Assembly (NCBI GenBank): GCA_029706075.1
Contig: JAINUG010000011.1
Location: 656,001-720,000, forward strand
Length of the DNA stretch: 64,000 nucleotides
Source of the DNA: Aldrovandia affinis
Lineage: Eukaryota; Chordata; Actinopteri; Notacanthiformes; Halosauridae
Direction: 5' to 3'
The notes below the pieces were generated by a model. The model did no database searches and was not told the DNA's origin. It was given only the letters and a program-made list of their open reading frames with translations. Positions within the stretch are counted from its first letter, which is position 1, and each line of letters starts with the position of its first letter. Below are positions 1 to 64,000 of the stretch, piece after piece. Both the position numbers and the translations under genes were made by a program.

Positions 1-191
1 GTCGTGCTGTCAACCGTAATTCTGGCACCCCAGAACAGTGTTGGCTTCCCTCCCCCTCCCTGGGGTGGACAACCCATTGCCGCTCCCAGTGGCACTCCCG
101 GCCAGAGTCGACTCTGGCGCGACAGGGAATCGAACCCCGGTCGCCGTGGCCAGCATCGGACGGTGAAACCACGAGACCACGCAGGAGGCCC
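1..191 (-). mobile_element. tRNA-derived SINE, family 1, truncated by window edge
   Basis: Minus-strand copy. The tRNA-like head is read from 191 down, with A-box-like GTGGTCTCGTGG and B-box GGTTCGATTCC. The family body follows (GCTCTGGCCGGGAGTGCCAC-type) and the 3' part is cut by the window start. Family 1 copies average 340-370 bp when complete. Confidence 0.88.
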
Positions 192-294
192 TATGCACGT
201 AACTGCTTATGTGCCATTACAAAAAGCGGGCAATTACACACTTAATGTGGCATTAAACCTAGGAATTGAACATTTACATTTTGTTTTTGCAACG
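128..294. repeat. Duplicated 167-bp block, copy 1
   Basis: This block, a SINE head plus about 104 bp of non-SINE flank (starting CTATGCACGTAACTGCTTAT), recurs at 2849-3017 with roughly 95% or better identity by eye. It ends 8 bp from the w32 exon edge. Confidence 0.9.
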
Positions 295-302
295 CTCCCT
301 AC

Positions 303-411
303 CTTCCAGCATGTACTGCTTCATCTCGATCTCGTAGAACTTGTTGGTGCCGATGATGATGCTGTAGGTGGTGAAGTGGATGCAGCTGCAGGGCTCCAGG
401 GTCTCGATCTC
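303..411 (-). CDS. cit: cit exon w32: CNH domain, last exon in window
   Basis: The exon has 109 nt: 36 codons plus one base. It begins [18 protein letters not shown], carries [13 protein letters not shown] and ends LE plus one base. The acceptor is CTCCCAG and the donor is GTAGGG. The next coding exon lies below position 1; positions 1-302 are intron. Confidence 0.95.
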
Positions 412-3400
412 CTGGGAGGGAGGACAGGGAGTGTGAGGAGGTTAGGGTCAGGTGGCAGAACCCAACAGAGCCTTTGAGCGACACGGGCAGGTGGAAACCC
501 AACACCTGCGGTCACGCCTGAAGCTATGCTTCGTCGATAGTTTCCCCCCGATGACCAATGAGCTTGTTTCACTGTTGCGGCCACACCCCCTCGAAGAGCA
601 GACAAATGGCGCCTCTCACCTTCCTGATGCAGAACTTGCTGAGGTTGTCGTTGTAGCGCAGGATCGTGATCTTGTTGGGCATTGCGGCGCAGATGCACGG
701 TCCGTTCTCAATCTGCGGACAGAAAATCGGCAATATTTTCACCCTCATTAACCAAACGGCACATCATCGGGTTTCTCATTTTTGTACATGCCACATCGCA
801 CTTCATAAAGCTGTGACATTCAGATAAGTGAGGTGGCTTCTGTCAGGACGGATAAGTCCTTGAATGAAAAAGATAACATTAATGAACTTGGTTAACTCAT
901 AAACAATGTTTGTTCAGAATCCAAACCTGGGGTCAAAATTTGGTATAAGTGGTGTGCGCTGCCTGTCAGGGACGCGGTTTGAAACCCGCGTCTCTACCAG
1001 ACCGGTCCTGGTCGTCAGCCCCGATTGGGGGTGCCATTTGGCTGTGCGCCCCAAGGGGAGGGGGGGGGGGAGGAGAGCCACCTCGGGTCCGCCGTGGAGC
1101 ACGGAAAAGGAGTCTAAAGAATGCGGGTGGGTGAATTCCGTTTGGCAGGAAAGCGGAGGTCGCCACCCACGGAGAATTAGCTTGCCTCGTAGAGACGAGC
1201 GACGGACCCGTGTGGGGAGGGTTAATCGAAATAAATGGAGAGTGTAATTGGCTACCAAATTGGAAGAAAAACGGGAAAAAATCTGAAACAAATGTATAAA
1301 AAAAAAAGAAAATTAGGTATAAATATAGCTCCGTTTTAATTACGATCACAGAGAGAGTCGTCTCAATTGCAATTACAGTGAGAGTAATCTCAATTACAAT
1401 TACAGGCAGGCCTAAGAGTAAAACGGGCATTAATGGACAGTACAGTACACATTATAACAAAGCATTAAGAAAGAGGGTGGCAGGGCAGCCCTACCCTGCC
1501 CGCAGCGAAGAGGTGGCAGCCTTTGACCGTCTCAAAGATGTAGGGGGATATCTCCGGCTGGGCAGGGAGGTGGGACTGGGACAGAGACTGCTTCACTTTC
1601 TTGATCTCGATCAGGCACAGTGCCCTCTCCACCCCTGGTGGCAAAACACAGTCACTGCATCAGACGCATCAGTGAAAATACACTACAACAAGGGTGGCCA
1701 ACCCTGATCCTAGAGAGCCACAGGGTCTGGTGGCTTTTGTTTTCATATTAATATCAGCGACCAATTTAGACCCAACAAGACAGTTGAGGTGAGTAAGCTT
1801 TAATCAACTGAGACTAAAAATGATCTTAATCTTACCATGTTTTACTGCACTTTGTTGTAAGTCGCTCTGGATAAGAGCGTCTGCTAAATGCCTAAAATGT
1901 CAATGTAGACTAAAACCCACCTCTTTAGACCCCACTACCACTGACTCTATACATTCATTAACGGCCATCACCACTGTAACCACTGTCTTTCCTGTGTTAC
2001 AGGTACAGTGTGCAGCTGCCAACAATGATGTCTATTGCAGTGTTACTACAGACACTCTCTTGCACTAACCATGATTAATCTTACCATGTACAAATGAACT
2101 TTTTGTAAGTTGCTCTGGATAAGAGTGTCTACTAAATGCCTAAAATGTAAAAAATGTAAACTGCTTTAATTGATCAATGAAGTGCTGAGTAACGACAAAA
2201 AGCAGCAGACCCTGTACCGAGGACTAAGGTTGATCCCAAACGGAGGTTAGTGCCCCCGGTGGTGAAACACAGTCACTACATCAGATGCAATAAGAGGTGG
2301 GCTACTGACCCATGATCATAAGTAGCTTGTCATGCTCCTTCAGGATGTGGATCTGAAAGACGGAGCCCAGGCCGGGGATGTGGGTCAGGGAGTTCTTGAT
2401 GACGTTCAGGGCGTACAGACCCTCCTCCGAGCCCACCAGCACTATCTGAGGGTAGGTGGGAAGAGGAAAACACCATTGCTGATCGGGCACACTGTTACAG
2501 AGTACTGAATGTCTATCCCCGTCATGCACATGCCCTGGCTGCAATTCTTCACATCACTGCTGCTCGTCTTCTTATCATCTCAAATGATAACAGAAATGAC
2601 AGGAGTACATCACCTAAATGCAGCAACTTTAAATATTATATTTTAAATAGGATATATGCAGGTGAAGGGGCGTGGCCAACCACACACAGATCGTTTTTTG
2701 GCATTAGGGATGCATTCTGACGTCCCGATCCACATCCAAGTTGATGACACCCTCCGCTGTAATGTTCTGTTGCTAGAGGGCAAGCAGTAAAGCATGACAG
2801 CAGACTTGGCACCGAAATGAATGCTCTGGTAAGCTTTTGGCTTATGGTAAATCGAACCCCGGTCGCCGTGGCCAGCGTCGGACGGTGAAACCACTAGACC
2901 ACGCGGGAGGCCCTATGCACGTAACTGCTTATGTGCCGTTACAAAAAGCGGGGCGATTACACACTTAATGTGGCATTAAACCTAGGAATTGAACATTTAC
3001 GTTTTGTTTTTGCAACGTAAATGAGAAACGACACCGCATCAGTGCCGTCTGCCTCCGCGGTTCCCGTTGTGTGCGCCCAGCTTCAGGCGGCTTCACCCCG
3101 GTGGTCGTATGAGTTTGCTTAGATGTCGTTTTTTGCGAGGTACCTGATCGGTGAGGGGCAGGGTGCAGTTGATGTCCAGACGATCATCTCCCTCCAGCTT
3201 CAGCAGGGAGTTTCCCAGCAGTTTCTGCATAGAGACAGACGGACAGATTTACAGAGGGAAAGACGCGTCTCTGTTACCTAATCAGCCTTGCCACAGGCGT
3301 TGGACAAACAGTTTTTGGTGGAGCATTTCCTGCTGGTCTTCTTAATCTAATCTGTGTTGTTGTCTGTATGTGTGCGTGTGTATGCATGTAACTGCAAATT

Positions 3401-4146
3401 TTTTCAGTACAAATGGCCTTTATATAATCACCCCCACCCCACCCCACTTCCCCAACCCCACACCATTACACACACGCATAAATAGATCATGAACATGGGT
3501 AAGCGGATTTGAAGGTGCCGATTAGAAATACCACAGGTCACAGAGACAGGAGCTTCCTCTATGCGCTTCACCGCATTGAGACTCAAATAAGCATTTGAAC
3601 GCAAAGGTGGATTATATATCCTTGCTTTGTGGGATGATGAAATTCAAGCACATAAACACAATATACACATGAACATGTACAATTACAATTTGTCTGACAT
3701 TTTTGCCAGAACCACTCGGACAGAGAACGACAACATCGGCACGATATTCAGAACGACGACAGAGGCGGGGTGAGCAGACGGCGTGGCTTTGGCGACAGCG
3801 TGACATATGGGAAAGCCATGGAGTGGCCGCCAGACAGGACAGGGTGACATGTTTGGGGGGAGGCACATGCCTTGGACCAGGCCTCAGACACATGCACTGC
3901 AGGGGGTTCTCCACATGTCCATGTGTCCCCCTGGGTGTGTACGTGTAAGCACATAGCCCAGGAGACAAGCCCCTAAGTTCAGGGGCACACTAGCATTCAG
4001 AGGCCATTTTAGGCCAATCATCAACACAATGATGAATTTCATCATTGTTAGTGATGAAGTGATACAAAACTCATAAGTTGCTGCTTGCAAACCTAACCTT
4101 CAAACGAATGGCCCGCTTATTTCAAAGCATTCTGTGTGAGAGAAGC

Positions 4147-4177
<31 letters not shown>

Positions 4178-7100
4178 AGAGGGTGAATGTGTATGATTGG
4201 TGGTAAGTGTGTGGGTGTGTTTGAGAAGGGCGGAGGGGGGGAGACCAAGCAGCAGGCAGCCTCGTGCAGGTTGTTACCTGGACCAGGGGGGAAAGAATCA
4301 TCTGTCTTTTGGATACAGCACCCTATGAGCACAGCAAAAACCCAACGGGGATGTGGAGAGTGAACCGACATTAAAATAAACATGCCACACACACACACAG
4401 TGAAACACCATGGAATCGCAAAGAACAGAGACAGAGACAGAGAGAGAGAGGGGGAGGGAGAGAAAAAGAGACAATTAACAATACAGAGACAGAGAAAACG
4501 ACAGACAGGCACTGTCAGAGTGTTAATTTTCCCTTCTCCATGATTTGACATTGGAGGGGAATTGAGTAAGGAACGTGTTTTTGTGTGTGAACAGAACATG
4601 GGGCGTATTTTAGAGTTCGTCATTTTAGAGTCTCTTGGTTCTGGATGGGATCCAAATATACACAGCCTAAGATTTGTGACCAAAAACCATAATCATCTAA
4701 CTCTAAAACAAGTAAGTGGCACTGGCCACAGATCTCATGAGAGTGAGACAAAAAAAAACCCAACAACACTCAGTGGCCACTTTATTAGGTACACCTTTCT
4801 AGTACTGGGTAGGACCCCCCTTTGCCCCCAGAACAGCCTGAATTCTTCATGGCATGGATTCAACAAGGTGCTGGAAACATTCCTCAGAGATTCTGGTCCA
4901 TGTTGACATGATAGCATCACGCAGTTGCTGCAGATTTGTCGGCTGCACATTCATGTTGCGAATCTCCCATTCCACCACATCCCAAAGGTGCTCTATTGGA
5001 CTGAGATCTGGTGACTGTGGAGGCCATTGAAGTACACTGAACTCATTGTCATGTTTGTGGAAGCAGCTTGAGATGACGTGTGCTTTGCGACATGGCTGTT
5101 AGAAGATGGGTAGACTGTGGCCATAAAGGGATGCACATGGTCAGCAACATGCCACAGGGTAGGCTATGGTGTGGCATGCTCAATTGGTATTAAGAAAACA
5201 TTCCCCACACCATTACACCACCACCACCACCAGCCTGAACCATTGACACAAGGCAGGATGGATGCATGGATTCATGTTGTTTACGCCAAATTCTGAACCT
5301 ACCATCTGCATGTCGCAGCAGAAATCAAGATTTGTCAGACCAGGCAACATTTTTCCAATCTTCAACTGTCCAGTTTTGGTGGCCCTGTGCCACTGTAGCC
5401 TCACTTTCCTGTTCTTAGCTGACAGGAGTAGAACCCAGCGTGGTCTTCTGCTGCTGTAGCCCATCCACTTCAAGGTTCAACATGTTGTGCGTTCAGAGAT
5501 GCTCTTCTGCATACCACTGTTGTAACGCGTGGTTATTTGAGTTACTGTCGCCTTCCTGTCAGCTTGAACCAGTCTGGCCATTCTCCTCTGACCTCTCTCA
5601 TTAACAAGGTGTTTTCTCCCACAGAACTGCTGCTCACTGAATGTTTTTCGCACCATTCTCTCTAAACTCTAGAGACTGTTGTGTGTGAAAATCCCATGAG
5701 ATTAGCAGTTTCTGAGATACTCACACTACCCCGTCTGGCATCAACAATCATTCCACAGTCAAAGTCACTTAGATCACATTTCTTCCCCATTCCGATTTTT
5801 GTCTAAACAACAACTGAACCTCTTGACCATGTCTGAATGCTTTTATGCATTGAGTTGCTACATTTACATTTACATTTTAAGCATTTAGCAGATTCTCTTA
5901 TCCAGAGCGTCTTACAAGATGTTGCTGCCACATGATTGGCTGATTAGATAATGGCATTAACGAGCAGGTGTACAGGTGTACCTAATAAAGTGGCCACTGA
6001 GTGTATATATATTTTACAAATTTATAATAATCACCCAAACTTTGCAGTAAATGTTTTATATAATTCATTGCTTATTAACTATAGTATGAATCCATACTGG
6101 AAAGCTCTTCTTTGTTTTAATGACTTAGGACACAAGCTAATTTGAAATACTTTCATGGTTTTATAACCTTCTACAGGTCTCCAAACCCTCATAGGGAACC
6201 CACAATGCACTGCTCCACTTCTCTTTCTCTCTGTGGATTGTAGTCTGTCCAAGTTTTTAGTTATTCATTAAAAAATATTTTGATAACATAATGGTGTAAA
6301 CACAGATAAAATCTTGACTAACATCTAGTCCAAGCTTTGAGAACATTTTAGCAGTGTGCCAGCCAGGCAAAGTGGCATGACCGCATTCACAGTGCATTCT
6401 GAGACCTGGAGAGAGTCAAGAGAGGGAGCGGATGTAGAGTACACCGTTTCAGTTATCATTTTCAGAAATACCATGACTTTTAAATACCATAAAGTTTTAA
6501 TAATAGCCACCTGCACATTCTTTATTATGGAGCCCTGGAGTGGTCAAATATATATTTTTGTTCCTATTTCAAGAGCACGTTTTAGTAAATCGAGCGCACA
6601 AAATGCTATTTCGTGCACACAAGATACAATTCGTTACTTTGTTTTGCGTATATTGTGCACAATAGTTAATATTCAATATTTACAGAGTAGTTTCCCCCTG
6701 GAGTACTCGGTCCTCTGCTCAGAGTTTCCACATGTTTCTATTTACCTCCATATACTTCCTGATTCAGTCGATTGGTTCATGCTCCAATGACCAGGTCAAC
6801 AGGGGTTTCCTAGAGGGTGTACTTGTGAAGTCGCCTGAACAGATTTCCTCAGAAAACAGAAGACAACTTCCTTATTTTAATGTGCGCATTTCGACGTTGC
6901 CGACACATTTTGCCGTGCTTCTAAAAATGTTTATTTGTGAAACACAGAAATTGGCTAGTTTCTCGCCAGGGATTGATGAAATTAACGTTCTCTCAGCTCG
7001 GCCCACCATCTGAAAAGGAACAATTACAATAAGTCAGCTACGTGTTTGACACACAGCTGGCTTATTGTAATTGCTCCTTTTCTTCTCCTAGTTTTTCAAA

Positions 7101-10100
7101 ATCGTGGGCAGGCTTTCTTGCGCATAATATAATCAAACAAAACAAGAGTATTATTTTGAGCGCACAAAATATTTAAGTCATGCGCACAATATACACAAAA
7201 CCAGGTAACAAGTTGCACGTATCTCCTGTGCACAAAATAGCATTTTGTGTGCTCAATTTAGTCGAAATAGGAAAAAGACATAATTTGGCCACTCCAGGGC
7301 TCCGTACTTTATCGAAGCACAGGGGAGGGGGAAAAAATAAGAAAAAGATTATAGCAGGGAGTCCAAAATCAAGTAACCATTTGCCACTCATAAAAAGACT
7401 GTCAGGCAGTCCCAGAAGAAGAAAAACAACAACAGACAGGAGATTAGTCTGCTTTGAAACTGGTCCCTCTCATTTCACATACCTACTGAACTGAAAGGAT
7501 AGGAACAACATATTCAATTTGAATTTTTTGGCAAAGCTACCCTTTATGAAAAGCCTGCTGCATCTTTTGCTCTCTTAAACATAAATAGGCCCTCCATATG
7601 AAGGCCAGCAGGCCTGAGCGCATGGCGATACTCACAGCGTCAGCCTCGGCCTTCTCGCGCGAACCCCGCCCTCCGGCCACCACAGACTCCAGCACGGCCA
7701 CCCAGCGCTGCTTGTCGGGGAAGCTGGGAGCCATGAAGTACATGGCCTGGCCCGGCCAGCAGGTGGTGTGGGGGTGGGACTCCAGCTTCAGCACAAAGGC
7801 TATGTCTGCAGACAACACAACCGCCTGACTGTGAGGGACCAGGAAAGACACGCACTCACAGACTCTCACACAAATACAGGTGTACACACACGGCCGTGCA
7901 CAAACGTAAGCAAACAGTCGCACGCGCGGACACAAGAATGTACAGACAATAGCATACGCTGACACACACAAATATGAGGGAAAGCACCACATCGCAACTG
8001 CGCACACATGCAAAGCACGCACACAGCCAGTCAAACCCTCTGGACACACCAGGTGAATTCCTTTCATGCTGATGAGTCCGTGTCTGAGTGCGGGGGTGGA
8101 CAGTGTGGCCAGCAAAGTGAGAGTAGATCCGTACCTGACTTGGCAGTGTTGGTCAGTTCAGACGCCCCGACGGCCCCGTGCACAGTCACCTCCCCGTCAG
8201 GCAAACACAGCTCAAACTCCTCCTGGGGCTTCACCGAGTCTGCAAGGCACACAGTCCCACCGTCACTCAACACCACGAATCAAGGGAAATTCAGGTAGCA
8301 GCAGCATCCATCCAAGTGTATATAGTTAAAATTAAAACACATCATTTAAAAACACACAGTAAAGGACATGTTGCCATACATAGGTACACATGTTGGAATA
8401 AACATAAATCTTCCCCATACGGTACCATTGCATACATCGCTTAAGTTGTATGTGTATCAACTTAGTAGTGCAGTTGCGTATTTCAACAAGTCAGCTCGAG
8501 TACTTGAAAGTGAAACCCTAGAGCAGAGTTAGACGATATATAACCAGCACAGCTGGAGAGAATGGCTGCTGCGAAGCATCCTTAAACAGACATTTCAAAA
8601 GACTTGCTGTAAGGTTCCAATTGGATGCACTAATGAGGTTGTGGAGTACGTAGCTGAGTAAATGTATCTACATATATCAGAGATGCCAACATTGGAATCC
8701 TGCAATCAGGGAGGATCTGTCAAGCGCAGCAAGTGGCGCACATATTGACTGTTTTCGCGGCTATACTAAGGAATAGGAAAGCTTTGCGCATGCGTGTATA
8801 TTGGGGTGAAGTCGGTGAAAAACACTTGTTCGTCAGCTCCAGCACTAGTGGGTACATGTGTACACTTGCTGCATGCAGTAAACTAGTGTGTGGTATCGGT
8901 AGTGTGGTATAATGGTTAGGGAACTGGGCTTGTAACGTTAAGGTTGCAGGTTCAATCCCCAGGTGGGACACTGCCGTTGTACCCTTGAGCAAGGTACTTA
9001 ACCTGAATTGCTTCAGTTAATATCCAGCTGTATAATTGGATTGTAGGTAAAGAAATGTAAACTGTAAGTCGCTCTGGATAAGAGCGTCTGCTAAATGCCT
9101 GTAATGTAATGTGATGTAATGAAATGTAAACTAAACTACACTCGTTCACCAGCGCTAGTGGGTACACAATAATAATACTAAATAAAACACTCTTTTTATT
9201 TCCAAATCCAGGAGGGTAGGGCACGTGGCCGTAAGGTCGGGAGTTGGGCTGATTTTCCAGGAGCCTCTCGGCGAAATCGGGGGGGGGTTGGCATGTCTGA
9301 CATATATATTTTTTTGGTGTAATAATCACACAGTTCCTTTGAACACTGAAGTGTTGTTGCTTGGCCAGTGGAAGCCATTGCTCATGTACATTATACGCTG
9401 TGTGTTTGGCTACAGTTGGCACAGGACGGGGAAGCTGAACCTTCTCGTGGCTCCGTCTCGTAGATGGACACCCTGGTCCCATCCAACACCACGTACTTCC
9501 TCTCCCAGCCCTGCCCTCGTTTCCCATTCCTGCAGGACACACACAGCCACCATTAGACACACTGGAACTCCAGGGAGGAGGGAGGAATGACCTCATCATT
9601 TAGCCATTCTCAAGCCCCGCCTCCCCTGCAATGCTACTGGAAATCGTTACGGCAATGGAACATGCAGACACACAGAGGAAACTCCTGAGTGCTGGTGTGC
9701 GATACATAGTCACAATGTAGGGCTGAAATGGTGAGCACCCATAGACTGTTTGATGCTTCATGACCAAAAACAATGTCTCGATCACAGAGATCTTCCATCT
9801 GATCTTTGTCTTGTTCATAAAATTCATTCGGGAGAATCAAAGAGCATGCCAAAAAAAAGGTAACCAGCCTGCTATTCAAAATGTATATCGATCATTAACA
9901 ATGTGGCCTCCAGGGTGGTGTAGCGGTAGAACGCCCGACCCTGCCCACTGCGACCAGGGTTTGATTCCACCAGGTTTTGCCACTTTTGGTTCTGGCCGGA
10001 AGTGCCACTAGGGGGCAGCTATCGGCTGTCCGCCCCTGAGAGGGGGGAGGGAAGCCAATATGAGCTCGCTGCGTATAGGAGTGGCCCTGTGGCCCCATCC

Positions 10101-13100
10101 AGCTCATCTAGGCTTGCCATTTTACCTACTGCCAAGAGAGTATATAGCATGGTCTCAGGCCTGCTCTTGAACACCCCAAGGGTGCCTGCTTCTGCTGCAC
10201 GCCCTGGAAAGCTATTCAATACAACTCTCTGTGTTGAAAAAATACAACTCTCTCTGTGTTTTTACTACCTGATATCAGTGTAAAATGTACCTTTAATTAA
10301 TTTCCACCTATGGATCAGTGTAATAGAATGGAAACGCTACAGCAGCACTGAGTCCCTGACCGCTGCTAACATCAGCAGTAGCACCAGGGGGCGTGAGCTG
10401 CCACATCATCCACACAGAGACACCACAGAGGCAGACCCCTCCCCTGACCCCAGGCTCACCTGGGTTGCTTCATCCAGCCCTCTAGGCGCACGTGTCCGCT
10501 GGCCTCCTTGACCTGCAGGCCAGGGGAGTTGGCCTTGTCGCGGCACAGCGCCTCCGAGAAGTGCACGGCGTACTCGGCGGGCAGGCCGCACGTGGCTGGA
10601 AGGCAGGGGGAGCATTTTGGATGGCACAAAGCTTGACATTCTAAAGCAGGAGAGAAAACGCCATTAAGCACGAGAGGGATGGAGGGCCACTGCAGTCCTG
10701 ATGGAGGAACATGGGAGGGGAAAACACAAGAGTCACAAAAGCAAACAACAGGAGGGCAACGAGCAACGAACGGTCGGCCGGCCTTGAGAACGGTCCTTCA
10801 AATCAACACAACACCAAGCGCAGGATTTGGGAGAGTATACAGCCAAATGATAGTCAGACACCTTTAAACACCTTTGTAAATGATCAAAAGTGTGACGGTG
10901 GAGATTCTCAAAGGGTTGTTACCTAGGTGCACCATAAACATGTCATCAAGGGGTTTGTAATCAATAACTAACCGGAGGGTCCGAATGTTGGTTCAATCTA
11001 GCCAGAATATGTACGAAAATACATATATACATTAATGAATGAATAAAGAAATCAATACAATTACAACTGAACAGAAATCGGAGGTGTAGAAAAGTTCAAC
11101 AGGAAGGAGGTGACGGGGTGAGGACGGCGGGGCACAGGTGAAGGTGTTGGGGCGGTACATACCTACGCAGGTGGCTGCCTGCCTACCGAAGTGCACTGTG
11201 TCCAGGCACACGGCGCACTTGGTGGCCCTCATGTTGAGGCCGACGGTGAAGCGGTGCGGGATGTTGTGGTGCATCCTCTCCTTCACGCGCCGACCGTACT
11301 CTGCACACAGCCAATAGGGACAGCGGGAGAGCGTGGTGTTACTCCCGGCCACACTCGCATCCACAGCAGCTCCTCCCATCCACAGCGAACAGTCAACAAG
11401 AACAGCTGATCCTCACAGCCAAACCCACACCGGCTACGCCCACACGCTGCGCACAGCCAATAAGGTGGCGGGAGAATAGCCTGAGTTGTGCTCCACTGCC
11501 AGACAAAGTGTTCCTGTCACAGAAGGTATTCTACACTCCAAACCAATGTAATAAGCAAACCTGTTTGGTTTACGCTGTGGCTGACTGAGCCACAAAGGAG
11601 TCAACGACAGGCAGGAGCAAAGTTGCATGTACCATTAAACAGAGATAACGCACAGCATTTTATTCCTTTAACTACACCTGAGCAGTGGCCTTTGTTGCAT
11701 TCATATCCTTTTCACATCCATTTAACACAGTTATCCCCTTCTTGTCAGTTTGAAGCTTTGTACCCCCCAAACTCAAAAAGCGGCAATGACAAGCCTCACT
11801 GTTTTGTCTGTGAACCACCTAAGCAGCAATTTTCAAAGAAAGAGGAGTTAAAAAAACAAAACAAGAGCATATAATCAAGGATGAAGCATTATCAGCAGCA
11901 CACAAGCACACAGGGATAAACAAGTCAAATCAAACAGCAAAAACAAATCCTCAAAAGAACAGAGAAGAACAGAGTGATCCTGCCATCTTATTTTAGGATC
12001 AGCTCCCTCCGCTGGGAAGCAGAGATGACACTCATGCACAGGGTGGTGTATCAGGCAGGAATCATGTTCGCGTTTCGGGGATGCCTAAACTTAGATCACA
12101 ATCTTTCACAGAAAAACTAAAAAAATAAGAAGAAGAATGAGTAAAGTGCCCCTGCGAATGGCCAGAGACCCATGGTTGGACAGTAGCAGGCAGAGGTCTT
12201 TGTGAGAATGTATGATGCTGGGCAATCGCTTCAGATTTGATTAACCTTGCACTCAGAATTATTTTTATTTTTATTTATTTTTTATTCATCTTCATTTACG
12301 GAAGAAAAACACGATTTAGGTTATGTTTTGGCCACTCATAATCAAATGAAGAAAAAATGACTGGAGACGGCAATCTTGGAAACATATTGCCCTGAAGTAC
12401 ATACAGTACAAGACAGTAAGCATTTCCCCAAGTGGCCTTGCCAGGTAAACTTTACCTGTCTATCTTTTGGACTGGCATGGTATAATGAAAGCCAATTATC
12501 TCTATAACGAGGTACTGTATAGTACATTATCCAGACACCTCTCAATTCACTGGTTAAAATTATTGAGTTATTTCCATTTTTAAATAACTTTGATTTTTTC
12601 TGGTGCAGAGCTTCATAAATCCGGCCCATTGGCCCATCTGCTAAATGGGGGAGAAGAGAGGAGGTGGTGTGCAGAGGAGGAAACCAAGGCCTCTCACTGC
12701 CAGGGGGCTGTAAACTTACTTTCAAAGGTGACCCTCCTTTTCTCTGTAGAGTGTGAGAGGGGAAAAAGAGAGATAAAGAGTTCTACAGTGAGGCAGGTGA
12801 GAGGTGTTGCCCGTCGACTGGTGTCTTTGCACTGGAGGAAGAGTGTAGACGTAACACAGAGACGTAACAGAGCACATCCAAGGCGGACACAGTCAGGTGG
12901 ACACACACAATACAGTCCGTTCAGGTGGGCACAGCACAAAGTAGACACGGTGCACTCGGGTGGAAACGTGACGCAGCGGACAGCCAGGGAAAACGACGTG
13001 CTCAGGCCCACGAGCACCGGATTATGCAATGGAATACTGCCTCGTCCAGACTCAGCCAGTCAGTCAGTCTAATGTAGCCATATTTTCTGCTGAATGCAGG

Positions 13101-16100
13101 ACGTTAGTCTGAGCAACAAATATTTTATTGTGTTCTAATTAAGGTGGAAAAGAGGGACACGGTACTCCAGGCGCATTGAGGTAAGGAACGTGTTTTTGTT
13201 TGCACTTCACCTGACGAAGACCTACCTGAAACATTGTCTTTGTGGCGCAGTTAATACATTTTTTCATTCAATATTTGTCCTTTTTTAAGGACCCATCCTG
13301 CCACAGGCTCATACAATACGACTTTTCAAACTGCTTACGTGTGTGATTGTGCACATCTCTGGGTTTGACGCATTTGAAACAGAAAACAATATGCATTCTG
13401 GTTTGAACGCCCCCAGATTGTGTGAATTTGAGCAATGGCCGCTTGTACCAAGGCAGCACCCAGCTGGCGGGGTAGGGTCACGGGCTCGGGGAGTTTCTGT
13501 GAGACAGCCCCGGGGGGCAGGCACCTTCAGGCGTGGAGGCCTCCTTCCTGCGGGCGGAGTTGGAGGGGGCCAGCAGGCTGCTGGCGTTGGGCTGGTGCTC
13601 GGGGGACTTGACGATGGCCGACATGATGATCTGCTGGCGGGCCATGGACGGGGTGGCGGGGTTGCCGTGTTCCAGGGCTTTGAAGTGGACCGCTGGAGGA
13701 GAGAGGGAGAGAGATTACGTTTTAGTAATTAGTGCAAACGATTGTACCTGACTCCCAGGTAAAGGGAGGGTGGTCAAATCAGCGGTGCTCGGCCCACGAG
13801 GGTGATTTGAGTAACCCTGGTGTAGACCAAGCATAATATTGTTTTGTGACTCAGCTTGCATGACTGCAAGGTAGGCCGTCAAACCCGGACGACTAAATTT
13901 AGCCTCTGATGCCAAACAAATCACCTAGAAAGCCAAATCTGCCTGGTTCATTCAAACCTCAGGTCAAACTACCTAGCAACACAGCGTTTCATTAAAACAA
14001 CTGGCTAGCTAGCTCCCTAGATTCCGGCATTTCAGTTCAAATGAATGACACTACTGAAGTGTAGCTAAAAGCAAGCTTGCTAGGCAGTGACATGTGACAA
14101 CATTAACCTTTACCGGATACCTAACTAGATGTTTAGTTTACTACCTAGGTAGTTACAGTTCATGTGTTTTCATGAACATTAACAGCAGTACACTTGCTCG
14201 CTTCCCACTGACATCACTAAAAAGTGAAAAAAGTAAAGACACAGGTTTCTTTAACGAATGTAGGAAAATATGGGTAGCATTTCTTTGGAACAGAGCTTGT
14301 TTAGTACCTGTGAAATATATTGGTGAAAGTTTAGTTGTAAATTGGAGTCATTTTGATATGAATAATTTGGTGTGCAGACCAAACATGCATTACATATGTG
14401 AGAACTTTTTTTAGTGTTGAAAATATTTTGTTGAGAAAAAAGGTTACTCCTAGTGGTGGGAGAGTGAAACCTCATAAACGTCATAATAGGAGAAGCTATC
14501 ATGTAGTTGACACTGACTCACAGATTTTAGCCAAATTAGCGTTTGGCTGTGGAGAGCATAAATCTCATGACTGGCACCATACTGAAGCCCCAATATTATT
14601 TATTCCCACAGCTCCTGGTTGGTGTGTTCGATTCAGAAGTGTGTGCGTCAGCGTTTATTCATCCCTGTCGGCGGTGTGCGCATCGCTCTCACCCTCGTCC
14701 CGCAGGGAGCGCAGCTCAATGCGCATCTTCTGCAGCGCCTCCTCCAGTTCGGAGCAGCGCGCCCGCTCCTTGTCCAGCGCCACCTTCATGTCGTTGTACT
14801 GCATGGGCACCTGGGCCTGGCCCGCGCTCATCAGGTCCTCCCGCCGCCGAGAGAAAATGCCCTGCGGTGCACGTTACAACATTCCACACCACGTTACACA
14901 TGGAGAGAAAAGGAAACAGAGCACCAACTATTCGAGGGTGGTCTAGCAGTTACAACGTTTGACGCTGGCCACTGCGACCAGGGTTCAATTCCACCGGCCG
15001 CACCAGTGTCAGCTCTGGCCGGGAGTGCCACTAGGGGGTGGCATTTGGCTGTCTGCCCCAGGGAGGGGGTAAGGGAAGCCGACATGAGTTTGCTGTGTAT
15101 AGGAGTGGCTCTGGGGTACTGGAGTTACAGTTAACGGCTTGGCGAGTGCCGGCTCGGAGGAGGCGGTACTTTGCCTTTGTCACTGCCGGTCTCAGGGCTA
15201 CGGCAGCAAACTCACAATATGAGGGGGGATTGACATGAAAAAGAGAGGGTGTAATTGGCTACTAAATTGGAAGAAAAACAGAAACAAAATCTTTAGAACA
15301 CCAACTAATCGATATGGAGGGAGAAGGGAACTGAACAACACCGACCATTCAATGTGGAGGGAAAAAGTAGAAAGAATTGATTTGACTGAACAGGTAATAT
15401 GAACATGCCTGTTTGCTCACATCAGCATGTCAGTATCTAAAGGTTGTATAGTTAGGATTACTGTAGAACCCTCTGTCCACTGGATGAGATGAACCAAAGC
15501 CTGACTCACCATGGTCATTAAAGATCCCATACCATTTTTTGAAAGACTAGGGGTGACAACCCTGGTTTCCTGGAGAAATGACCAAAAATGTCTCTTGAAA
15601 TCTGGCAACCCCCTACATCTGATGAGCTACACAATCCCTTGCGTTCCTTACCCACTTTCAATCCCAAGGTCGACACAGCAAATGTGAAATGAGCTCTGGG
15701 TTGATTTACCTGGTTAAATAAAGGTAAATAAATCAATATTGTTTTTGAGGTTTTAAAAAAAATATATATTGTTTATTGCTATTATTTATATTATTCCCAC
15801 CGGAAGTGACACTGCCCTTTCTCTGAGCCTTGACAGGATGTCATGCAGAGGGCAAAGATAAAGATGAAGGTGTGATGTGGAAGGGATGGGAGAGCCCTGC
15901 TTCATAATAAGCAACCTTCTGGACACCTGAACAAATACAGAGGGCACTAAATGCTTAAGGTCAGGTGGTCTGGTAACTTTGAATCAGGTAGCAGAGCCTG
16001 ATACATTTAACATTTTAAGCATTTAGCAGACACTCTTATCCAGAGCGACTTACAAGATGTGCATTAATACATGGTAGGAACAATCATAGTTTGGCAAGAG

Positions 16101-19100
16101 ATCAGTGCAGTGATAGATTATACAGTACTTGACAGGACAATGCCATCCATAGCAGTCCCTCTCACTGTAACCTGACAAGGCCCTGTTCTGGGTGTTCATT
16201 GGTCTGTCAGCACAGGTGTGTAATGACGAGGACGAGAGAGAAGATGACGTTCCCGATCGAGGCCTCACCTTCTTTTTCTTGGAGGGCTGGTCCATCTTGG
16301 CCTGGAGGAAGTCGATGAGTTTGGTCTGCTGGGATATGGTGCCCTCCATCTTCACTTTCTCATGCGAGTACACGGCCTGTAGGGGGAGCCAGTTTGTCAC
16401 CTGTGATTAGCGGGCGGTGAGCAATCCACTTCGAAACCTTACCCAGTAATCTGTTCATCGGCCCAAAATCCTGAAACAAGTATCTTTCCAATTCCAACTT
16501 CTGAAATAATGAATCTGAAAATGGATATTCTGATTTGGAATCTGGCTACCTGTAACTGTTCTTATTGGTTAGGCTTTTCCCAATTCGTTCGTCCCTCTTG
16601 ACTTTTTTATTACTTATGTTTTTAACAAAGCGTGTCTTCGTGCCTTGAGTTAACAAACCGCATAACATGCCTTTACATGAATGAAAAACGCTCTGGAAAA
16701 TGTAATACGCACCATCCAAAGACAAACTGGACAACAGTGTGTTTGAACTGTATACCAAATTAATTCTGAGTTTCTGCCAAAACAATCAAGCCCCCTTTAA
16801 AAAGTAAACTGAACGAATTTCATGGCCCCTTTCCCACTGTCATTACAACTGTTTGACACAACATGACAGTTCTGCTGGAACATCTAACCGCAGACGGCAA
16901 CTGAAAACAACTCTTTAGTTGATTACATCTAGTTATGGAAAATGGCACTGCAGTTAATTTATTCCTAACTTTGCAGCATCAAATTAGTTGAGCACACTTG
17001 GAAACATTTATGTGGCATTTATATGCTAATCTAAGATGTCATATAAATAATGCATAGTTTGATTAATTATAGGTGCAATTTTGTTATTTTGTGAGAGCAC
17101 AACGTGATGGCTTTAGAACTGCACAACGATAAACAACATTTGCATTTTCTTTGTGAGTCCAAAGCCTCACAACTACACAAACAAAGCTGAGGCAATATTG
17201 CTGAAGAAAGAATTCGAGGGCTAGCATTAATCATGGATTTGGCAGGCAGCTTTTCCGATCTGTTCTAGAAACAATGCTTACAGACAGAAATTAAAATGCA
17301 ATATTGCATTCGCAGTACCGCTCCTCAACGTCCACAAGCAAGTTCTCATTTCCCAATCATCCCTGCATTTTTTGTGAATGTGTTGTGTTGTGCTTGCAAA
17401 TGTGGTCTTAGACTCTTCGATACAGTGTGCACTGGAACAGTGAAGTTTATGTGTCAGACACAGCCCTGCATTGAGCCAAATACCCCTGCCAGGATTTCAG
17501 GTTTCAGTAGAACTGATAAATACATTCACATTTAACATTTAATGAGTGATTCAGAACTCTTTTGTACCTAAGCAGTGTGCCAGTCAAAATCAGTATAAAC
17601 CACATTAAAGATACCCAGTTCCATATACTGTATGTTACACTTGGAGAACTGTTGATAACTCAGTAAGATTAACTTAGAATGTTCTTCCAAGTATTTATCC
17701 TCTTGTACGAACAACATTTAATACCAGCCCCTTAATTCAAGTGGTTAATGCAACCAATTGTGTGGCATAAATAGAAAGTGGCATAAATAGAAAGTGGGCA
17801 ACACTGGTCTCATAAAAGCTGGATCTGTGGAAGCCAGCTGGCATAACTGTACTATAGCAATGAAATGGTGAAGGGATTTACTGGAAATACCCGACACTGG
17901 CTTAAGGAATCAACAAGATATCTTTGGTCAGAAAGTGAGATGCAAGCTCTTCCTTCACCATATCCTGTCCTGTTGAGAGTGCATTTTCAGTCAGGGGCCG
18001 ATTCTGGTCTGCATTTTACTGTTCCCGTTATTAAAAAACCTGTTATAAAGAGAACAGCCAAAACTCTAAACATAGTCCCGCCGTGCATTGCCAAATTAAC
18101 ACGAGGAGTGCCAGCTACAGTAGCTCGTCGAGATGTTGTGTTTAGCGACCTATGCAGCCGTTTAGCTGTGTCCATTAGAGGCGCCTCAGCACGATCAGTG
18201 CTACCAGCGTGACCAGTGGGGTGGAGAGAGGAACATTGCCTGAGTGAATGCACTAATGTACCACTTTGTGTTTTGGCACAAGGAGGGGAGGGGGAAGAAA
18301 AAAAACATTGGTCGCCAACAAAGATAAACAAAAATAAATTGACCTAGGGGCCTCCCGGGTGGTCTAGTGGTTACAACACTCGATGCTGGTTACTGCGAGC
18401 AGAGTTAAATTCCACCGACCGTGCCAGTATCAGCTCTGACCAGGAGTGCCACTAGGGGGCGGCAATTGTCTGTCCGCCCCAGGGAGGGGGGAGGGAAGCC
18501 GATATAAGTTCGCTGCGTATGGGAGTGGCTCTGTGTGTACCGGAGTTACAGTCGGCGGCTTGGTGAGTGCTGGCTCGGAGGAGGCGGTACATCGCCTTTG
18601 TAACTGCCGGTCTCAGGGCTACGGCAGCAAACTCACAATACGAGGGGGGATTGACATGAAAAGAGAAGGTGTTATGGGCTACCCAATTGGGAGAAAAAAA
18701 TCAGAATAACAATCTTTAAAATAAATAAATTGACCTAGAACGGATCAGACCTACTGCTTTCGTATGTATGGGATACCTGTTTTAATAAATATAATAAATA
18801 AACATTATTTATACAACGCCTTTCATACAAGGCAACATTGTTTCTAAAGTCTATGTTCATGTGAAGCTGTGAGGTGCACACATGTGGTAGAGGAGTTTTG
18901 GTAGGGGCTTGGTCGTGGGGGCGGTTTGCGGACCTGGATGTTCTCCAGCTGGTACTCCAGGTCAGTGCGCTCCGTCTTCAGCAGGTCTGTCTGATCCAGA
19001 GCGTCCTGCAGGCCCTGGGTCAGCCGGAAGATGTGCGTCTTCTGCATGTCCATCTGCTGCTGCAGCTTGCCTTGCTGTGTGGGGTAAAGGGACACATTCT

Positions 19101-20455
19101 CCTGATGTTTCACCCTGAGGACCAGCCAATGCAGCTTTCACAGCTTCTCGCATCGCCTGGCAACAGGCGCTCACAACCTGGGGGTCGTGAACGAGTCCCA
19201 GGTGGTCTTCAGCAAAACGGAACAAATATTTCCCTTATAAGACTTGTTTGTTTGCATCTTCATATTTCGTTACATATTATGTATTTTGTACTTTCAGATA
19301 AAAGAAACCTGTTTACACATCCTTATTAATATTGTAATCATTAGACCTCATCAGAGAAATTAGACATGCTTCCATGTACAAGTGTGTTAAATGGCCACTG
19401 CATTGCAGTCTGTGGTGTGTGTTGGACAAGTGTTAAACATTTTACCAAGCCGGGGGATCCTCAGCCACAGGGTGGTCATTTCAGGGGGCCTTGAAATAAA
19501 ATTATTTGGGTACTCTTGAGAAGAACATCTTTCATGATGTCCCTGTGCAAAAACGAGCTAAAAACAGGTAGCTGGCCACAGCAAACTGTTTGCTCATTGA
19601 CTACCTAAATGAGATAAGAAAAATCTGGCCAAAAAAGGCCAGGCCTGGGGCTATCTTGAAGTGATTGTAACCCCCCAGTTAGACAGACGGTCGATTGGCT
19701 TGTTTAGCTTTGACATATTGGATACCTCGTCCAGCAGCCTCTGTTTGAGCTCCCGCTCGGTCTCCAGCTTCTGCTGCAGGCTGCGGGCGTTCATCTCCAG
19801 CATGGCGTGCTTCTTCTCCAGATCGCTCAGCTGAGGGGGAGACAACACATTCCAGACCGCTCAGCTAACTGCCTGTCCTTGCCGTGTTTGACTAACAGAC
19901 AGACAGACAGAAAGGCAAACTACTGACATAAAACGGACGGACCTACTGACACAAATACGGGCAGACAGACAAACAACAAACATGCAGTACATTCGTGCAG
20001 ACGGACTCACGGTGTCAGAGAGGCTCTCGGCCTTCAGTTTCTGCTCCTTCAGGGCCTGCTGCAGGGCCATGATCTCGGCCTTGTGCTCCTTCAGCGCCAG
20101 CTCCACCGCCTGGCGAGACTCGGTACTGCGCTGGTCCGCACGCAGCCTGCACAGAGAGAGTCGTTTAGATGCTGCCTGCGGTTACACAGGTGATCTGTCA
20201 AGAGACTAATATCTGCCAATGACATGTTTTGCTTTATCGTGCTATATAGTGGTCTGTTCCCATGGGTTCTGTGTGCTCTCTATGGCCTGGGAAGTTCATG
20301 AACAGATGTGTGCACTACACACTGAACCTTTCAATATCCCAGGCCCACCACTTGCTGGGTGGGGTGTGTGCATGCTTTTGTGTTGTCACTGGGTGACGTG
20401 GGTATGCGTGTGAATGTGTTTGTGTCGTGAGCCTGCACGTTTGTTACTGGGTGAA

Positions 20456-20486
<31 letters not shown>

Positions 20487-20549
20487 TATGCTTGTTGTTA
20501 ATGGGTGAAGTGTGTGTGTGTGTGTTTGTATGCTTGTTGTTAATGGGTG

Positions 20550-20586
<37 letters not shown>

Positions 20587-20654
20587 TATGCTTGTTGTTA
20601 ATGGGTGAAGTGTGTGGGTGTATGTGTGTGTTTGTATGCTTGTTGTTAATGGGT

Positions 20655-20734
<80 letters not shown>

Positions 20735-22470
20735 AGTGCGTTTGTGTGCACGTGCGCATAAGCGTTACCTGTTCTGCTTCTCATTGTCCAGCAGTCTCTG
20801 CATGTCGCGGGTCCTCCTCTCAGCCTGGCCCTTCTCATCCTCCAGGGTCCCCCGCCACGCCTCCCACTGCCGCTCCTTCTCCAGCAGCTCGTCATTCAGG
20901 GTCTCCAGCTCCAGGACCTGCTCCTCCAGCATGGTGCATGTCGTTTTCAGGGTCTCGATGTTCTGAGGAGAGGAGAAGGGAAGAGAGGAGAGGAGAGGGA
21001 CTCAACACAGTATTTGTCAGGAACTCTGGGCCTGCTAAGCTCATTTCAGTATCCTCCATTTCCTCCCTGTGAGCTCTCGACACAATAAATCTAACGTTAG
21101 ACAAAACTTCGATTATGGATTTATTGACATTTTATCACCAGTGATAAATTAAATGCATGGCAAATAAATAAGATGGGTGGGGTATGTGAGCATTGTTATC
21201 AAAAGTCAAATACAGAAAGAAGTGGAGAACTTTGAACTTCTAAATATTGATCTGAGTATGTGGTTCTGTATGAGGTAGAGCATGACAACGCTCTGGTTGT
21301 GGGCTCAATTCCCATTGGGACCGATATATTGAAAAATGCATGCATTCACTACTGTAAGTCGCCTTGGATAAAAGCGTCTGCTAAATGGCATACGTTATGT
21401 TATGTTGATCCCTGCCTGCCTGAAAGATCATAACAAAAAAACACTACTGAATTGCCGGTTCTGGAGTGCACACATTAAAAACTCCCAGCCACTGAAACGT
21501 TGTGACTAATATGAATTCCGATAACAGGCTGTTCTCGGTTCGCAGCTGCTTCCTCCTGGCTGTTCCACCGGGTTAGGCGGGAGATGGAGGGCATCAGACT
21601 AAAGCGCTGCCACTCCAGATATAGCCGTAGCACCCAGTGAAGTCCGTACACTCAGGGCTGAAGCGACCTTAGAGAGACGATGACACATCGCTCCCACCCT
21701 CGTCTGCATCGTGGCTCTCTGGTTTACATCCCCCCCCAACCCTGGTTATGCAACCGCGAGGACAGGGACCGCCCACACGTGCTCCACTCCCTCCCACAGG
21801 AACAGAGCGCATCGCACTGCCTCTGCCGAGAGCTGCACACCGCAACAACACATCTCAGTATCGCCGTCTCTTACTTTCACCCTCGATATCGCTCTCGACT
21901 TTTAATCTCAACATCTCTGTCTCTACTTTTAATCTCGACAACATATATCTATATGTGGTGTTCATCTTATATTCGCATTCCCATGATCATTTTTATACCC
22001 TACCCCCCCAATCTGGAATGTTCATTCGTATTCTAAGCCGTGCTCGCTGCGACATCCGCTGTCGATTCGGGAGAGCGTAGATAAGCATGAGCTCTCCTCC
22101 AAAACACGTGATGCCAGCCGCCGTTTCTTGTCACGCCGCAGTCTACAAGTTAAACATGCGCAGACAAGGTTTTGAAGGAAGACACTTGATGTGCAGCTTC
22201 ATAGTGGCAGAATGTGGCCTGACTGACCAGCAGGGGTTGTTGGTGTACAACGAGACACGGCCAACCCGGCCAACTGAATCCTTCCCTCCCTGGGCGACGC
22301 TACCACCAATTATTTCGCCCTGCGGGGCTGCCAGACATAATTAGCACTGGCACGGTCTGGATTCGATACCAGACTCAGACCGGGCTCATCCACACGCTAG
22401 AAACATATAAGGAAGGTGTAAGGATGAACCACACAGCAGCCCGGTCTTACTGAAGTGCTTACAATGTTTG

Positions 22471-22530
<60 letters not shown>

Positions 22531-25500
22531 TGTTTGCCTCACCAGTTTCTGGTTGTTGAGGCATGTGTGGTATTTGTCTTACCTGTTTATGTTTGTTGCG
22601 GTGTGTGGTATTTGTCTTACCTGTTTTGTTTGTACCTGTTTATGTTTGTTGAGGTGTGTGGTATTTGTCTTACCTGTTTATGTTTGTTGTGGTGTGTGGT
22701 ATTTGTCTTACCTGTTTTGTTTGTTGAGGTGTGTGGTGTTTGCCTTACCTGTTTGTTTGTTGAGGTGTGTGGTGTTTGCCTCACCTGCTTCTGTTTGTTG
22801 AGGTGTGTGTGGTGTTTGCCTCACCTGTTTCTGTTTGTTGCGGTGTGTGTGGTATTTGCCTCACCTGTTTGTTTGTTTGTTGCGGTGTGTGTGGTGTTTG
22901 CCTCACCTGCTTCTGGTTGTTGCGGTGTGTGTGGTGTTTGCCTCACCTGTTTGTTTGTTGAGGTGTGTGTGGTGTTTGCCTCACCTGCTTCTGGTTGTTG
23001 AGGTGTGTGTGGTGTTTGCCTCACCTGCTTCTGGTTGTTGAGGTGCATCTCGCGATCAGCCACCTCCCTGCGCAGCCTGTCCACATCCTGCCTGAGGTGC
23101 AGGCGGTCCTCGCTCTCGTCCGAGGCCTCATCCAGCTGCTTGGACAGGTAGAAGTTCTGCCGGTTCAGTTCAGCATTCTCCTGGGTCAGCTGGGTCAGCT
23201 GCTCCTCTAGATCAGTGATCACCTGCGGGCCAGGCAGTGGAGCGCGAGGTTAGACATGCGGATAACTTCTGCCCAAGTGCATTCTGGGCCTGGAATAATG
23301 ACCAGTGATTTTCTGTACAAGCACATACATCCCTGCTTCTGCTTGCCTCATCTCCTCAATAACAGCATTTTTCTGTATTCTGAACCATGCTGTGCTTATT
23401 TTGACTTGTTGTGACAGTTGTAACATACTTCCCACACCTTTCCCACCTCACAATAAAATTCACATTTGTCTCATTCTGGCTACCTTGATTAATAAAGAAA
23501 ATGTATTCATATTAATTAAAACAAGTCTTAATGGTCTGATTTGGATAGGTTAGAACCATAAATGTGCACAGTGTCCTTCTGAGGTCATGAGCTGTTATTT
23601 AGAGGAAGGGATAATGGGAAAGAATGATAAAAAAAGCTCCTCAAAAAGCATTCAACAAACACAAAGAAATTACACTTTCCAGTCAGCATACTGGCAACGT
23701 ATTGATTGCAACGATACTTGCTATGGCCACAAATGTATTTGCATACTTGTAAAGCAACGTCTATGCCTGTTTTTAAACAAAATCATAAACGCCCTGAATT
23801 TCCTTTTGCAGGTCCGATACTGCGGCATTCTATGATAATGCTCTTTTGAATGAAAAACATGAAGCTTCACAAACGCCAATTAACACTCAACAAATGTTCC
23901 GGAAACCTTTTCCATATTGTCCCGTAGTGAAGCGGATATCGAGCTCAGTCAAGAGAGAAACAGAAATATTAAATAGTTATTCATCTGCTTCCACAGGCAA
24001 ATGACTTCCTCTTGCATTTGAACTGCAGCACATCCTTGCGTCGCATTAAATATTCACTCTTCGCTCATGGCTCTTAATCATCTCATCTCCATCTTAACCA
24101 CAGAAGCCATTTTGTCTATAGAACAGATACCACTAGACAGTGTAATGCCGCTTGGACCCCAGCTTCCTTCCGAGACATTCCGTGTTTTAGCTGTCTCTGC
24201 AGCCGCAGAAGAGCCGTTCCGGACCAAAGGTTCGCTAACAAGACAAGTGTTCTGCCTAGTGTAATAAAAACACTGCATGCAAATTAAGATCGTCCTACTC
24301 TTAACTTTCAGCAAAAGGATTCCGCAAGAGTTAAAGGCACAGAAATTTCTGAAATGGAAATATGTTGCTGGAACTGAAGTGTCATTGATTTAAAACCCTT
24401 GCCAGAGCGTTCCTGGAAAACGTACCCTTGAGCAAGGTACTTAACTAGAATTGCCTCGGTAAATACCCAACACTGTTAGTCACCCTGCATAAAGACATCA
24501 TGCACACAAACATTAGAGAGTCCCAGCCAACCCGGTTATGCTGACGTCCGAGTTCTCCGAGTGAGCGTGAAACGTGGTCCTACGCCACGGTTTGGGGGGG
24601 ATGATCAGTGAGAGTCACAGAGGGCATGCTTAGTCAGGGAGCGGTTGCAAAGTGAGCCAGAGAGCAGGAAGTGCAGAGCGCAACCAGGTGCCGGCCCAGG
24701 GGTGATCCGCCGAGCCGTTCCACTCTGCAGACCTCCCTCCAGAGCATTTCCTGCGCTAGAGCGGTTTTAACAGCCCCGTGTTTACGCACTCTTCGCTTCT
24801 CTTGGAGAAAACCTGCTAAAGCCAACCCCCTTCATATCATTCCCCATGACAACGGGCCCGCACAAGAGCCTCTGCGATGCTGAGAGCCAAGCAGAGCCCT
24901 GTGAGCCATCGGCCCATGTTCACTGCACCAAAGGGGAGCTGCTGCATTGTGCTGGATTTGGGAGGGCAGTGAAGTGATGGAGGTGTTTATCTTCTGCGCG
25001 GTTATAAGCCATCCTCTCAATAAAGCTCCCTGAGGGCGTGGGTCCTGATCCGGATGCCACGGGCTCTCTCGGGTCAGCACTGAGCTGTCCATTTGTCCTC
25101 CATCTCGATCGCTCGCTTGTACTGTACTGCACCGCACTCACACACAGCACACTTCTCACAGCAGCACAACTGGAGAGCAGACAATGATCTCTTTTCAGCA
25201 GCGGTGTACTGAACTGCCGGTGGACATAACATTTGGACAGTAGCTGGAATTTAGACAGTAAAACTGACCCAGGCTGGTTACAGGAGAGTGGAGCTGCACT
25301 GGCGCTAACAAATAACCTTTTTTGCTGGGGTTGCCAGATATGGAAGTACACAGAACCCCAAAAACATAGGAAAAATAAAGGAAAAAAATTCCTTGCGAGA
25401 ATGACACGGCACAATGACTACAAAAGGCTGAACGTACAAGACGGGAGATAAAGGGGAGGGTAAAATGCTGACAAGCGGCTCAGTCTGTTCATTTTCTGAG

Positions 25501-28500
25501 AACGACTGCCCGGACATGTTCAGTATCTGCAGTGCCACAAATGCACTTTCACAACAGCTTGCACGTGGGAGTGCACTGAAAGTGGGGCAGGGGGAGAGAG
25601 AGAAGCCGTCACTTATTAGTGGACAATAAGCTGAATCCAGGCAGTGACTTGAGAGGATAGAATTCTTTTCATAACACAACAGCTACAGGCTTATGCACAG
25701 GCGCATATACGAGCTGATATGTGGGTCACTTCTTCTTCATCTAATCGCCCAGAATGCAGGAAATTCAGCGTGACCAGATTTTCACTTTGATTTTATTCAG
25801 CGTGGTTCGCAATGAAGCAAGCAAGTACAAGTGTATAAATCTACTGCTGATAAAGTGACTATCCGCGAATATATGCCATTTAGCCCCTTTTTATTTTCTT
25901 TAGTGATTGAAACCCTTGCTGCGGCTATAAGAACTAATAGGGACGTCACCAGCATATAAATAAGAGAAGAGGAACACAAGGTCTCTCTTTATGCCGAAGA
26001 TGTCCTCCTGTACGTGACCAACCCAGAAATGTCTATTACTGCAGCACTGTTAGTAAGGCCATAGAATCAATATTAACAGGTCCATGGCAATGGCCCTAAA
26101 CATCCCTCCTGGTACCAATTTAGATATAATGTGCCCTTTCCATCTGGCTAGGAAAAGCTTTAAATATCTCGGTATATTTATTCCTGCAGACTTAAAAAAC
26201 TTGCTCCATTCAAATTACCTACCCTTGACTGCCACAATTAAGCAGGACCTAGATACTTGGTCTGCTTTGCCAAATTCCTTTTTTGGTAGAATAAATATTG
26301 TAAAGATGAATATACTCCCATGCCTAAATTATCTATTTCAGAATATCCCATGCTATTTATCTTATGAATTTTTCAAAAGAATAAACTTGTTAACCCCAAG
26401 AACGTGGGAGGTGTCTCTCTTCCAGATATTCAACTCGATTGAATATTTGTTTTTTGGATAGACATGATTCTTCTCGATGAGTTTTACTTGTCACCCAAGG
26501 CTACTCCATTCCTTACCATTCATAAATAGTGCCCATGGGTCAATGCCTGATAACTTTGTTGTGTATAACACCCTGTTAGCCTGGAGGGACGTCAATAAAT
26601 ATTTTAAAATACCTAACTGCTTATCCCTGTGGTCCCACGTTGCTTTAAACCCGGATCTCCCTAAACAGCTCGGGTGGATTGAGCTCTCTGAGCGGGCCAC
26701 GAAAGATATTGCTGACATATCACATCTGTTAATGCGGGACGCATTTAAATCCTTCCAACAGATCAGGTCTGACTTTGTAGAAAATTCAGACCTGAGACAG
26801 ACAAGTCTGAAACATTTTGTAGAACCTCAATTGAGAGAGCGTAAGATGTACTGTATGTTTTGAGGCCTCCTACATTGAACAACATTTTAGAACACCGCAG
26901 GCTTTGCAGGGCTCACTTTCTTATATGTATTCGATCCTGTCACACACTGGCACACCTTCCTATGCCGCTCTGAGGCGAGTGTGGGAGAAGGATCTCGGAC
27001 ATGCGTTCAGTGAGGACGACTGGCTGTCAATCTGTGAAAGGGTTTACCCCAAATGTGTTCAAGAACAGAACTTTACATTTATCCACAGAATCTATTCAAC
27101 ATCAATTACTATTACAATATAATATTATAATATAATATTACAATGTTTCCCCGCGATGCTACAAATGCCAGGCTTGTGCGAGCACCCTAGCTCATTTATT
27201 TTGCCATTGTAGTAAAATCCAAACATTTTGGAAAGGTGTTCACTCTACCGCTGAAAGTATTATAGACAAAAGATTTGACATGTTTCCCTCATTATATCTT
27301 TTGAATTTCAACCCTGACATTGTTTTAGACCATGACACAGAATGCCTCATGAGCGCCCTCATATTTAGCAAAATAAATGCATATTGCTTCTGTGGTCCAG
27401 GCCAGAGGTACCTACTGTCAATATGTGGCTCACACAAGCCTTTAGAACTTAACATTAGAAAAGTTAACATTTGACCTAATTTGAAATCAGACAAATTCGG
27501 GAAGATGTGGACACCTCTATTGTCATTCTTGGAGAAATCATAATAATTTTATCAGGCTAAAGGGAGTCAATGTTTATGCTTTTCTTTCTCATTGTATTTA
27601 TTTATCTCTGAGAAATGTCAAAAGTATAGGCCCCAGTCTTCATGTTGACTCCTTTGCCTAGTGTACATGTACAGTATTTGCATTGTGACCTTGAATATGA
27701 AAAACTAATAAAAATATTACAAAAGAATATATTTATCCAAAAAATTTACAGTAGTGAATGCATACATTTTTCAGGATACGTGGCCCCAATGGGGCCCACA
27801 ACCTAAGCATTGTCAGCACCATGCTCTACCTACTGAGCCACGAAGAACCACATGCTCGGCTGCATGCATGTGCTTGTAAGGTTGGGTAAGTCACATTGAA
27901 ACATAGATTTTTCCTGATTATTCAGGAAATGCAGATTTTCTGGTGCTAAATATCTCTGGCTATTTGGCTTTATTTGCTGAACATTCTCTCCTGCTATCAG
28001 CTGTCAAAGAGTGCAACATTTCTTAATGTGTATGCTTATGACATACACATGTCCACAAGATATCTATGGTCTGAAAATAAACATTTCCTGATTAACCAGG
28101 AAAAAAAATCACATCCCTGCACCATACATGAACAAAGCACATACATATGTCATGTTTGGAAATAATGGCAATATTAGGATTAGAACTAATATCAGGCCAG
28201 AGCAACGTGTTGAGCAAAGGAACAAAAATGTGTCAGTTATCGGATCAGTTATTGGCCAAAAGAATGGCCTGCCGTTGTTATGACTACAACAGTCAAAGCT
28301 CCTCTGTAGAACAATTAAATCCTCCTTCTCTCATCTCAAGATTTAATTAGAGTTGAATTGATTTGATTGATTTGGGATTCATTGGTATAATCTTTCAGTG
28401 AATTTGTACATTTAACATGAAACTGGTAAGAACACATGTGCAGCTTTATCCTTAAAAAAATATTGTACTCATCTAGAGTACATGTCCTTGACATAAGTTA

Positions 28501-29808
28501 TAGATTATCCATTCCCTAGTCCTAGATTGCAAATATGGTAAATGTAATTATAATGGTAGCCCTTTACAAATTGTACTATTTTATAAAGAGAGACGATATG
28601 ATGCCGTTTTCACCTCAGCACTTGAATTTTCTAAGCTTTATGAGGGCTTTCTCCTGCAAACGTACCCTGGGCCTTTCAAATTGATGTGCGAGAGGCGAGA
28701 GGCTGGCATTGTGTTGAAGAGCATTCACTAAGCCGTCACTGGCACACATTCGTTACTTTGTGAGAAGGGCGTTTTGCTGTGAATATTAAAGACATTTGTT
28801 GATTATTAATAAGATTTTCACTGAGATCATCCCTCTGACATTTGCTTGAGTTGATAACTGCGATAACACTAGCGGGCTATAGCGAACGTGCGTCAAAGAA
28901 AATCTAATTTTAGTGATTAAAACCCCAAATAGACACAACTAATTAACACAGGCTGGAGGTGAGGGTAAGAGCTACTTTTACACCAGCAAAAGGTCTCTAT
29001 GAACCTGTGACAAGCAGATGGAAAATGTTGCACATCCATGCCCAAGCCAATTAAGCACCGTGCTATTGTGGGTCTGTGCCTTCAGCGCCAAGCGCTTTCA
29101 GATCGCCTCATCGTAGAGCGGCCTAATATAAATCATCGTTTCATCGCAGTATCATGGAACACTGTAACAACCATTAGTTGCTCTCCGTCAACACTTTCAA
29201 CTTTTGGCGGATGACAGCAACTTGACATTTAACGCAAACCCCATTAATAACAGGACAAACATCATTAAAAAAGGGCCTGTCTGTCAGCCGCAGCCCAGCG
29301 GGAAATAAAGCACCACGTACCGCGCAGCTGTCTCTCAGCGCGTCAAACTTGCGCTGGATCTCATCGCGGTGGTCCTGCCACAGAGAGAGAGAGAGGAACG
29401 ATTGTAAGAGGGTGCACTTTCTTACAGCATTAAATCACAGTGTGCACCGTTTAGATGCTGGTAACATTTGAAAGGACCCCATGCCAGCCAGGACAGATGG
29501 ACACGTACAGGTCAATTTGAATCTGACTATTGATCGTTCAAAAGATGTTTATTTGGCGGTGGATAACCGTTTAGCACTGCTGCTGGTAACATTTGAAACC
29601 AGCGTCTCTACCAACGGCCCTGGTCCAGGTGCCCCTGTGACCTTTGGGAGGAAATTCCGTTTGGGAGGAAAGCGGAGGTCGCCACCCACGGAGAATTAGC
29701 TTGCCTCATAGAGACGAGCGACGGACCCATGTGGGGAGGGTTAATCTAAATAAATTGAGGGTGTAATTGGCTACTAAATTGTCTGGAAAAAATCTGAAAC
29801 AAATCATC

Positions 29809-29841
<33 letters not shown>

Positions 29842-32800
29842 ATGTTTATTTTTAAATTGCCAAGGTGACTTGACTGGTGCCTAAAGGGTTGAAGTGTTGG
29901 GACGTCAGCGGCGCGCGGGCCCCCTCACCCTGAGCGCGGTGATCTCCTCCTCGGCCTCGGCGGTGGTCTCCTCCAGCTCGGTCTTGGCCAGCTGCAGCTG
30001 GCTCTCCAGCGCGTTGCGCGCCACCTGCAGCCCGCTGATCTGCGACTCGCGCTCCTGCAGCGACAGCGTCAGCTCCGTCACCTGCCGCTTGATCTCCAGC
30101 TTCTGCTCCTCGTGCTCCAGGCCGATCTGACGGAGGGAGGGAGAGACCCGGGTCACTCGCGAGCGGTCCTGGCACTGGAGGAGCGCACTGTGCACTTTTA
30201 CTGCAGGTGAAAGCAGTTACTGTGTGGTGAGGTGGGAATTATCCTGTCAACTGAAACCCTCCCACCCTGGGCAATGACCCACCCCCGATTATTTGTTGCT
30301 CAGCGGTGCACCACGGTAGCCAATGGCATGGCCAGGATTAGGTCTGGCCCGTGGGGAGTGCTGCACAAGAGCCACCGCCTCAGCCAAATATGGCGCGGAG
30401 GAGCTACTCCTCCCACTCGTTTTACTCCACTCTGGCCCTCATTGGCCGGCCGGTTCCCAGGCCCCCGCACCTCTCTCAGCCTGGTCTCCAGCTCCTGCAC
30501 GCGGCTCTTGTTGCTCTGCTCCTGCTGGCTCATCTTCTCCAGGTGCTCCTCCAGCTTGGCGTTCTGGGCCTCCAGCTTCCCGGCCTGAGACTCCAGGTAG
30601 AACTTCTGCTGCCTCAGCTCCGAGATCATCTCCTCCTGGGCCTTCCTGAGGGACCCGGAGCAGAGCGACAGTCAAATCACCAGCAGCGCACTCACAACCA
30701 CAGGGGCACCGCTCTGGGGAAGAGCCGCCATAAATGAGGCCAACTGCCACAAATGGGAGTTTAACTGAATAAGTTCAGTGAGAGAGGCTGGAACCCCCCT
30801 AACTGTTTGTTAAATGGATCTCACATACTGTTGAAGATTAATGGTGTCAAATGCTTATTGTTTTTTTTTTTTTACTGTACAGCATCCTTGGGTCCCTAGA
30901 AAGGCACGTTAAATTAAATGTATTATTATTATTATTATTATGTGTGTTTGAATGAATGATCCTGAGGTGAATTCATGTATAGCCTGCCAACAACTGCACC
31001 TTGAATTATTTGGGACAGGAAATCTGATCACGTGACCCCCAGTACCCTCAAGAAGAGCTCATCCCATTCACCGACAGATTTGCCGATATTTGGCTTTGGG
31101 AAACAATAATAAAAAAATGAATAAATCTATCAGTATCATCCTTTATGGCGCTGATATTATTTTAAATAATATTTATTGTGATGGTGTGTCTGTTAATACT
31201 ATTCCTCTGTAAATTGAACATTTAGAAGGAATAATTCTTTTTCAGTCTTTTTTGTCTTGTGTAACAGGTCCCGAATCCAATAAATGTTAATTGCTACATT
31301 TATGATCGGTAGAATTGGTATTTTATTAGGTAGTATTCAGTGAATCGTGTATGATAGAAAAATAAATCTTATGCACGCACTCTCATCTCCTGCAGACACT
31401 TACATATTCTTCTGGGTGTAGATGCTGCTGTTGGCTGCCAGCTTGTTGGCCTCAGACAGCTCTGCAATCCTCTGCTCCAGGTTTTTCATCTTGGAGTCCA
31501 TGGCGTTGATGGTCTGGAAGGGAGGGACACACAGACAGGAAGGACAGACAGACAGACAGACACACCAGGCTCTGTGTTACACTGAAGGCGAGACACGCCA
31601 ACATACAAAACCATAGCCACACAGCAGCCCCTTCACATAATGATACATATCTAACACCGCTCCTTCAATGAGCACTCATGGAGCTTAATCCCAGCTGCAG
31701 TGCCGTAATAGCCAGCTGAGAGTTGCTGTGTCGAATGATTGCGCTCGCAATCATTCACTGGTGTTTAAGTGCTTGATATGTGAAACTGGTATTCCACAAG
31801 ACTAAAAGAAAATAATTTAAATAATTTAAAAGGGGAAAATATATATACATATATATATATGCTGGTGAAAATCACTTGAAACTCAGTCACGGAACATCAG
31901 TCATGAGGCAATTTTGTAAGTAACGCTTCTCATAGGGGGTCACAGTGTGTTATGTTCCTGCAATCGCATTAGTCAGCTCAAGTCTATCACGCTATGCAGA
32001 CAACAACGTGAGCCTTCTGCACAGGCAGTTATCTTCTCCCACACTTATCTAAGCCTTTAGCTCTAGCATCAACCATGTGCAAGTTTTATGGTATTAAAAT
32101 AGACACGTCTTAAAATCCTCAAGTCTTTCAGCTAGTTTCCTTCAAAGAAAAACAGTACCTTGGAGTACAATGGAGTCTGTGCATTGGTACGGGGTGAATC
32201 AAGCAGCTCAACAGAACCAGGTCCCCGCCAGGTCTTACCGCCTTGTGCTCGCTTATAAGCTTGCACTTCTCCCGAGCCTCTTCCTCATGCTTGGCCCGTT
32301 TGGACTCCAACGTTTCTTTCTCGGACAGGTCCGCCTTCATCTGGGTCTCCAGAACCTGGGGAAGGAGGTGAGAGTGAGAACATGCCACCAAACCACACCC
32401 CTGGGGTATCCTACTTATAAACCAGAGGAGTAAATCAACCCCATTTACACACGTTTCCACACCACGCAGGTCAGATTTTTCATTACTTTATCGAGGGAAC
32501 AAATCCAGCGTCATTTAGCACATGGCCTTTGACCAAACCACAGCATTGTTCAGTTCAGGGGCACTTTCATTAAAATGATGATAAAGGACTCTATCCAATA
32601 TGGCATTATCCCCTTTTCAGAGGGGATTTGGGGAAGGAAGTATTCCCTTTAAGGCCATCCAAGCTATGCAGTACATATTCACCCTACTGTAGATGCTGCA
32701 AAGCACTGTGGGTTTTACGGCTGCATTACCTTGATCTTATCCTCGTACAGCCTCTCCTTCTGCACCAGGTGAGCCTCCATGCGCTGGGTAGAGGTCTGCG

Positions 32801-33916
32801 CCTCCCTTAGGCTGTCCTCCAGCTCCTAGAGCAACAAACACGGTCATCAGACCCCTCTCACCCCCAACACCACCATCAGACCCCTCCACCTCTCACCCCC
32901 AACACCACCATCAGACCCCTCCACCTCTCACCCCCAACACCACCATCAGACCCCTCCACCTCTCACCCCCAACACCACCATCAGACCCCTCCACCTCTCA
33001 CCCCCAACACCAACATCAGACCCCTCCACCTCTCACCCCCAACACCACCATCAGACCCCTCCACCTCTCACCCCCAACACCACCATCAGACCCCTCCACC
33101 CTCTCACCCCCAACACCACCATCAGACCCCTCCACCTCTCACCCCCAACACCACCATCAGACCCCTCCACCTCTCACCCCCAACACCACCATCAGACCCC
33201 TCCACCTCTCACCCCCAACACCACCATCAGACCCCTCCACCTCTCCCCCAACACCACCATCAGACCCCTCCACCTCTCAGCCCCAACACCATCAGACCCC
33301 TCTCACCCCCAACACCAACACCAGGCCCTCTCAAGAAGTAAAACAAATAAAAGAATTGTAAAAATTAATATATAATATAGGCAGGCAAGCTATCCATGCT
33401 CGCAATCTGTCCCTTTTTGGAGCGGAGACAGGTTGATGGTGAGAGAGACTTGCTTTGGAGAGCCGCATGCCTGTGACCGGCTTGGAAGATATTCCCGTAC
33501 ATGCTGGGGACTGTGCAGGTGAGAGCGGGTGCGTGCGTGCGTGCGTGCGTGCGACAATGTGTGCGTGTTGTACGAGTGTGTGCGGCTGTGCTCTCCGCAA
33601 AACCCCAGAGAGAGGAAGCAGGGGAGGGGGCGCTAATCTGGGAAGGGGCGGCCTGATCCACCATCTCTTACCATGATCTTATCTGCCATCTGCTGTATCT
33701 GTTGGGATTTGGTCTGAATATCATCTTTAAGCTTGTTCTCCCGCCGTTCCACCATTTCAAGCCTCTTCACTTGGTTCTCCAGGGTCTTCCTGCCATCCTG
33801 CCGAAACGCAGATGATACACGGATACAGTAACGCACAGAGAACCGGTCCCACGGAAACTCAATGGAATAGATGACTAATACTGAACGGATACGAACATAC
33901 GGCAAAATGATTCCAC

Positions 33917-33969
<53 letters not shown>

Positions 33970-36900
33970 GACAGACAGACAGACAGCCAGACAGACACAC
34001 ACACACACAGACACAGACACACACAATAAAGCAAATACAAAAAAAATGTATCACCTCATCAAAACCACCTAATATAACAATGGCAAGGATTGTAACTAAA
34101 ATACAAATTCTGAGTATAAATAGTGAAAGGATCTGGTATTTTCCACAGTTATCCTCTTACCTGTATCACAGCTTAGCCCAACACCCCCAAAAAACCCCAA
34201 AACAAAGCACATTGATCGTGTTAATTGCCCAGCGCGCTGCGTCCCTACCTCAGTCTCCCGCAGCCGTCTGCGCAGGCTGTCGCTGGAGTCCTCCTTGTTG
34301 TGCAGTCTCTCCAGCTCGCGCTCCAGGCGCTCCTTGGCCAGCCGGATGTTCTGCAGGAGCTCAGTGGCCTCTGTGCTGGCCTTCACCGCCTGTGCGCCAA
34401 CGTCGCCAGGAAACGCACACAGCCAAGCCACACCGGCCGTCTCATTTTGTGTTCGCTCAAATGCATTTTTCCATTCAAGTCATTTATCACTTTAAATTCA
34501 CTTCAAGTGCAACTCTGCATAAACCTCAGATAAAAAAGGCTACAAGGTTATAGACTGGAGGGTGAAAACACGTTACCAATCGATATCTTCCATAATTTAG
34601 GTCCACTTGCTAAGCACAAGAGTGTTAACGTAGCTAGCAATTTGCAAATGTCTAGAAATGAGCTAGTGCGCGCACGCATGCACGCAAAGACAGGGCTATC
34701 AACACTCCTGAAAATAGATATTCATGGATAAAGAAACTTTTCCTCATGGGGTTAACTGTATGCATTTGGCACAATTCCATCACCACATCCAACAATATAG
34801 CAATGGGTTACCTTGGCTAGTTTTTCTTGGAGCTCCTGAATTTTCACCTGCTGTTCGGCATTGGTCTGAAACAAATACTTTGGTTCAAACACTTCCATCA
34901 CATTCCATTACAAGCCAATGCACAGAAAAAATGCTGCTCTCTTGGATAAAGTGATCACAGCACCACCACACCCCCACAGGGGCATACAGTAATTACCCAC
35001 AATCCAATGTGAGTCACCAATGACAATCCACAGTACTAATGATCTTTACAATCTAAACAGAAGCAAACAAACAAATAATAAGGCGAAAGCAGCAATAGCA
35101 AATGTCCCTGCTCCCACCACACCTCCCCCTGTCCCAGCTGCCAGTCTCACCTTCTCCAGTTTAGAAAGCAGCTCCTCCACGTCCGCTTTGCCTTGCTCCT
35201 TGGCCTGTAAGATACGCACAACACGTTACAACGGCAAGCGGGACATTGCACAAACCCTTCAGGAGAGTACAGTCCTTTTGGAAGGCTGAGCGCAGTGAGG
35301 AACATTCATGCACCAGGGATGGGGGGGAAACTTTTAGACAAGGGGGCAGGGCACTTTGTTATACCCGTCTAACATTGATTTTTTTGTTGTTGAGTTTTGG
35401 CATTTATCAGACGCTCTTATCCAGGGCGTCTTACAAATTGTGCACGTATACATGGTAAGATCAATCATTGTTCACCAAAGAGATTCGGTGTAGTGATGCA
35501 GCAATAGACATCACATTCACAGACATCAGTCTCTTTGAAATGGAGATGTTTAAAGGGCGTGCCACGGTCCTCCATTAAAGTGATAACTTCATTGAAACTC
35601 TGGAGGACGGGTGCAAGGGAATGGAAAGCCGGATAAGCCCACGACCGCGCCCAGCCCTTCCCCCCTCCTGAGGGGGCCGCACCTTCTGGATCCTCTGCTG
35701 GTACTCCAGCGCCTTCCTCTTCAGCTCCTCGCCCGTCTGCCGGGAGTCCTTCAGCTCCGACTCGTACAGGTCGCTACGGCGACGGGCAGCGGACAGGTCC
35801 TCCTCCAGCTGCCGGATGGTTACGCTCATCTCCTCCAGCTGGGCGTGGTACTCCTGGGGGAGGGGGGACGTGAGCCGTTAACAGAGAACAACAAAGCAAG
35901 GAGAGGGGGGACGGAGATGGGGTGGACAGAATGCACAGTTTTTTTTTTTGAGAATTTGTTTCTGATTTTATCCCATTTTCTCCCAATTTGGTAGCCAATT
36001 ACACCTGCTATTTTTGAAGTCAATCCCCCCCTTGTAATGTGAGTTCGCTGCCGTAGCCCTGTGACCGGTAGTGACGAAGGCGAAGTATCGTCTCCTCCGA
36101 GACGGCACTCGCCAGGCCGTCGACCGTAACCATAACGGTACTCCAGAGCCACTCCTGTGCGCAGCGAACATCCTGTCGGCTTCCCTCGCCCCTCCCTGGG
36201 GCGGACAGCCAATCGCCGCCCCCGGTGGCACTCCCGGCCAGTTCGGAATCGAACCCCGGTCGCCGTGGCCAGCGTCGAACGTTGTAACCACTGGACCACG
36301 CGGGAGGCCCCAGAATGCACAATTTGGGGGTGGGGGGGACGGAGGACAGAGGGCAAGGCTTTGCTCAGAGTGGACGAAAGGACAGGGAAAGATAAGAGAG
36401 GAGAAAGAAAGAGCGTGTCGAGCAAAGCAGCGGCTGTCGCCAGAACCCGATACGTTGAGCCGCGTGTGATAACCACCGGCTACGGCCTTTCGCTCTCTTT
36501 GTCACAATGCACCCTGGTCAGCCGGCATATTGAATCTGTCCATCAGCGCCGGTGTGCTCGCTGGAAAAAGAAAGGCTAAAGAAAGGCGACAGCAGCCCGG
36601 CGCTAACCGTTTCCCCCCGAGGAGCTCGACGGCACAGCGGAGACGAAGCGGACGGGCGCGGCAGACGTCGCCGCGGCGGCACGTCGTTAGGCCCTCTCAT
36701 CCAGCTGCAATTAACGTTAAAGGAAGCCTCAGTGTTTTCTAGAGATTGAGACCCTCCCCATCCCTCAGGATAATGCCATGTCATCGCACTGACAGGAAGA
36801 AACAACGTGAGTCACGGGTATTGCAGCAAGGCAGAAAAAGGCTGTCTGAGATCCCTGAAAATGACTTCTTAGAAACATATACTCGATGACTCAATGTTGA

Positions 36901-39900
36901 CAACGAGGACACGCGAGTGAAATAGAAATGACAAACTGAATATGCGAAGGGCTTGTAAAAGGAGAGAGACCTGGAACGGGGACTTTTGTACTTTTGTGAC
37001 TGAATGACAAGGGTACCAGCAAGATCAAAATAAAGGAAAAAAGAGAGAAAGGCATAGTATTACCTACACATTTTTAACGGTACCTTGTTTTCATTAAAGA
37101 GCTAAACACTTTCAGATGCAATGCTGACTCGTTTGCCAGACGCTAAACAAAGAATTTTAACATTTACTGATGCAGGTACAATGAGTCTATTTTCAGGCTT
37201 TCAATACACTGTAGGTTTTAAGGAAAGGCTGTAAAAGGAAACACAGGACAGAAAAAGAAGCCAAACAACTCAACGGGTAAGAGGAGAGAAAATAAAAATG
37301 GATGCTTCACACAGGCGCACTCATAGAGAACTGATGGCCTCGCCATAACTGCAGGAGAGGCTCATTCCTGCAGGGCATTCTGGGACGGTACAGTACAGTA
37401 GGATCACAGAGGACATCAGTCCAGCTTTAAAAGACCCTGGCACGCCTGCCGCGTGGTCCAGTGGTTACAACGTTCGACACTGGCCACGGCGACCGGGGTT
37501 CGATTCCCCGTCGCGCCAGAGTCGGCTCTGGCCGGGAGTGCCACTGGGGGCGGCGATTGGCTGTCCGCCCCAGGGAGGGGGTAGGGAAGCCAACAGGATG
37601 TTCGCTGCGCACAGGAGTGGCTCTGGAGTACCGGATTACGGTCGACGCCGTCTCGGAGGAGACGATACTTCGCCTTTCTCACTACCGGTTGCAGGACTAC
37701 GGCAGCGAACTCACATTACAAGGGGGGGGGATTGACGTGAAAATAGCAGGTGTAATTGGCTACCAAATTGGGAGAAAAAGAGAAAAAAAGACCCTGGCAG
37801 AAGTTTACGTCTCTCTTCCAACTATTCCAAGGATAACGAAGGTGGACAAAACCCAGGAACTCACGAGAAGGAACACACAGAGAGCGCCATTCGACGCCCC
37901 CATGCGCACACATTAGCCCTCCGAGAGGCCACCGGAATGCGCAGCACATCGACTCCTTTTCCCCGTGTATTAGCGAGGTCGAACCGATTTATTTCTCTGA
38001 AATGCTTCAAGTGAAATGCAAGTCAGGAAAATAAATAAATCAATCAATATATAAGATCTGTCACAGAGAGAGAGGGAGAGATAGACAGACAGAAAGATGG
38101 AGGAAGAGGGTGAAGGAGGAGAAAGAGCTGGAGGACGAGTGCCCGTGACAGCCCCGAGACAAGCATTCAGCAAGAACTGAACAACTGTTGTGCTGAAGGA
38201 CCCACATGCAATAAAGGGCTTTGGAGCAGGAGGTAATGAGGCTGCTGGGGTTGGGGGGGGGTAAGTAATCACAAACCCCCCCCCACCCCAACAGTGCTGA
38301 GCTACGCATTCCTGCAGGGGGACTTCTAAACGGCGCCGCCAGAGCGACGAGACGCAATAACGCAGCCTCTCGCAGCGGGCAAGGCATTAATCCCCATGTT
38401 CCTCTTACTCCTTCGCACTAAACTCGCATTAAGTCATTATTCTCCTCCGCTCAGGGGCCCCGGCTTTCTACACGGCCAATGCCACTCACTGAGATCAACC
38501 TTCGTTTCATTGAATAAAAACAATACAAAATATTTGGTTCTTTTATTTTTTGCTCAGCTCTTTTGAAACTGTAACAAAAACACCGTGGAACGCAAAGTGA
38601 ACAGTCTCCGCGGTCTTCGTGATTATATCCGCCCGCAGCGAAAGAGGGGGAGTGAGCACGTCCGTTTACCCGCTCGTAGCACACGCGGCACTGCTCTTCT
38701 TGCCGTTCGTAAATCATTGTACACACGGTTGTAGGCATTCCTATCGCCATTGCTGTATCTTGCCTCTCCGCTTCCATTTGCAGAGCTCCGTGTGCCCGTT
38801 GCCCACACAGTGGGCTGATCTGCACATCCTACTGCTGCAGTGCGTGTGTGTGTGTGTGTGTGTGTGCCTGTAGCACCAGAAGTTCAGCTACACTGATTAT
38901 GCACAAGGCTGTCCCTGTTTCACTCCATTTCACAGAACTACTTTGGTCAGCATAAACATTACGCAGTGAGAGAAACATATCATAATTTGCAGTGGAAAAA
39001 TAAATAATCAAAAACAGGGAAAAGAGAGGCCAGGGATATAAAAACATGCCCAAAATGACGCAAGGCTCTGTATTTAACTCGGAGGAGCTTTCATTGAAAG
39101 AGCCGTTGCTGTCACACACAGCTTTAGAAAAATAAATATATATATATATCTCAATACGCTACTGCATAGGAGTTTATTGTATTTTTAATTTGAGTTTGAG
39201 TTTTTTATATATATTCAAGCCAGTCATGATTGTAAAGGTAGTTTTTATAGTGTAAAGCCACTACAAAATAATCAACATGTGTGATTATGAGATCATGTCG
39301 AGTAACAGTTGGAAGAAAGAAGCGTACCGTGTTGCTCTGATCTCAGATCAGCTTGTCTTATAACCAACTGGGGTAGGGGAAACATGATCCTAATTCACTG
39401 TTAACGTAGCCAAAAGGCTTTATTTATAGTGGTGCCTGGACTGTTGTTAGTAAATGTTTGTGAAGGGGTGCATTCACAATGCACAATATTAGTTGCAGGC
39501 TTCTAAATTAACCGTTTTCCTCGCCGTCCCAGAATGGTAGCTTACTCTGCTTTATGAGCTGAACATAAAAGTCCGTTTTGGTCACATAACGTAATGATAT
39601 ATCGGCGTTGGTTCATTGATGGTTGGTTTTAATGTTTCCGGTATGCAAGACTATGCATGCTTTTTTTTCTTTTCTTAAAAAATCTACTTGTCCCATTGGA
39701 CAAGCAAAAAAAAAAAAAAAAAGAATTCACTTCCGATTACTAATTTTACTTGTCCTGGACAATCGGACAAGTCTTAATGTATTTGGCTGAACTAGAGAAT
39801 ATTATCAGTGGAGAACATTTTTACAATGTTGCTCTATAATTTGAAATAGCATTCATTATGTGTTACATAGAGAGACAGGTTCCAATTCACAGCATGAGCT

Positions 39901-42709
39901 CATGATGACCTGATTCTCATAGGCTTGGGCATGGCTGCCGAGGAGATACGGTATTTGACAGCAATAGGTTAATGTGATCACCAGCTCCCTCGATCTCAAA
40001 AAACCAAGGCAATTCGCCACAACGGTCTGCCACACACCAGCACATCAACATATTCCCACTTGCAGGTATGGCTCTCGTCACCATGGCAACTACAAGACGG
40101 AGGGTGCGCTGAGCGATCGTTGGCAAGAACGGGTCGATTTTCCCCCCCGATAATCCTCTTGCTCTGGATATCAACGAGGGTATTTTCACGCGAGTATAAC
40201 ACTCCGTTGTCTATTCTCCTTATCTTACACCAGGGTTACTCAAATCACGGTCCTCGTGGGCCGAGCACTGCTGTTTTTCCACACTCCCTTTACCTGGGAG
40301 ACAGGTGCGAAGACACTCTGGCCAATCAATTGCATTAATTGTTCAATTACCTGAGAGGAAAGAAAACCAGAACCACATTTGGGTTTGTGGGCCAGATTTG
40401 AGTAAGCCTGTCCTACGCCATGTGTGCAGCACAAACAGGTTTAGAACCTAGCAGCCAAACACCAAACGGCCAACCCAGCGTATCCGTATTTTTAATAGCT
40501 CTTTGCTTTGACAGAAAGGACACCATTATAGCAGATATAAAAAGCACAAAACAATAATGAAATAATACAGATATCCCCATGTCTCTCAGTCTCTCACACA
40601 TGGGAATATCTGTATATTTTGCTGTCGAACTGCCTTTAGGGATGCAAGGTGTCCAAACAGAGTGGCAAAGCTGAAGAGGAACCAGGGAGCAGTGGTGGGG
40701 GCGCGAAGGGGGTGGGTAGCGTTCCACGCTCTGCTGTGCATTGCAGATTGGGGAACGAGGAAGGGGGGAAAGGAACATCTTATCGCGCGCTATGCAATAA
40801 AATATTGATGAGGTTGAGTCTCAGGCTGTGGTGCAGGCCGAGGTGTTTAATAACGCTGGAGGCTGAAAGGCTGTTCTGTGGGGGACTCCCGCTCAGGGAA
40901 CAGTGGGGGCAGATAGCAGCTCTGACCCTCTCTAATTAACACCGCCACGGACAGCCCCGCGGCCCGGGCCGTCACGGACGAGTGTGAGAGCCATGCGGCC
41001 AATCATAAGCGGCGGCGCCAGATGACCGCCTCGTACCAGACAGTCAGGCGGAAGTAACGCGGCTAAATAAATCGGGCGCAGTAAGGGCCTCGGCGACGCT
41101 TGTGGCATCGTAAACACCGCCGCCCATCCCACAGACTTTGAGGAGGTTTTGGTTTCGGAAGCAAGGCAAGTGCTTGGGCCCGAGTGGCTAAGGGCAATGG
41201 AACTGTAGAGCTCTGCGCGCGTCGGGCTGACTCAGTCTCATGGCGCCGCCCTACAGGCTGCTGCTGACCTCCACCGGGCACTCGCCCTACAGGCTGCTGA
41301 GCCTTCAGAGAGCCTTAGCGGTCACAGGGTGGGTTTGAGATGATGAAAGTGTGTGTGTGTGTGTGTGTGTGTGTGTTAGCATAATGGGGTGGCAGTGTTA
41401 GCATAATGGTTAAGGAACTGGGCTTGTAAGGCAAAGCTGGAAGGTTAGATTCCCAGGCAGGGCAGTGCCAGTGTACCCTTGAGCAAGGTACTTAACCTGG
41501 ATTGCTTCAGTAAACTAGCTAGCTGTATAAATGGACTCAATGTTAAGAAATGTAAAACTGTGTAAATTGCTCTGGGTAAGAGCGTCTGCTAAATGCCTGT
41601 AATGTAATGTGTGTGTGTGCATGTGCGTACGTGCATGCGTGCGTGCGTGTGTGTGTGTGTGTGTATGTGTGTATACGTGTGTATGTTAGGGCTGCATGAT
41701 GTGGGCAAAATGATATATTGCAATAATCTTGTGATTGCGATAAAGCATGCGATATAGCAAAATTGGGTGGACAATTGATAATTTGATAATATATGTGTTC
41801 CAAGCATCATACGTAGAATAGACATTATATTAAATGAATTAAGAGAACCCAAACGACACCAGTTCTTTCTTCAATATTATTTCACTGAAATGTTGAAAAA
41901 AATTATTCAACTGTTTCTGTTGAACTTCTTAATCACATGACTGACTGAACACAGCTGTCCTACAGTTTTTTTCAGCACAGCACTGTTTAAAAATAAAATA
42001 AGTACAGAAATACAGTCGGTAATAGGAAAAAATATTCAATCTTTGTTCTTCAACAAAGAGCAAACGAGCGCTACAGTTCCCACGTGTGATCTCCGGGGGG
42101 AAAACGACGTTGGCAAGCAGCGGATTAATTAATATCAAAATCCTTATTAATAAATTGCACCACCGTTAAACTTATATACGGCTCGGCTGTCCGGCTGGAC
42201 CACAGATCTGTTGCGTTTGCCTAATATTCCGTTTGAAATATCTGTTTGAGCTCTGCATCAACTTCTGCCTTGCACTTAGCACACAGTTAAGGGATGGCAG
42301 CCTGTGAGAAGTAGGCCCGCGATGTAAATCTGTACCGCTTGTCAAGCCTTTGGATCCATTTCTGGAAGCCCTCCATGCTTACAGTATATATTGGCATCGT
42401 GTCTTTTGCGAGGTGGAAGGTGGTAGCCTGTGTGATTACTTGGCGCCTTCGGGAGCTTTTCTCCTAAGGCGTTGCATTTTGAAACGCATCTGAGATTGAT
42501 GCTTGCTTGGGCTGGGATGTGATTTACGTAAATGAGTTCTGGGGAGACAAAGGCAGCCTGCGAGTGTGTGTGGGGAAACAAATGTAAGGCGATAGAAAAC
42601 ATGAACAGCGCCGATCATCGCTATATACTTCGCAAGTATACAAAGAATATATGCATTGCAAATGCTCATATCGCAAGAAGAATCGGAATACGACATATCG
42701 TTCATTATC

Positions 42710-42752
<43 letters not shown>

Positions 42753-45700
42753 GTGTGTGTGCGTGTGTGTGTGTAAAGCGAGGATGGAATGGAATGAGCA
42801 GAAGTGGACACAGCGCCAGGAAGGGACAGATGTTTGTTTATCTGGCCGTTGGGGTGGTACCCACGCTGGGGTGGCGTTTATTACCTGCTCCTTGATCTCC
42901 TGCAGCTTGCTGCTTTGCTCACGGATGTCATGCAGCAGCTGCAGCGCCTTGTCATCCTCCTGAGACACCTCCATTCGTGCCTGCTCCAGACTGCGCTTCA
43001 GGCCCTGCAACGCAACACACACACACACACATTAAGAATACCCACAACACAGTCTCACATGCAAAGCCACACACAGTATCACCACACTGCCATATGGGGT
43101 GTCAAGCTCCACACACCCCCACATAGTGTGTGTGGCTGCTCTCTCTAGTCTGTGTCGCTCCTAGGATTTGAAATGAACAGCTGGGGTTAGTGTCGGACTC
43201 TGCACCCAAAGGTTGTGGCTTCTATACCTGAGATATACCCACTGCCTTTTAGCAAGTGACTTCATTTCCATTGCTCTAGCAAAAACAATGCTTTGCAAAC
43301 ACGCAAAATCTTTTGTAAGATGCAAAATTCGTAAGCATTGCACAGTAAGGGTACATGCTGAGCTAATGAAAATGGTGCAGTGACCTGTGTAGTGAACTGA
43401 AAAGGTACTTGCTAAGCAGGACTCAACGCTAACAGCCTCATGTCATCCCGCGGTTGATAAAAAATGTGCACGGGACAAGTCTAAATACATTTTGGGAGGC
43501 TTCTGGGATGATTGCAAAAAAATTTCATTAAATTAAAATAAACATCCTTAAATTATGTTGAGGTTGAATCAAAACATTGAACCTGAAAAAAACATCAAAG
43601 CAGTCTGCTTACTGATCCTTAGAGCCTTATCTGACTCGGATGAACCGGTGTTGGTGAACGCCGTGTCAACTGTTTCTGAGCTGCTTGTCGGTTTTGTCTT
43701 GCATCTCGAACCAATGTACTGACTTCACAGTCGAGGAGTATGCAATTTCGACCACAGTTGCCCCTAGATGATGTCTTTCCCTCAGACTTCCATGCCAACA
43801 ACACCTTAGCCACTGCTCCTCATGAAACATCAGCAAGTTGAGTAGTCTTCATCACTGAAGCTCCTGCCAAACGTGCCCCAAACAGCAGCCCCTTTCAGAG
43901 TCATAGAGATCTCTTCTTCTAACCATGGTAACCAAAAGTGGGCCTAACCCAGAACTTTTATACGTGACCCTAAGCATGATGGGATATCGATTACTTAATT
44001 AACTCAGGAACCACACCTGTATGGAAGCGAATCCTTTCAATATACTATATAATGTACAATATAGTTTATAAACGCTCACACTGCACTCGGTGATGTAGGT
44101 GGCCAGGTCCTGCTCCAGGATGGTGCGCTGGGTCTCAGAGGCCTTCAGCTCCACATCCTTCTCCTGCAGGACTGACTCCAGGTCAGACATCTTACGCTGG
44201 ACTCGGGAGATTTCCTGTTCCATCTTGCAACCAAAGACAAAACAAAACACACATGATTATTATTATTATTAGCCTGCATGTGAAACATGCCAAGACTGTT
44301 TTTCTTTGTTAGCATTACTTATTGTGGTGGTTGTGGTTTCCTAACGAAACATTAAACCCCCATCTCCTCCTACAGCTTTGAAGCTACAGATGTCAAACTA
44401 TAATACTACGTGCAATGCGCGTTGCTTCATATGGTCTTGATGGAAAACGTTTTTCGATTGATAAAGACTGAAAAAGCTCATTTTCCCCACAGAGTAACAG
44501 GGTGCAATGTGCTGTGCGTGCCCAGTTTGCTCAGTGACCGTTAGCCAAGCTGGCAGTTGGTTTTGGAAAGGACCCTCTGCTCTAATTTAGGTACACTACG
44601 GTTGAAAAAAATGCGTCATACAAGTTAGCTATAAAGGTTTAGTGATTTCAGCTAACTTAAACCAACAAAAAAGCGTTAGCTAAAAGGTTTCGTGATTTCA
44701 GTGACAAACCTACAGCTAGCTAGATAGCACTGTAGCCAGAAATGAAAATTAAAGGAATTAAAAGCAAGTGGGTTTAGAAATGGGTTTTTAAAAGGCAATT
44801 AAAAGCGTGATGTTCTCTGGCTATGAGCTCAAAAGTAAAATAACTTATACAATTCAAAAAGGCTCTGAGATAATGGTCTTTGTAGTACTGGTATATATCA
44901 AAATGTAAGATATATATTTTTTTATTTAAAGATTTTTAATTAATGAATTCCAGGCGTGAAAAATTCCTGGTATAAGACCCGCACTCAAGGCTAATCAGCC
45001 CTTTCAGTGAATCAAGCTTTTGCTTCAACCAGGCACACTCAGCTAACCTCCTAAGTGAACTAAGCATTGCCTTGATTGGCTCAATAGCAGCCAGTTTTTT
45101 TAGTCTTACTTTGAAGACAGCATGAAAAGCTGATAGATAGGACTCCTCCAGGACCGAAGGGTGGCCGTGCAGCTCCTGCTAAGTGATGATCTTTGCCTCT
45201 GCTGTCCTACCGTGGCTGGGTAAACATGCTCTATTCTCTTCACACCAGAACATTCCGGATTAACATTTGATCAATCCAGGCATGCTTCGAATAAATAAAA
45301 AGGTGTGAATGGATAATGTGTCAAAGACGGGAGGTACTGCGTTTTTTTGTGTGTTTTTTTTAAACACTACCATCCGTATAAGAGGAGGACATGCCCAGAG
45401 GCCCACACATCTCACACAGCAGATGTAGCTGTACCTGGAGCCAAGCTACCTAAGCCTGGAGCTAAATGTCAAATGTTCAATCCTCGGTTTGTAAAGATAT
45501 AGAGTTTACATGTGCTCTGGGAACCTGTGAAGCCGGAAACCCAGCCAACCGGTCCCAACGGCCCCAAATAAAGTCCTCCTCGTGACCCTTTTACGGAAGC
45601 CATCAATGAAAACGGTGTCGGGCAGCTTTTCGCCGGAATGGAGCCACACACTCCCCCCCCCTCCACAGGCCTCGTGTCTGCGGTGCGCATTGAGTGGAAG

Positions 45701-45944
45701 GAACTTTATAGACCGGCTGGGGCGAGGTGATGGATTGATGCAATTAAAGCAGTGATCACAGCCCTGAGGTGGGATGGAAGCCATGGGGGGGGCAGACCGC
45801 CCACCGCAACGACAGATGCACGGCACGTGGCACGCTACCTTGTGACATTTGTCTTGTGCTTCCTGCAGTTCTTTGCTTTTGATGTGAAGCTTTTTTTCCA
45901 GGGAGTTGGTCTTTGCTGGCGAGTTGAGGCCTGATGCCACTGAT
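303..45944 (-). CDS. cit: Citron Rho-interacting kinase, internal 32 exons (gene span in window)
   Basis: This is the body of a citron kinase gene, read on the minus strand and open at both ends. Citron is a Rho effector that acts at the cleavage furrow and midbody and is needed for abscission; this is family knowledge. Joining 32 exons with GT-AG borders gives 1,375 codons with every phase consistent. Domains in order are: the segment after the kinase tail ([15 protein letters not shown]), about 900 residues of coiled coil, a linker, a C1 zinc finger with all His/Cys ligands, a PH domain, and the start of CNH ([14 protein letters not shown]). Marker peptides such as [28 protein letters not shown] and [14 protein letters not shown] match vertebrate citron, not ROCK, MRCK or myosin. 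The kinase exons lie beyond 64000 and the CNH remainder below position 1. Whether this is a single cit gene or one of two teleost paralogues cannot be told here. Confidence 0.97.
620..712 (-). CDS. cit: cit exon w31: CNH domain
   Basis: The exon has 93 nt, 31 codons, phase 0/0. It carries [20 protein letters not shown] and NLSKFCIRK. The acceptor is TCCGCAG and the donor is GTGAGA. The match to the citron CNH is close. Confidence 0.96.
942..1305 (+). mobile_element. tRNA-derived SINE, family 2, head truncated
   Basis: It starts within the tRNA-like head (B-box-like GGTTTGAAACC near 978), then CATTTGGCTGTGCGCCCC, a family-2 middle (AATTAGCTTGCCTCGTAGAG) and the shared 3' tail GTAATTGGCTACCAAATTGG. 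Compare the fuller copy at 54575-54960. Confidence 0.85.
1495..1634 (-). CDS. cit: cit exon w30: CNH domain
   Basis: The exon has 140 nt: two bases completing Gly, then 46 codons. It carries [34 protein letters not shown] and [11 protein letters not shown]. The acceptor is CCACCAG and the donor is GTAGGG. Confidence 0.96.
1853..2160 (+). mobile_element. LINE 3'-end-like repeat with the common fish tail (two tails)
   Basis: Two copies of GCTCTGGATAAGAGYGTCT occur at about 1862 and 2112. Between them is a block (GTTACAGGTACAGTGTGCAG to CTAACCATGATTAATCTTAC) also seen at 48412-48570 and 55630-55800. This looks like the 3' end of a LINE family that donates the SINE tail. Confidence 0.7.
2310..2445 (-). 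CDS. cit: cit exon w29: CNH domain start
   Basis: The exon has 136 nt: phase 0 start, 45 codons and one base of Gly. It carries [30 protein letters not shown] and [12 protein letters not shown] domains form a beta-propeller-like protein-interaction module (family knowledge). The acceptor is CCCTCAG and the donor is GTCAGT. Confidence 0.97.
2849..3017. repeat. Duplicated 167-bp block, copy 2
   Basis: Second copy of the block at 128-294, in the intron between w28 and w29. Homology to copy 1 stops abruptly inside the SINE at its low-coordinate end and just after TTTTTGCAACG at its high end. Sequence on either side is unrelated. Confidence 0.9.
3144..3224 (-). CDS. cit: cit exon w28: PH-CNH linker
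   Basis: The exon has 81 nt, 27 codons, phase 0/0. It begins [17 protein letters not shown] and ends NCTLPLTDQ. The acceptor is TATGCAG and the donor is GTACCT. It matches the citron segment leading into the CNH domain. The preceding intron is 4.4 kb long. Confidence 0.96.
4150..4177. repeat. GT microsatellite
   Basis: A simple (GT)14-type run in the intron between w27 and w28. The neighbouring ~4200-4500 stretch is purine-rich with GAGA-type simple sequence. Confidence 0.95.
4767..6003 (-). mobile_element. Tc1-like DNA transposon, complete ends, dead transposase
   Basis: The 30-bp terminal inverted repeats match perfectly: CACTCAGTGGCCACTTTATT... at 4767-4796 and its reverse complement at 5974-6003. 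The transposase reads on the minus strand. It starts near 5790 ([15 protein letters not shown]), reaches a stop after SHTTVSRV and is broken further downstream. The common fish SINE/LINE tail (about 5862-5925) lies inside, between the transposase start and the right repeat. Confidence 0.93.
4790..5790 (-). pseudogene. Tc1-like transposase pseudogene
   Basis: The N-terminal helix-turn-helix region is readable ([19 protein letters not shown]), followed by a stop codon. The C-terminal part keeps sense fragments such as [12 protein letters not shown] on the minus strand near 4990. It cannot make a full transposase of the usual ~340 residues. Confidence 0.85.
6529..7303. mobile_element. MITE with long terminal inverted repeats and an internal hairpin
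   Basis: The ends are inverted copies of each other: GGAGCCCTGGAGTGGTCAAA at 6529 and GGCCACTCCAGGGCTCC at the right end. Similarity continues inward for about 130-160 bp each side. There is no credible coding sequence. A 27-bp-arm hairpin sits at 7013-7082. Confidence 0.88.
7013..7082. repeat. 27-bp inverted repeat (hairpin) inside the MITE
   Basis: The left arm AAAAGGAACAATTACAATAA (7013-7039) and right arm TTATTGTAATTGCTCCTTTT (7055-7082) pair over about 27 bp with two mismatches around a 15-base spacer. Confidence 0.9.
7304..7635. other. Intronic stretch between MITE and w27
   Basis: AT-rich intron following the MITE down to the w27 donor. I see no further repeat or coding signal. Confidence 0.6.
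7636..7805 (-). CDS. cit: cit exon w27: end of PH domain
   Basis: The exon has 170 nt: two bases completing Asp, then 56 codons. It carries [30 protein letters not shown] and SREKAEADA. The Trp in KQRWV is the conserved PH C-terminal-helix Trp. The acceptor is CTGCAG and the donor is GTGAGT. Confidence 0.97.
8135..8239 (-). CDS. cit: cit exon w26: PH domain
   Basis: The exon has 105 nt: two bases completing Asp, 34 codons and one base of Asp. It carries [17 protein letters not shown] and [15 protein letters not shown]. The acceptor is CTTGCAG and the donor is [16 protein letters not shown] and GAVGASEL are conserved citron strings. Confidence 0.97.
8898..9130 (+). mobile_element. V-SINE-type tRNA-derived SINE, full-length
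   Basis: The tRNA-like head GTGTGGTATAATGGTTAGGG with B-box GGTTCAATCCC is followed by a central block (GTACCCTTGAGCAAGGTACT) and the common fish tail CTCTGGATAAGAGCGTCTGC. This order (tRNA head, central domain, LINE-like tail) is what I know for vertebrate V-SINEs; the family name is from memory. Confidence 0.85.
9441..9529 (-). CDS. cit: cit exon w25: PH domain
   Basis: The exon has 89 nt: one base completing Arg, 29 codons and one base of Asp. It carries [18 protein letters not shown] and SIYETEPRE, the first PH strands. The acceptor is CCTGCAG. The donor GTTCAG is the least consensus-like in the gene, but it is the only site that joins in phase to w26. Confidence 0.9.
9904..10092 (+). 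mobile_element. tRNA-derived SINE, family 1, 3'-truncated
   Basis: Head GGTGGTGTAGCGGTAGAACG with B-box-like GGTTTGATTCC, then the family body through AGGAGTGGCCCTG. The tail is missing and the copy is diverged. It lies in the intron between w24 and w25. Confidence 0.82.
10460..10640 (-). CDS. cit: cit exon w24: C1 C-terminal half and start of PH domain
   Basis: The exon has 181 nt: two bases completing Glu, 59 codons and two bases of Arg. [17 protein letters not shown] supplies the remaining C1 ligands (C-x4-H-x2-C-x7-C). [18 protein letters not shown] follows, then LEGWMKQP opens the PH domain. The acceptor is GCTTTAG and the donor is GTGAGC. Confidence 0.97.
11163..11300 (-). CDS. cit: cit exon w23: C1 zinc finger, N-terminal half
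   Basis: The exon has 138 nt: two bases completing Glu, 45 codons and one base of Glu. It carries [15 protein letters not shown] and [15 protein letters not shown]. These give the first His, the Cys-x2-Cys pair and the third Cys of a C1 domain. I chose the donor GTATGT, giving TCV|E, over the earlier in-frame GTAGGT because only the former restores the split Glu codon with w24. Confidence 0.95.
11301..13524. other. Intron between w22 and w23
   Basis: About 2.2 kb of AT-rich intron with no recognised exon, SINE or transposon. Short direct motifs such as the GTGGACACA/GTAGACAC series near 12890-12960 are weak. Confidence 0.6.
13525..13692 (-). CDS. cit: cit exon w22: linker before C1 domain
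   Basis: The exon has 168 nt: two bases completing Ala, 55 codons and one base of Glu. It carries [21 protein letters not shown] and [10 protein letters not shown]. The acceptor is CTCCAG and the donor is GTGCCT. The Ser/Pro-rich linker matches citron ARQQIAMSAIVRSPEHQP. Confidence 0.96.
13752..13819 (-). mobile_element. MITE fragment related to 40231-40410
   Basis: The plus strand ends ...GATTTGAGTAACCCTG and contains CTCGGCCCACGAGGGTG. Its reverse complement matches the left half of the element at 40231. It lies 60 bp upstream of exon w22. Confidence 0.75.
14693..14861 (-). CDS. cit: cit exon w21: last coiled-coil segment
   Basis: The exon has 169 nt: phase 0 start with [17 protein letters not shown], then [36 protein letters not shown] and one base of an Ala codon. 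The acceptor is CCGCAG and the donor is GTGAGA. It aligns with the citron GLFSRRKED segment. A SINE lies about 75 bp upstream in the preceding intron. Confidence 0.96.
14936..15298 (+). mobile_element. tRNA-derived SINE, family 1, with target-site duplication
   Basis: Full-length copy, antisense to cit, with head GTGGTCTAGCAGTTACAACG, B-box GGTTCAATTCC and tail TAATTGGCTACTAAATTGG. It is flanked by 14-bp near-perfect direct repeats (CACCAACTATTCGA at 14922, CACCAACTAATCGA at 15299). It sits about 75 bp upstream of the w21 acceptor. Confidence 0.93.
16003..16170 (-). mobile_element. LINE 3'-end-like repeat
   Basis: Minus-strand tail (GCATTTAGCAGACACTCTTA on plus) followed by a diverged version of the block found at 48412-48570. 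It lies about 100 bp from exon w20. Confidence 0.7.
16269..16376 (-). CDS. cit: cit exon w20: end of main coiled coil
   Basis: The exon has 108 nt, 36 codons, phase 0/0. It begins [17 protein letters not shown], carries [14 protein letters not shown] and ends in a KKKK basic run. The acceptor is CTACAG and the donor is GTGAGG. Confidence 0.97.
16377..18331. other. Intron between w19 and w20, unique part
   Basis: About 2 kb of AT-rich sequence without recognised features; a 21-bp tandem duplication (TGGCATAAATAGAAAGTGGC) lies near 17762-17800. Confidence 0.6.
18348..18722 (+). mobile_element. tRNA-derived SINE, family 1, with perfect 16-bp target-site duplication
   Basis: Full-length copy flanked by AAATAAATTGACCTAG at 18332-18347 and 18723-18738. 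The head has GTGGTCTAGTGGTTACAAC. It lies in the intron between w19 and w20. Confidence 0.95.
18934..19074 (-). CDS. cit: cit exon w19: coiled coil
   Basis: The exon has 141 nt, 47 codons, phase 0/0. It begins [18 protein letters not shown] and ends [10 protein letters not shown]. The acceptor is CACACAG and the donor is GTCCGC, which is weaker than most in the gene. Confidence 0.96.
19726..19830 (-). CDS. cit: cit exon w18: coiled coil
   Basis: The exon has 105 nt, 35 codons, phase 0/0. It begins [18 protein letters not shown] and ends KQRLLDE. The acceptor is CCCTCAG and the donor is [25 protein letters not shown] is an invariant citron block. Confidence 0.97.
20011..20146 (-). CDS. cit: cit exon w17: coiled coil
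   Basis: The exon has 136 nt: one base completes Arg, then 45 codons, [18 protein letters not shown] to KAESLSDT. The acceptor is TGTGCAG and the donor is [24 protein letters not shown] is nearly identical to mammalian citron. Confidence 0.97.
20430..20735. repeat. GT/CA microsatellite interleaved with a TTGTATGCTTGTTG motif
   Basis: Four near-identical blocks starting TTTGTATGCTTGTTGTTAAT, spaced by GT tracts of varying length, are followed by a pure GT run of over 70 bp (about 20655-20730). On the transcribed strand of cit it is a CA array starting about 30 bp downstream of the w16 donor. Confidence 0.95.
20769..20962 (-). CDS. cit: cit exon w16: coiled coil
   Basis: The exon has 194 nt. 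It starts in phase 0 with [16 protein letters not shown], carries [16 protein letters not shown] and ends LLDNEKQN plus two bases of an Arg codon. The acceptor is TCCTCAG and the donor is GTAACG. A long CA array on the transcribed strand starts about 30 bp below the donor. Confidence 0.97.
21258..21405 (+). mobile_element. Short tRNA-derived SINE with the common fish tail
   Basis: A short element with GTAGAGCATGACAACGCTCT, a B-box-like GGGCTCAATTCCC and tail CCTTGGATAAAAGCGTCTGC. Its head differs from the V-SINE-type copies, but the 3' tail is the same family. Confidence 0.8.
22472..22531. repeat. GT microsatellite
   Basis: A (GT)n run of about 60 bp directly abuts the w15 donor minisatellite. 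It reads as CA repeats on the cit transcript. Confidence 0.95.
22532..23045 (-). repeat. Minisatellite built from the w15 exon end and its splice donor
   Basis: About 13 direct repeats of 36-42 bp, most often 40, run from the 3' end of exon w15 into the intron. Read on the transcribed strand, each unit holds a copy of the last ~19 coding bases (CCTCAACAACCAGAAGCAG or a variant) followed by GTGAGG or GTAAGR and a CA-rich stretch. Donor-like GT sites lie at about 23023 (the real one), 22983, 22945, 22905, 22863, 22823, 22783, 22747, 22710, 22672, 22619, 22581 and 22541. Units near the exon are the most exon-like; distal units are more degenerate. A GT/CA microsatellite follows at 22472-22531. 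Confidence 0.95.
23025..23222 (-). CDS. cit: cit exon w15: coiled coil, with donor duplicated in a minisatellite
   Basis: The exon has 198 nt, 66 codons, phase 0/0. It begins [20 protein letters not shown], carries [12 protein letters not shown] and ends HLNNQKQ. The acceptor is CCCGCAG. I chose the first donor, CAG/GTGAGG, because the citron family continues straight from the QKQ equivalent into w16. The same donor sequence then recurs about every 40 bp through 22.54 kb. The reading frame stays open past the first copies, so longer splice forms are conceivable. Confidence 0.95.
23223..25849. other. Intron between w14 and w15, unique part
   Basis: About 2.6 kb with no exon. Only a V-SINE fragment at 24420 is recognised. 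Confidence 0.6.
24420..24475 (+). mobile_element. V-SINE central-domain fragment
   Basis: GTACCCTTGAGCAAGGTACT followed by AATTGCCTCGG matches the centre of the copy at 8898. Neither head nor tail is present. Confidence 0.7.
25850..27725 (+). mobile_element. 5'-truncated L1-like non-LTR retrotransposon
   Basis: Frame-broken remnants of an L1-type ORF2 appear in order: a reverse-transcriptase piece ([18 protein letters not shown]), the catalytic box as [13 protein letters not shown] (YADD changed to YAED), a thumb-like piece ([34 protein letters not shown]), the C-terminal region near 26480-27120 and a CxxC...H...C knuckle near 27155-27215. It ends in an A-rich stretch near 27705-27725. The endonuclease half is missing. 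It lies antisense to cit in the w14/w15 intron. Confidence 0.88.
25980..27475 (+). pseudogene. Reverse-transcriptase/ORF2 remnant of the L1-like element
   Basis: Several short open segments in different frames (26084-26461, 26477-26863, 26904-27122, 27280-27474) read as successive parts of one L1 ORF2 C-terminus, separated by frameshifts and stops. With the altered YAED box it is not functional. Confidence 0.8.
27745..27845 (-). mobile_element. Short tRNA-derived SINE, 5' part only
   Basis: On the minus strand GGCTCAGTAGGTAGAGCATG and downstream sequence match the element at 62336-62486. The LINE-like tail is missing. Confidence 0.75.
27846..29320. other. Intron between w14 and w15, part next to w14
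   Basis: About 1.5 kb of non-repetitive AT-rich sequence running up to the w14 donor. No ORF or RNA gene is recognised. The lack of repeats makes 28600-29300 a reasonable place to look for conserved non-coding sequence. Confidence 0.5.
29321..29374 (-). CDS. cit: cit exon w14: coiled coil mini-exon
   Basis: A 54-nt exon, 18 codons, phase 0/0, encoding [18 protein letters not shown]. The acceptor is GTGGCAG and the donor is GTACGT. It matches the citron [16 protein letters not shown] segment. It is separated from w15 by a 6.1-kb intron. Confidence 0.95.
29585..29840 (+). mobile_element. tRNA-derived SINE, family 2, 5'-truncated, with poly-A
   Basis: Family-2 middle and tail (AATTAGCTTGCCTCATAGAG, then GTAATTGGCTACTAAATTG) ending in an A-tract at about 29810-29839. 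It lies in the intron between w13 and w14, about 90 bp from w13. Confidence 0.88.
29929..30126 (-). CDS. cit: cit exon w13: coiled coil
   Basis: The exon has 198 nt, 66 codons, phase 0/0. It begins [15 protein letters not shown] and ends AEEEITALR. The acceptor is CGTCAG and the donor is [20 protein letters not shown] is the citron hallmark. The exon is GC-rich, unlike the AT-rich intron beside it. Confidence 0.97.
30471..30645 (-). CDS. cit: cit exon w12: coiled coil
   Basis: The exon has 175 nt: one base completes the Met codon, then 58 codons. It carries [37 protein letters not shown] and ends ELETRLRE. The acceptor is CCCTCAG and the donor is GTGCGG. This is one of the most strongly conserved parts of citron. 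Confidence 0.97.
30915..30942. repeat. ATT trinucleotide microsatellite
   Basis: A short (ATT)n run in the w11/w12 intron, near a T11 tract. Confidence 0.8.
31404..31513 (-). CDS. cit: cit exon w11: coiled coil
   Basis: The exon has 110 nt. It starts in phase 0 with [16 protein letters not shown], carries [17 protein letters not shown] and ends with two bases of a Met codon completed by w12. The acceptor is TTCCAG and the donor is a consensus GTAAGT. Confidence 0.97.
32239..32355 (-). CDS. cit: cit exon w10: coiled coil
   Basis: The exon has 117 nt, 39 codons, phase 0/0. It begins [17 protein letters not shown] and ends CKLISEHKA. The acceptor is CCCCAG and the donor is GTAAGA. The HEEEAREK stretch aligns with the citron RHEEEAHEKGK segment. 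Confidence 0.95.
32730..32825 (-). CDS. cit: cit exon w9: coiled coil
   Basis: The exon has 96 nt, 32 codons, phase 0/0. It begins [19 protein letters not shown] and ends LYEDKIK. The acceptor is TGCTCTAG and the donor is GTAATG. The acceptor sits about 20 bp from the edge of a 35-bp minisatellite that fills most of the preceding intron. Confidence 0.94.
32840..33325 (-). repeat. 35-bp minisatellite in the intron between w8 and w9
   Basis: About 13-14 tandem units of 35 bp (plus-strand unit starting CAGACCCCTCCACCTCTCAC) fill more than half of the 846-bp intron. Unit identity is very high, with a few short or substituted units at both ends. On the transcribed strand the units are G-rich, contain GGGGGTGAGAGG and a CTGATG motif, and end about 20 bp before the w9 acceptor. 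Confidence 0.96.
33535..33552. repeat. GCGT tetranucleotide microsatellite
   Basis: Four to five GCGT units lie in the intron between w8 and w9, beyond the 35-bp minisatellite. Confidence 0.8.
33672..33797 (-). CDS. cit: cit exon w8: coiled coil
   Basis: The exon has 126 nt, 42 codons, phase 0/0. It begins [14 protein letters not shown] and ends [11 protein letters not shown]. The acceptor is TCGGCAG and the donor is GTAAGA. The run [17 protein letters not shown] is diagnostic for citron. An AC/GT microsatellite lies about 120 bp upstream in the preceding intron. Confidence 0.97.
33916..34026. repeat. AC and ACAG microsatellites
   Basis: An (AC)n run of about 48 bp is followed by (ACAG)n and further AC stretches, in the intron upstream of the w8 acceptor. 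Confidence 0.95.
34249..34389 (-). CDS. cit: cit exon w7: coiled coil
   Basis: The exon has 141 nt, 47 codons, phase 0/0. It begins [16 protein letters not shown] and ends [10 protein letters not shown]. The acceptor is GCACAG and the donor is [22 protein letters not shown] is conserved in citron. Confidence 0.96.
34812..34865 (-). CDS. cit: cit exon w6: coiled coil mini-exon
   Basis: A 54-nt exon, 18 codons, phase 0/0, encoding [18 protein letters not shown]. The acceptor is GTTTCAG and the donor is GTAACC. It matches the citron [14 protein letters not shown] segment. Like w5 it is frame-neutral. Confidence 0.93.
35151..35204 (-). CDS. cit: cit exon w5: coiled coil mini-exon
   Basis: A 54-nt exon, 18 codons, phase 0/0, encoding [18 protein letters not shown]. 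The acceptor is CTTACAG and the donor is GTGAGA. It corresponds to the citron segment beginning AKDQGK in mammals. Because it is a whole number of codons, it could be skipped without a frameshift. Confidence 0.92.
35394..35530 (-). mobile_element. LINE 3'-end-like repeat
   Basis: Plus strand GGCATTTATCAGACGCTCTT then CATGGTAAGATCAATCATTG and AGTGATGCAGCAATAGACAT. This is the reverse complement of the repeat at 48412-48570. It lies in the intron between w4 and w5. Confidence 0.72.
35683..35853 (-). CDS. cit: cit exon w4: coiled coil
   Basis: The exon has 171 nt, 57 codons, phase 0/0. It begins [19 protein letters not shown], continues through [18 protein letters not shown] and ends YQQRIQK. 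The acceptor is CCCCCAG and the donor is GTGCGG. It is separated from w3 by a 7.0-kb intron and starts the dense exon cluster that runs down to 29.3 kb. Confidence 0.96.
35941..36310 (-). mobile_element. tRNA-derived SINE, family 1, with target-site duplication
   Basis: Full-length minus-strand copy, in sense with cit, with an A/T-rich 3' end at 35941. Flanking CAGAATGCACA repeats occur at about 35927 and 36311. It inserted about 90 bp upstream of the w4 acceptor. Confidence 0.93.
36580..36700. other. CpG-rich patch in the w3/w4 intron
   Basis: A short stretch with many CG dinucleotides (GACGTCGCCGCGGCGGCACG near 36663) in otherwise AT-rich intron. No ORF or exon of cit is recognised. It could be a small CpG island or remnant repeat. 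Confidence 0.4.
36701..37428. other. Intron between w3 and w4, unique stretch
   Basis: Non-coding sequence between two SINE insertions; nothing recognised. Confidence 0.6.
37443..37785 (+). mobile_element. tRNA-derived SINE, family 1, with perfect 14-bp target-site duplication
   Basis: Full-length copy with head GTGGTCCAGTGGTTACAACG and perfect B-box GGTTCGATTCC. It is flanked by AAAAGACCCTGGCA at 37429-37442 and 37786-37799. Confidence 0.95.
37800..40230. other. Intron between w3 and w4, unique stretch
   Basis: Non-coding, AT-rich. It holds a GT microsatellite at 38841, a C-rich run near 38275 and an A-tract near 39705 flanked by CTTGTCC/GGACAAG inverted motifs. No gene is recognised. Confidence 0.6.
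38841..38866. repeat. GT microsatellite
   Basis: A short (GT)n run lies in the 7-kb intron between w3 and w4. Confidence 0.9.
40231..40410 (+). mobile_element. Short MITE with CAGGGTTACTCAAATC ends
   Basis: Left end CAGGGTTACTCAAATC (40231-40246) and right end GATTTGAGTAAGCCTG (40395-40410) are inverted repeats with one mismatch. There is no coding capacity. The ends look hAT-like. Confidence 0.82.
40950..41115. other. CpG-rich patch in the w3/w4 intron
   Basis: CG-dense sequence (CCGCGGCCCGGGCCGTCACG near 40957, GCGGCGGCGCC near 41010). No coding match is seen. Its role is unknown. Confidence 0.4.
41349..41376. repeat. GT microsatellite
   Basis: A (GT)n run adjoins the 5' end of a tRNA-headed SINE; a second GT-rich run, 41609-41665, follows its 3' end. 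Confidence 0.9.
41383..41612 (+). mobile_element. V-SINE-type tRNA-derived SINE, full-length
   Basis: Same structure as 8898-9130: head TAGCATAATGGTTAAGGAAC, central block GTACCCTTGAGCAAGGTACT and tail AAGAGCGTCTGCTAAATGCC. It is sandwiched between GT microsatellites. Confidence 0.85.
42712..42774. repeat. GT microsatellite
   Basis: A (GT)n run of about 60 bp interrupted by GC steps, about 110 bp below the w3 donor. It is a CA array on the transcript. Confidence 0.95.
42885..43004 (-). CDS. cit: cit exon w3: coiled coil
   Basis: The exon has 120 nt, 40 codons, phase 0/0. It begins [18 protein letters not shown] and ends [10 protein letters not shown]. The acceptor is GTTGCAG and the donor is [24 protein letters not shown] is a near-invariant citron stretch. 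A GT microsatellite at 42712-42774 lies about 110 bp downstream in the following intron. Confidence 0.96.
43600..44037 (-). mobile_element. Tc1-like element fragment (same family as 46845-47960)
   Basis: This 5' part of a minus-strand transposase (start near 43930, [13 protein letters not shown]) and its upstream end match 47530-47920 closely, with small indels. It ends about 45 bp from the w2 exon edge. Confidence 0.85.
44080..44223 (-). CDS. cit: cit exon w2: coiled coil
   Basis: The exon has 144 nt, 48 codons, phase 0 at both ends. It starts [11 protein letters not shown] and ends LATYITECS. The acceptor is TTGCAAG and the donor is [18 protein letters not shown] and [13 protein letters not shown] are strongly citron-like. 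A fragment of a Tc1-like element ends about 45 bp below the donor. Confidence 0.95.
44224..45838. other. Intron between w1 and w2
   Basis: About 1.6 kb of AT-rich intron. A short direct duplication (GGTTTAGTGATTTCAGCTAA / GGTTTCGTGATTTCAGTGAC) lies near 44634-44705. No other element is recognised. Confidence 0.6.
45839..45944 (-). CDS. cit: cit exon w1: post-kinase segment and start of coiled coil
   Basis: The exon has 106 nt: one base completes a split codon, then 35 codons beginning [18 protein letters not shown] and ending QDKCHK. The acceptor is CTCTCAG and the donor is GTAGCG. In vertebrate citron this stretch follows directly after the AGC-kinase hydrophobic tail, so it marks the kinase/coiled-coil junction. 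It is the most upstream exon I can find; the intron before it runs past the right edge. Confidence 0.93.
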
Positions 45945-46460
45945 CTGAGAGCAGATAAAAGGATAAAGAGAGAAAAGTGGGGGGAGAGAGATTAGAATCA
46001 CCAGGAACTGTCTAAATGCATGACAGTTTGAGGTACTGAGCATTCGAGGCAAACCCTCCTTCCAAAACAACAACAGGAAAAATAGAGCAGCTTTTAGACA
46101 CGGTAACTAATTGATAATTTCACACCTGGATCCCGGTTTTGCTACGCGCATCTATACCACTTCAAACTCCAGACCAGAAACGTACTGCAACATCAGAAAC
46201 AAAAAAGAGCCGTAAAATATTGACACATCAATAAAAACTGAACGACCTAATCTGTGTTTTCATTGCCTTTGCAATAAACATTCCGGTACCTTATTTATAC
46301 TCAAAATCAATGGCTACATATACAGCAGCTGAAGGCTCCCGGAAAATAACAAGCTATGAATAATTTGCTTGTTGATGTTGTCAGAGGAACTTAAAATGCA
46401 AAAATATGACCAGATAACAAAAACTGTCAAGATAAGAAAATAAGCATTATACATAAGATA

Positions 46461-46631
46461 TTTCTCAATCCATTCCTACAGGGCACACTGCCCTGCATGT
46501 TTTCATTCCAACCACCACTTAATCATGCTCAAGTGATCATTAGCAGACGACAGATGCAGATGATAGGTTGGGAGCGGAGGTTGGAATAACAATTTCCAGG
46601 GCAGTGTGCCCTGTAAGAATGGATTGAGAAA
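46461..46631. mobile_element. MITE with ~35-bp terminal inverted repeats
   Basis: TTTCTCAATCCATTCCTACA... (46461-46495) and ...TGTAAGAATGGATTGAGAAA (46597-46631) are near-perfect inverted repeats, with GGGCACACTGCCCTG at their inner ends. The middle is about 100 bp of non-coding sequence. Confidence 0.9.
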
Positions 46632-46809
46632 CACTGCTATAAGGCATAAAGCCCATTTTAATTATAAAATTATTATTACAAATAATTACAAATAACTATC
46701 TGATAAAACCATGACAGTAAAATCAGTGAACTGAAACAGTATTGATGATTACTTGGTAGTATTTATTTGTATAGCTATATATTTAGGCTATAAAAGTAAA
46801 TATATTTAT

Positions 46810-47960
46810 ATGATTCAAAACAAAGGAAACGCCAACATAGTGTCCTAATAGGGCATTGGGCCACCACGTGCAGCCAGAACAGCTTCAGTGCACCTTGTCA
46901 TATTTCTCTGCAACTCTATTGGAGTGATGCAACACCATTCTTTCACGAGAAATTCCACCATTTGGGGTTTTGTTGATAGTGGTGAAAATCGATGTCTCAG
47001 GTGCCATTCCAGAGTCTCCCATAGGTGTTCAAGTGGGTTGAGATCTCGTAACTGCATATGGTTTACATCGTTATCATGCTCACTAAACCATTCAGTGAAC
47101 ACTCATACCCTGTGGATGGCACTGTCATTCTGGAAGAGACCACTCCCATCAGGACAGTAATGCTATAAGATGAAGGTGATCACTCAGAATGGCTTTGTAT
47201 TTATTTGTGTTTACCTTGCCCTCTAAGGTGTTGAGTGGGCCTAAACCATGCCAGGAAAATGCACCCCATGCCATAAAAATAACCGTGGAAAACAGGCACA
47301 CTTGCACTCATTGGCTTGTTGAGAACAGGGTGAAGGATGACTCATCTGACCATATGACTTTTTCCACTGCTCAGCAGACCACTGCTTGTGTTGCACCACA
47401 TGCATTTTTGTGAGTGTAATAAGGGTTTATTCACTGAAACCCAACCATAGTATGCTTCTCTGTTAACTTCTCGACAGAGTGTTCTTGATAAAACTAGCTG
47501 CTTATGCCCTAGATTGATATTTGCAGTCAACTGATTCAGAGTTGCATGTCTGTTTTGTCTTGCATCTCAAACCAATGCACGGACGTTACGGTCGAGGAGT
47601 TTGCACTTTCCACCACAGCTGCCCCTAGCTGACGATGTCTTTCCTTAAGACTTCCATGCCAACATCACCCTAGCCACTGTTCCTCATGAAACATCAGCAA
47701 GTTGAGCAGTCTTCATCATGGAAGCTCCTGCCAAACGTGCCCCACCGGTCACCTCTCTTTCAAAGTCACTGAGATCTCTTCTTCTAGCCATGGTATCCAA
47801 AATAATGGGCCACTGGGCCTGCCCAGCATTTTTATACATGACCCTAATCATGATGGGATGTTACGTGCTTCATTAACTCAGAAACCACACCTGTGTGGAA
47901 GCACCTGCTTTCAATATACTTTGTATCCCTCATTTACTCAAGTGTTATCTTTATTTTGAC
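46810..47960 (-). mobile_element. Tc1-like DNA transposon, degenerate
   Basis: The minus strand carries a broken transposase. The start is near 47796 (MARRRDLSDFEREV), and the end near 46845 holds RDLNPLEHLWETLEW and VLAARGGPMPY, the typical Tc1 C-terminus. Frameshifts and stops lie between. I could not fix the terminal repeats exactly. Confidence 0.88.
46845..47796 (-). pseudogene. Tc1-like transposase pseudogene
   Basis: The N-terminal piece reads LAGASMMKTAQLADVS before a stop. The intact C-terminal 85 codons (46845-47102) contain the LNPLEHLWE block that surrounds the third acidic residue of the DDE catalytic triad. The two parts are not in one frame. Confidence 0.85.
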
Positions 47961-48404
47961 AGTTACCTGTATTGAATTGCCTAGTACAAACAGTTTAGTT
48001 GTAGTATTTAGCCACAGCACTGTAAGTGGCATTTCATGTATAATGGTAAAGTCGGTCTAAAAATCCTCTCCGGGTTATGCCCTCGTTATGTTTGTTTCCA
48101 TGTTGAGAGGGTCCTGCCTAGGCTTACAGTACATTCCTATTTTCTGTTGACAGAGAAAGCAGCAGTGTCCTGTATTTCTGAAACAAACAGAAGGCTTCTG
48201 AAATGCAACCACATGCTTAAAAATTACGGCAATTCACTCCTATACAAAAACATACAAGTTGAGGCCAAGGACCTCAACCTGACATTGAGGCAGGAACACT
48301 TTATTCAGTATGAGACAAAAAAATGAGACAAAAAAAATAAAATAATTAAAAATTAAAAAATAATTAAAAATTAAAAAATTAAAAAACACTAACCTTTTCT
48401 TTCC

Positions 48405-48575
48405 CAATGTTACAGGTATGATACGCAGACGCCTGCAATGATGTCTTTTGCCGTTTTACTGCACTGATCTTGTACGCTAACTTTGATTGTTCTCACCTTG
48501 TATTAATGCACATCTTGTAAGTCGCTCTGGATAAGAGTGTCTGCTAAATGCTTAAAATGTCAAATGTAAATGTAT
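48405..48575 (+). mobile_element. LINE 3'-end-like repeat
   Basis: It runs from TTACAGGTATGATACGCAGA to the fish tail GCTCTGGATAAGAGTGTCTG. It closely matches 55630-55800 and precedes a SINE insertion. Confidence 0.75.
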
Positions 48576-48679
48576 CTGCAAATTACGTAAATTACACGAT
48601 AACAAAAAAAAACTAGGACTAAATTATTTATTGAAAGATCTTGTGCCGAGTCAGAAAGTCATGTCAGAAAATGTCCCCA

Positions 48680-49056
48680 GAGGCCTCCCGCGTGGTCCAG
48701 TGGTTACAACGTCTGACACTGGCCACGGAGACCGGGGTTCAATTCCCTGTCTCGCCAGAGTCGGCTCTGGCCGGGAGTGCCACCAGGGGCAGCGATTGGC
48801 TGTCCACCGCAGGGAGGGGGGAGGGAAGCCGACATGACATTCGCTGCGCTTAAGAGTGGCCCTGTAGTACCGGGTTATGGTCGACGGCTTGGCAAGTGCC
48901 GTCTCGGAAGAGGCGTTACTTCGCCTTCATCACTACCGGTCGCAGGACTACGGCAGCGAACTCACATTACTAGGGGGGGATTGACATAAAATAGCGGGTC
49001 TAATTGGCTACCAAATTGGGAGAAAATGGGAGAAAATCAGAAACAAAATTTATAAA
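48680..49056 (+). mobile_element. tRNA-derived SINE, family 1, with perfect 14-bp target-site duplication
   Basis: Full-length copy with GTGGTCCAGTGGTTACAACG and B-box GGTTCAATTCC. It is flanked by AGAAAATGTCCCCA at 48666-48679 and 49057-49070. Confidence 0.95.
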
Positions 49057-49322
49057 AGAAAATGTCCCCAAACCATTCCTACTCCTTTAAATATGTAGGT
49101 AGACGAACATGTTTCTCACACACACGTGCACAATCATTAAGCGGCCTCTCGATAGATTTGGCAGCCACTGAGTCAGAGGCAGCAGAATGAGCGATGGGAT
49201 AAAAGTGTTGCTAATAAAAGATCAGCCCCCATTCCCACTCCCCCACACTGAATCCGAGACACACAGGGCCCAGGCCTCAAATAGCACACACAGGGCCCAG
49301 GCCTCAAATAGCACACACATGC

Positions 49323-49325
<3 letters not shown>

Positions 49326-49389
<64 letters not shown>

Positions 49390-49430
49390 AGACACAGACA
49401 CAGACACAGACACAGACACAGACACAGACG
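49326..49430. repeat. AC and ACAGAC microsatellites
   Basis: An (AC)n run of about 58 bp is followed by about seven ACAGAC hexamers. A 27-bp direct duplication (ACACACAGGGCCCAGGCCTC-type) lies just before it at about 49258-49315. Confidence 0.95.
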
Positions 49431-50149
49431 AGTCTTCACACTGACAAAAGAATCATTTTAAATCCATTTAACTAGAATCTTCGAGTTCCAACGCCACAGA
49501 AGGTGTTTGAGTGACTGGGTGCGTGCGCTGAACCACAACAGTTGGTCAGGAGGACCACGTTAATGACATCTCAGGAATCACCTCGGTATTGTCGAACTGC
49601 TGCGCTAAACTAAAACTCCACAGGAAAGAAAAAATATACAAAATGATTTAATCACTGATACATAGTGTGCTAAACAGTACATGTTTGTACAACGCCCCTA
49701 ACTTCTATTAATATAATAACTGAGCTGGACACAAAAAAAAAAATCTTGTTCAGTTTGTAATCTAGTTTGTCCCACATACTACTTGTTGGTCAACCTCTCT
49801 TTTCATCACTGTTCTAAGAGTGTTGGCAACTGAAACACACAATCAATGGACAATGTTTGCAACAACCTCCGCTAACCTTTCAGGAAGCCAGAGGGCAAGA
49901 TACTGAGGACGACGATACCGGCTGTTATCGATGTGTTTCGCAGCACACAGTGTAAAGCCGAACAAACAACACATTCCTGGGTCCTCAGCTGTGACCTGGC
50001 TATGACCTACCTGACACACACAGTGTGTGCAAACGCACCGCAGGCTCAGTGAGCAAGGCGTGATTAAATTAAGCCACTGTGTGTGTGGAGCTGGCCATCA
50101 TCTATCAGTCTCCTCCATCACATGATGCTTGATGTCCATTTAAAGGACA

Positions 50150-50341
50150 TTTTGTTCCTGATTTTTCTCCCAATTTGGTAGCCAATTACACCCGCTATTT
50201 TTCATGTCAATCCCCCCCTTGTACTATGAGTTCGCTGCCATAGCCCTGTGACTGGCGGTGTCGAAGGCGAAGCATTGTCTCTTCCGAGACGGCACTCGCC
50301 AAGCCGTTGACCGTAACTCCAGCACCCCAGAGCCACTCCTT
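50150..50341 (-). mobile_element. tRNA-derived SINE, family 1, 5'-truncated
   Basis: Minus-strand tail and middle of family 1 (CCAATTTGGTAGCCAATTAC, then GGCACTCGCCAAGCCGTTGA). The copy stops abruptly at about 50341, so the tRNA head is missing, as expected from incomplete reverse transcription. Confidence 0.88.
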
Positions 50342-50894
50342 GTACTGGGTGCAACTACGTTACTTAGCAATCCGGGTGTTCAAGTTAATGGATATAAGAA
50401 AAATATCTGCATTATGATTGGCTACCTTTTTGGACTAAGCATTAGTTGCTCTTTGTATATGTTCAAGACAATGTGCTAATCCTTTTTAAATTTATTTTGA
50501 CGCCAGATAAAAAAATAAACTATTATAATAATCATTAAGTGCTCCTATGTTTTAGGCAAATTATTGTGTTTATTACCTCGGTAACATAATCGTAAAGTAC
50601 TCTTATTCACTTCACCAAAAACAAAAACTCGCTTTCCTGGCTCTTGAAAAGGAGCTCTCGTTCATAATGGCAATAGAAATGGGCCGTTATTCGTAATGTT
50701 TGATGATTTATCCTTGAGTGCAATCATCTAGCCTTCACTTATATTTGTAGTTGGAAATTAGGTGGAACAATGCAAGGGTGGAAACCTTTTTTCCTGAGTG
50801 TGCCCAAACTTTTGAACACTCCAGATGACACGTCTGAATTTATTTACTTAAGCTATGGATAATCATGAGAGTCATGATAATCGTGATGGAAATT

Positions 50895-51320
50895 ACGTGG
50901 TCTAGTGGTTTCAACGTTCAACACTGACCACGGTGACCGGGGTTCGATTCCCCGGCCACGCCAGAGTCGGCTCTGGCCGGGAGTGCCACCGGGGGCGGCA
51001 ATTGGCTGTCCGCCCCAGGGAGGGGGGAGGGAAGCTGACAAGACGTTCGCTGCGCACAGGAGTGGCTCTGGGGTGCCAGAGTTACGGTCGACAGCATGAC
51101 AAGTGCCATCTCGGAGGAGACAATACTTTGCCTTTGTCACTATCGGTCACAGGGCTACGGCAGCGAATTATGAGGGAGGGATTAACCTAACAGCGGGTGC
51201 AATTGGCTACCGAATTGGGAGAAAAACGGGAGAAAATCTGAAAACAAATTTGAAAAATGGGATAAAATCTGAAAACAAATTTGAAAAATGGGATAAAATC
51301 AGAAAACAAATGTAAAATAT
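50895..51320 (+). mobile_element. tRNA-derived SINE, family 1, with tandemly repeated tail
   Basis: Full-length head and body with B-box GGTTCGATTCC. Its 3' tail carries 2.5 tandem copies of a 31-bp unit (about 51237-51312, starting TCTGAAAACAAATTTGAAAA). Confidence 0.9.
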
Positions 51321-51663
51321 TGCAAATAAGGTTGTATCCAGTTATGGCCCGGTTCAAAGCTGGATCAGATCTGGCAGTAATAACTGTGACAAGGAGTCCT
51401 ATAGGGTGAGGCACAATTGTCAGCCAGGAAGGGAGTGTTTCAGTCACAGGGAATGCCATGCCTCATCACTCAACTGCGACTCCTCTAGCTGAGCCGGCCC
51501 CTGTGATCTGCCTGTGATCCGCTATCTGTCTGCATCAGCCGATCAGACATCCTGCATAGACACTAGCAGCAACAGGACTTGCTTTGTGTTGCAACAGCAT
51601 TCCAAAATGGAGGCAGAAATAGGGAATACAATAAATAAACAAATATACAGACAAACATACACA

Positions 51664-52795
51664 TACAGGGTAGACAAAATAATGGAAACACCAAATGAAA
51701 TCACTAAATCACAATCAATAAAGGAGTCTGTACGCGTCTCTGCTATAAAATACGTTTTAAAATCAACACTTTCATCTGTGAGTTTATAAAGCAACATGAC
51801 AGATCTAACAGAATTTGAAAGTGGTCAAATAGTTGGTGGCTGAATTGTAGGTGCATCAGTTACAGAAACAGGAAAATGATTTAACGTGTCAAGGGGAAGT
51901 GTCGAAAATCATGACAGCGCACACCAAACCAAAAACTGCATCAGGACAGAGGAACAGTGGTCCCAAGTCGAAGCTCACCAACAGGTATAGATGGACACTT
52001 AACAGGATCAAACCACAAAACCACAGCCTCAAAAATGAACACCGAAATGAATCTACACCTCCGTGACCCAGTCTCAACAAAAACTATGTCAAGAGCATCA
52101 CAAAGCTGATATTTGTGGTAACCAAGGCTAATGCACAGCAACGCATAACCTGGTGAAATGAGCACAAAACCTGAGCAGTGGAAGAAAGTAATATAGTCTG
52201 AGTCGTCGTCTTTTACTCCTATTCCTATATCTTTATATTTGGAGAAAGCCAAAGGAAGCCTTCAACCCACATTGCCTGTTCCCAACTGTTAAACATGCTG
52301 ATGGTTCTGTTATGGTCTGGACGGCCATCTGGTGGAAGTCATTGGGTCCAATAATTACTCTGCATTGTAGAACAATGGCAAAGGAATATGAAGCTATTTT
52401 AGGCAATCAGGTGCACCCTCTGGTGCAAATATTGTTTCCTCACGATATTCCCATATTCCCATATTCCAAGAAGATAACGCCCCAATACACACTGCTAAAC
52501 AGATTCAAGAGTGGTTCCATGAACACCAGGATGAGGTCAAACACCTTCCATGGCCTCCCCAATCATCAGATCTAAACATCATGAACTTTTATGGGAAGTT
52601 CTGTAACGTAGCGTGCGGAGTAGATTTCCACTGCCTTCATCTCTCAAAGAACTGGAGGCGTACCTTCTTGAACAATGATCCCACTAAAAACCATTCAAAA
52701 CTGTTCGAACTGTATTCCAAGAAGGTTAGAAAGATAAAAAGAAAATAAAGGGTGGCCCAACTTATTTATGAATAAATATTCATACATTCTTTGGG
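51664..52795 (+). mobile_element. Tc1-like DNA transposon, degenerate, plus strand
   Basis: It begins CAGGGTAGACAAAATAATGG, a Tc1-like terminal repeat. A transposase start near 51796 (MTDLTEFESGQIVGG) runs into a stop at once. Downstream pieces include EDNAPIHTAKQIQEWF and LPWPPQSSDLN, typical of the catalytic region. The right repeat is not clear. Confidence 0.85.
51796..52610 (+). pseudogene. Tc1-like transposase pseudogene
   Basis: Recognisable segments occur in changing frames: the start near 51796, GLDGHLVEVIGSNNY near 52315 and the DNAPIHTA block near 52480. Multiple stops and frameshifts make it inactive. Confidence 0.82.
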
Positions 52796-54574
52796 GGCAC
52801 GCACACACACACACACGCGCACACACACAGACACTTCAAAATGAGCTTCAAGTCCAATCTAAGCCACAAGCATTATAGCAGTGTCACGTCAAGGCTAGGT
52901 GTGAAGCTCTTTGTTCCGAGCAGCCCTCGCAGCATGCAGTGGGAAAGCATCGAGAATTTCACATTTGTAGATTATTGCTGATGCGCTTACTTTATCAGAT
53001 GAGGGCAAGGGCGGCCCAAATGTCACTTTTTAAAGAAGCAATCATGAATTTTCCCCACAAGTGTTGCTCCTTTCAATTAATATACATTTTAACTCATAGT
53101 TCAACTCACGGTTTGTACTTTTTCCCAGGTTTGAGTTTTATAGAACGAAATATCGAACAGATGCGCAAGACAACGTGCTGCTCCAGCAACGCACCCTTGA
53201 CACGCTGTGTTCGCCTCTGGTGTAGATTACCCCGTCCACCGCCATTTTAATTAGTGCGGCTCGCTGTGCCGCTTCGACACACTGCTGATGCAACGCGCGT
53301 GGTGTCGATTGGGCTTGAAAACCAACGAACACAGTGCGATAAACACAGAAACAATAAACAAAGCGATTCAAAAGTACCTCAATGGAAATGACTTTACAAG
53401 AGGGTTAATTAATTAACCGCAGGGCTACAGCAGCCACGAGAACAAATCCGCTCCCTCAAATGTCAGCGGGCAGGAATATGACGTCATTAGATACAAGGGG
53501 GCATCACACTACAACCGTCGATGTAGAGGAACATCCTCTCTGGCAAACAAAGCCGCGGAGTTGATTGCACAGTTACTTTTTATAAGCCTCTCCTTAGGTT
53601 CCGTTGAAGCAGACGCAGCTGAAGGGTAGGCTCTGAAGGCCATCAAATAGCGTGTGGGCGACTAGCGCCGAACCACTAAATCCTTTCATCACTGCCAATG
53701 TCATCAACGCTGCCGTTCTTGTTGAGATCCCCATCATCGCTAGATTGTGAAGGGCCTGCTGTTTTTAGTCCTCTCGCGCTCCCTCTCTCTCAAGCCAGCT
53801 TGTTATGCTGCTACGATCTTGAGATTATTTTTAAAAGCTCATCTTGTTATTCCATTTTTTTCTTCTTCTGCCTGCTGTATGTTTCCCCAAATTCCTAAAT
53901 ATTCTTTCACTTTCACTTGACCGCTTGCATATTTTGCCATGTTGACGAGGAAATGACCGTTACCTGGGTTACCCGACCGTTGCCCGGGCGCTCTCATAAA
54001 GAGGAAAATCACTGAGAGGAAATGATCTGACACTGTAGCAAATAATTATAAATGCAGTGGAATAATTATTTTATTATATATACAATATAATACTCTATTA
54101 TTCTCCAATGGAGAAGCAACAGCACATTGCAGTAAACACATTTAGGAAATGGATTGTCACACCAGGAGCCCCCTGGTTTCCTGTTGACTCAACTGAATTC
54201 TCATTCATTTTGTGCCACTGCAGCTATAATGTGTTTATACCATTGCCTTAATCCTGAAATATCTCAACTCAAATCTGTATTTCAGGAAAAACAGAGGGTA
54301 GAGGTACTTATGGAACGGGGGGGGGCTGATGGGGGCGGACTACTGTATGCCCCATTTAGACACAATTTAAACCAATTGGCCAGTGGGGAATTATGTCGTG
54401 CTTTCATTTCTCATTTCCTTGTCCACAGACAGTGTGTTAAACTCCTGCAGGGGTTTAGGACAGATCCCTAAAGTCCTGCCGCCGTGCTGACAGGAGGAGT
54501 ATATAAGCGCCTCTTTGAGAGATCTCTGGACCAAGCAGCTTATAGTGTGCAAGTTTCAAAAGGCAAAGAGAAGG

Positions 54575-54965
54575 GGCTGGCGGATGGCCCAGCGGTCTAG
54601 TGCACCGCGCTTTGGAGCGGTGTGCGCTGCCCGTCAGAGACGCGGATCGAAACCCGCGTTTCTACCAGACCGGCCCTGGTCGTCAGCCCGATCGGAGGCG
54701 GCATTTGGCTGTCCGCCTCCGGGGAGGGGGAGGGAGAGCGGCACGAGTCCGCCGAGGAGAAGGTTAATGGAGTCCGTGGAAGATCTCCGTCTCGAAAGAA
54801 GGCGGGGAAATAGGTCCAGGAATACGAATCTCGTTCCCGGAGGACGGGCGGCGGACTCGTGAGGGTGGGGAATTGAAAATAAAATAGAGGGTATAATTGG
54901 CTACTAAATTGGGAGAAAAACGGGGGAAAAATCAGAAATAAATTTTAAAAAATAAATTTAAAAAA
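54575..54965 (+). mobile_element. tRNA-derived SINE, family 2, full-length
   Basis: The head GGATGGCCCAGCGGTCTAGT has an A-box-like TGGCCCAGCGG and B-box-like GGATCGAAACC, different from family 1. The body GGCATTTGGCTGTCCGCCTC and tail ATAATTGGCTACTAAATTGG are shared with family 1. Confidence 0.92.
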
Positions 54966-55078
54966 GGCAAAGAGAAGGAGGAGACGAGGGAAAATCTGCA
55001 AAGCATTGGGTGCGTGTTGTCACGCGCCGCCATTTCTCCTTTGGACAAAAAAACGATCCCAGAAGAGTCTCAAAACCC

Positions 55079-55440
55079 AGCCTCCCGCGTGGTCCAGTGG
55101 TTACAACGTTCGACACTGGCCACGGAGACCGGGGTTCGATTCCCCGAGTTCGAGTTGGCTCTGGCCGGGAGTGCCATCAGGGCGGCAATTGGCTATCCGC
55201 CCCAGGGAGGGGGGAGGGAAGCCGACACACACAGTTCGCTGCGCACAGGAGTGGTTCTGGGGTACCGGAATTACAGTTGACGGCATGACGAGTGTTGTCT
55301 CAGAGGAGGCAGCGCTACGCCCTTGTCACTGCTGGTCACAGGACTACAGCAGCGAACTATAGGGGTAAGGGGGATTGAACTAAGCACATGGGTAATTGGC
55401 TTCCAAATTGGGAGAAAAGAAAACTGAAAAGTAAAATTAC
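55079..55440 (+). mobile_element. tRNA-derived SINE, family 1
   Basis: Head CCTCCCGCGTGGTCCAGTGG, B-box GGTTCGATTCC, standard body and tail GGTAATTGGCTTCCAAATTG. It lies just downstream of a family-2 SINE (54575-54960). Confidence 0.92.
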
Positions 55441-55474
55441 AACTTTTTTTATTTTTTTAAAGAGACCTTTTCAG

Positions 55475-55805
55475 ACTCCACTACCACTAAATTCTGTACA
55501 TCTAGCCTATTGGTCATCACCACTGCCGACTTGCTCAACACTTCTTGTATATGTATCCCTGCCTTCTCATTTAATAAATTAAAAAAAATATATATATATA
55601 TATAAAAGAAATGTACTAACCTTTTCCTTCCCAGTGTTACAGGTATGGTATGCAGCTGCCTACGATGATGTCTATCGCTGTATTACTGCACTGATCTCGT
55701 GCGCAAACTATGATTGTTCCTACCATGTATTAATGCACATCTTGTAAGTCGCTCTGGATAGGAGCGTTTGCTAAATGTCTAAAAATGTAAAAATGTCAAA
55801 TGTAA
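55475..55805 (+). mobile_element. LINE 3'-end-like repeat, longest copy
   Basis: It holds CAGACTCCACTACCACTAAA, an AT simple stretch, GTTACAGGTATGGTATGCAG and the tail GCTCTGGATAGGAGCGTTTG. The same block order appears at 1905-2160. Confidence 0.75.
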
Positions 55806-57202
55806 AATGCAAGGAGGCTTTGACTGATTGGTCTGTTTAAGTGGTGGAGTTGTTTCACACATATGGATCACAACATAGCGTGATCATACTTAAAGCATAA
55901 GAAACAGGACACACAATACTCCAACATTGGCCTCCAGAATGTCACTCTCAGAGCTCATAATTGATCTATTTTACGTTGTAGTTCACTTTTAAGGCCTCAC
56001 GGGATCCAGCTAAGCACATTGCTTAGGTTCTGACACCCTATATACCACAAGGGTTGCCAGGTCATAGCATGACGGTTTTCTTCATCCCCATGACCAACGA
56101 GTATCCTATCCCTCTCTGCGCAAGCCCCAAAACTAAAACTAGCTCATCAGTAAGGGAATTCATTTTTCACCACCTCTCTCAAGAAGCTGCAGTTCCTTTC
56201 TGACCCTCACTGCAGGCACTGCATTTTCAGTAATCAGTGGCAATCACTCAAATGAACATGACCAATTATACAATTAAATGCCAATCTGAGTGTTGGTGCA
56301 AGGGAGCAAGTCTACGAATTGACATTGTTTCAGGGAGGGGAGTTTCCATGAAACTAAACATGGAGGCTACAACCAGATCAAAGAGAAATCTGAGGAAAAC
56401 TCTAACTGAGAGTAGAACAATATCCGCCTGGCACATTGCACGCCAATAGCGGCAATTTATTTTGCACAACCTGAAATGTTTTGCTACAACACACTAGCAG
56501 AAGCAACAATAGATCGGCATTTGAAGTCATTGAAACACAAAAAAGGAAAGATCACATTTCACAGGGGTGTGAGCGTGGAGACCCTTCCCTTCGAATCTAT
56601 TCCCGGCTTTGAGGATGACTGTAAATCAGAGATGATAGAGCACGTACGTCAAGCAAAGAATAGCGGCACTCGTGAGAAGTCTGTACTTGAATTCTGGAAC
56701 AGTCCTGAAATAAGCCAATCACTTCCCAATCTGACATGACTGGCAAATCAATATTTATCAGTTGTGAAAATTTTTGTTGAGGCAGAGAGGAGTGTTTCCT
56801 CCTATGGACAAGTTTGTACACCTCTACGACAAGGTGTACTTACTTATCAGAAATCAGCAGGGCTGGGAAGAAGTCTTCTTTCAGGTTCCTTTTAAACTCC
56901 AAAAAGCTCATTTTATGTTCTCTGAGTGAGGAAACTACATGTATGCTATGCAAGCACTGCATAAATAAAGTTTAATATTGTTGTTATTATTATTATTATT
57001 TAAATGTCAGCCCACAATGCAGGTTGGATTTGCATTAGTTTTGCTGGGCATTCCATTCTCCATCAGGCTGTGTATGAAGCACTAGGAGAATGATGCATAA
57101 GTTGAAAAGAATGAGGGGGTAGGAGAGCCACCTCACTAATCATTCAGGTCACATCACCTGCTGCATTGTCCCAGCTGTGATTTTTGGATTTTAAGCCTCA
57201 TT

Positions 57203-57560
57203 AGGTGGTGCCTCCAGTTAAGGCACTGCACCTTAGCCAAGTGATTCGCCCCCACGGTCTGGGATCAAATCACATTTTTGGTGCCAGCTCTGGCCAGGAG
57301 TCCCACAGTTGGCATATTATTTGCCATATAATTGTCGATATAGCACTGCGGAGGGAGGAAGGGAGGGTTTTGGTGGGAAGGCTATTCCCCACCTCAATGT
57401 ACATTAGCCATTCCTTTAGTAAATCAGGCGCCTGCAGTCTGCCTGTGGAAGCTGTGCAAGAAGTGCAGCTCAGCTGCAGTGATACTAGTCTGCACTAGTC
57501 CCACCACTGGGACATTGCAGTGGTGGGACAGGCATATCATTACGCTTGGCCAATCTAAAT
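57203..57560 (+). repeat. Possible old, diverged SINE
   Basis: GGTGGTGCCTCCAGTTAAGG, a weak B-box-like GGGATCAAATC and GTGCCAGCTCTGGCCAGGAG resemble the head and start of family 1, but the rest has no clear match to other copies in the window. Confidence 0.4.
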
Positions 57561-59394
57561 GATGAGAAAAAGTGAAAAGGGATAAAAAGATTAGGAGAAG
57601 AAATCGTCCATTGAACTTATTCAGATCTGCAGGCAGCTAAACCCCGCATTACCATTCGGCAGCAGATGAAAGCCCTCTCAGTCCTTTTGTCAAGCCAAGG
57701 TTTTTTAAAAACAGAACTTTCCCATCCTCGACTGGCTTTCCACTGTACTTCTCCAACGTGCTCGCTCTACCATCCTGAGCTGTTTAACCACTTAGTTTAA
57801 TTATACTCGGATCATTATCATCTGCACTGCTAATTAACAAATTAACAACAAGCACTCAAGAGAAAAAAATAGTGGTGGTGAAAAAACCCCACAAATAAAA
57901 CAAACCATAAATTAAACAATTTTGCTTGAGGGGAATCTCTCCTCGTTCTGATTGCTCGGGATAGCTTGATGCATTGTTTTGGTCTTAACCATGGGAAACA
58001 TATAGGCTGCTCTTCAGCCCAGCTAAGACTTCAAAAGGTTCAGAGAGGAAAAGACCTAGAAGAAGAATAACTTTCTTTATTCAGAAAGCAAACACCAGGG
58101 GGGGTCTTAATTAATTAAGTGTGTGTGTGTGTGTGAGGTAAGTCCCCAACAGTAGTAGTTCTACAAACATTTGTACAAATAAAAACGTGTGTTCCTCGTA
58201 CCCAACATAGCAATGTTTGATGTTGCCACAGTACCAAACATGAGGGTCATTTCAATGATTCCCTCCACTCTCCTTTGGACAAGTGTGGTCTGTTGATGAC
58301 TTTTGGTCATTCTATTCTCTTTCTAATGGAAAGAGTGTGGAGTTGTTGCAGTTGTTTCTTTTCTGGCTGTGTGTGTTGGGTGCATCTTGGGAGATTTCAT
58401 TTCATCTCTTTCATGATCGTATCGTATCATGTCACTTTTATGTCAAAATTGTAATATGTGCTAAGGTAGTAAACCTACATCAGTAGATTTGACACTGAAT
58501 ATTTTGTCTTTGTCTTAGTGCTGTAATTTAGTAAATCAGCTCTTAATTTAGTTTGGTTGATTGAGGATTAAATCCTATATAATACATATTCAACTAAATC
58601 AAATAAAATATAACATAAGCAAGGGATTTTAGCACATAATACCACTTGTTTACAGTATTCAGAATGCTGAACATTGAACAAGGGCATTTGGCTGTTATTG
58701 GATTCAGAAATATACATTTTTATTCAATTTGCACTTGCCCGGCAAGCCTCCAGAGAGGGTGGTCTCCCTCAACTGTATCACTCAGTAACAGAGTGGGTGG
58801 AGAGGGGAAAAGGAACATGATAACTTTATTTTCCCTTTCAAAACAGGGTTCATTCCCATCCCCTTCTCACATTTATTATATATCTGCTTAGAAAGACAAA
58901 AATGTTAAGAGAAGTTAAACAGAGGGAGGTAGGTTGTGAATTAAATATGCATTGGGTTTAAAACATAATCCTGAAACTAAACCTCAGTGACAAATTGCCA
59001 TTGTCAAACACTTTCCCGAGATGCAGTAAACGACTCGAGTGTGTTCTTCTCACCAGGCCCGTAATTCCTCTGCTGTCTCTTATCATCGGCATTTTAATGT
59101 TAAAAACACAGCTCAGCTAACGCCGATAAACGCCAGTCCTCAAACAGGAGTGCAGACAACTACCATCAACCTCCGTCGCCAAAGCAAGTCTCTTGTGTTA
59201 TCCCGGTTTTATTTTAGTTTTTCTTTTACTACTTAAAAGGTGATTGTATATCTCCAGTACATGGTAATAATAATAAAAACCTGACCAAAAAGAGTCCGAT
59301 AGGAAAGCGGTTTTTGTGTTTCTTTTAGATTTAAGTTAAATCAGGGAAAACTTCCCGACTGCCTCTCTCCACCAGGAATGTGGCGAACACAGAA

Positions 59395-59560
59395 GCCAAT
59401 TAAACATCTTTGCTGGGGCGCCACTGCGCCCTGTCCATCACTCCTCGGAGCGTGGAGCGGAGCGACTCGTGTCTCTGGCTTCGCTCGGGACGGCCGTCTC
59501 CTGGCGTGGCCGCATCTCGGACAGGAGAGCCACGAGAGCAACAAACACCTGGGCAAAGAA
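59395..59560. other. CpG-rich patch upstream of exon w1
   Basis: A CG-rich stretch (CTTCGCTCGGGACGGCCGTC near 59480) in the large AT-rich intron 13.5 kb upstream of w1. Citron has a shorter, kinase-less form started from an internal promoter (family knowledge), and this intron is where such a promoter could lie. Nothing in the sequence proves promoter activity. Confidence 0.3.
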
Positions 59561-61454
59561 GCAGAGGTGCCCTGTACAAACCTGGCTGTCGTTACATTAA
59601 ACCTTGCCCGTCTAAATCCAGGGGTGGGGTGTGCTTTGGCGGTCAGACCGTTGTGAGATGCGTCTCGCCCACATGCGTGTGTGGCACAATATCAGGATCC
59701 GACCCCCGAGTAACCTCTTTCAAACCGGCAGTGCCTATTATACCCTTCGGCCAGGGCATGGGGCCCGGGAGGCACGCATCAGTGTACAGCTGGGTGCAGA
59801 CAGCATAAGGCTTTGTAATAATTCATTATCTGAGAGCCAACACAAATAACCACTCAGGTTTTTAAGGGGTCTTTTTCCCCGAAAGCCCATTGTTGCCATT
59901 ACCTCGGTAATTAGCTTCGTCCTACAATCACAGTGCTTGGCTTTCACGGGAGAAGAGACGCCTTGATGTGAATATTCCACAATGTACAACCCTGTTACCC
60001 GCAGCACTCATCTTGAGGTGATACAATAAAGAAAGACAAAATCGGAAGAAGAAACTTCACTGAAGCAATACAGAACAAACACAATTTCAGTCATAATAAC
60101 TACACTCTTGTGGGACCCGGGTCAATAAAAACGGAGAAAAATACAGTTATGTAGACTGTATTTTTCAGTCTCCAAAAATCTGTTGTGCAGTACTTGTGAA
60201 GTCTCAGAGGACTGTGTTAAAAATCATAAGGGAAAAAAGCTGTTTGTGTTTTCACAAACTTGGGTCAAAGCATTACTATGGCGGTATGGCGGTATGGCTG
60301 TCTGCCATCAGACATCCAGTGTGCAGCCAATGTGCACTTATGTACAGTATAGCATAAATACATAGTCAGGTCTACCATTATTGGCATTATTGGCACATGG
60401 AAATGAGCAAAAAAGCCAGTATGAAATAAACACAGATAATGAGCTAAATCTTATGCTTAAACATATGGGAAAACTATATACTTTTATTATAATACAATTA
60501 TACAATTATTTTCTTTTCTTTTCTTCTTTTTATTGAGTAATACTAATTTTTTCTGAAAAATGTGTCAAAATGATTGCCACCCCTAAAGATTATTTTAAAT
60601 AAAAACAAACAAAGTAAAATCTGCAATAAAATTAAACTTAAGTTTAAATTTAAATTTAAATAGTTAGTTAAATGAACTTATCTAAGTTTGAATTTAAGTT
60701 GAAGAAGGCAGTCTATAAGCACAAACCTAAGGATATCTTGAAAGGTTCTGCATGGAGGAATGGTCCCTCTCTCCAACCTTATTAAACATGCCAGGGGAGA
60801 CTGCACCAAGAACTAAAAACAGGAGTGCCAATAACCGTTAAATGTATCATTTGAAAAATGTTATTTTGGTAAATTCCACTGAATCGTAAAAGAAAAATAT
60901 TTTCCCCACGTCGGAAAATTACAATGCATCACAATAATGGTATCATTTGTTTTCCAGTCTTGTTTTGTGCTCATTTTCATCAAGGGTTCCAATAATTCTG
61001 GACCTGACTGTATACATGGAACCAATGCGCATGCATGTAGCACAGTATAGCACAGTATACTTCTGTATAAACTTCTGTTTCACTATTGCTGTGAATTACA
61101 AACGAAGGTTCATTCAATTAAGGGGGACGACAAAATCGAATAACGGTGAGGGCCAGCCTGTGAGAGCTAAGCGGAGCCAGTGACAGCACGAGCAGAGAAA
61201 ACCCTTTCAGGTGCAGCGCACGGGCGCAGGAAGGAGAAGTTAAAGGTTCTCAAAATGTGTCGCCAGATGACAGGCGCTGGAAGCTCTGGCTGCCGTCAGC
61301 ATGAAAACGAACACACCGATTTACAGCATCAAAGGCAACACTGAAGTAAAGAAGGATTAGGAATCTGAAGGGCTGAAAGGAGGGGGGTAGAGAAATAAAA
61401 CCATTTTGGGGGTGAGAGAAGGGAAATGAAATAAAACTTGAAAACATTTTGGAT

Positions 61455-61530
61455 CTCAGGTGAGACACTGCTGTTGTGCCCTTCAGTAAGGCACTGACAA
61501 TTAATATCCATCTATAAAAACAGCTATGTG
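61455..61530 (+). mobile_element. V-SINE central-domain fragment
   Basis: CAGGTGAGACACTGCTGTTG then GCCCTTCAGTAAGGCACTGA resembles the V-SINE central block; diverged, no tail. Confidence 0.6.
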
Positions 61531-62335
61531 AAACATGAGCCAAAGGCAGTCCCCTAAGTAAATAATGATCAAAATAATGAAAGGGATCTGTGGACGGTAA
61601 AAGCTCAAGTAAATATACCTTTGTCTGGTTTCACTGCCACAGTGAGTTGGAGAGAACCGACACTTAAACGCATAAAAAAAATTAGCAGGCTAATTAACAT
61701 CGCAATCTAGAGAATACAAAGCAGTCAATCATTTAGATAAAGACAAACAGCACGCAACACCTCTGGAGAAGTTAATAGTGCAGGTAATGGATTTGTAATG
61801 ATTCACCTTTAAAAGGTAAATAGCTCTGGGAAATTATGAAGACCGAAATGGGAAATTTTGTTTTACATAAAACAAATTCAACAACTAATGGCTTTATGGT
61901 GGAGTTACTGAAAAGCACTGTAGCTGGCAGGTGCATAAATCGACTGCCTTGTTGTCTTTGATGCACTGAAAACCTAAAACTGATTGTCAAATGACACATT
62001 TACTGACACCATAGGGGGCCTCTAAATGAACACCAGAATTGCATTGTTATTCCATAATGAAATTAACCTAGTTTTCCTTTTTCATCATTTACATTTCTGT
62101 TTCAGAAGTCCTCTATGTAAGATCCACACAATGCCAACCATCTCCTTGTCAAATGTTTTTAGCTATTGGTTCACATCCCAGAGCAAGCTTTAGTGATATC
62201 GTCCCACCGTTATGGGTGATTGCGGGGGGCATAGTTGGTATCACATACAAAAATGAGCTTCAAGGTGCATGGTGCACCTTGCCTTAAAAGATTTAGTACA
62301 TCCCTTCCTGTAAACATTCCTTGAACAGATAATAT

Positions 62336-62486
62336 AATATAATGTATGCCATTTAGCAGACGCTTTTATCCAAAGCGACTTACAGTAGTGGGTGCATACA
62401 TTTTTCAGTACATGTGGTCCCAGTGGGAATCGAACCCACAACCTAAGCATTATCAGTGCCATGCTCTACCTACTGAGCTACACAGA
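62336..62486 (-). mobile_element. Short tRNA-derived SINE with the common fish tail
   Basis: On the minus strand: GTAGCTCAGTAGGTAGAGCA (A box), GGGTTCGATTCCCA (B box), then TTGGATAAAAGCGTCTGCTA. The head resembles a lysine- or isoleucine-type tRNA, but the 3' half continues into SINE sequence, so it is not a tRNA gene. Confidence 0.85.
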
Positions 62487-62509
62487 AGCACATCAGAATA
62501 GCTTGTTCT

Positions 62510-62874
62510 GGCCTCCCGCGTGGTCTAGTGGTTTCAACGTCCGACGCTGGCCACGGCGACCGGGATTTGATTCCCCGTTGCGCCAGAGTCGGCTCTGGCT
62601 GGGAGTGCCACCAGGGCGGCAATTGGCTGTCCGCCCCAGGGAGGGGGGAGGGAAGCCTACACAGTTAGCTGCGCACAGGAGTGGTTCTGGGGTGCCGGAA
62701 TTACAGTCGACAGCACGACGAATGCTGTCTCGGAGGAGGCAGCGCTTCGCCATTGTCACTGCCGGTCACAGGGCTACGGCAGCGAACTACGAGGGAGGGG
62801 ATTGAACTAAGCACAGCGGGAGTAATTGGCTACCAAAATTGGGAGAAAAACTGGGTAAAATAAAAGAATTAAAA
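62510..62874 (+). mobile_element. tRNA-derived SINE, family 1, with 15-bp target-site duplication
   Basis: Full-length copy flanked by AGAATAGCTTGTTCT at 62495-62509 and 62875-62889. It inserted right beside a different tRNA-derived SINE on the other strand (62336-62486). Confidence 0.95.
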
Positions 62875-63227
62875 AGAATAGCTTGTTCTAGCCCCTCACA
62901 TACAAGGTGCAGTACAAAGGGCTACTATATAGCTCCAAGCTCCAGTCCCATGTCAACTAACGCAAGTAAACATGCAAGGTTGTACACACTAGATTAAATG
63001 GATACTATGACTACCAAGAACCATGACAATTACCTGGCCCGACCGATTTGAGCTTTGAGTTTCAAGGGCGACTAAATGAATGCCAGGACCAAGGGTGGAT
63101 CAACAGGAAAGCTACTGGGAACCCAACCTTCTTGACCTTAACCCGGGAGAAGAGTAGGTTTATTCAAGCAAGGGGACAGGAACCACTACTCAACAAAATA
63201 GATATTACAAGTACAATTATATATATA

Positions 63228-64000
63228 TACTACCGGTCAAAGGTTTTAGAACACCCCCATTTTCCAGTTTTTACTGAAATTTAAGCAGTTCAAGTGCAGT
63301 GAATAACTGAAATGGTACAAAGGTAAGCAGTAAACTGCCAGAGGTATAAAAATTTAAAAAATAAGATACAATTTCTTTTTTTTTTTTTTTTTGGTTACCA
63401 AAAACTGAAAAATAATGTACATTTCATTTTTTTTTTAAAAGGCCCTTTTCAGGGAACAAGTAATGGGTTAACGTGGGTTAACAATCACTCTGTGCAACTC
63501 GCCGACTCTGAATCCAGCAAAAGAGCCCCAGACCATCACGCTTCCTCCTCCATGTTTGACAGTTGGTGTCACACACTGAGGAACCATCCTTTCGCCCACA
63601 AAAACCATTCAAAATTTCAAATTTTGATTAATCGGTCCATAAGACCTTCTTCCAGTCCTCAGTAGTCCACTGGCGGTGCTTCATGGCCCAGGCAAGCCTC
63701 TTTTTCTTATTTTGCCATCTTAGCAATGGCTTTCTTACTGCCACTCGACCTGTCGAACATGCAACTCGAAGTCTTCTCTTCACAGTTGAAACTGAGACTT
63801 CCTTACTTCGACCAGTGATAAGCTGTGCTTGAAGCTGTTGTCCTGTGAGACCTCTTCCTGTCAGTTTCCAAGTGCCTTTTGATGGTGTAGGAAACTACTC
63901 ACTGCCAAAAAATGTACATTATTTTTACCTCTGGCAGTTTACCGCTTACCTTTGTATCATTTCAGGTTATTCACTGGACTTGAACTGCTTAAATTTCAGT
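63228..64000 (-). mobile_element. Tc1-like element with long inverted ends, cut by window edge
   Basis: The left end TACTACCGGTCAAAGGTTTT (63228) and about 120 bp after it (AGCAGTTCAAGTGCAGTGAA, ACTGCCAGAGGTA) recur inverted at about 63905-64000. Between them the minus strand holds a degenerate Tc1-type transposase segment (AGTCCTCAGTAGTCCACTGG region on plus). It continues beyond 64000. Confidence 0.85.

Follow-up and report, generated by a model that had tools for sequence, protein, structure and literature searches.

The minus strand of the window, by which we mean the whole 64,000-nucleotide stretch of Aldrovandia affinis DNA under analysis, carries part of the citron kinase gene (cit), from the coiled coil to the CNH domain. 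A tblastn search with human citron gave 18 ordered matches, and the CNH domain was found as a Pfam match within the window; the single-ORF pieces carrying C1 and PH had no match in Pfam. Exon w15 encodes a coiled-coil segment ending in HLNNQKQ and is 62.5% identical to the human sequence over a 72-residue alignment, with which the w15/w16 junction and the identity of the gene are also consistent. Searched alone against Pfam and the PDB, w15 gave no specific match. The intron between w15 and w16 is 2062 nt long, and the features that concern us are the following:

23025..23222, minus strand: cit exon w15, 66 codons, starting and ending in phase 0 (translation and splice sites)
23023..23024, minus strand: the exon's own GT donor, CAG/GTGAGG (sequence)
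22535..23045, minus strand: minisatellite of 14 units, the first being the true exon edge, each unit comprising an exon end and an intron start
22945..22946, minus strand: donor at +78, the sole extra donor both open and in frame (translation)
22821..22823, minus strand: TGA stop closing the read-through frame (translation)
22542..22563, minus strand: last unit, its exon-like portion plus the first intron base, CTG/GTGAGG (unit comparison)
22472..22529, minus strand: (CA)29 tract adjoining the array at its intronic end (TRF and sequence)
20769..20962, minus strand: next exon, w16, starting NIETLKTTC, with its acceptor CAG at 20965-20963

TRF places the array at 22634-23045 (period 40, 10.6 copies), with overlapping rows from 22523. 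Behind the real donor stand 13 donor-like sites, 12 of them CAG/GT and the last CTG/GT, at offsets of +40, 78, 118, 160, 200, 240, 276, 313, 351, 389, 404, 442 and 482 nt. A sequence-only reading of this DNA had described a minisatellite seeded on the w15 exon edge, and both the unit structure and an exact copy across the junction bear this out, as do the distances it gave from 40 to 276 bp (40, 78, 118, 160, 200, 240 and 276), all of which we found. Its details need some adjustment: the array of about 13 copies is real and has 13 extra donor-like sites, but counts 14 units once the real edge is included; the unit length of 36-42 bp holds for 12 of 13 spacings, the other step being 15 bp; and the real donor is CAG/GTGAGG, but 23025 is the last base of the exon, with the GT at 23024-23023. 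Each unit does span exon end and intron start, but since the first copy matches the w15 exon end exactly across 21 exonic and 30 intronic bases, the split is about 21 + 19 rather than 19 coding and 21 intronic bases.

The window contains 12 instances of the unit core, CAGGTRAGRCAAAYACC, the real edge counted, and none of 100 shuffles contains any. Proximal units mostly read CAG/GTGAGG with AAACACC, and distal units mostly CAG/GTAAGA with AAATACC. The last unit is probably a remnant of the founder, judging from its identity of 90% to the true edge unit as against 78% to its neighbour, and the (CA)29 tract is a probable slippage partner of the array. The locus is present once in the genome assembly. 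Two further minisatellites lie in the cit introns of the window: one of 48-bp units with a long (CA)n, at 20382-20748, begins soon after the w16 donor without including the exon and is a possible CA-nucleated counterpart of the w15 array; the other, in a different intron (32854-33323), has 13.5 copies of a 35-bp unit.

Donor strength, folding and reading frames

Using a position matrix and the U1 5' end, we scored each donor and its duplex with U1. The claim that the true donor is followed by about a dozen near-equal ones was upheld, with 11 of the 13 extra donors scoring at least as high as the real one (10.94-11.69 bits vs 10.94); the remaining two reach 4.57 and 8.84 bits. The U1 duplexes of the 11 best-scoring extra donors lie between -11.0 and -11.6 kcal/mol, compared with -11.6 kcal/mol for the real donor. 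Of the 14 gene-strand sites with at least 10.9 bits in the 64-kb window, 12 fall in the array, the real donor included. With so many extra donors scoring at least as well as the real one, the sequence does not guarantee dominance of the first donor.

Predicted accessibility has a median of 0.001 at 12 array donors, compared with 0.006 at 120 other AGGTR sites, 32.5% of which do not exceed 0.002. Taken as a whole, the array folds better than its shuffles, both as RNA (z -4.4) and, for the opposite strand, as DNA (z -5.3); five 65-nt pieces of it have weak or no folding excess (z 0.15 to -2.13). Burial of donors by RNA structure was considered as a selector and rejected: the real w15 donor is buried as well, so that folding singles out no donor. 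Between 22542 and 23024 of the window a small hairpin (GGTG..CACC or GGTA..TACC) can form over the unit donor. In the 12 units left after exclusion of the 15-bp fragment u10 and the atypical unit u11, the hairpin's pair at donor position +3 is G-C in seven, A-T in three, G-T in one and A-C in one; counting G-T, position +3 thus agrees with its partner in 11 of them. Because the units are related to one another, this covariation may represent only one or two events.

The consequences of using an extra donor follow from frame arithmetic. The reading frame runs open from w15 to a TGA at 22823-22821, in agreement with the stop at about 22821 that had been proposed. Four extra donors (+78, +240, +276 and +351) would leave the frame of w16 intact, and only +78 stands before the TGA, which confirms it as the single open and in-frame donor among those preceding the stop. 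Donors +40, +118, +160 and +200 shift the frame into stops within w16, and all donors after +200 would include the TGA; 12 of the 13 extra donors are thus out of frame or behind a stop.

The insert from +78 had been expected to add 26 residues to the coiled coil. Its length is indeed 26 residues, three of them prolines, and 26 leaves a remainder of 5 on division by seven. An AlphaFold2 model of w15 plus read-through, built from a single sequence (mean pLDDT 68.5), contains a single helix over residues 2-67 that stops at the edge of the 66-residue exon, and predicts neither helix nor strand in the read-through, where block pLDDT is 41-55. Because it carries three prolines, is not a multiple of seven and is predicted to be disordered, the insert would interrupt the coiled coil as a flexible break rather than lengthen it.

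Exon-edge copies elsewhere in the genome

We searched the window's own assembly (G000, 1.22 Gb) for related events. A second cit gene, a paralogue, lies on contig C169; its w15 shares 88% of nucleotides and 61 of 66 residues with that of the window, and the two differ at 9 of 23 fourfold sites. The paralogous w15 ends in CAG/GTGAAT, its intron is a mere 110 nt long, and a second copy of the edge, CGG/GTGAGT, follows 47 nt downstream with the stronger U1 duplex (-12.6 vs -8.4 for the first). This copy starts at CACC, 21 nt before the donor, the same left breakpoint as in the window array, but bears the paralogue's own intron start, with an intron-side score reached by none of 5000 shuffles. Two histories would account for this: separate duplications of the w15 edge in the two genes, or one old duplication that each gene has since homogenised. 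Whole-genome BLAST with the array gave seven matches: the window, the paralogue and five weak ones. Four of the weak loci (L003, L004, L006 and L007) were set aside as CA/GT-rich or unrelated repeats lacking CAGGTRAG. The viral contigs contained no relative of exon w15 and no exact array unit.

To gauge how often exon edges are copied, we looked for a junction-straddling copy within 600 nt of 28 donors in each cit gene. Low-complexity edges were dropped, some automatically placed donors may be misplaced, and the score threshold of 40 was set after a first pass in which several more donors stood slightly above their 20 shuffles. With this threshold, an edge copy follows 1 of 27 scorable donors in the window gene (w15) and 5 of 27 in the paralogue (w15 and the four listed here, in loci L008-L011):

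G000 C169:2931608: edge of xB, by eye a single copy
G000 C169:2920649: edge of xJ, by eye an array with about six further copies
G000 C169:about 2904241: edge of w28, by eye a long array
G000 C169:2902439: edge of w29, by eye a single copy

Copies are more frequent at donor edges (6/54) than in deep intron (0 in the window and 6 in the paralogue, of 436; p 0.0008) or in exon interiors of the two genes (0/53; p 0.014). The differences from acceptor edges (0 and 2, of 55; p 0.13) and from intron 120-700 nt after donors (2 and 24, of 455; p 0.11, a control that includes arrays seeded at donors) are not significant. The paralogue contributes most of the hits, at donors as well as at control positions, and is thus more repeat-rich throughout. 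In myosin-head genes, 19 of 20 exon ends had a candidate donor; none of the 17 scorable donors reached the threshold, nor did any of 72 matched intron positions, and the nearest was L080 (score 33, offset 41). The power of this set is low because only about 11 of the 17 donors are convincing (at least 4 bits). With it added, the donors stand at 6/71 (p 0.003 against the deep intron of the cit genes).

Ladders of three donors (CAGGTRAGN{20,50} x3) gave 2207+2032 matches genome-wide, and the reversed pattern 161+107. The anagrams CAGTGRAG and AGGCTRAG gave 469+709 (reversed 200+137) and 208+191 (reversed 34+10), so that CAGGTRAG ladders are 3.6 to 10.6 fold commoner than the two anagrams. Such matches overlap within arrays; among the matches listed, we counted 17 arrays by eye, cit included, and examined the sequence before the first donor in the 16 others (L043-L058, in contig order). 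Of the 20 upstream ORFs with 22 or more residues, 18 entered the homology scan; L051, L052 and L054 had no such ORF. Four of the 16 ladders (5 of 17 with cit) start at exon ends of unrelated genes, the first donor lying at the end of a homology-supported reading frame. Two of them have only three CAGGTRAG-type donors each: one at a Peptidase_M41 exon end (3.2e-26), whose best downstream copy takes 4 exonic bases, and one at a DNase gamma exon end (5.1e-18), whose best copy takes 13. The ladder at an eag-like K channel exon end (L053, G000 C80:786609-788393; 1.6e-7, with PAS_9 at 1.1e-5, one bit below cut-off) has 40 donors in 2.3 kb and a best downstream copy with 49 coding bases; that at a tenascin/teneurin-type EGF exon (L058, G000 C136:1173165 onward) has 41 donors in 2.3 kb and a best copy with 11 exonic bases.

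As for the other sampled ladders, L057 may follow a first coding exon and has no match in Pfam, and L049 gave a single match below cut-off (E 0.005). At L046 (G000 C14:1056525 onward) a donor-like ladder runs antisense to a bromodomain exon, upstream in the orientation of that gene. One of 16 control ladders begins at an exon end, again at a donor: L072 (G000 C191:2873992 onward), an array found by a control pattern, with the donor CAG/GTCAGT. Its exon, putatively kinesin KIF21-like, had no hit in Pfam or the PDB. The difference between 4/16 and 1/16 is not significant (p 0.17), and the control search was the less complete, as 10 of 24 flank ORFs were scanned against 18 of 20.

The view that exon-edge duplication on this scale is rare fits poorly with edge copies in the paralogue and in four unrelated genes, two of which have arrays of about 40 donors. 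Because it recurs in these genes, exon-edge copying looks like a recurring route of repeat birth and not a one-off switch.

Origin of the array and its alternatives

Single donor VNTRs are already known from human genes, and the cit array shares their form in that its tandem units bear donors and the first unit is the exon's own. The IFI6 minisatellite (6-16/G1P3) reportedly has a unit of about 12 bp. It is said to supply multiple splice donors, in which the cit array resembles it, and two of its downstream units are reported to be used as donors in known transcripts (Turri et al. 1995, as cited in PMC4526556). The intron 18 VNTR of human ABCA7 likewise begins at the exon's own donor, that of exon 18; retention of one unit, through the second unit's donor, occurs at a low level (2 ± 1%), shifts the frame and is independent of VNTR length, and skipping of exon 19 increases with length (PMC5954066). 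The 25-bp ABCA7 unit starts at the GT itself, whereas that of cit takes about 21 exonic bases, and the ABCA7 array is polymorphic with measured RNA, whereas the cit array is known from the sequence of one assembly. In UBC and VCX3A, AGGT in tandem repeats can serve as both 5' and 3' site (PMC10809524); the cit units share the AGGT and the idea of repeats tolerated because they are spliced out, but in UBC/VCX3A each unit is exonic or intronic in its entirety and in frame, and the cit units have no acceptor-like tract. Intron gain through tandem duplication of AGGT segments, as outlined in PMC4974935, resembles cit in the AGGT-bearing duplication, except that in cit an existing intron acquires extra donors and no new intron arises. 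In the part of the open-licence literature that was searched we found no junction-straddling unit recurring both at one and the same edge in a pair of paralogues and at exon ends of unrelated genes within a single genome.

Copying across the w15 edge is certain: the unit structure, the sequence identity and the breakpoint all show an origin by tandem duplication. We consider it likely that the array is a slippage-born minisatellite, seeded on the w15 edge beside (CA)n and normally spliced out, with rare and mostly frameshifting use of the extra donors. The duplication straddles the exon-intron junction. Its first slip probably exploited short homology between the exonic CACC at position -21 and the (CA)n some 14 nt inside the intron, and the array may then have grown by later slippage or unequal exchange. 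If the first donor is used, as we assume, it would still end the normal exon, and the later copies would be intronic, removed and tolerated; splicing would thus mask the duplication from the protein and allow the array to grow. We expect some competition among the donors, though at a low level. By analogy with ABCA7, a small share of transcripts may use the next donor or donors; transcripts from most extra donors would carry a frameshift or stop and be degraded, and +78 alone would yield protein, with a flexible insert. Events of this type have struck other donors of the Aldrovandia affinis genome.

It is unlikely that the array is instead a functional splicing ladder, in which competing donors and copy number set the level of the +78 isoform or an NMD-coupled output of cit. 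CA-rich stretches are bound by hnRNP L, and the units are rich in stretches of this type (ACACAC occurs 17 times in 495 nt of array); the high scores of 11 of 13 extra donors and the open +78 frame also speak for such a ladder. Against it, the donor block shows 8 changes across 12 units, within the range of 4-17 for other 9-column blocks; as the donor columns thus have no excess conservation, there is no sign of selection on them, and selection for array donors is not indicated. Furthermore, the +78 insert would break the coil, 12 of 13 extra donors are unproductive by frame or stop, and unit retention in ABCA7 is independent of length (PMC5954066).

That the assembly collapsed or expanded the repeat is very improbable: an array of 0.5 kb next to a dinucleotide tract invites such an error, and the locus, being single-copy in the assembly, offers no second allele for comparison, but the units are ordered and individually diverged and the paralogue has its own two-copy version. 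We give least credence to a dual-specific AG/GT array from which parts are spliced out as in polyubiquitin UBC. Tandem-repeat AGGT can act as both kinds of site (PMC10809524), and 12 of 13 extra sites are CAG/GT and so contain AGGT; however, the sequence before the unit AG is 24-41% pyrimidine and 0-12% T, compared with 100% and 71% pyrimidine at the true acceptors of w16 and w15, and steps of 40 nt are generally short for introns.

Beyond the slippage-born array at w15, we put forward as a hypothesis, based on a small sample and on pattern counts, that donors seed repeats genome-wide. We put at somewhat less than even the chance that minisatellites are born time and again at the splice donors of this genome, with perhaps hundreds of edge ladders sharing one process, slippage straddling the junction near short repeats, and persisting because splicing conceals them; the ladders would provide a standing stock of shifted exon ends and a route to exon lengthening. 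If donors do recurrently seed minisatellites across a vertebrate genome, redundant splice sites, noisy splicing and polymorphic repeats would have a general source there, and both short-read assemblies and gene models at exon ends would be affected.
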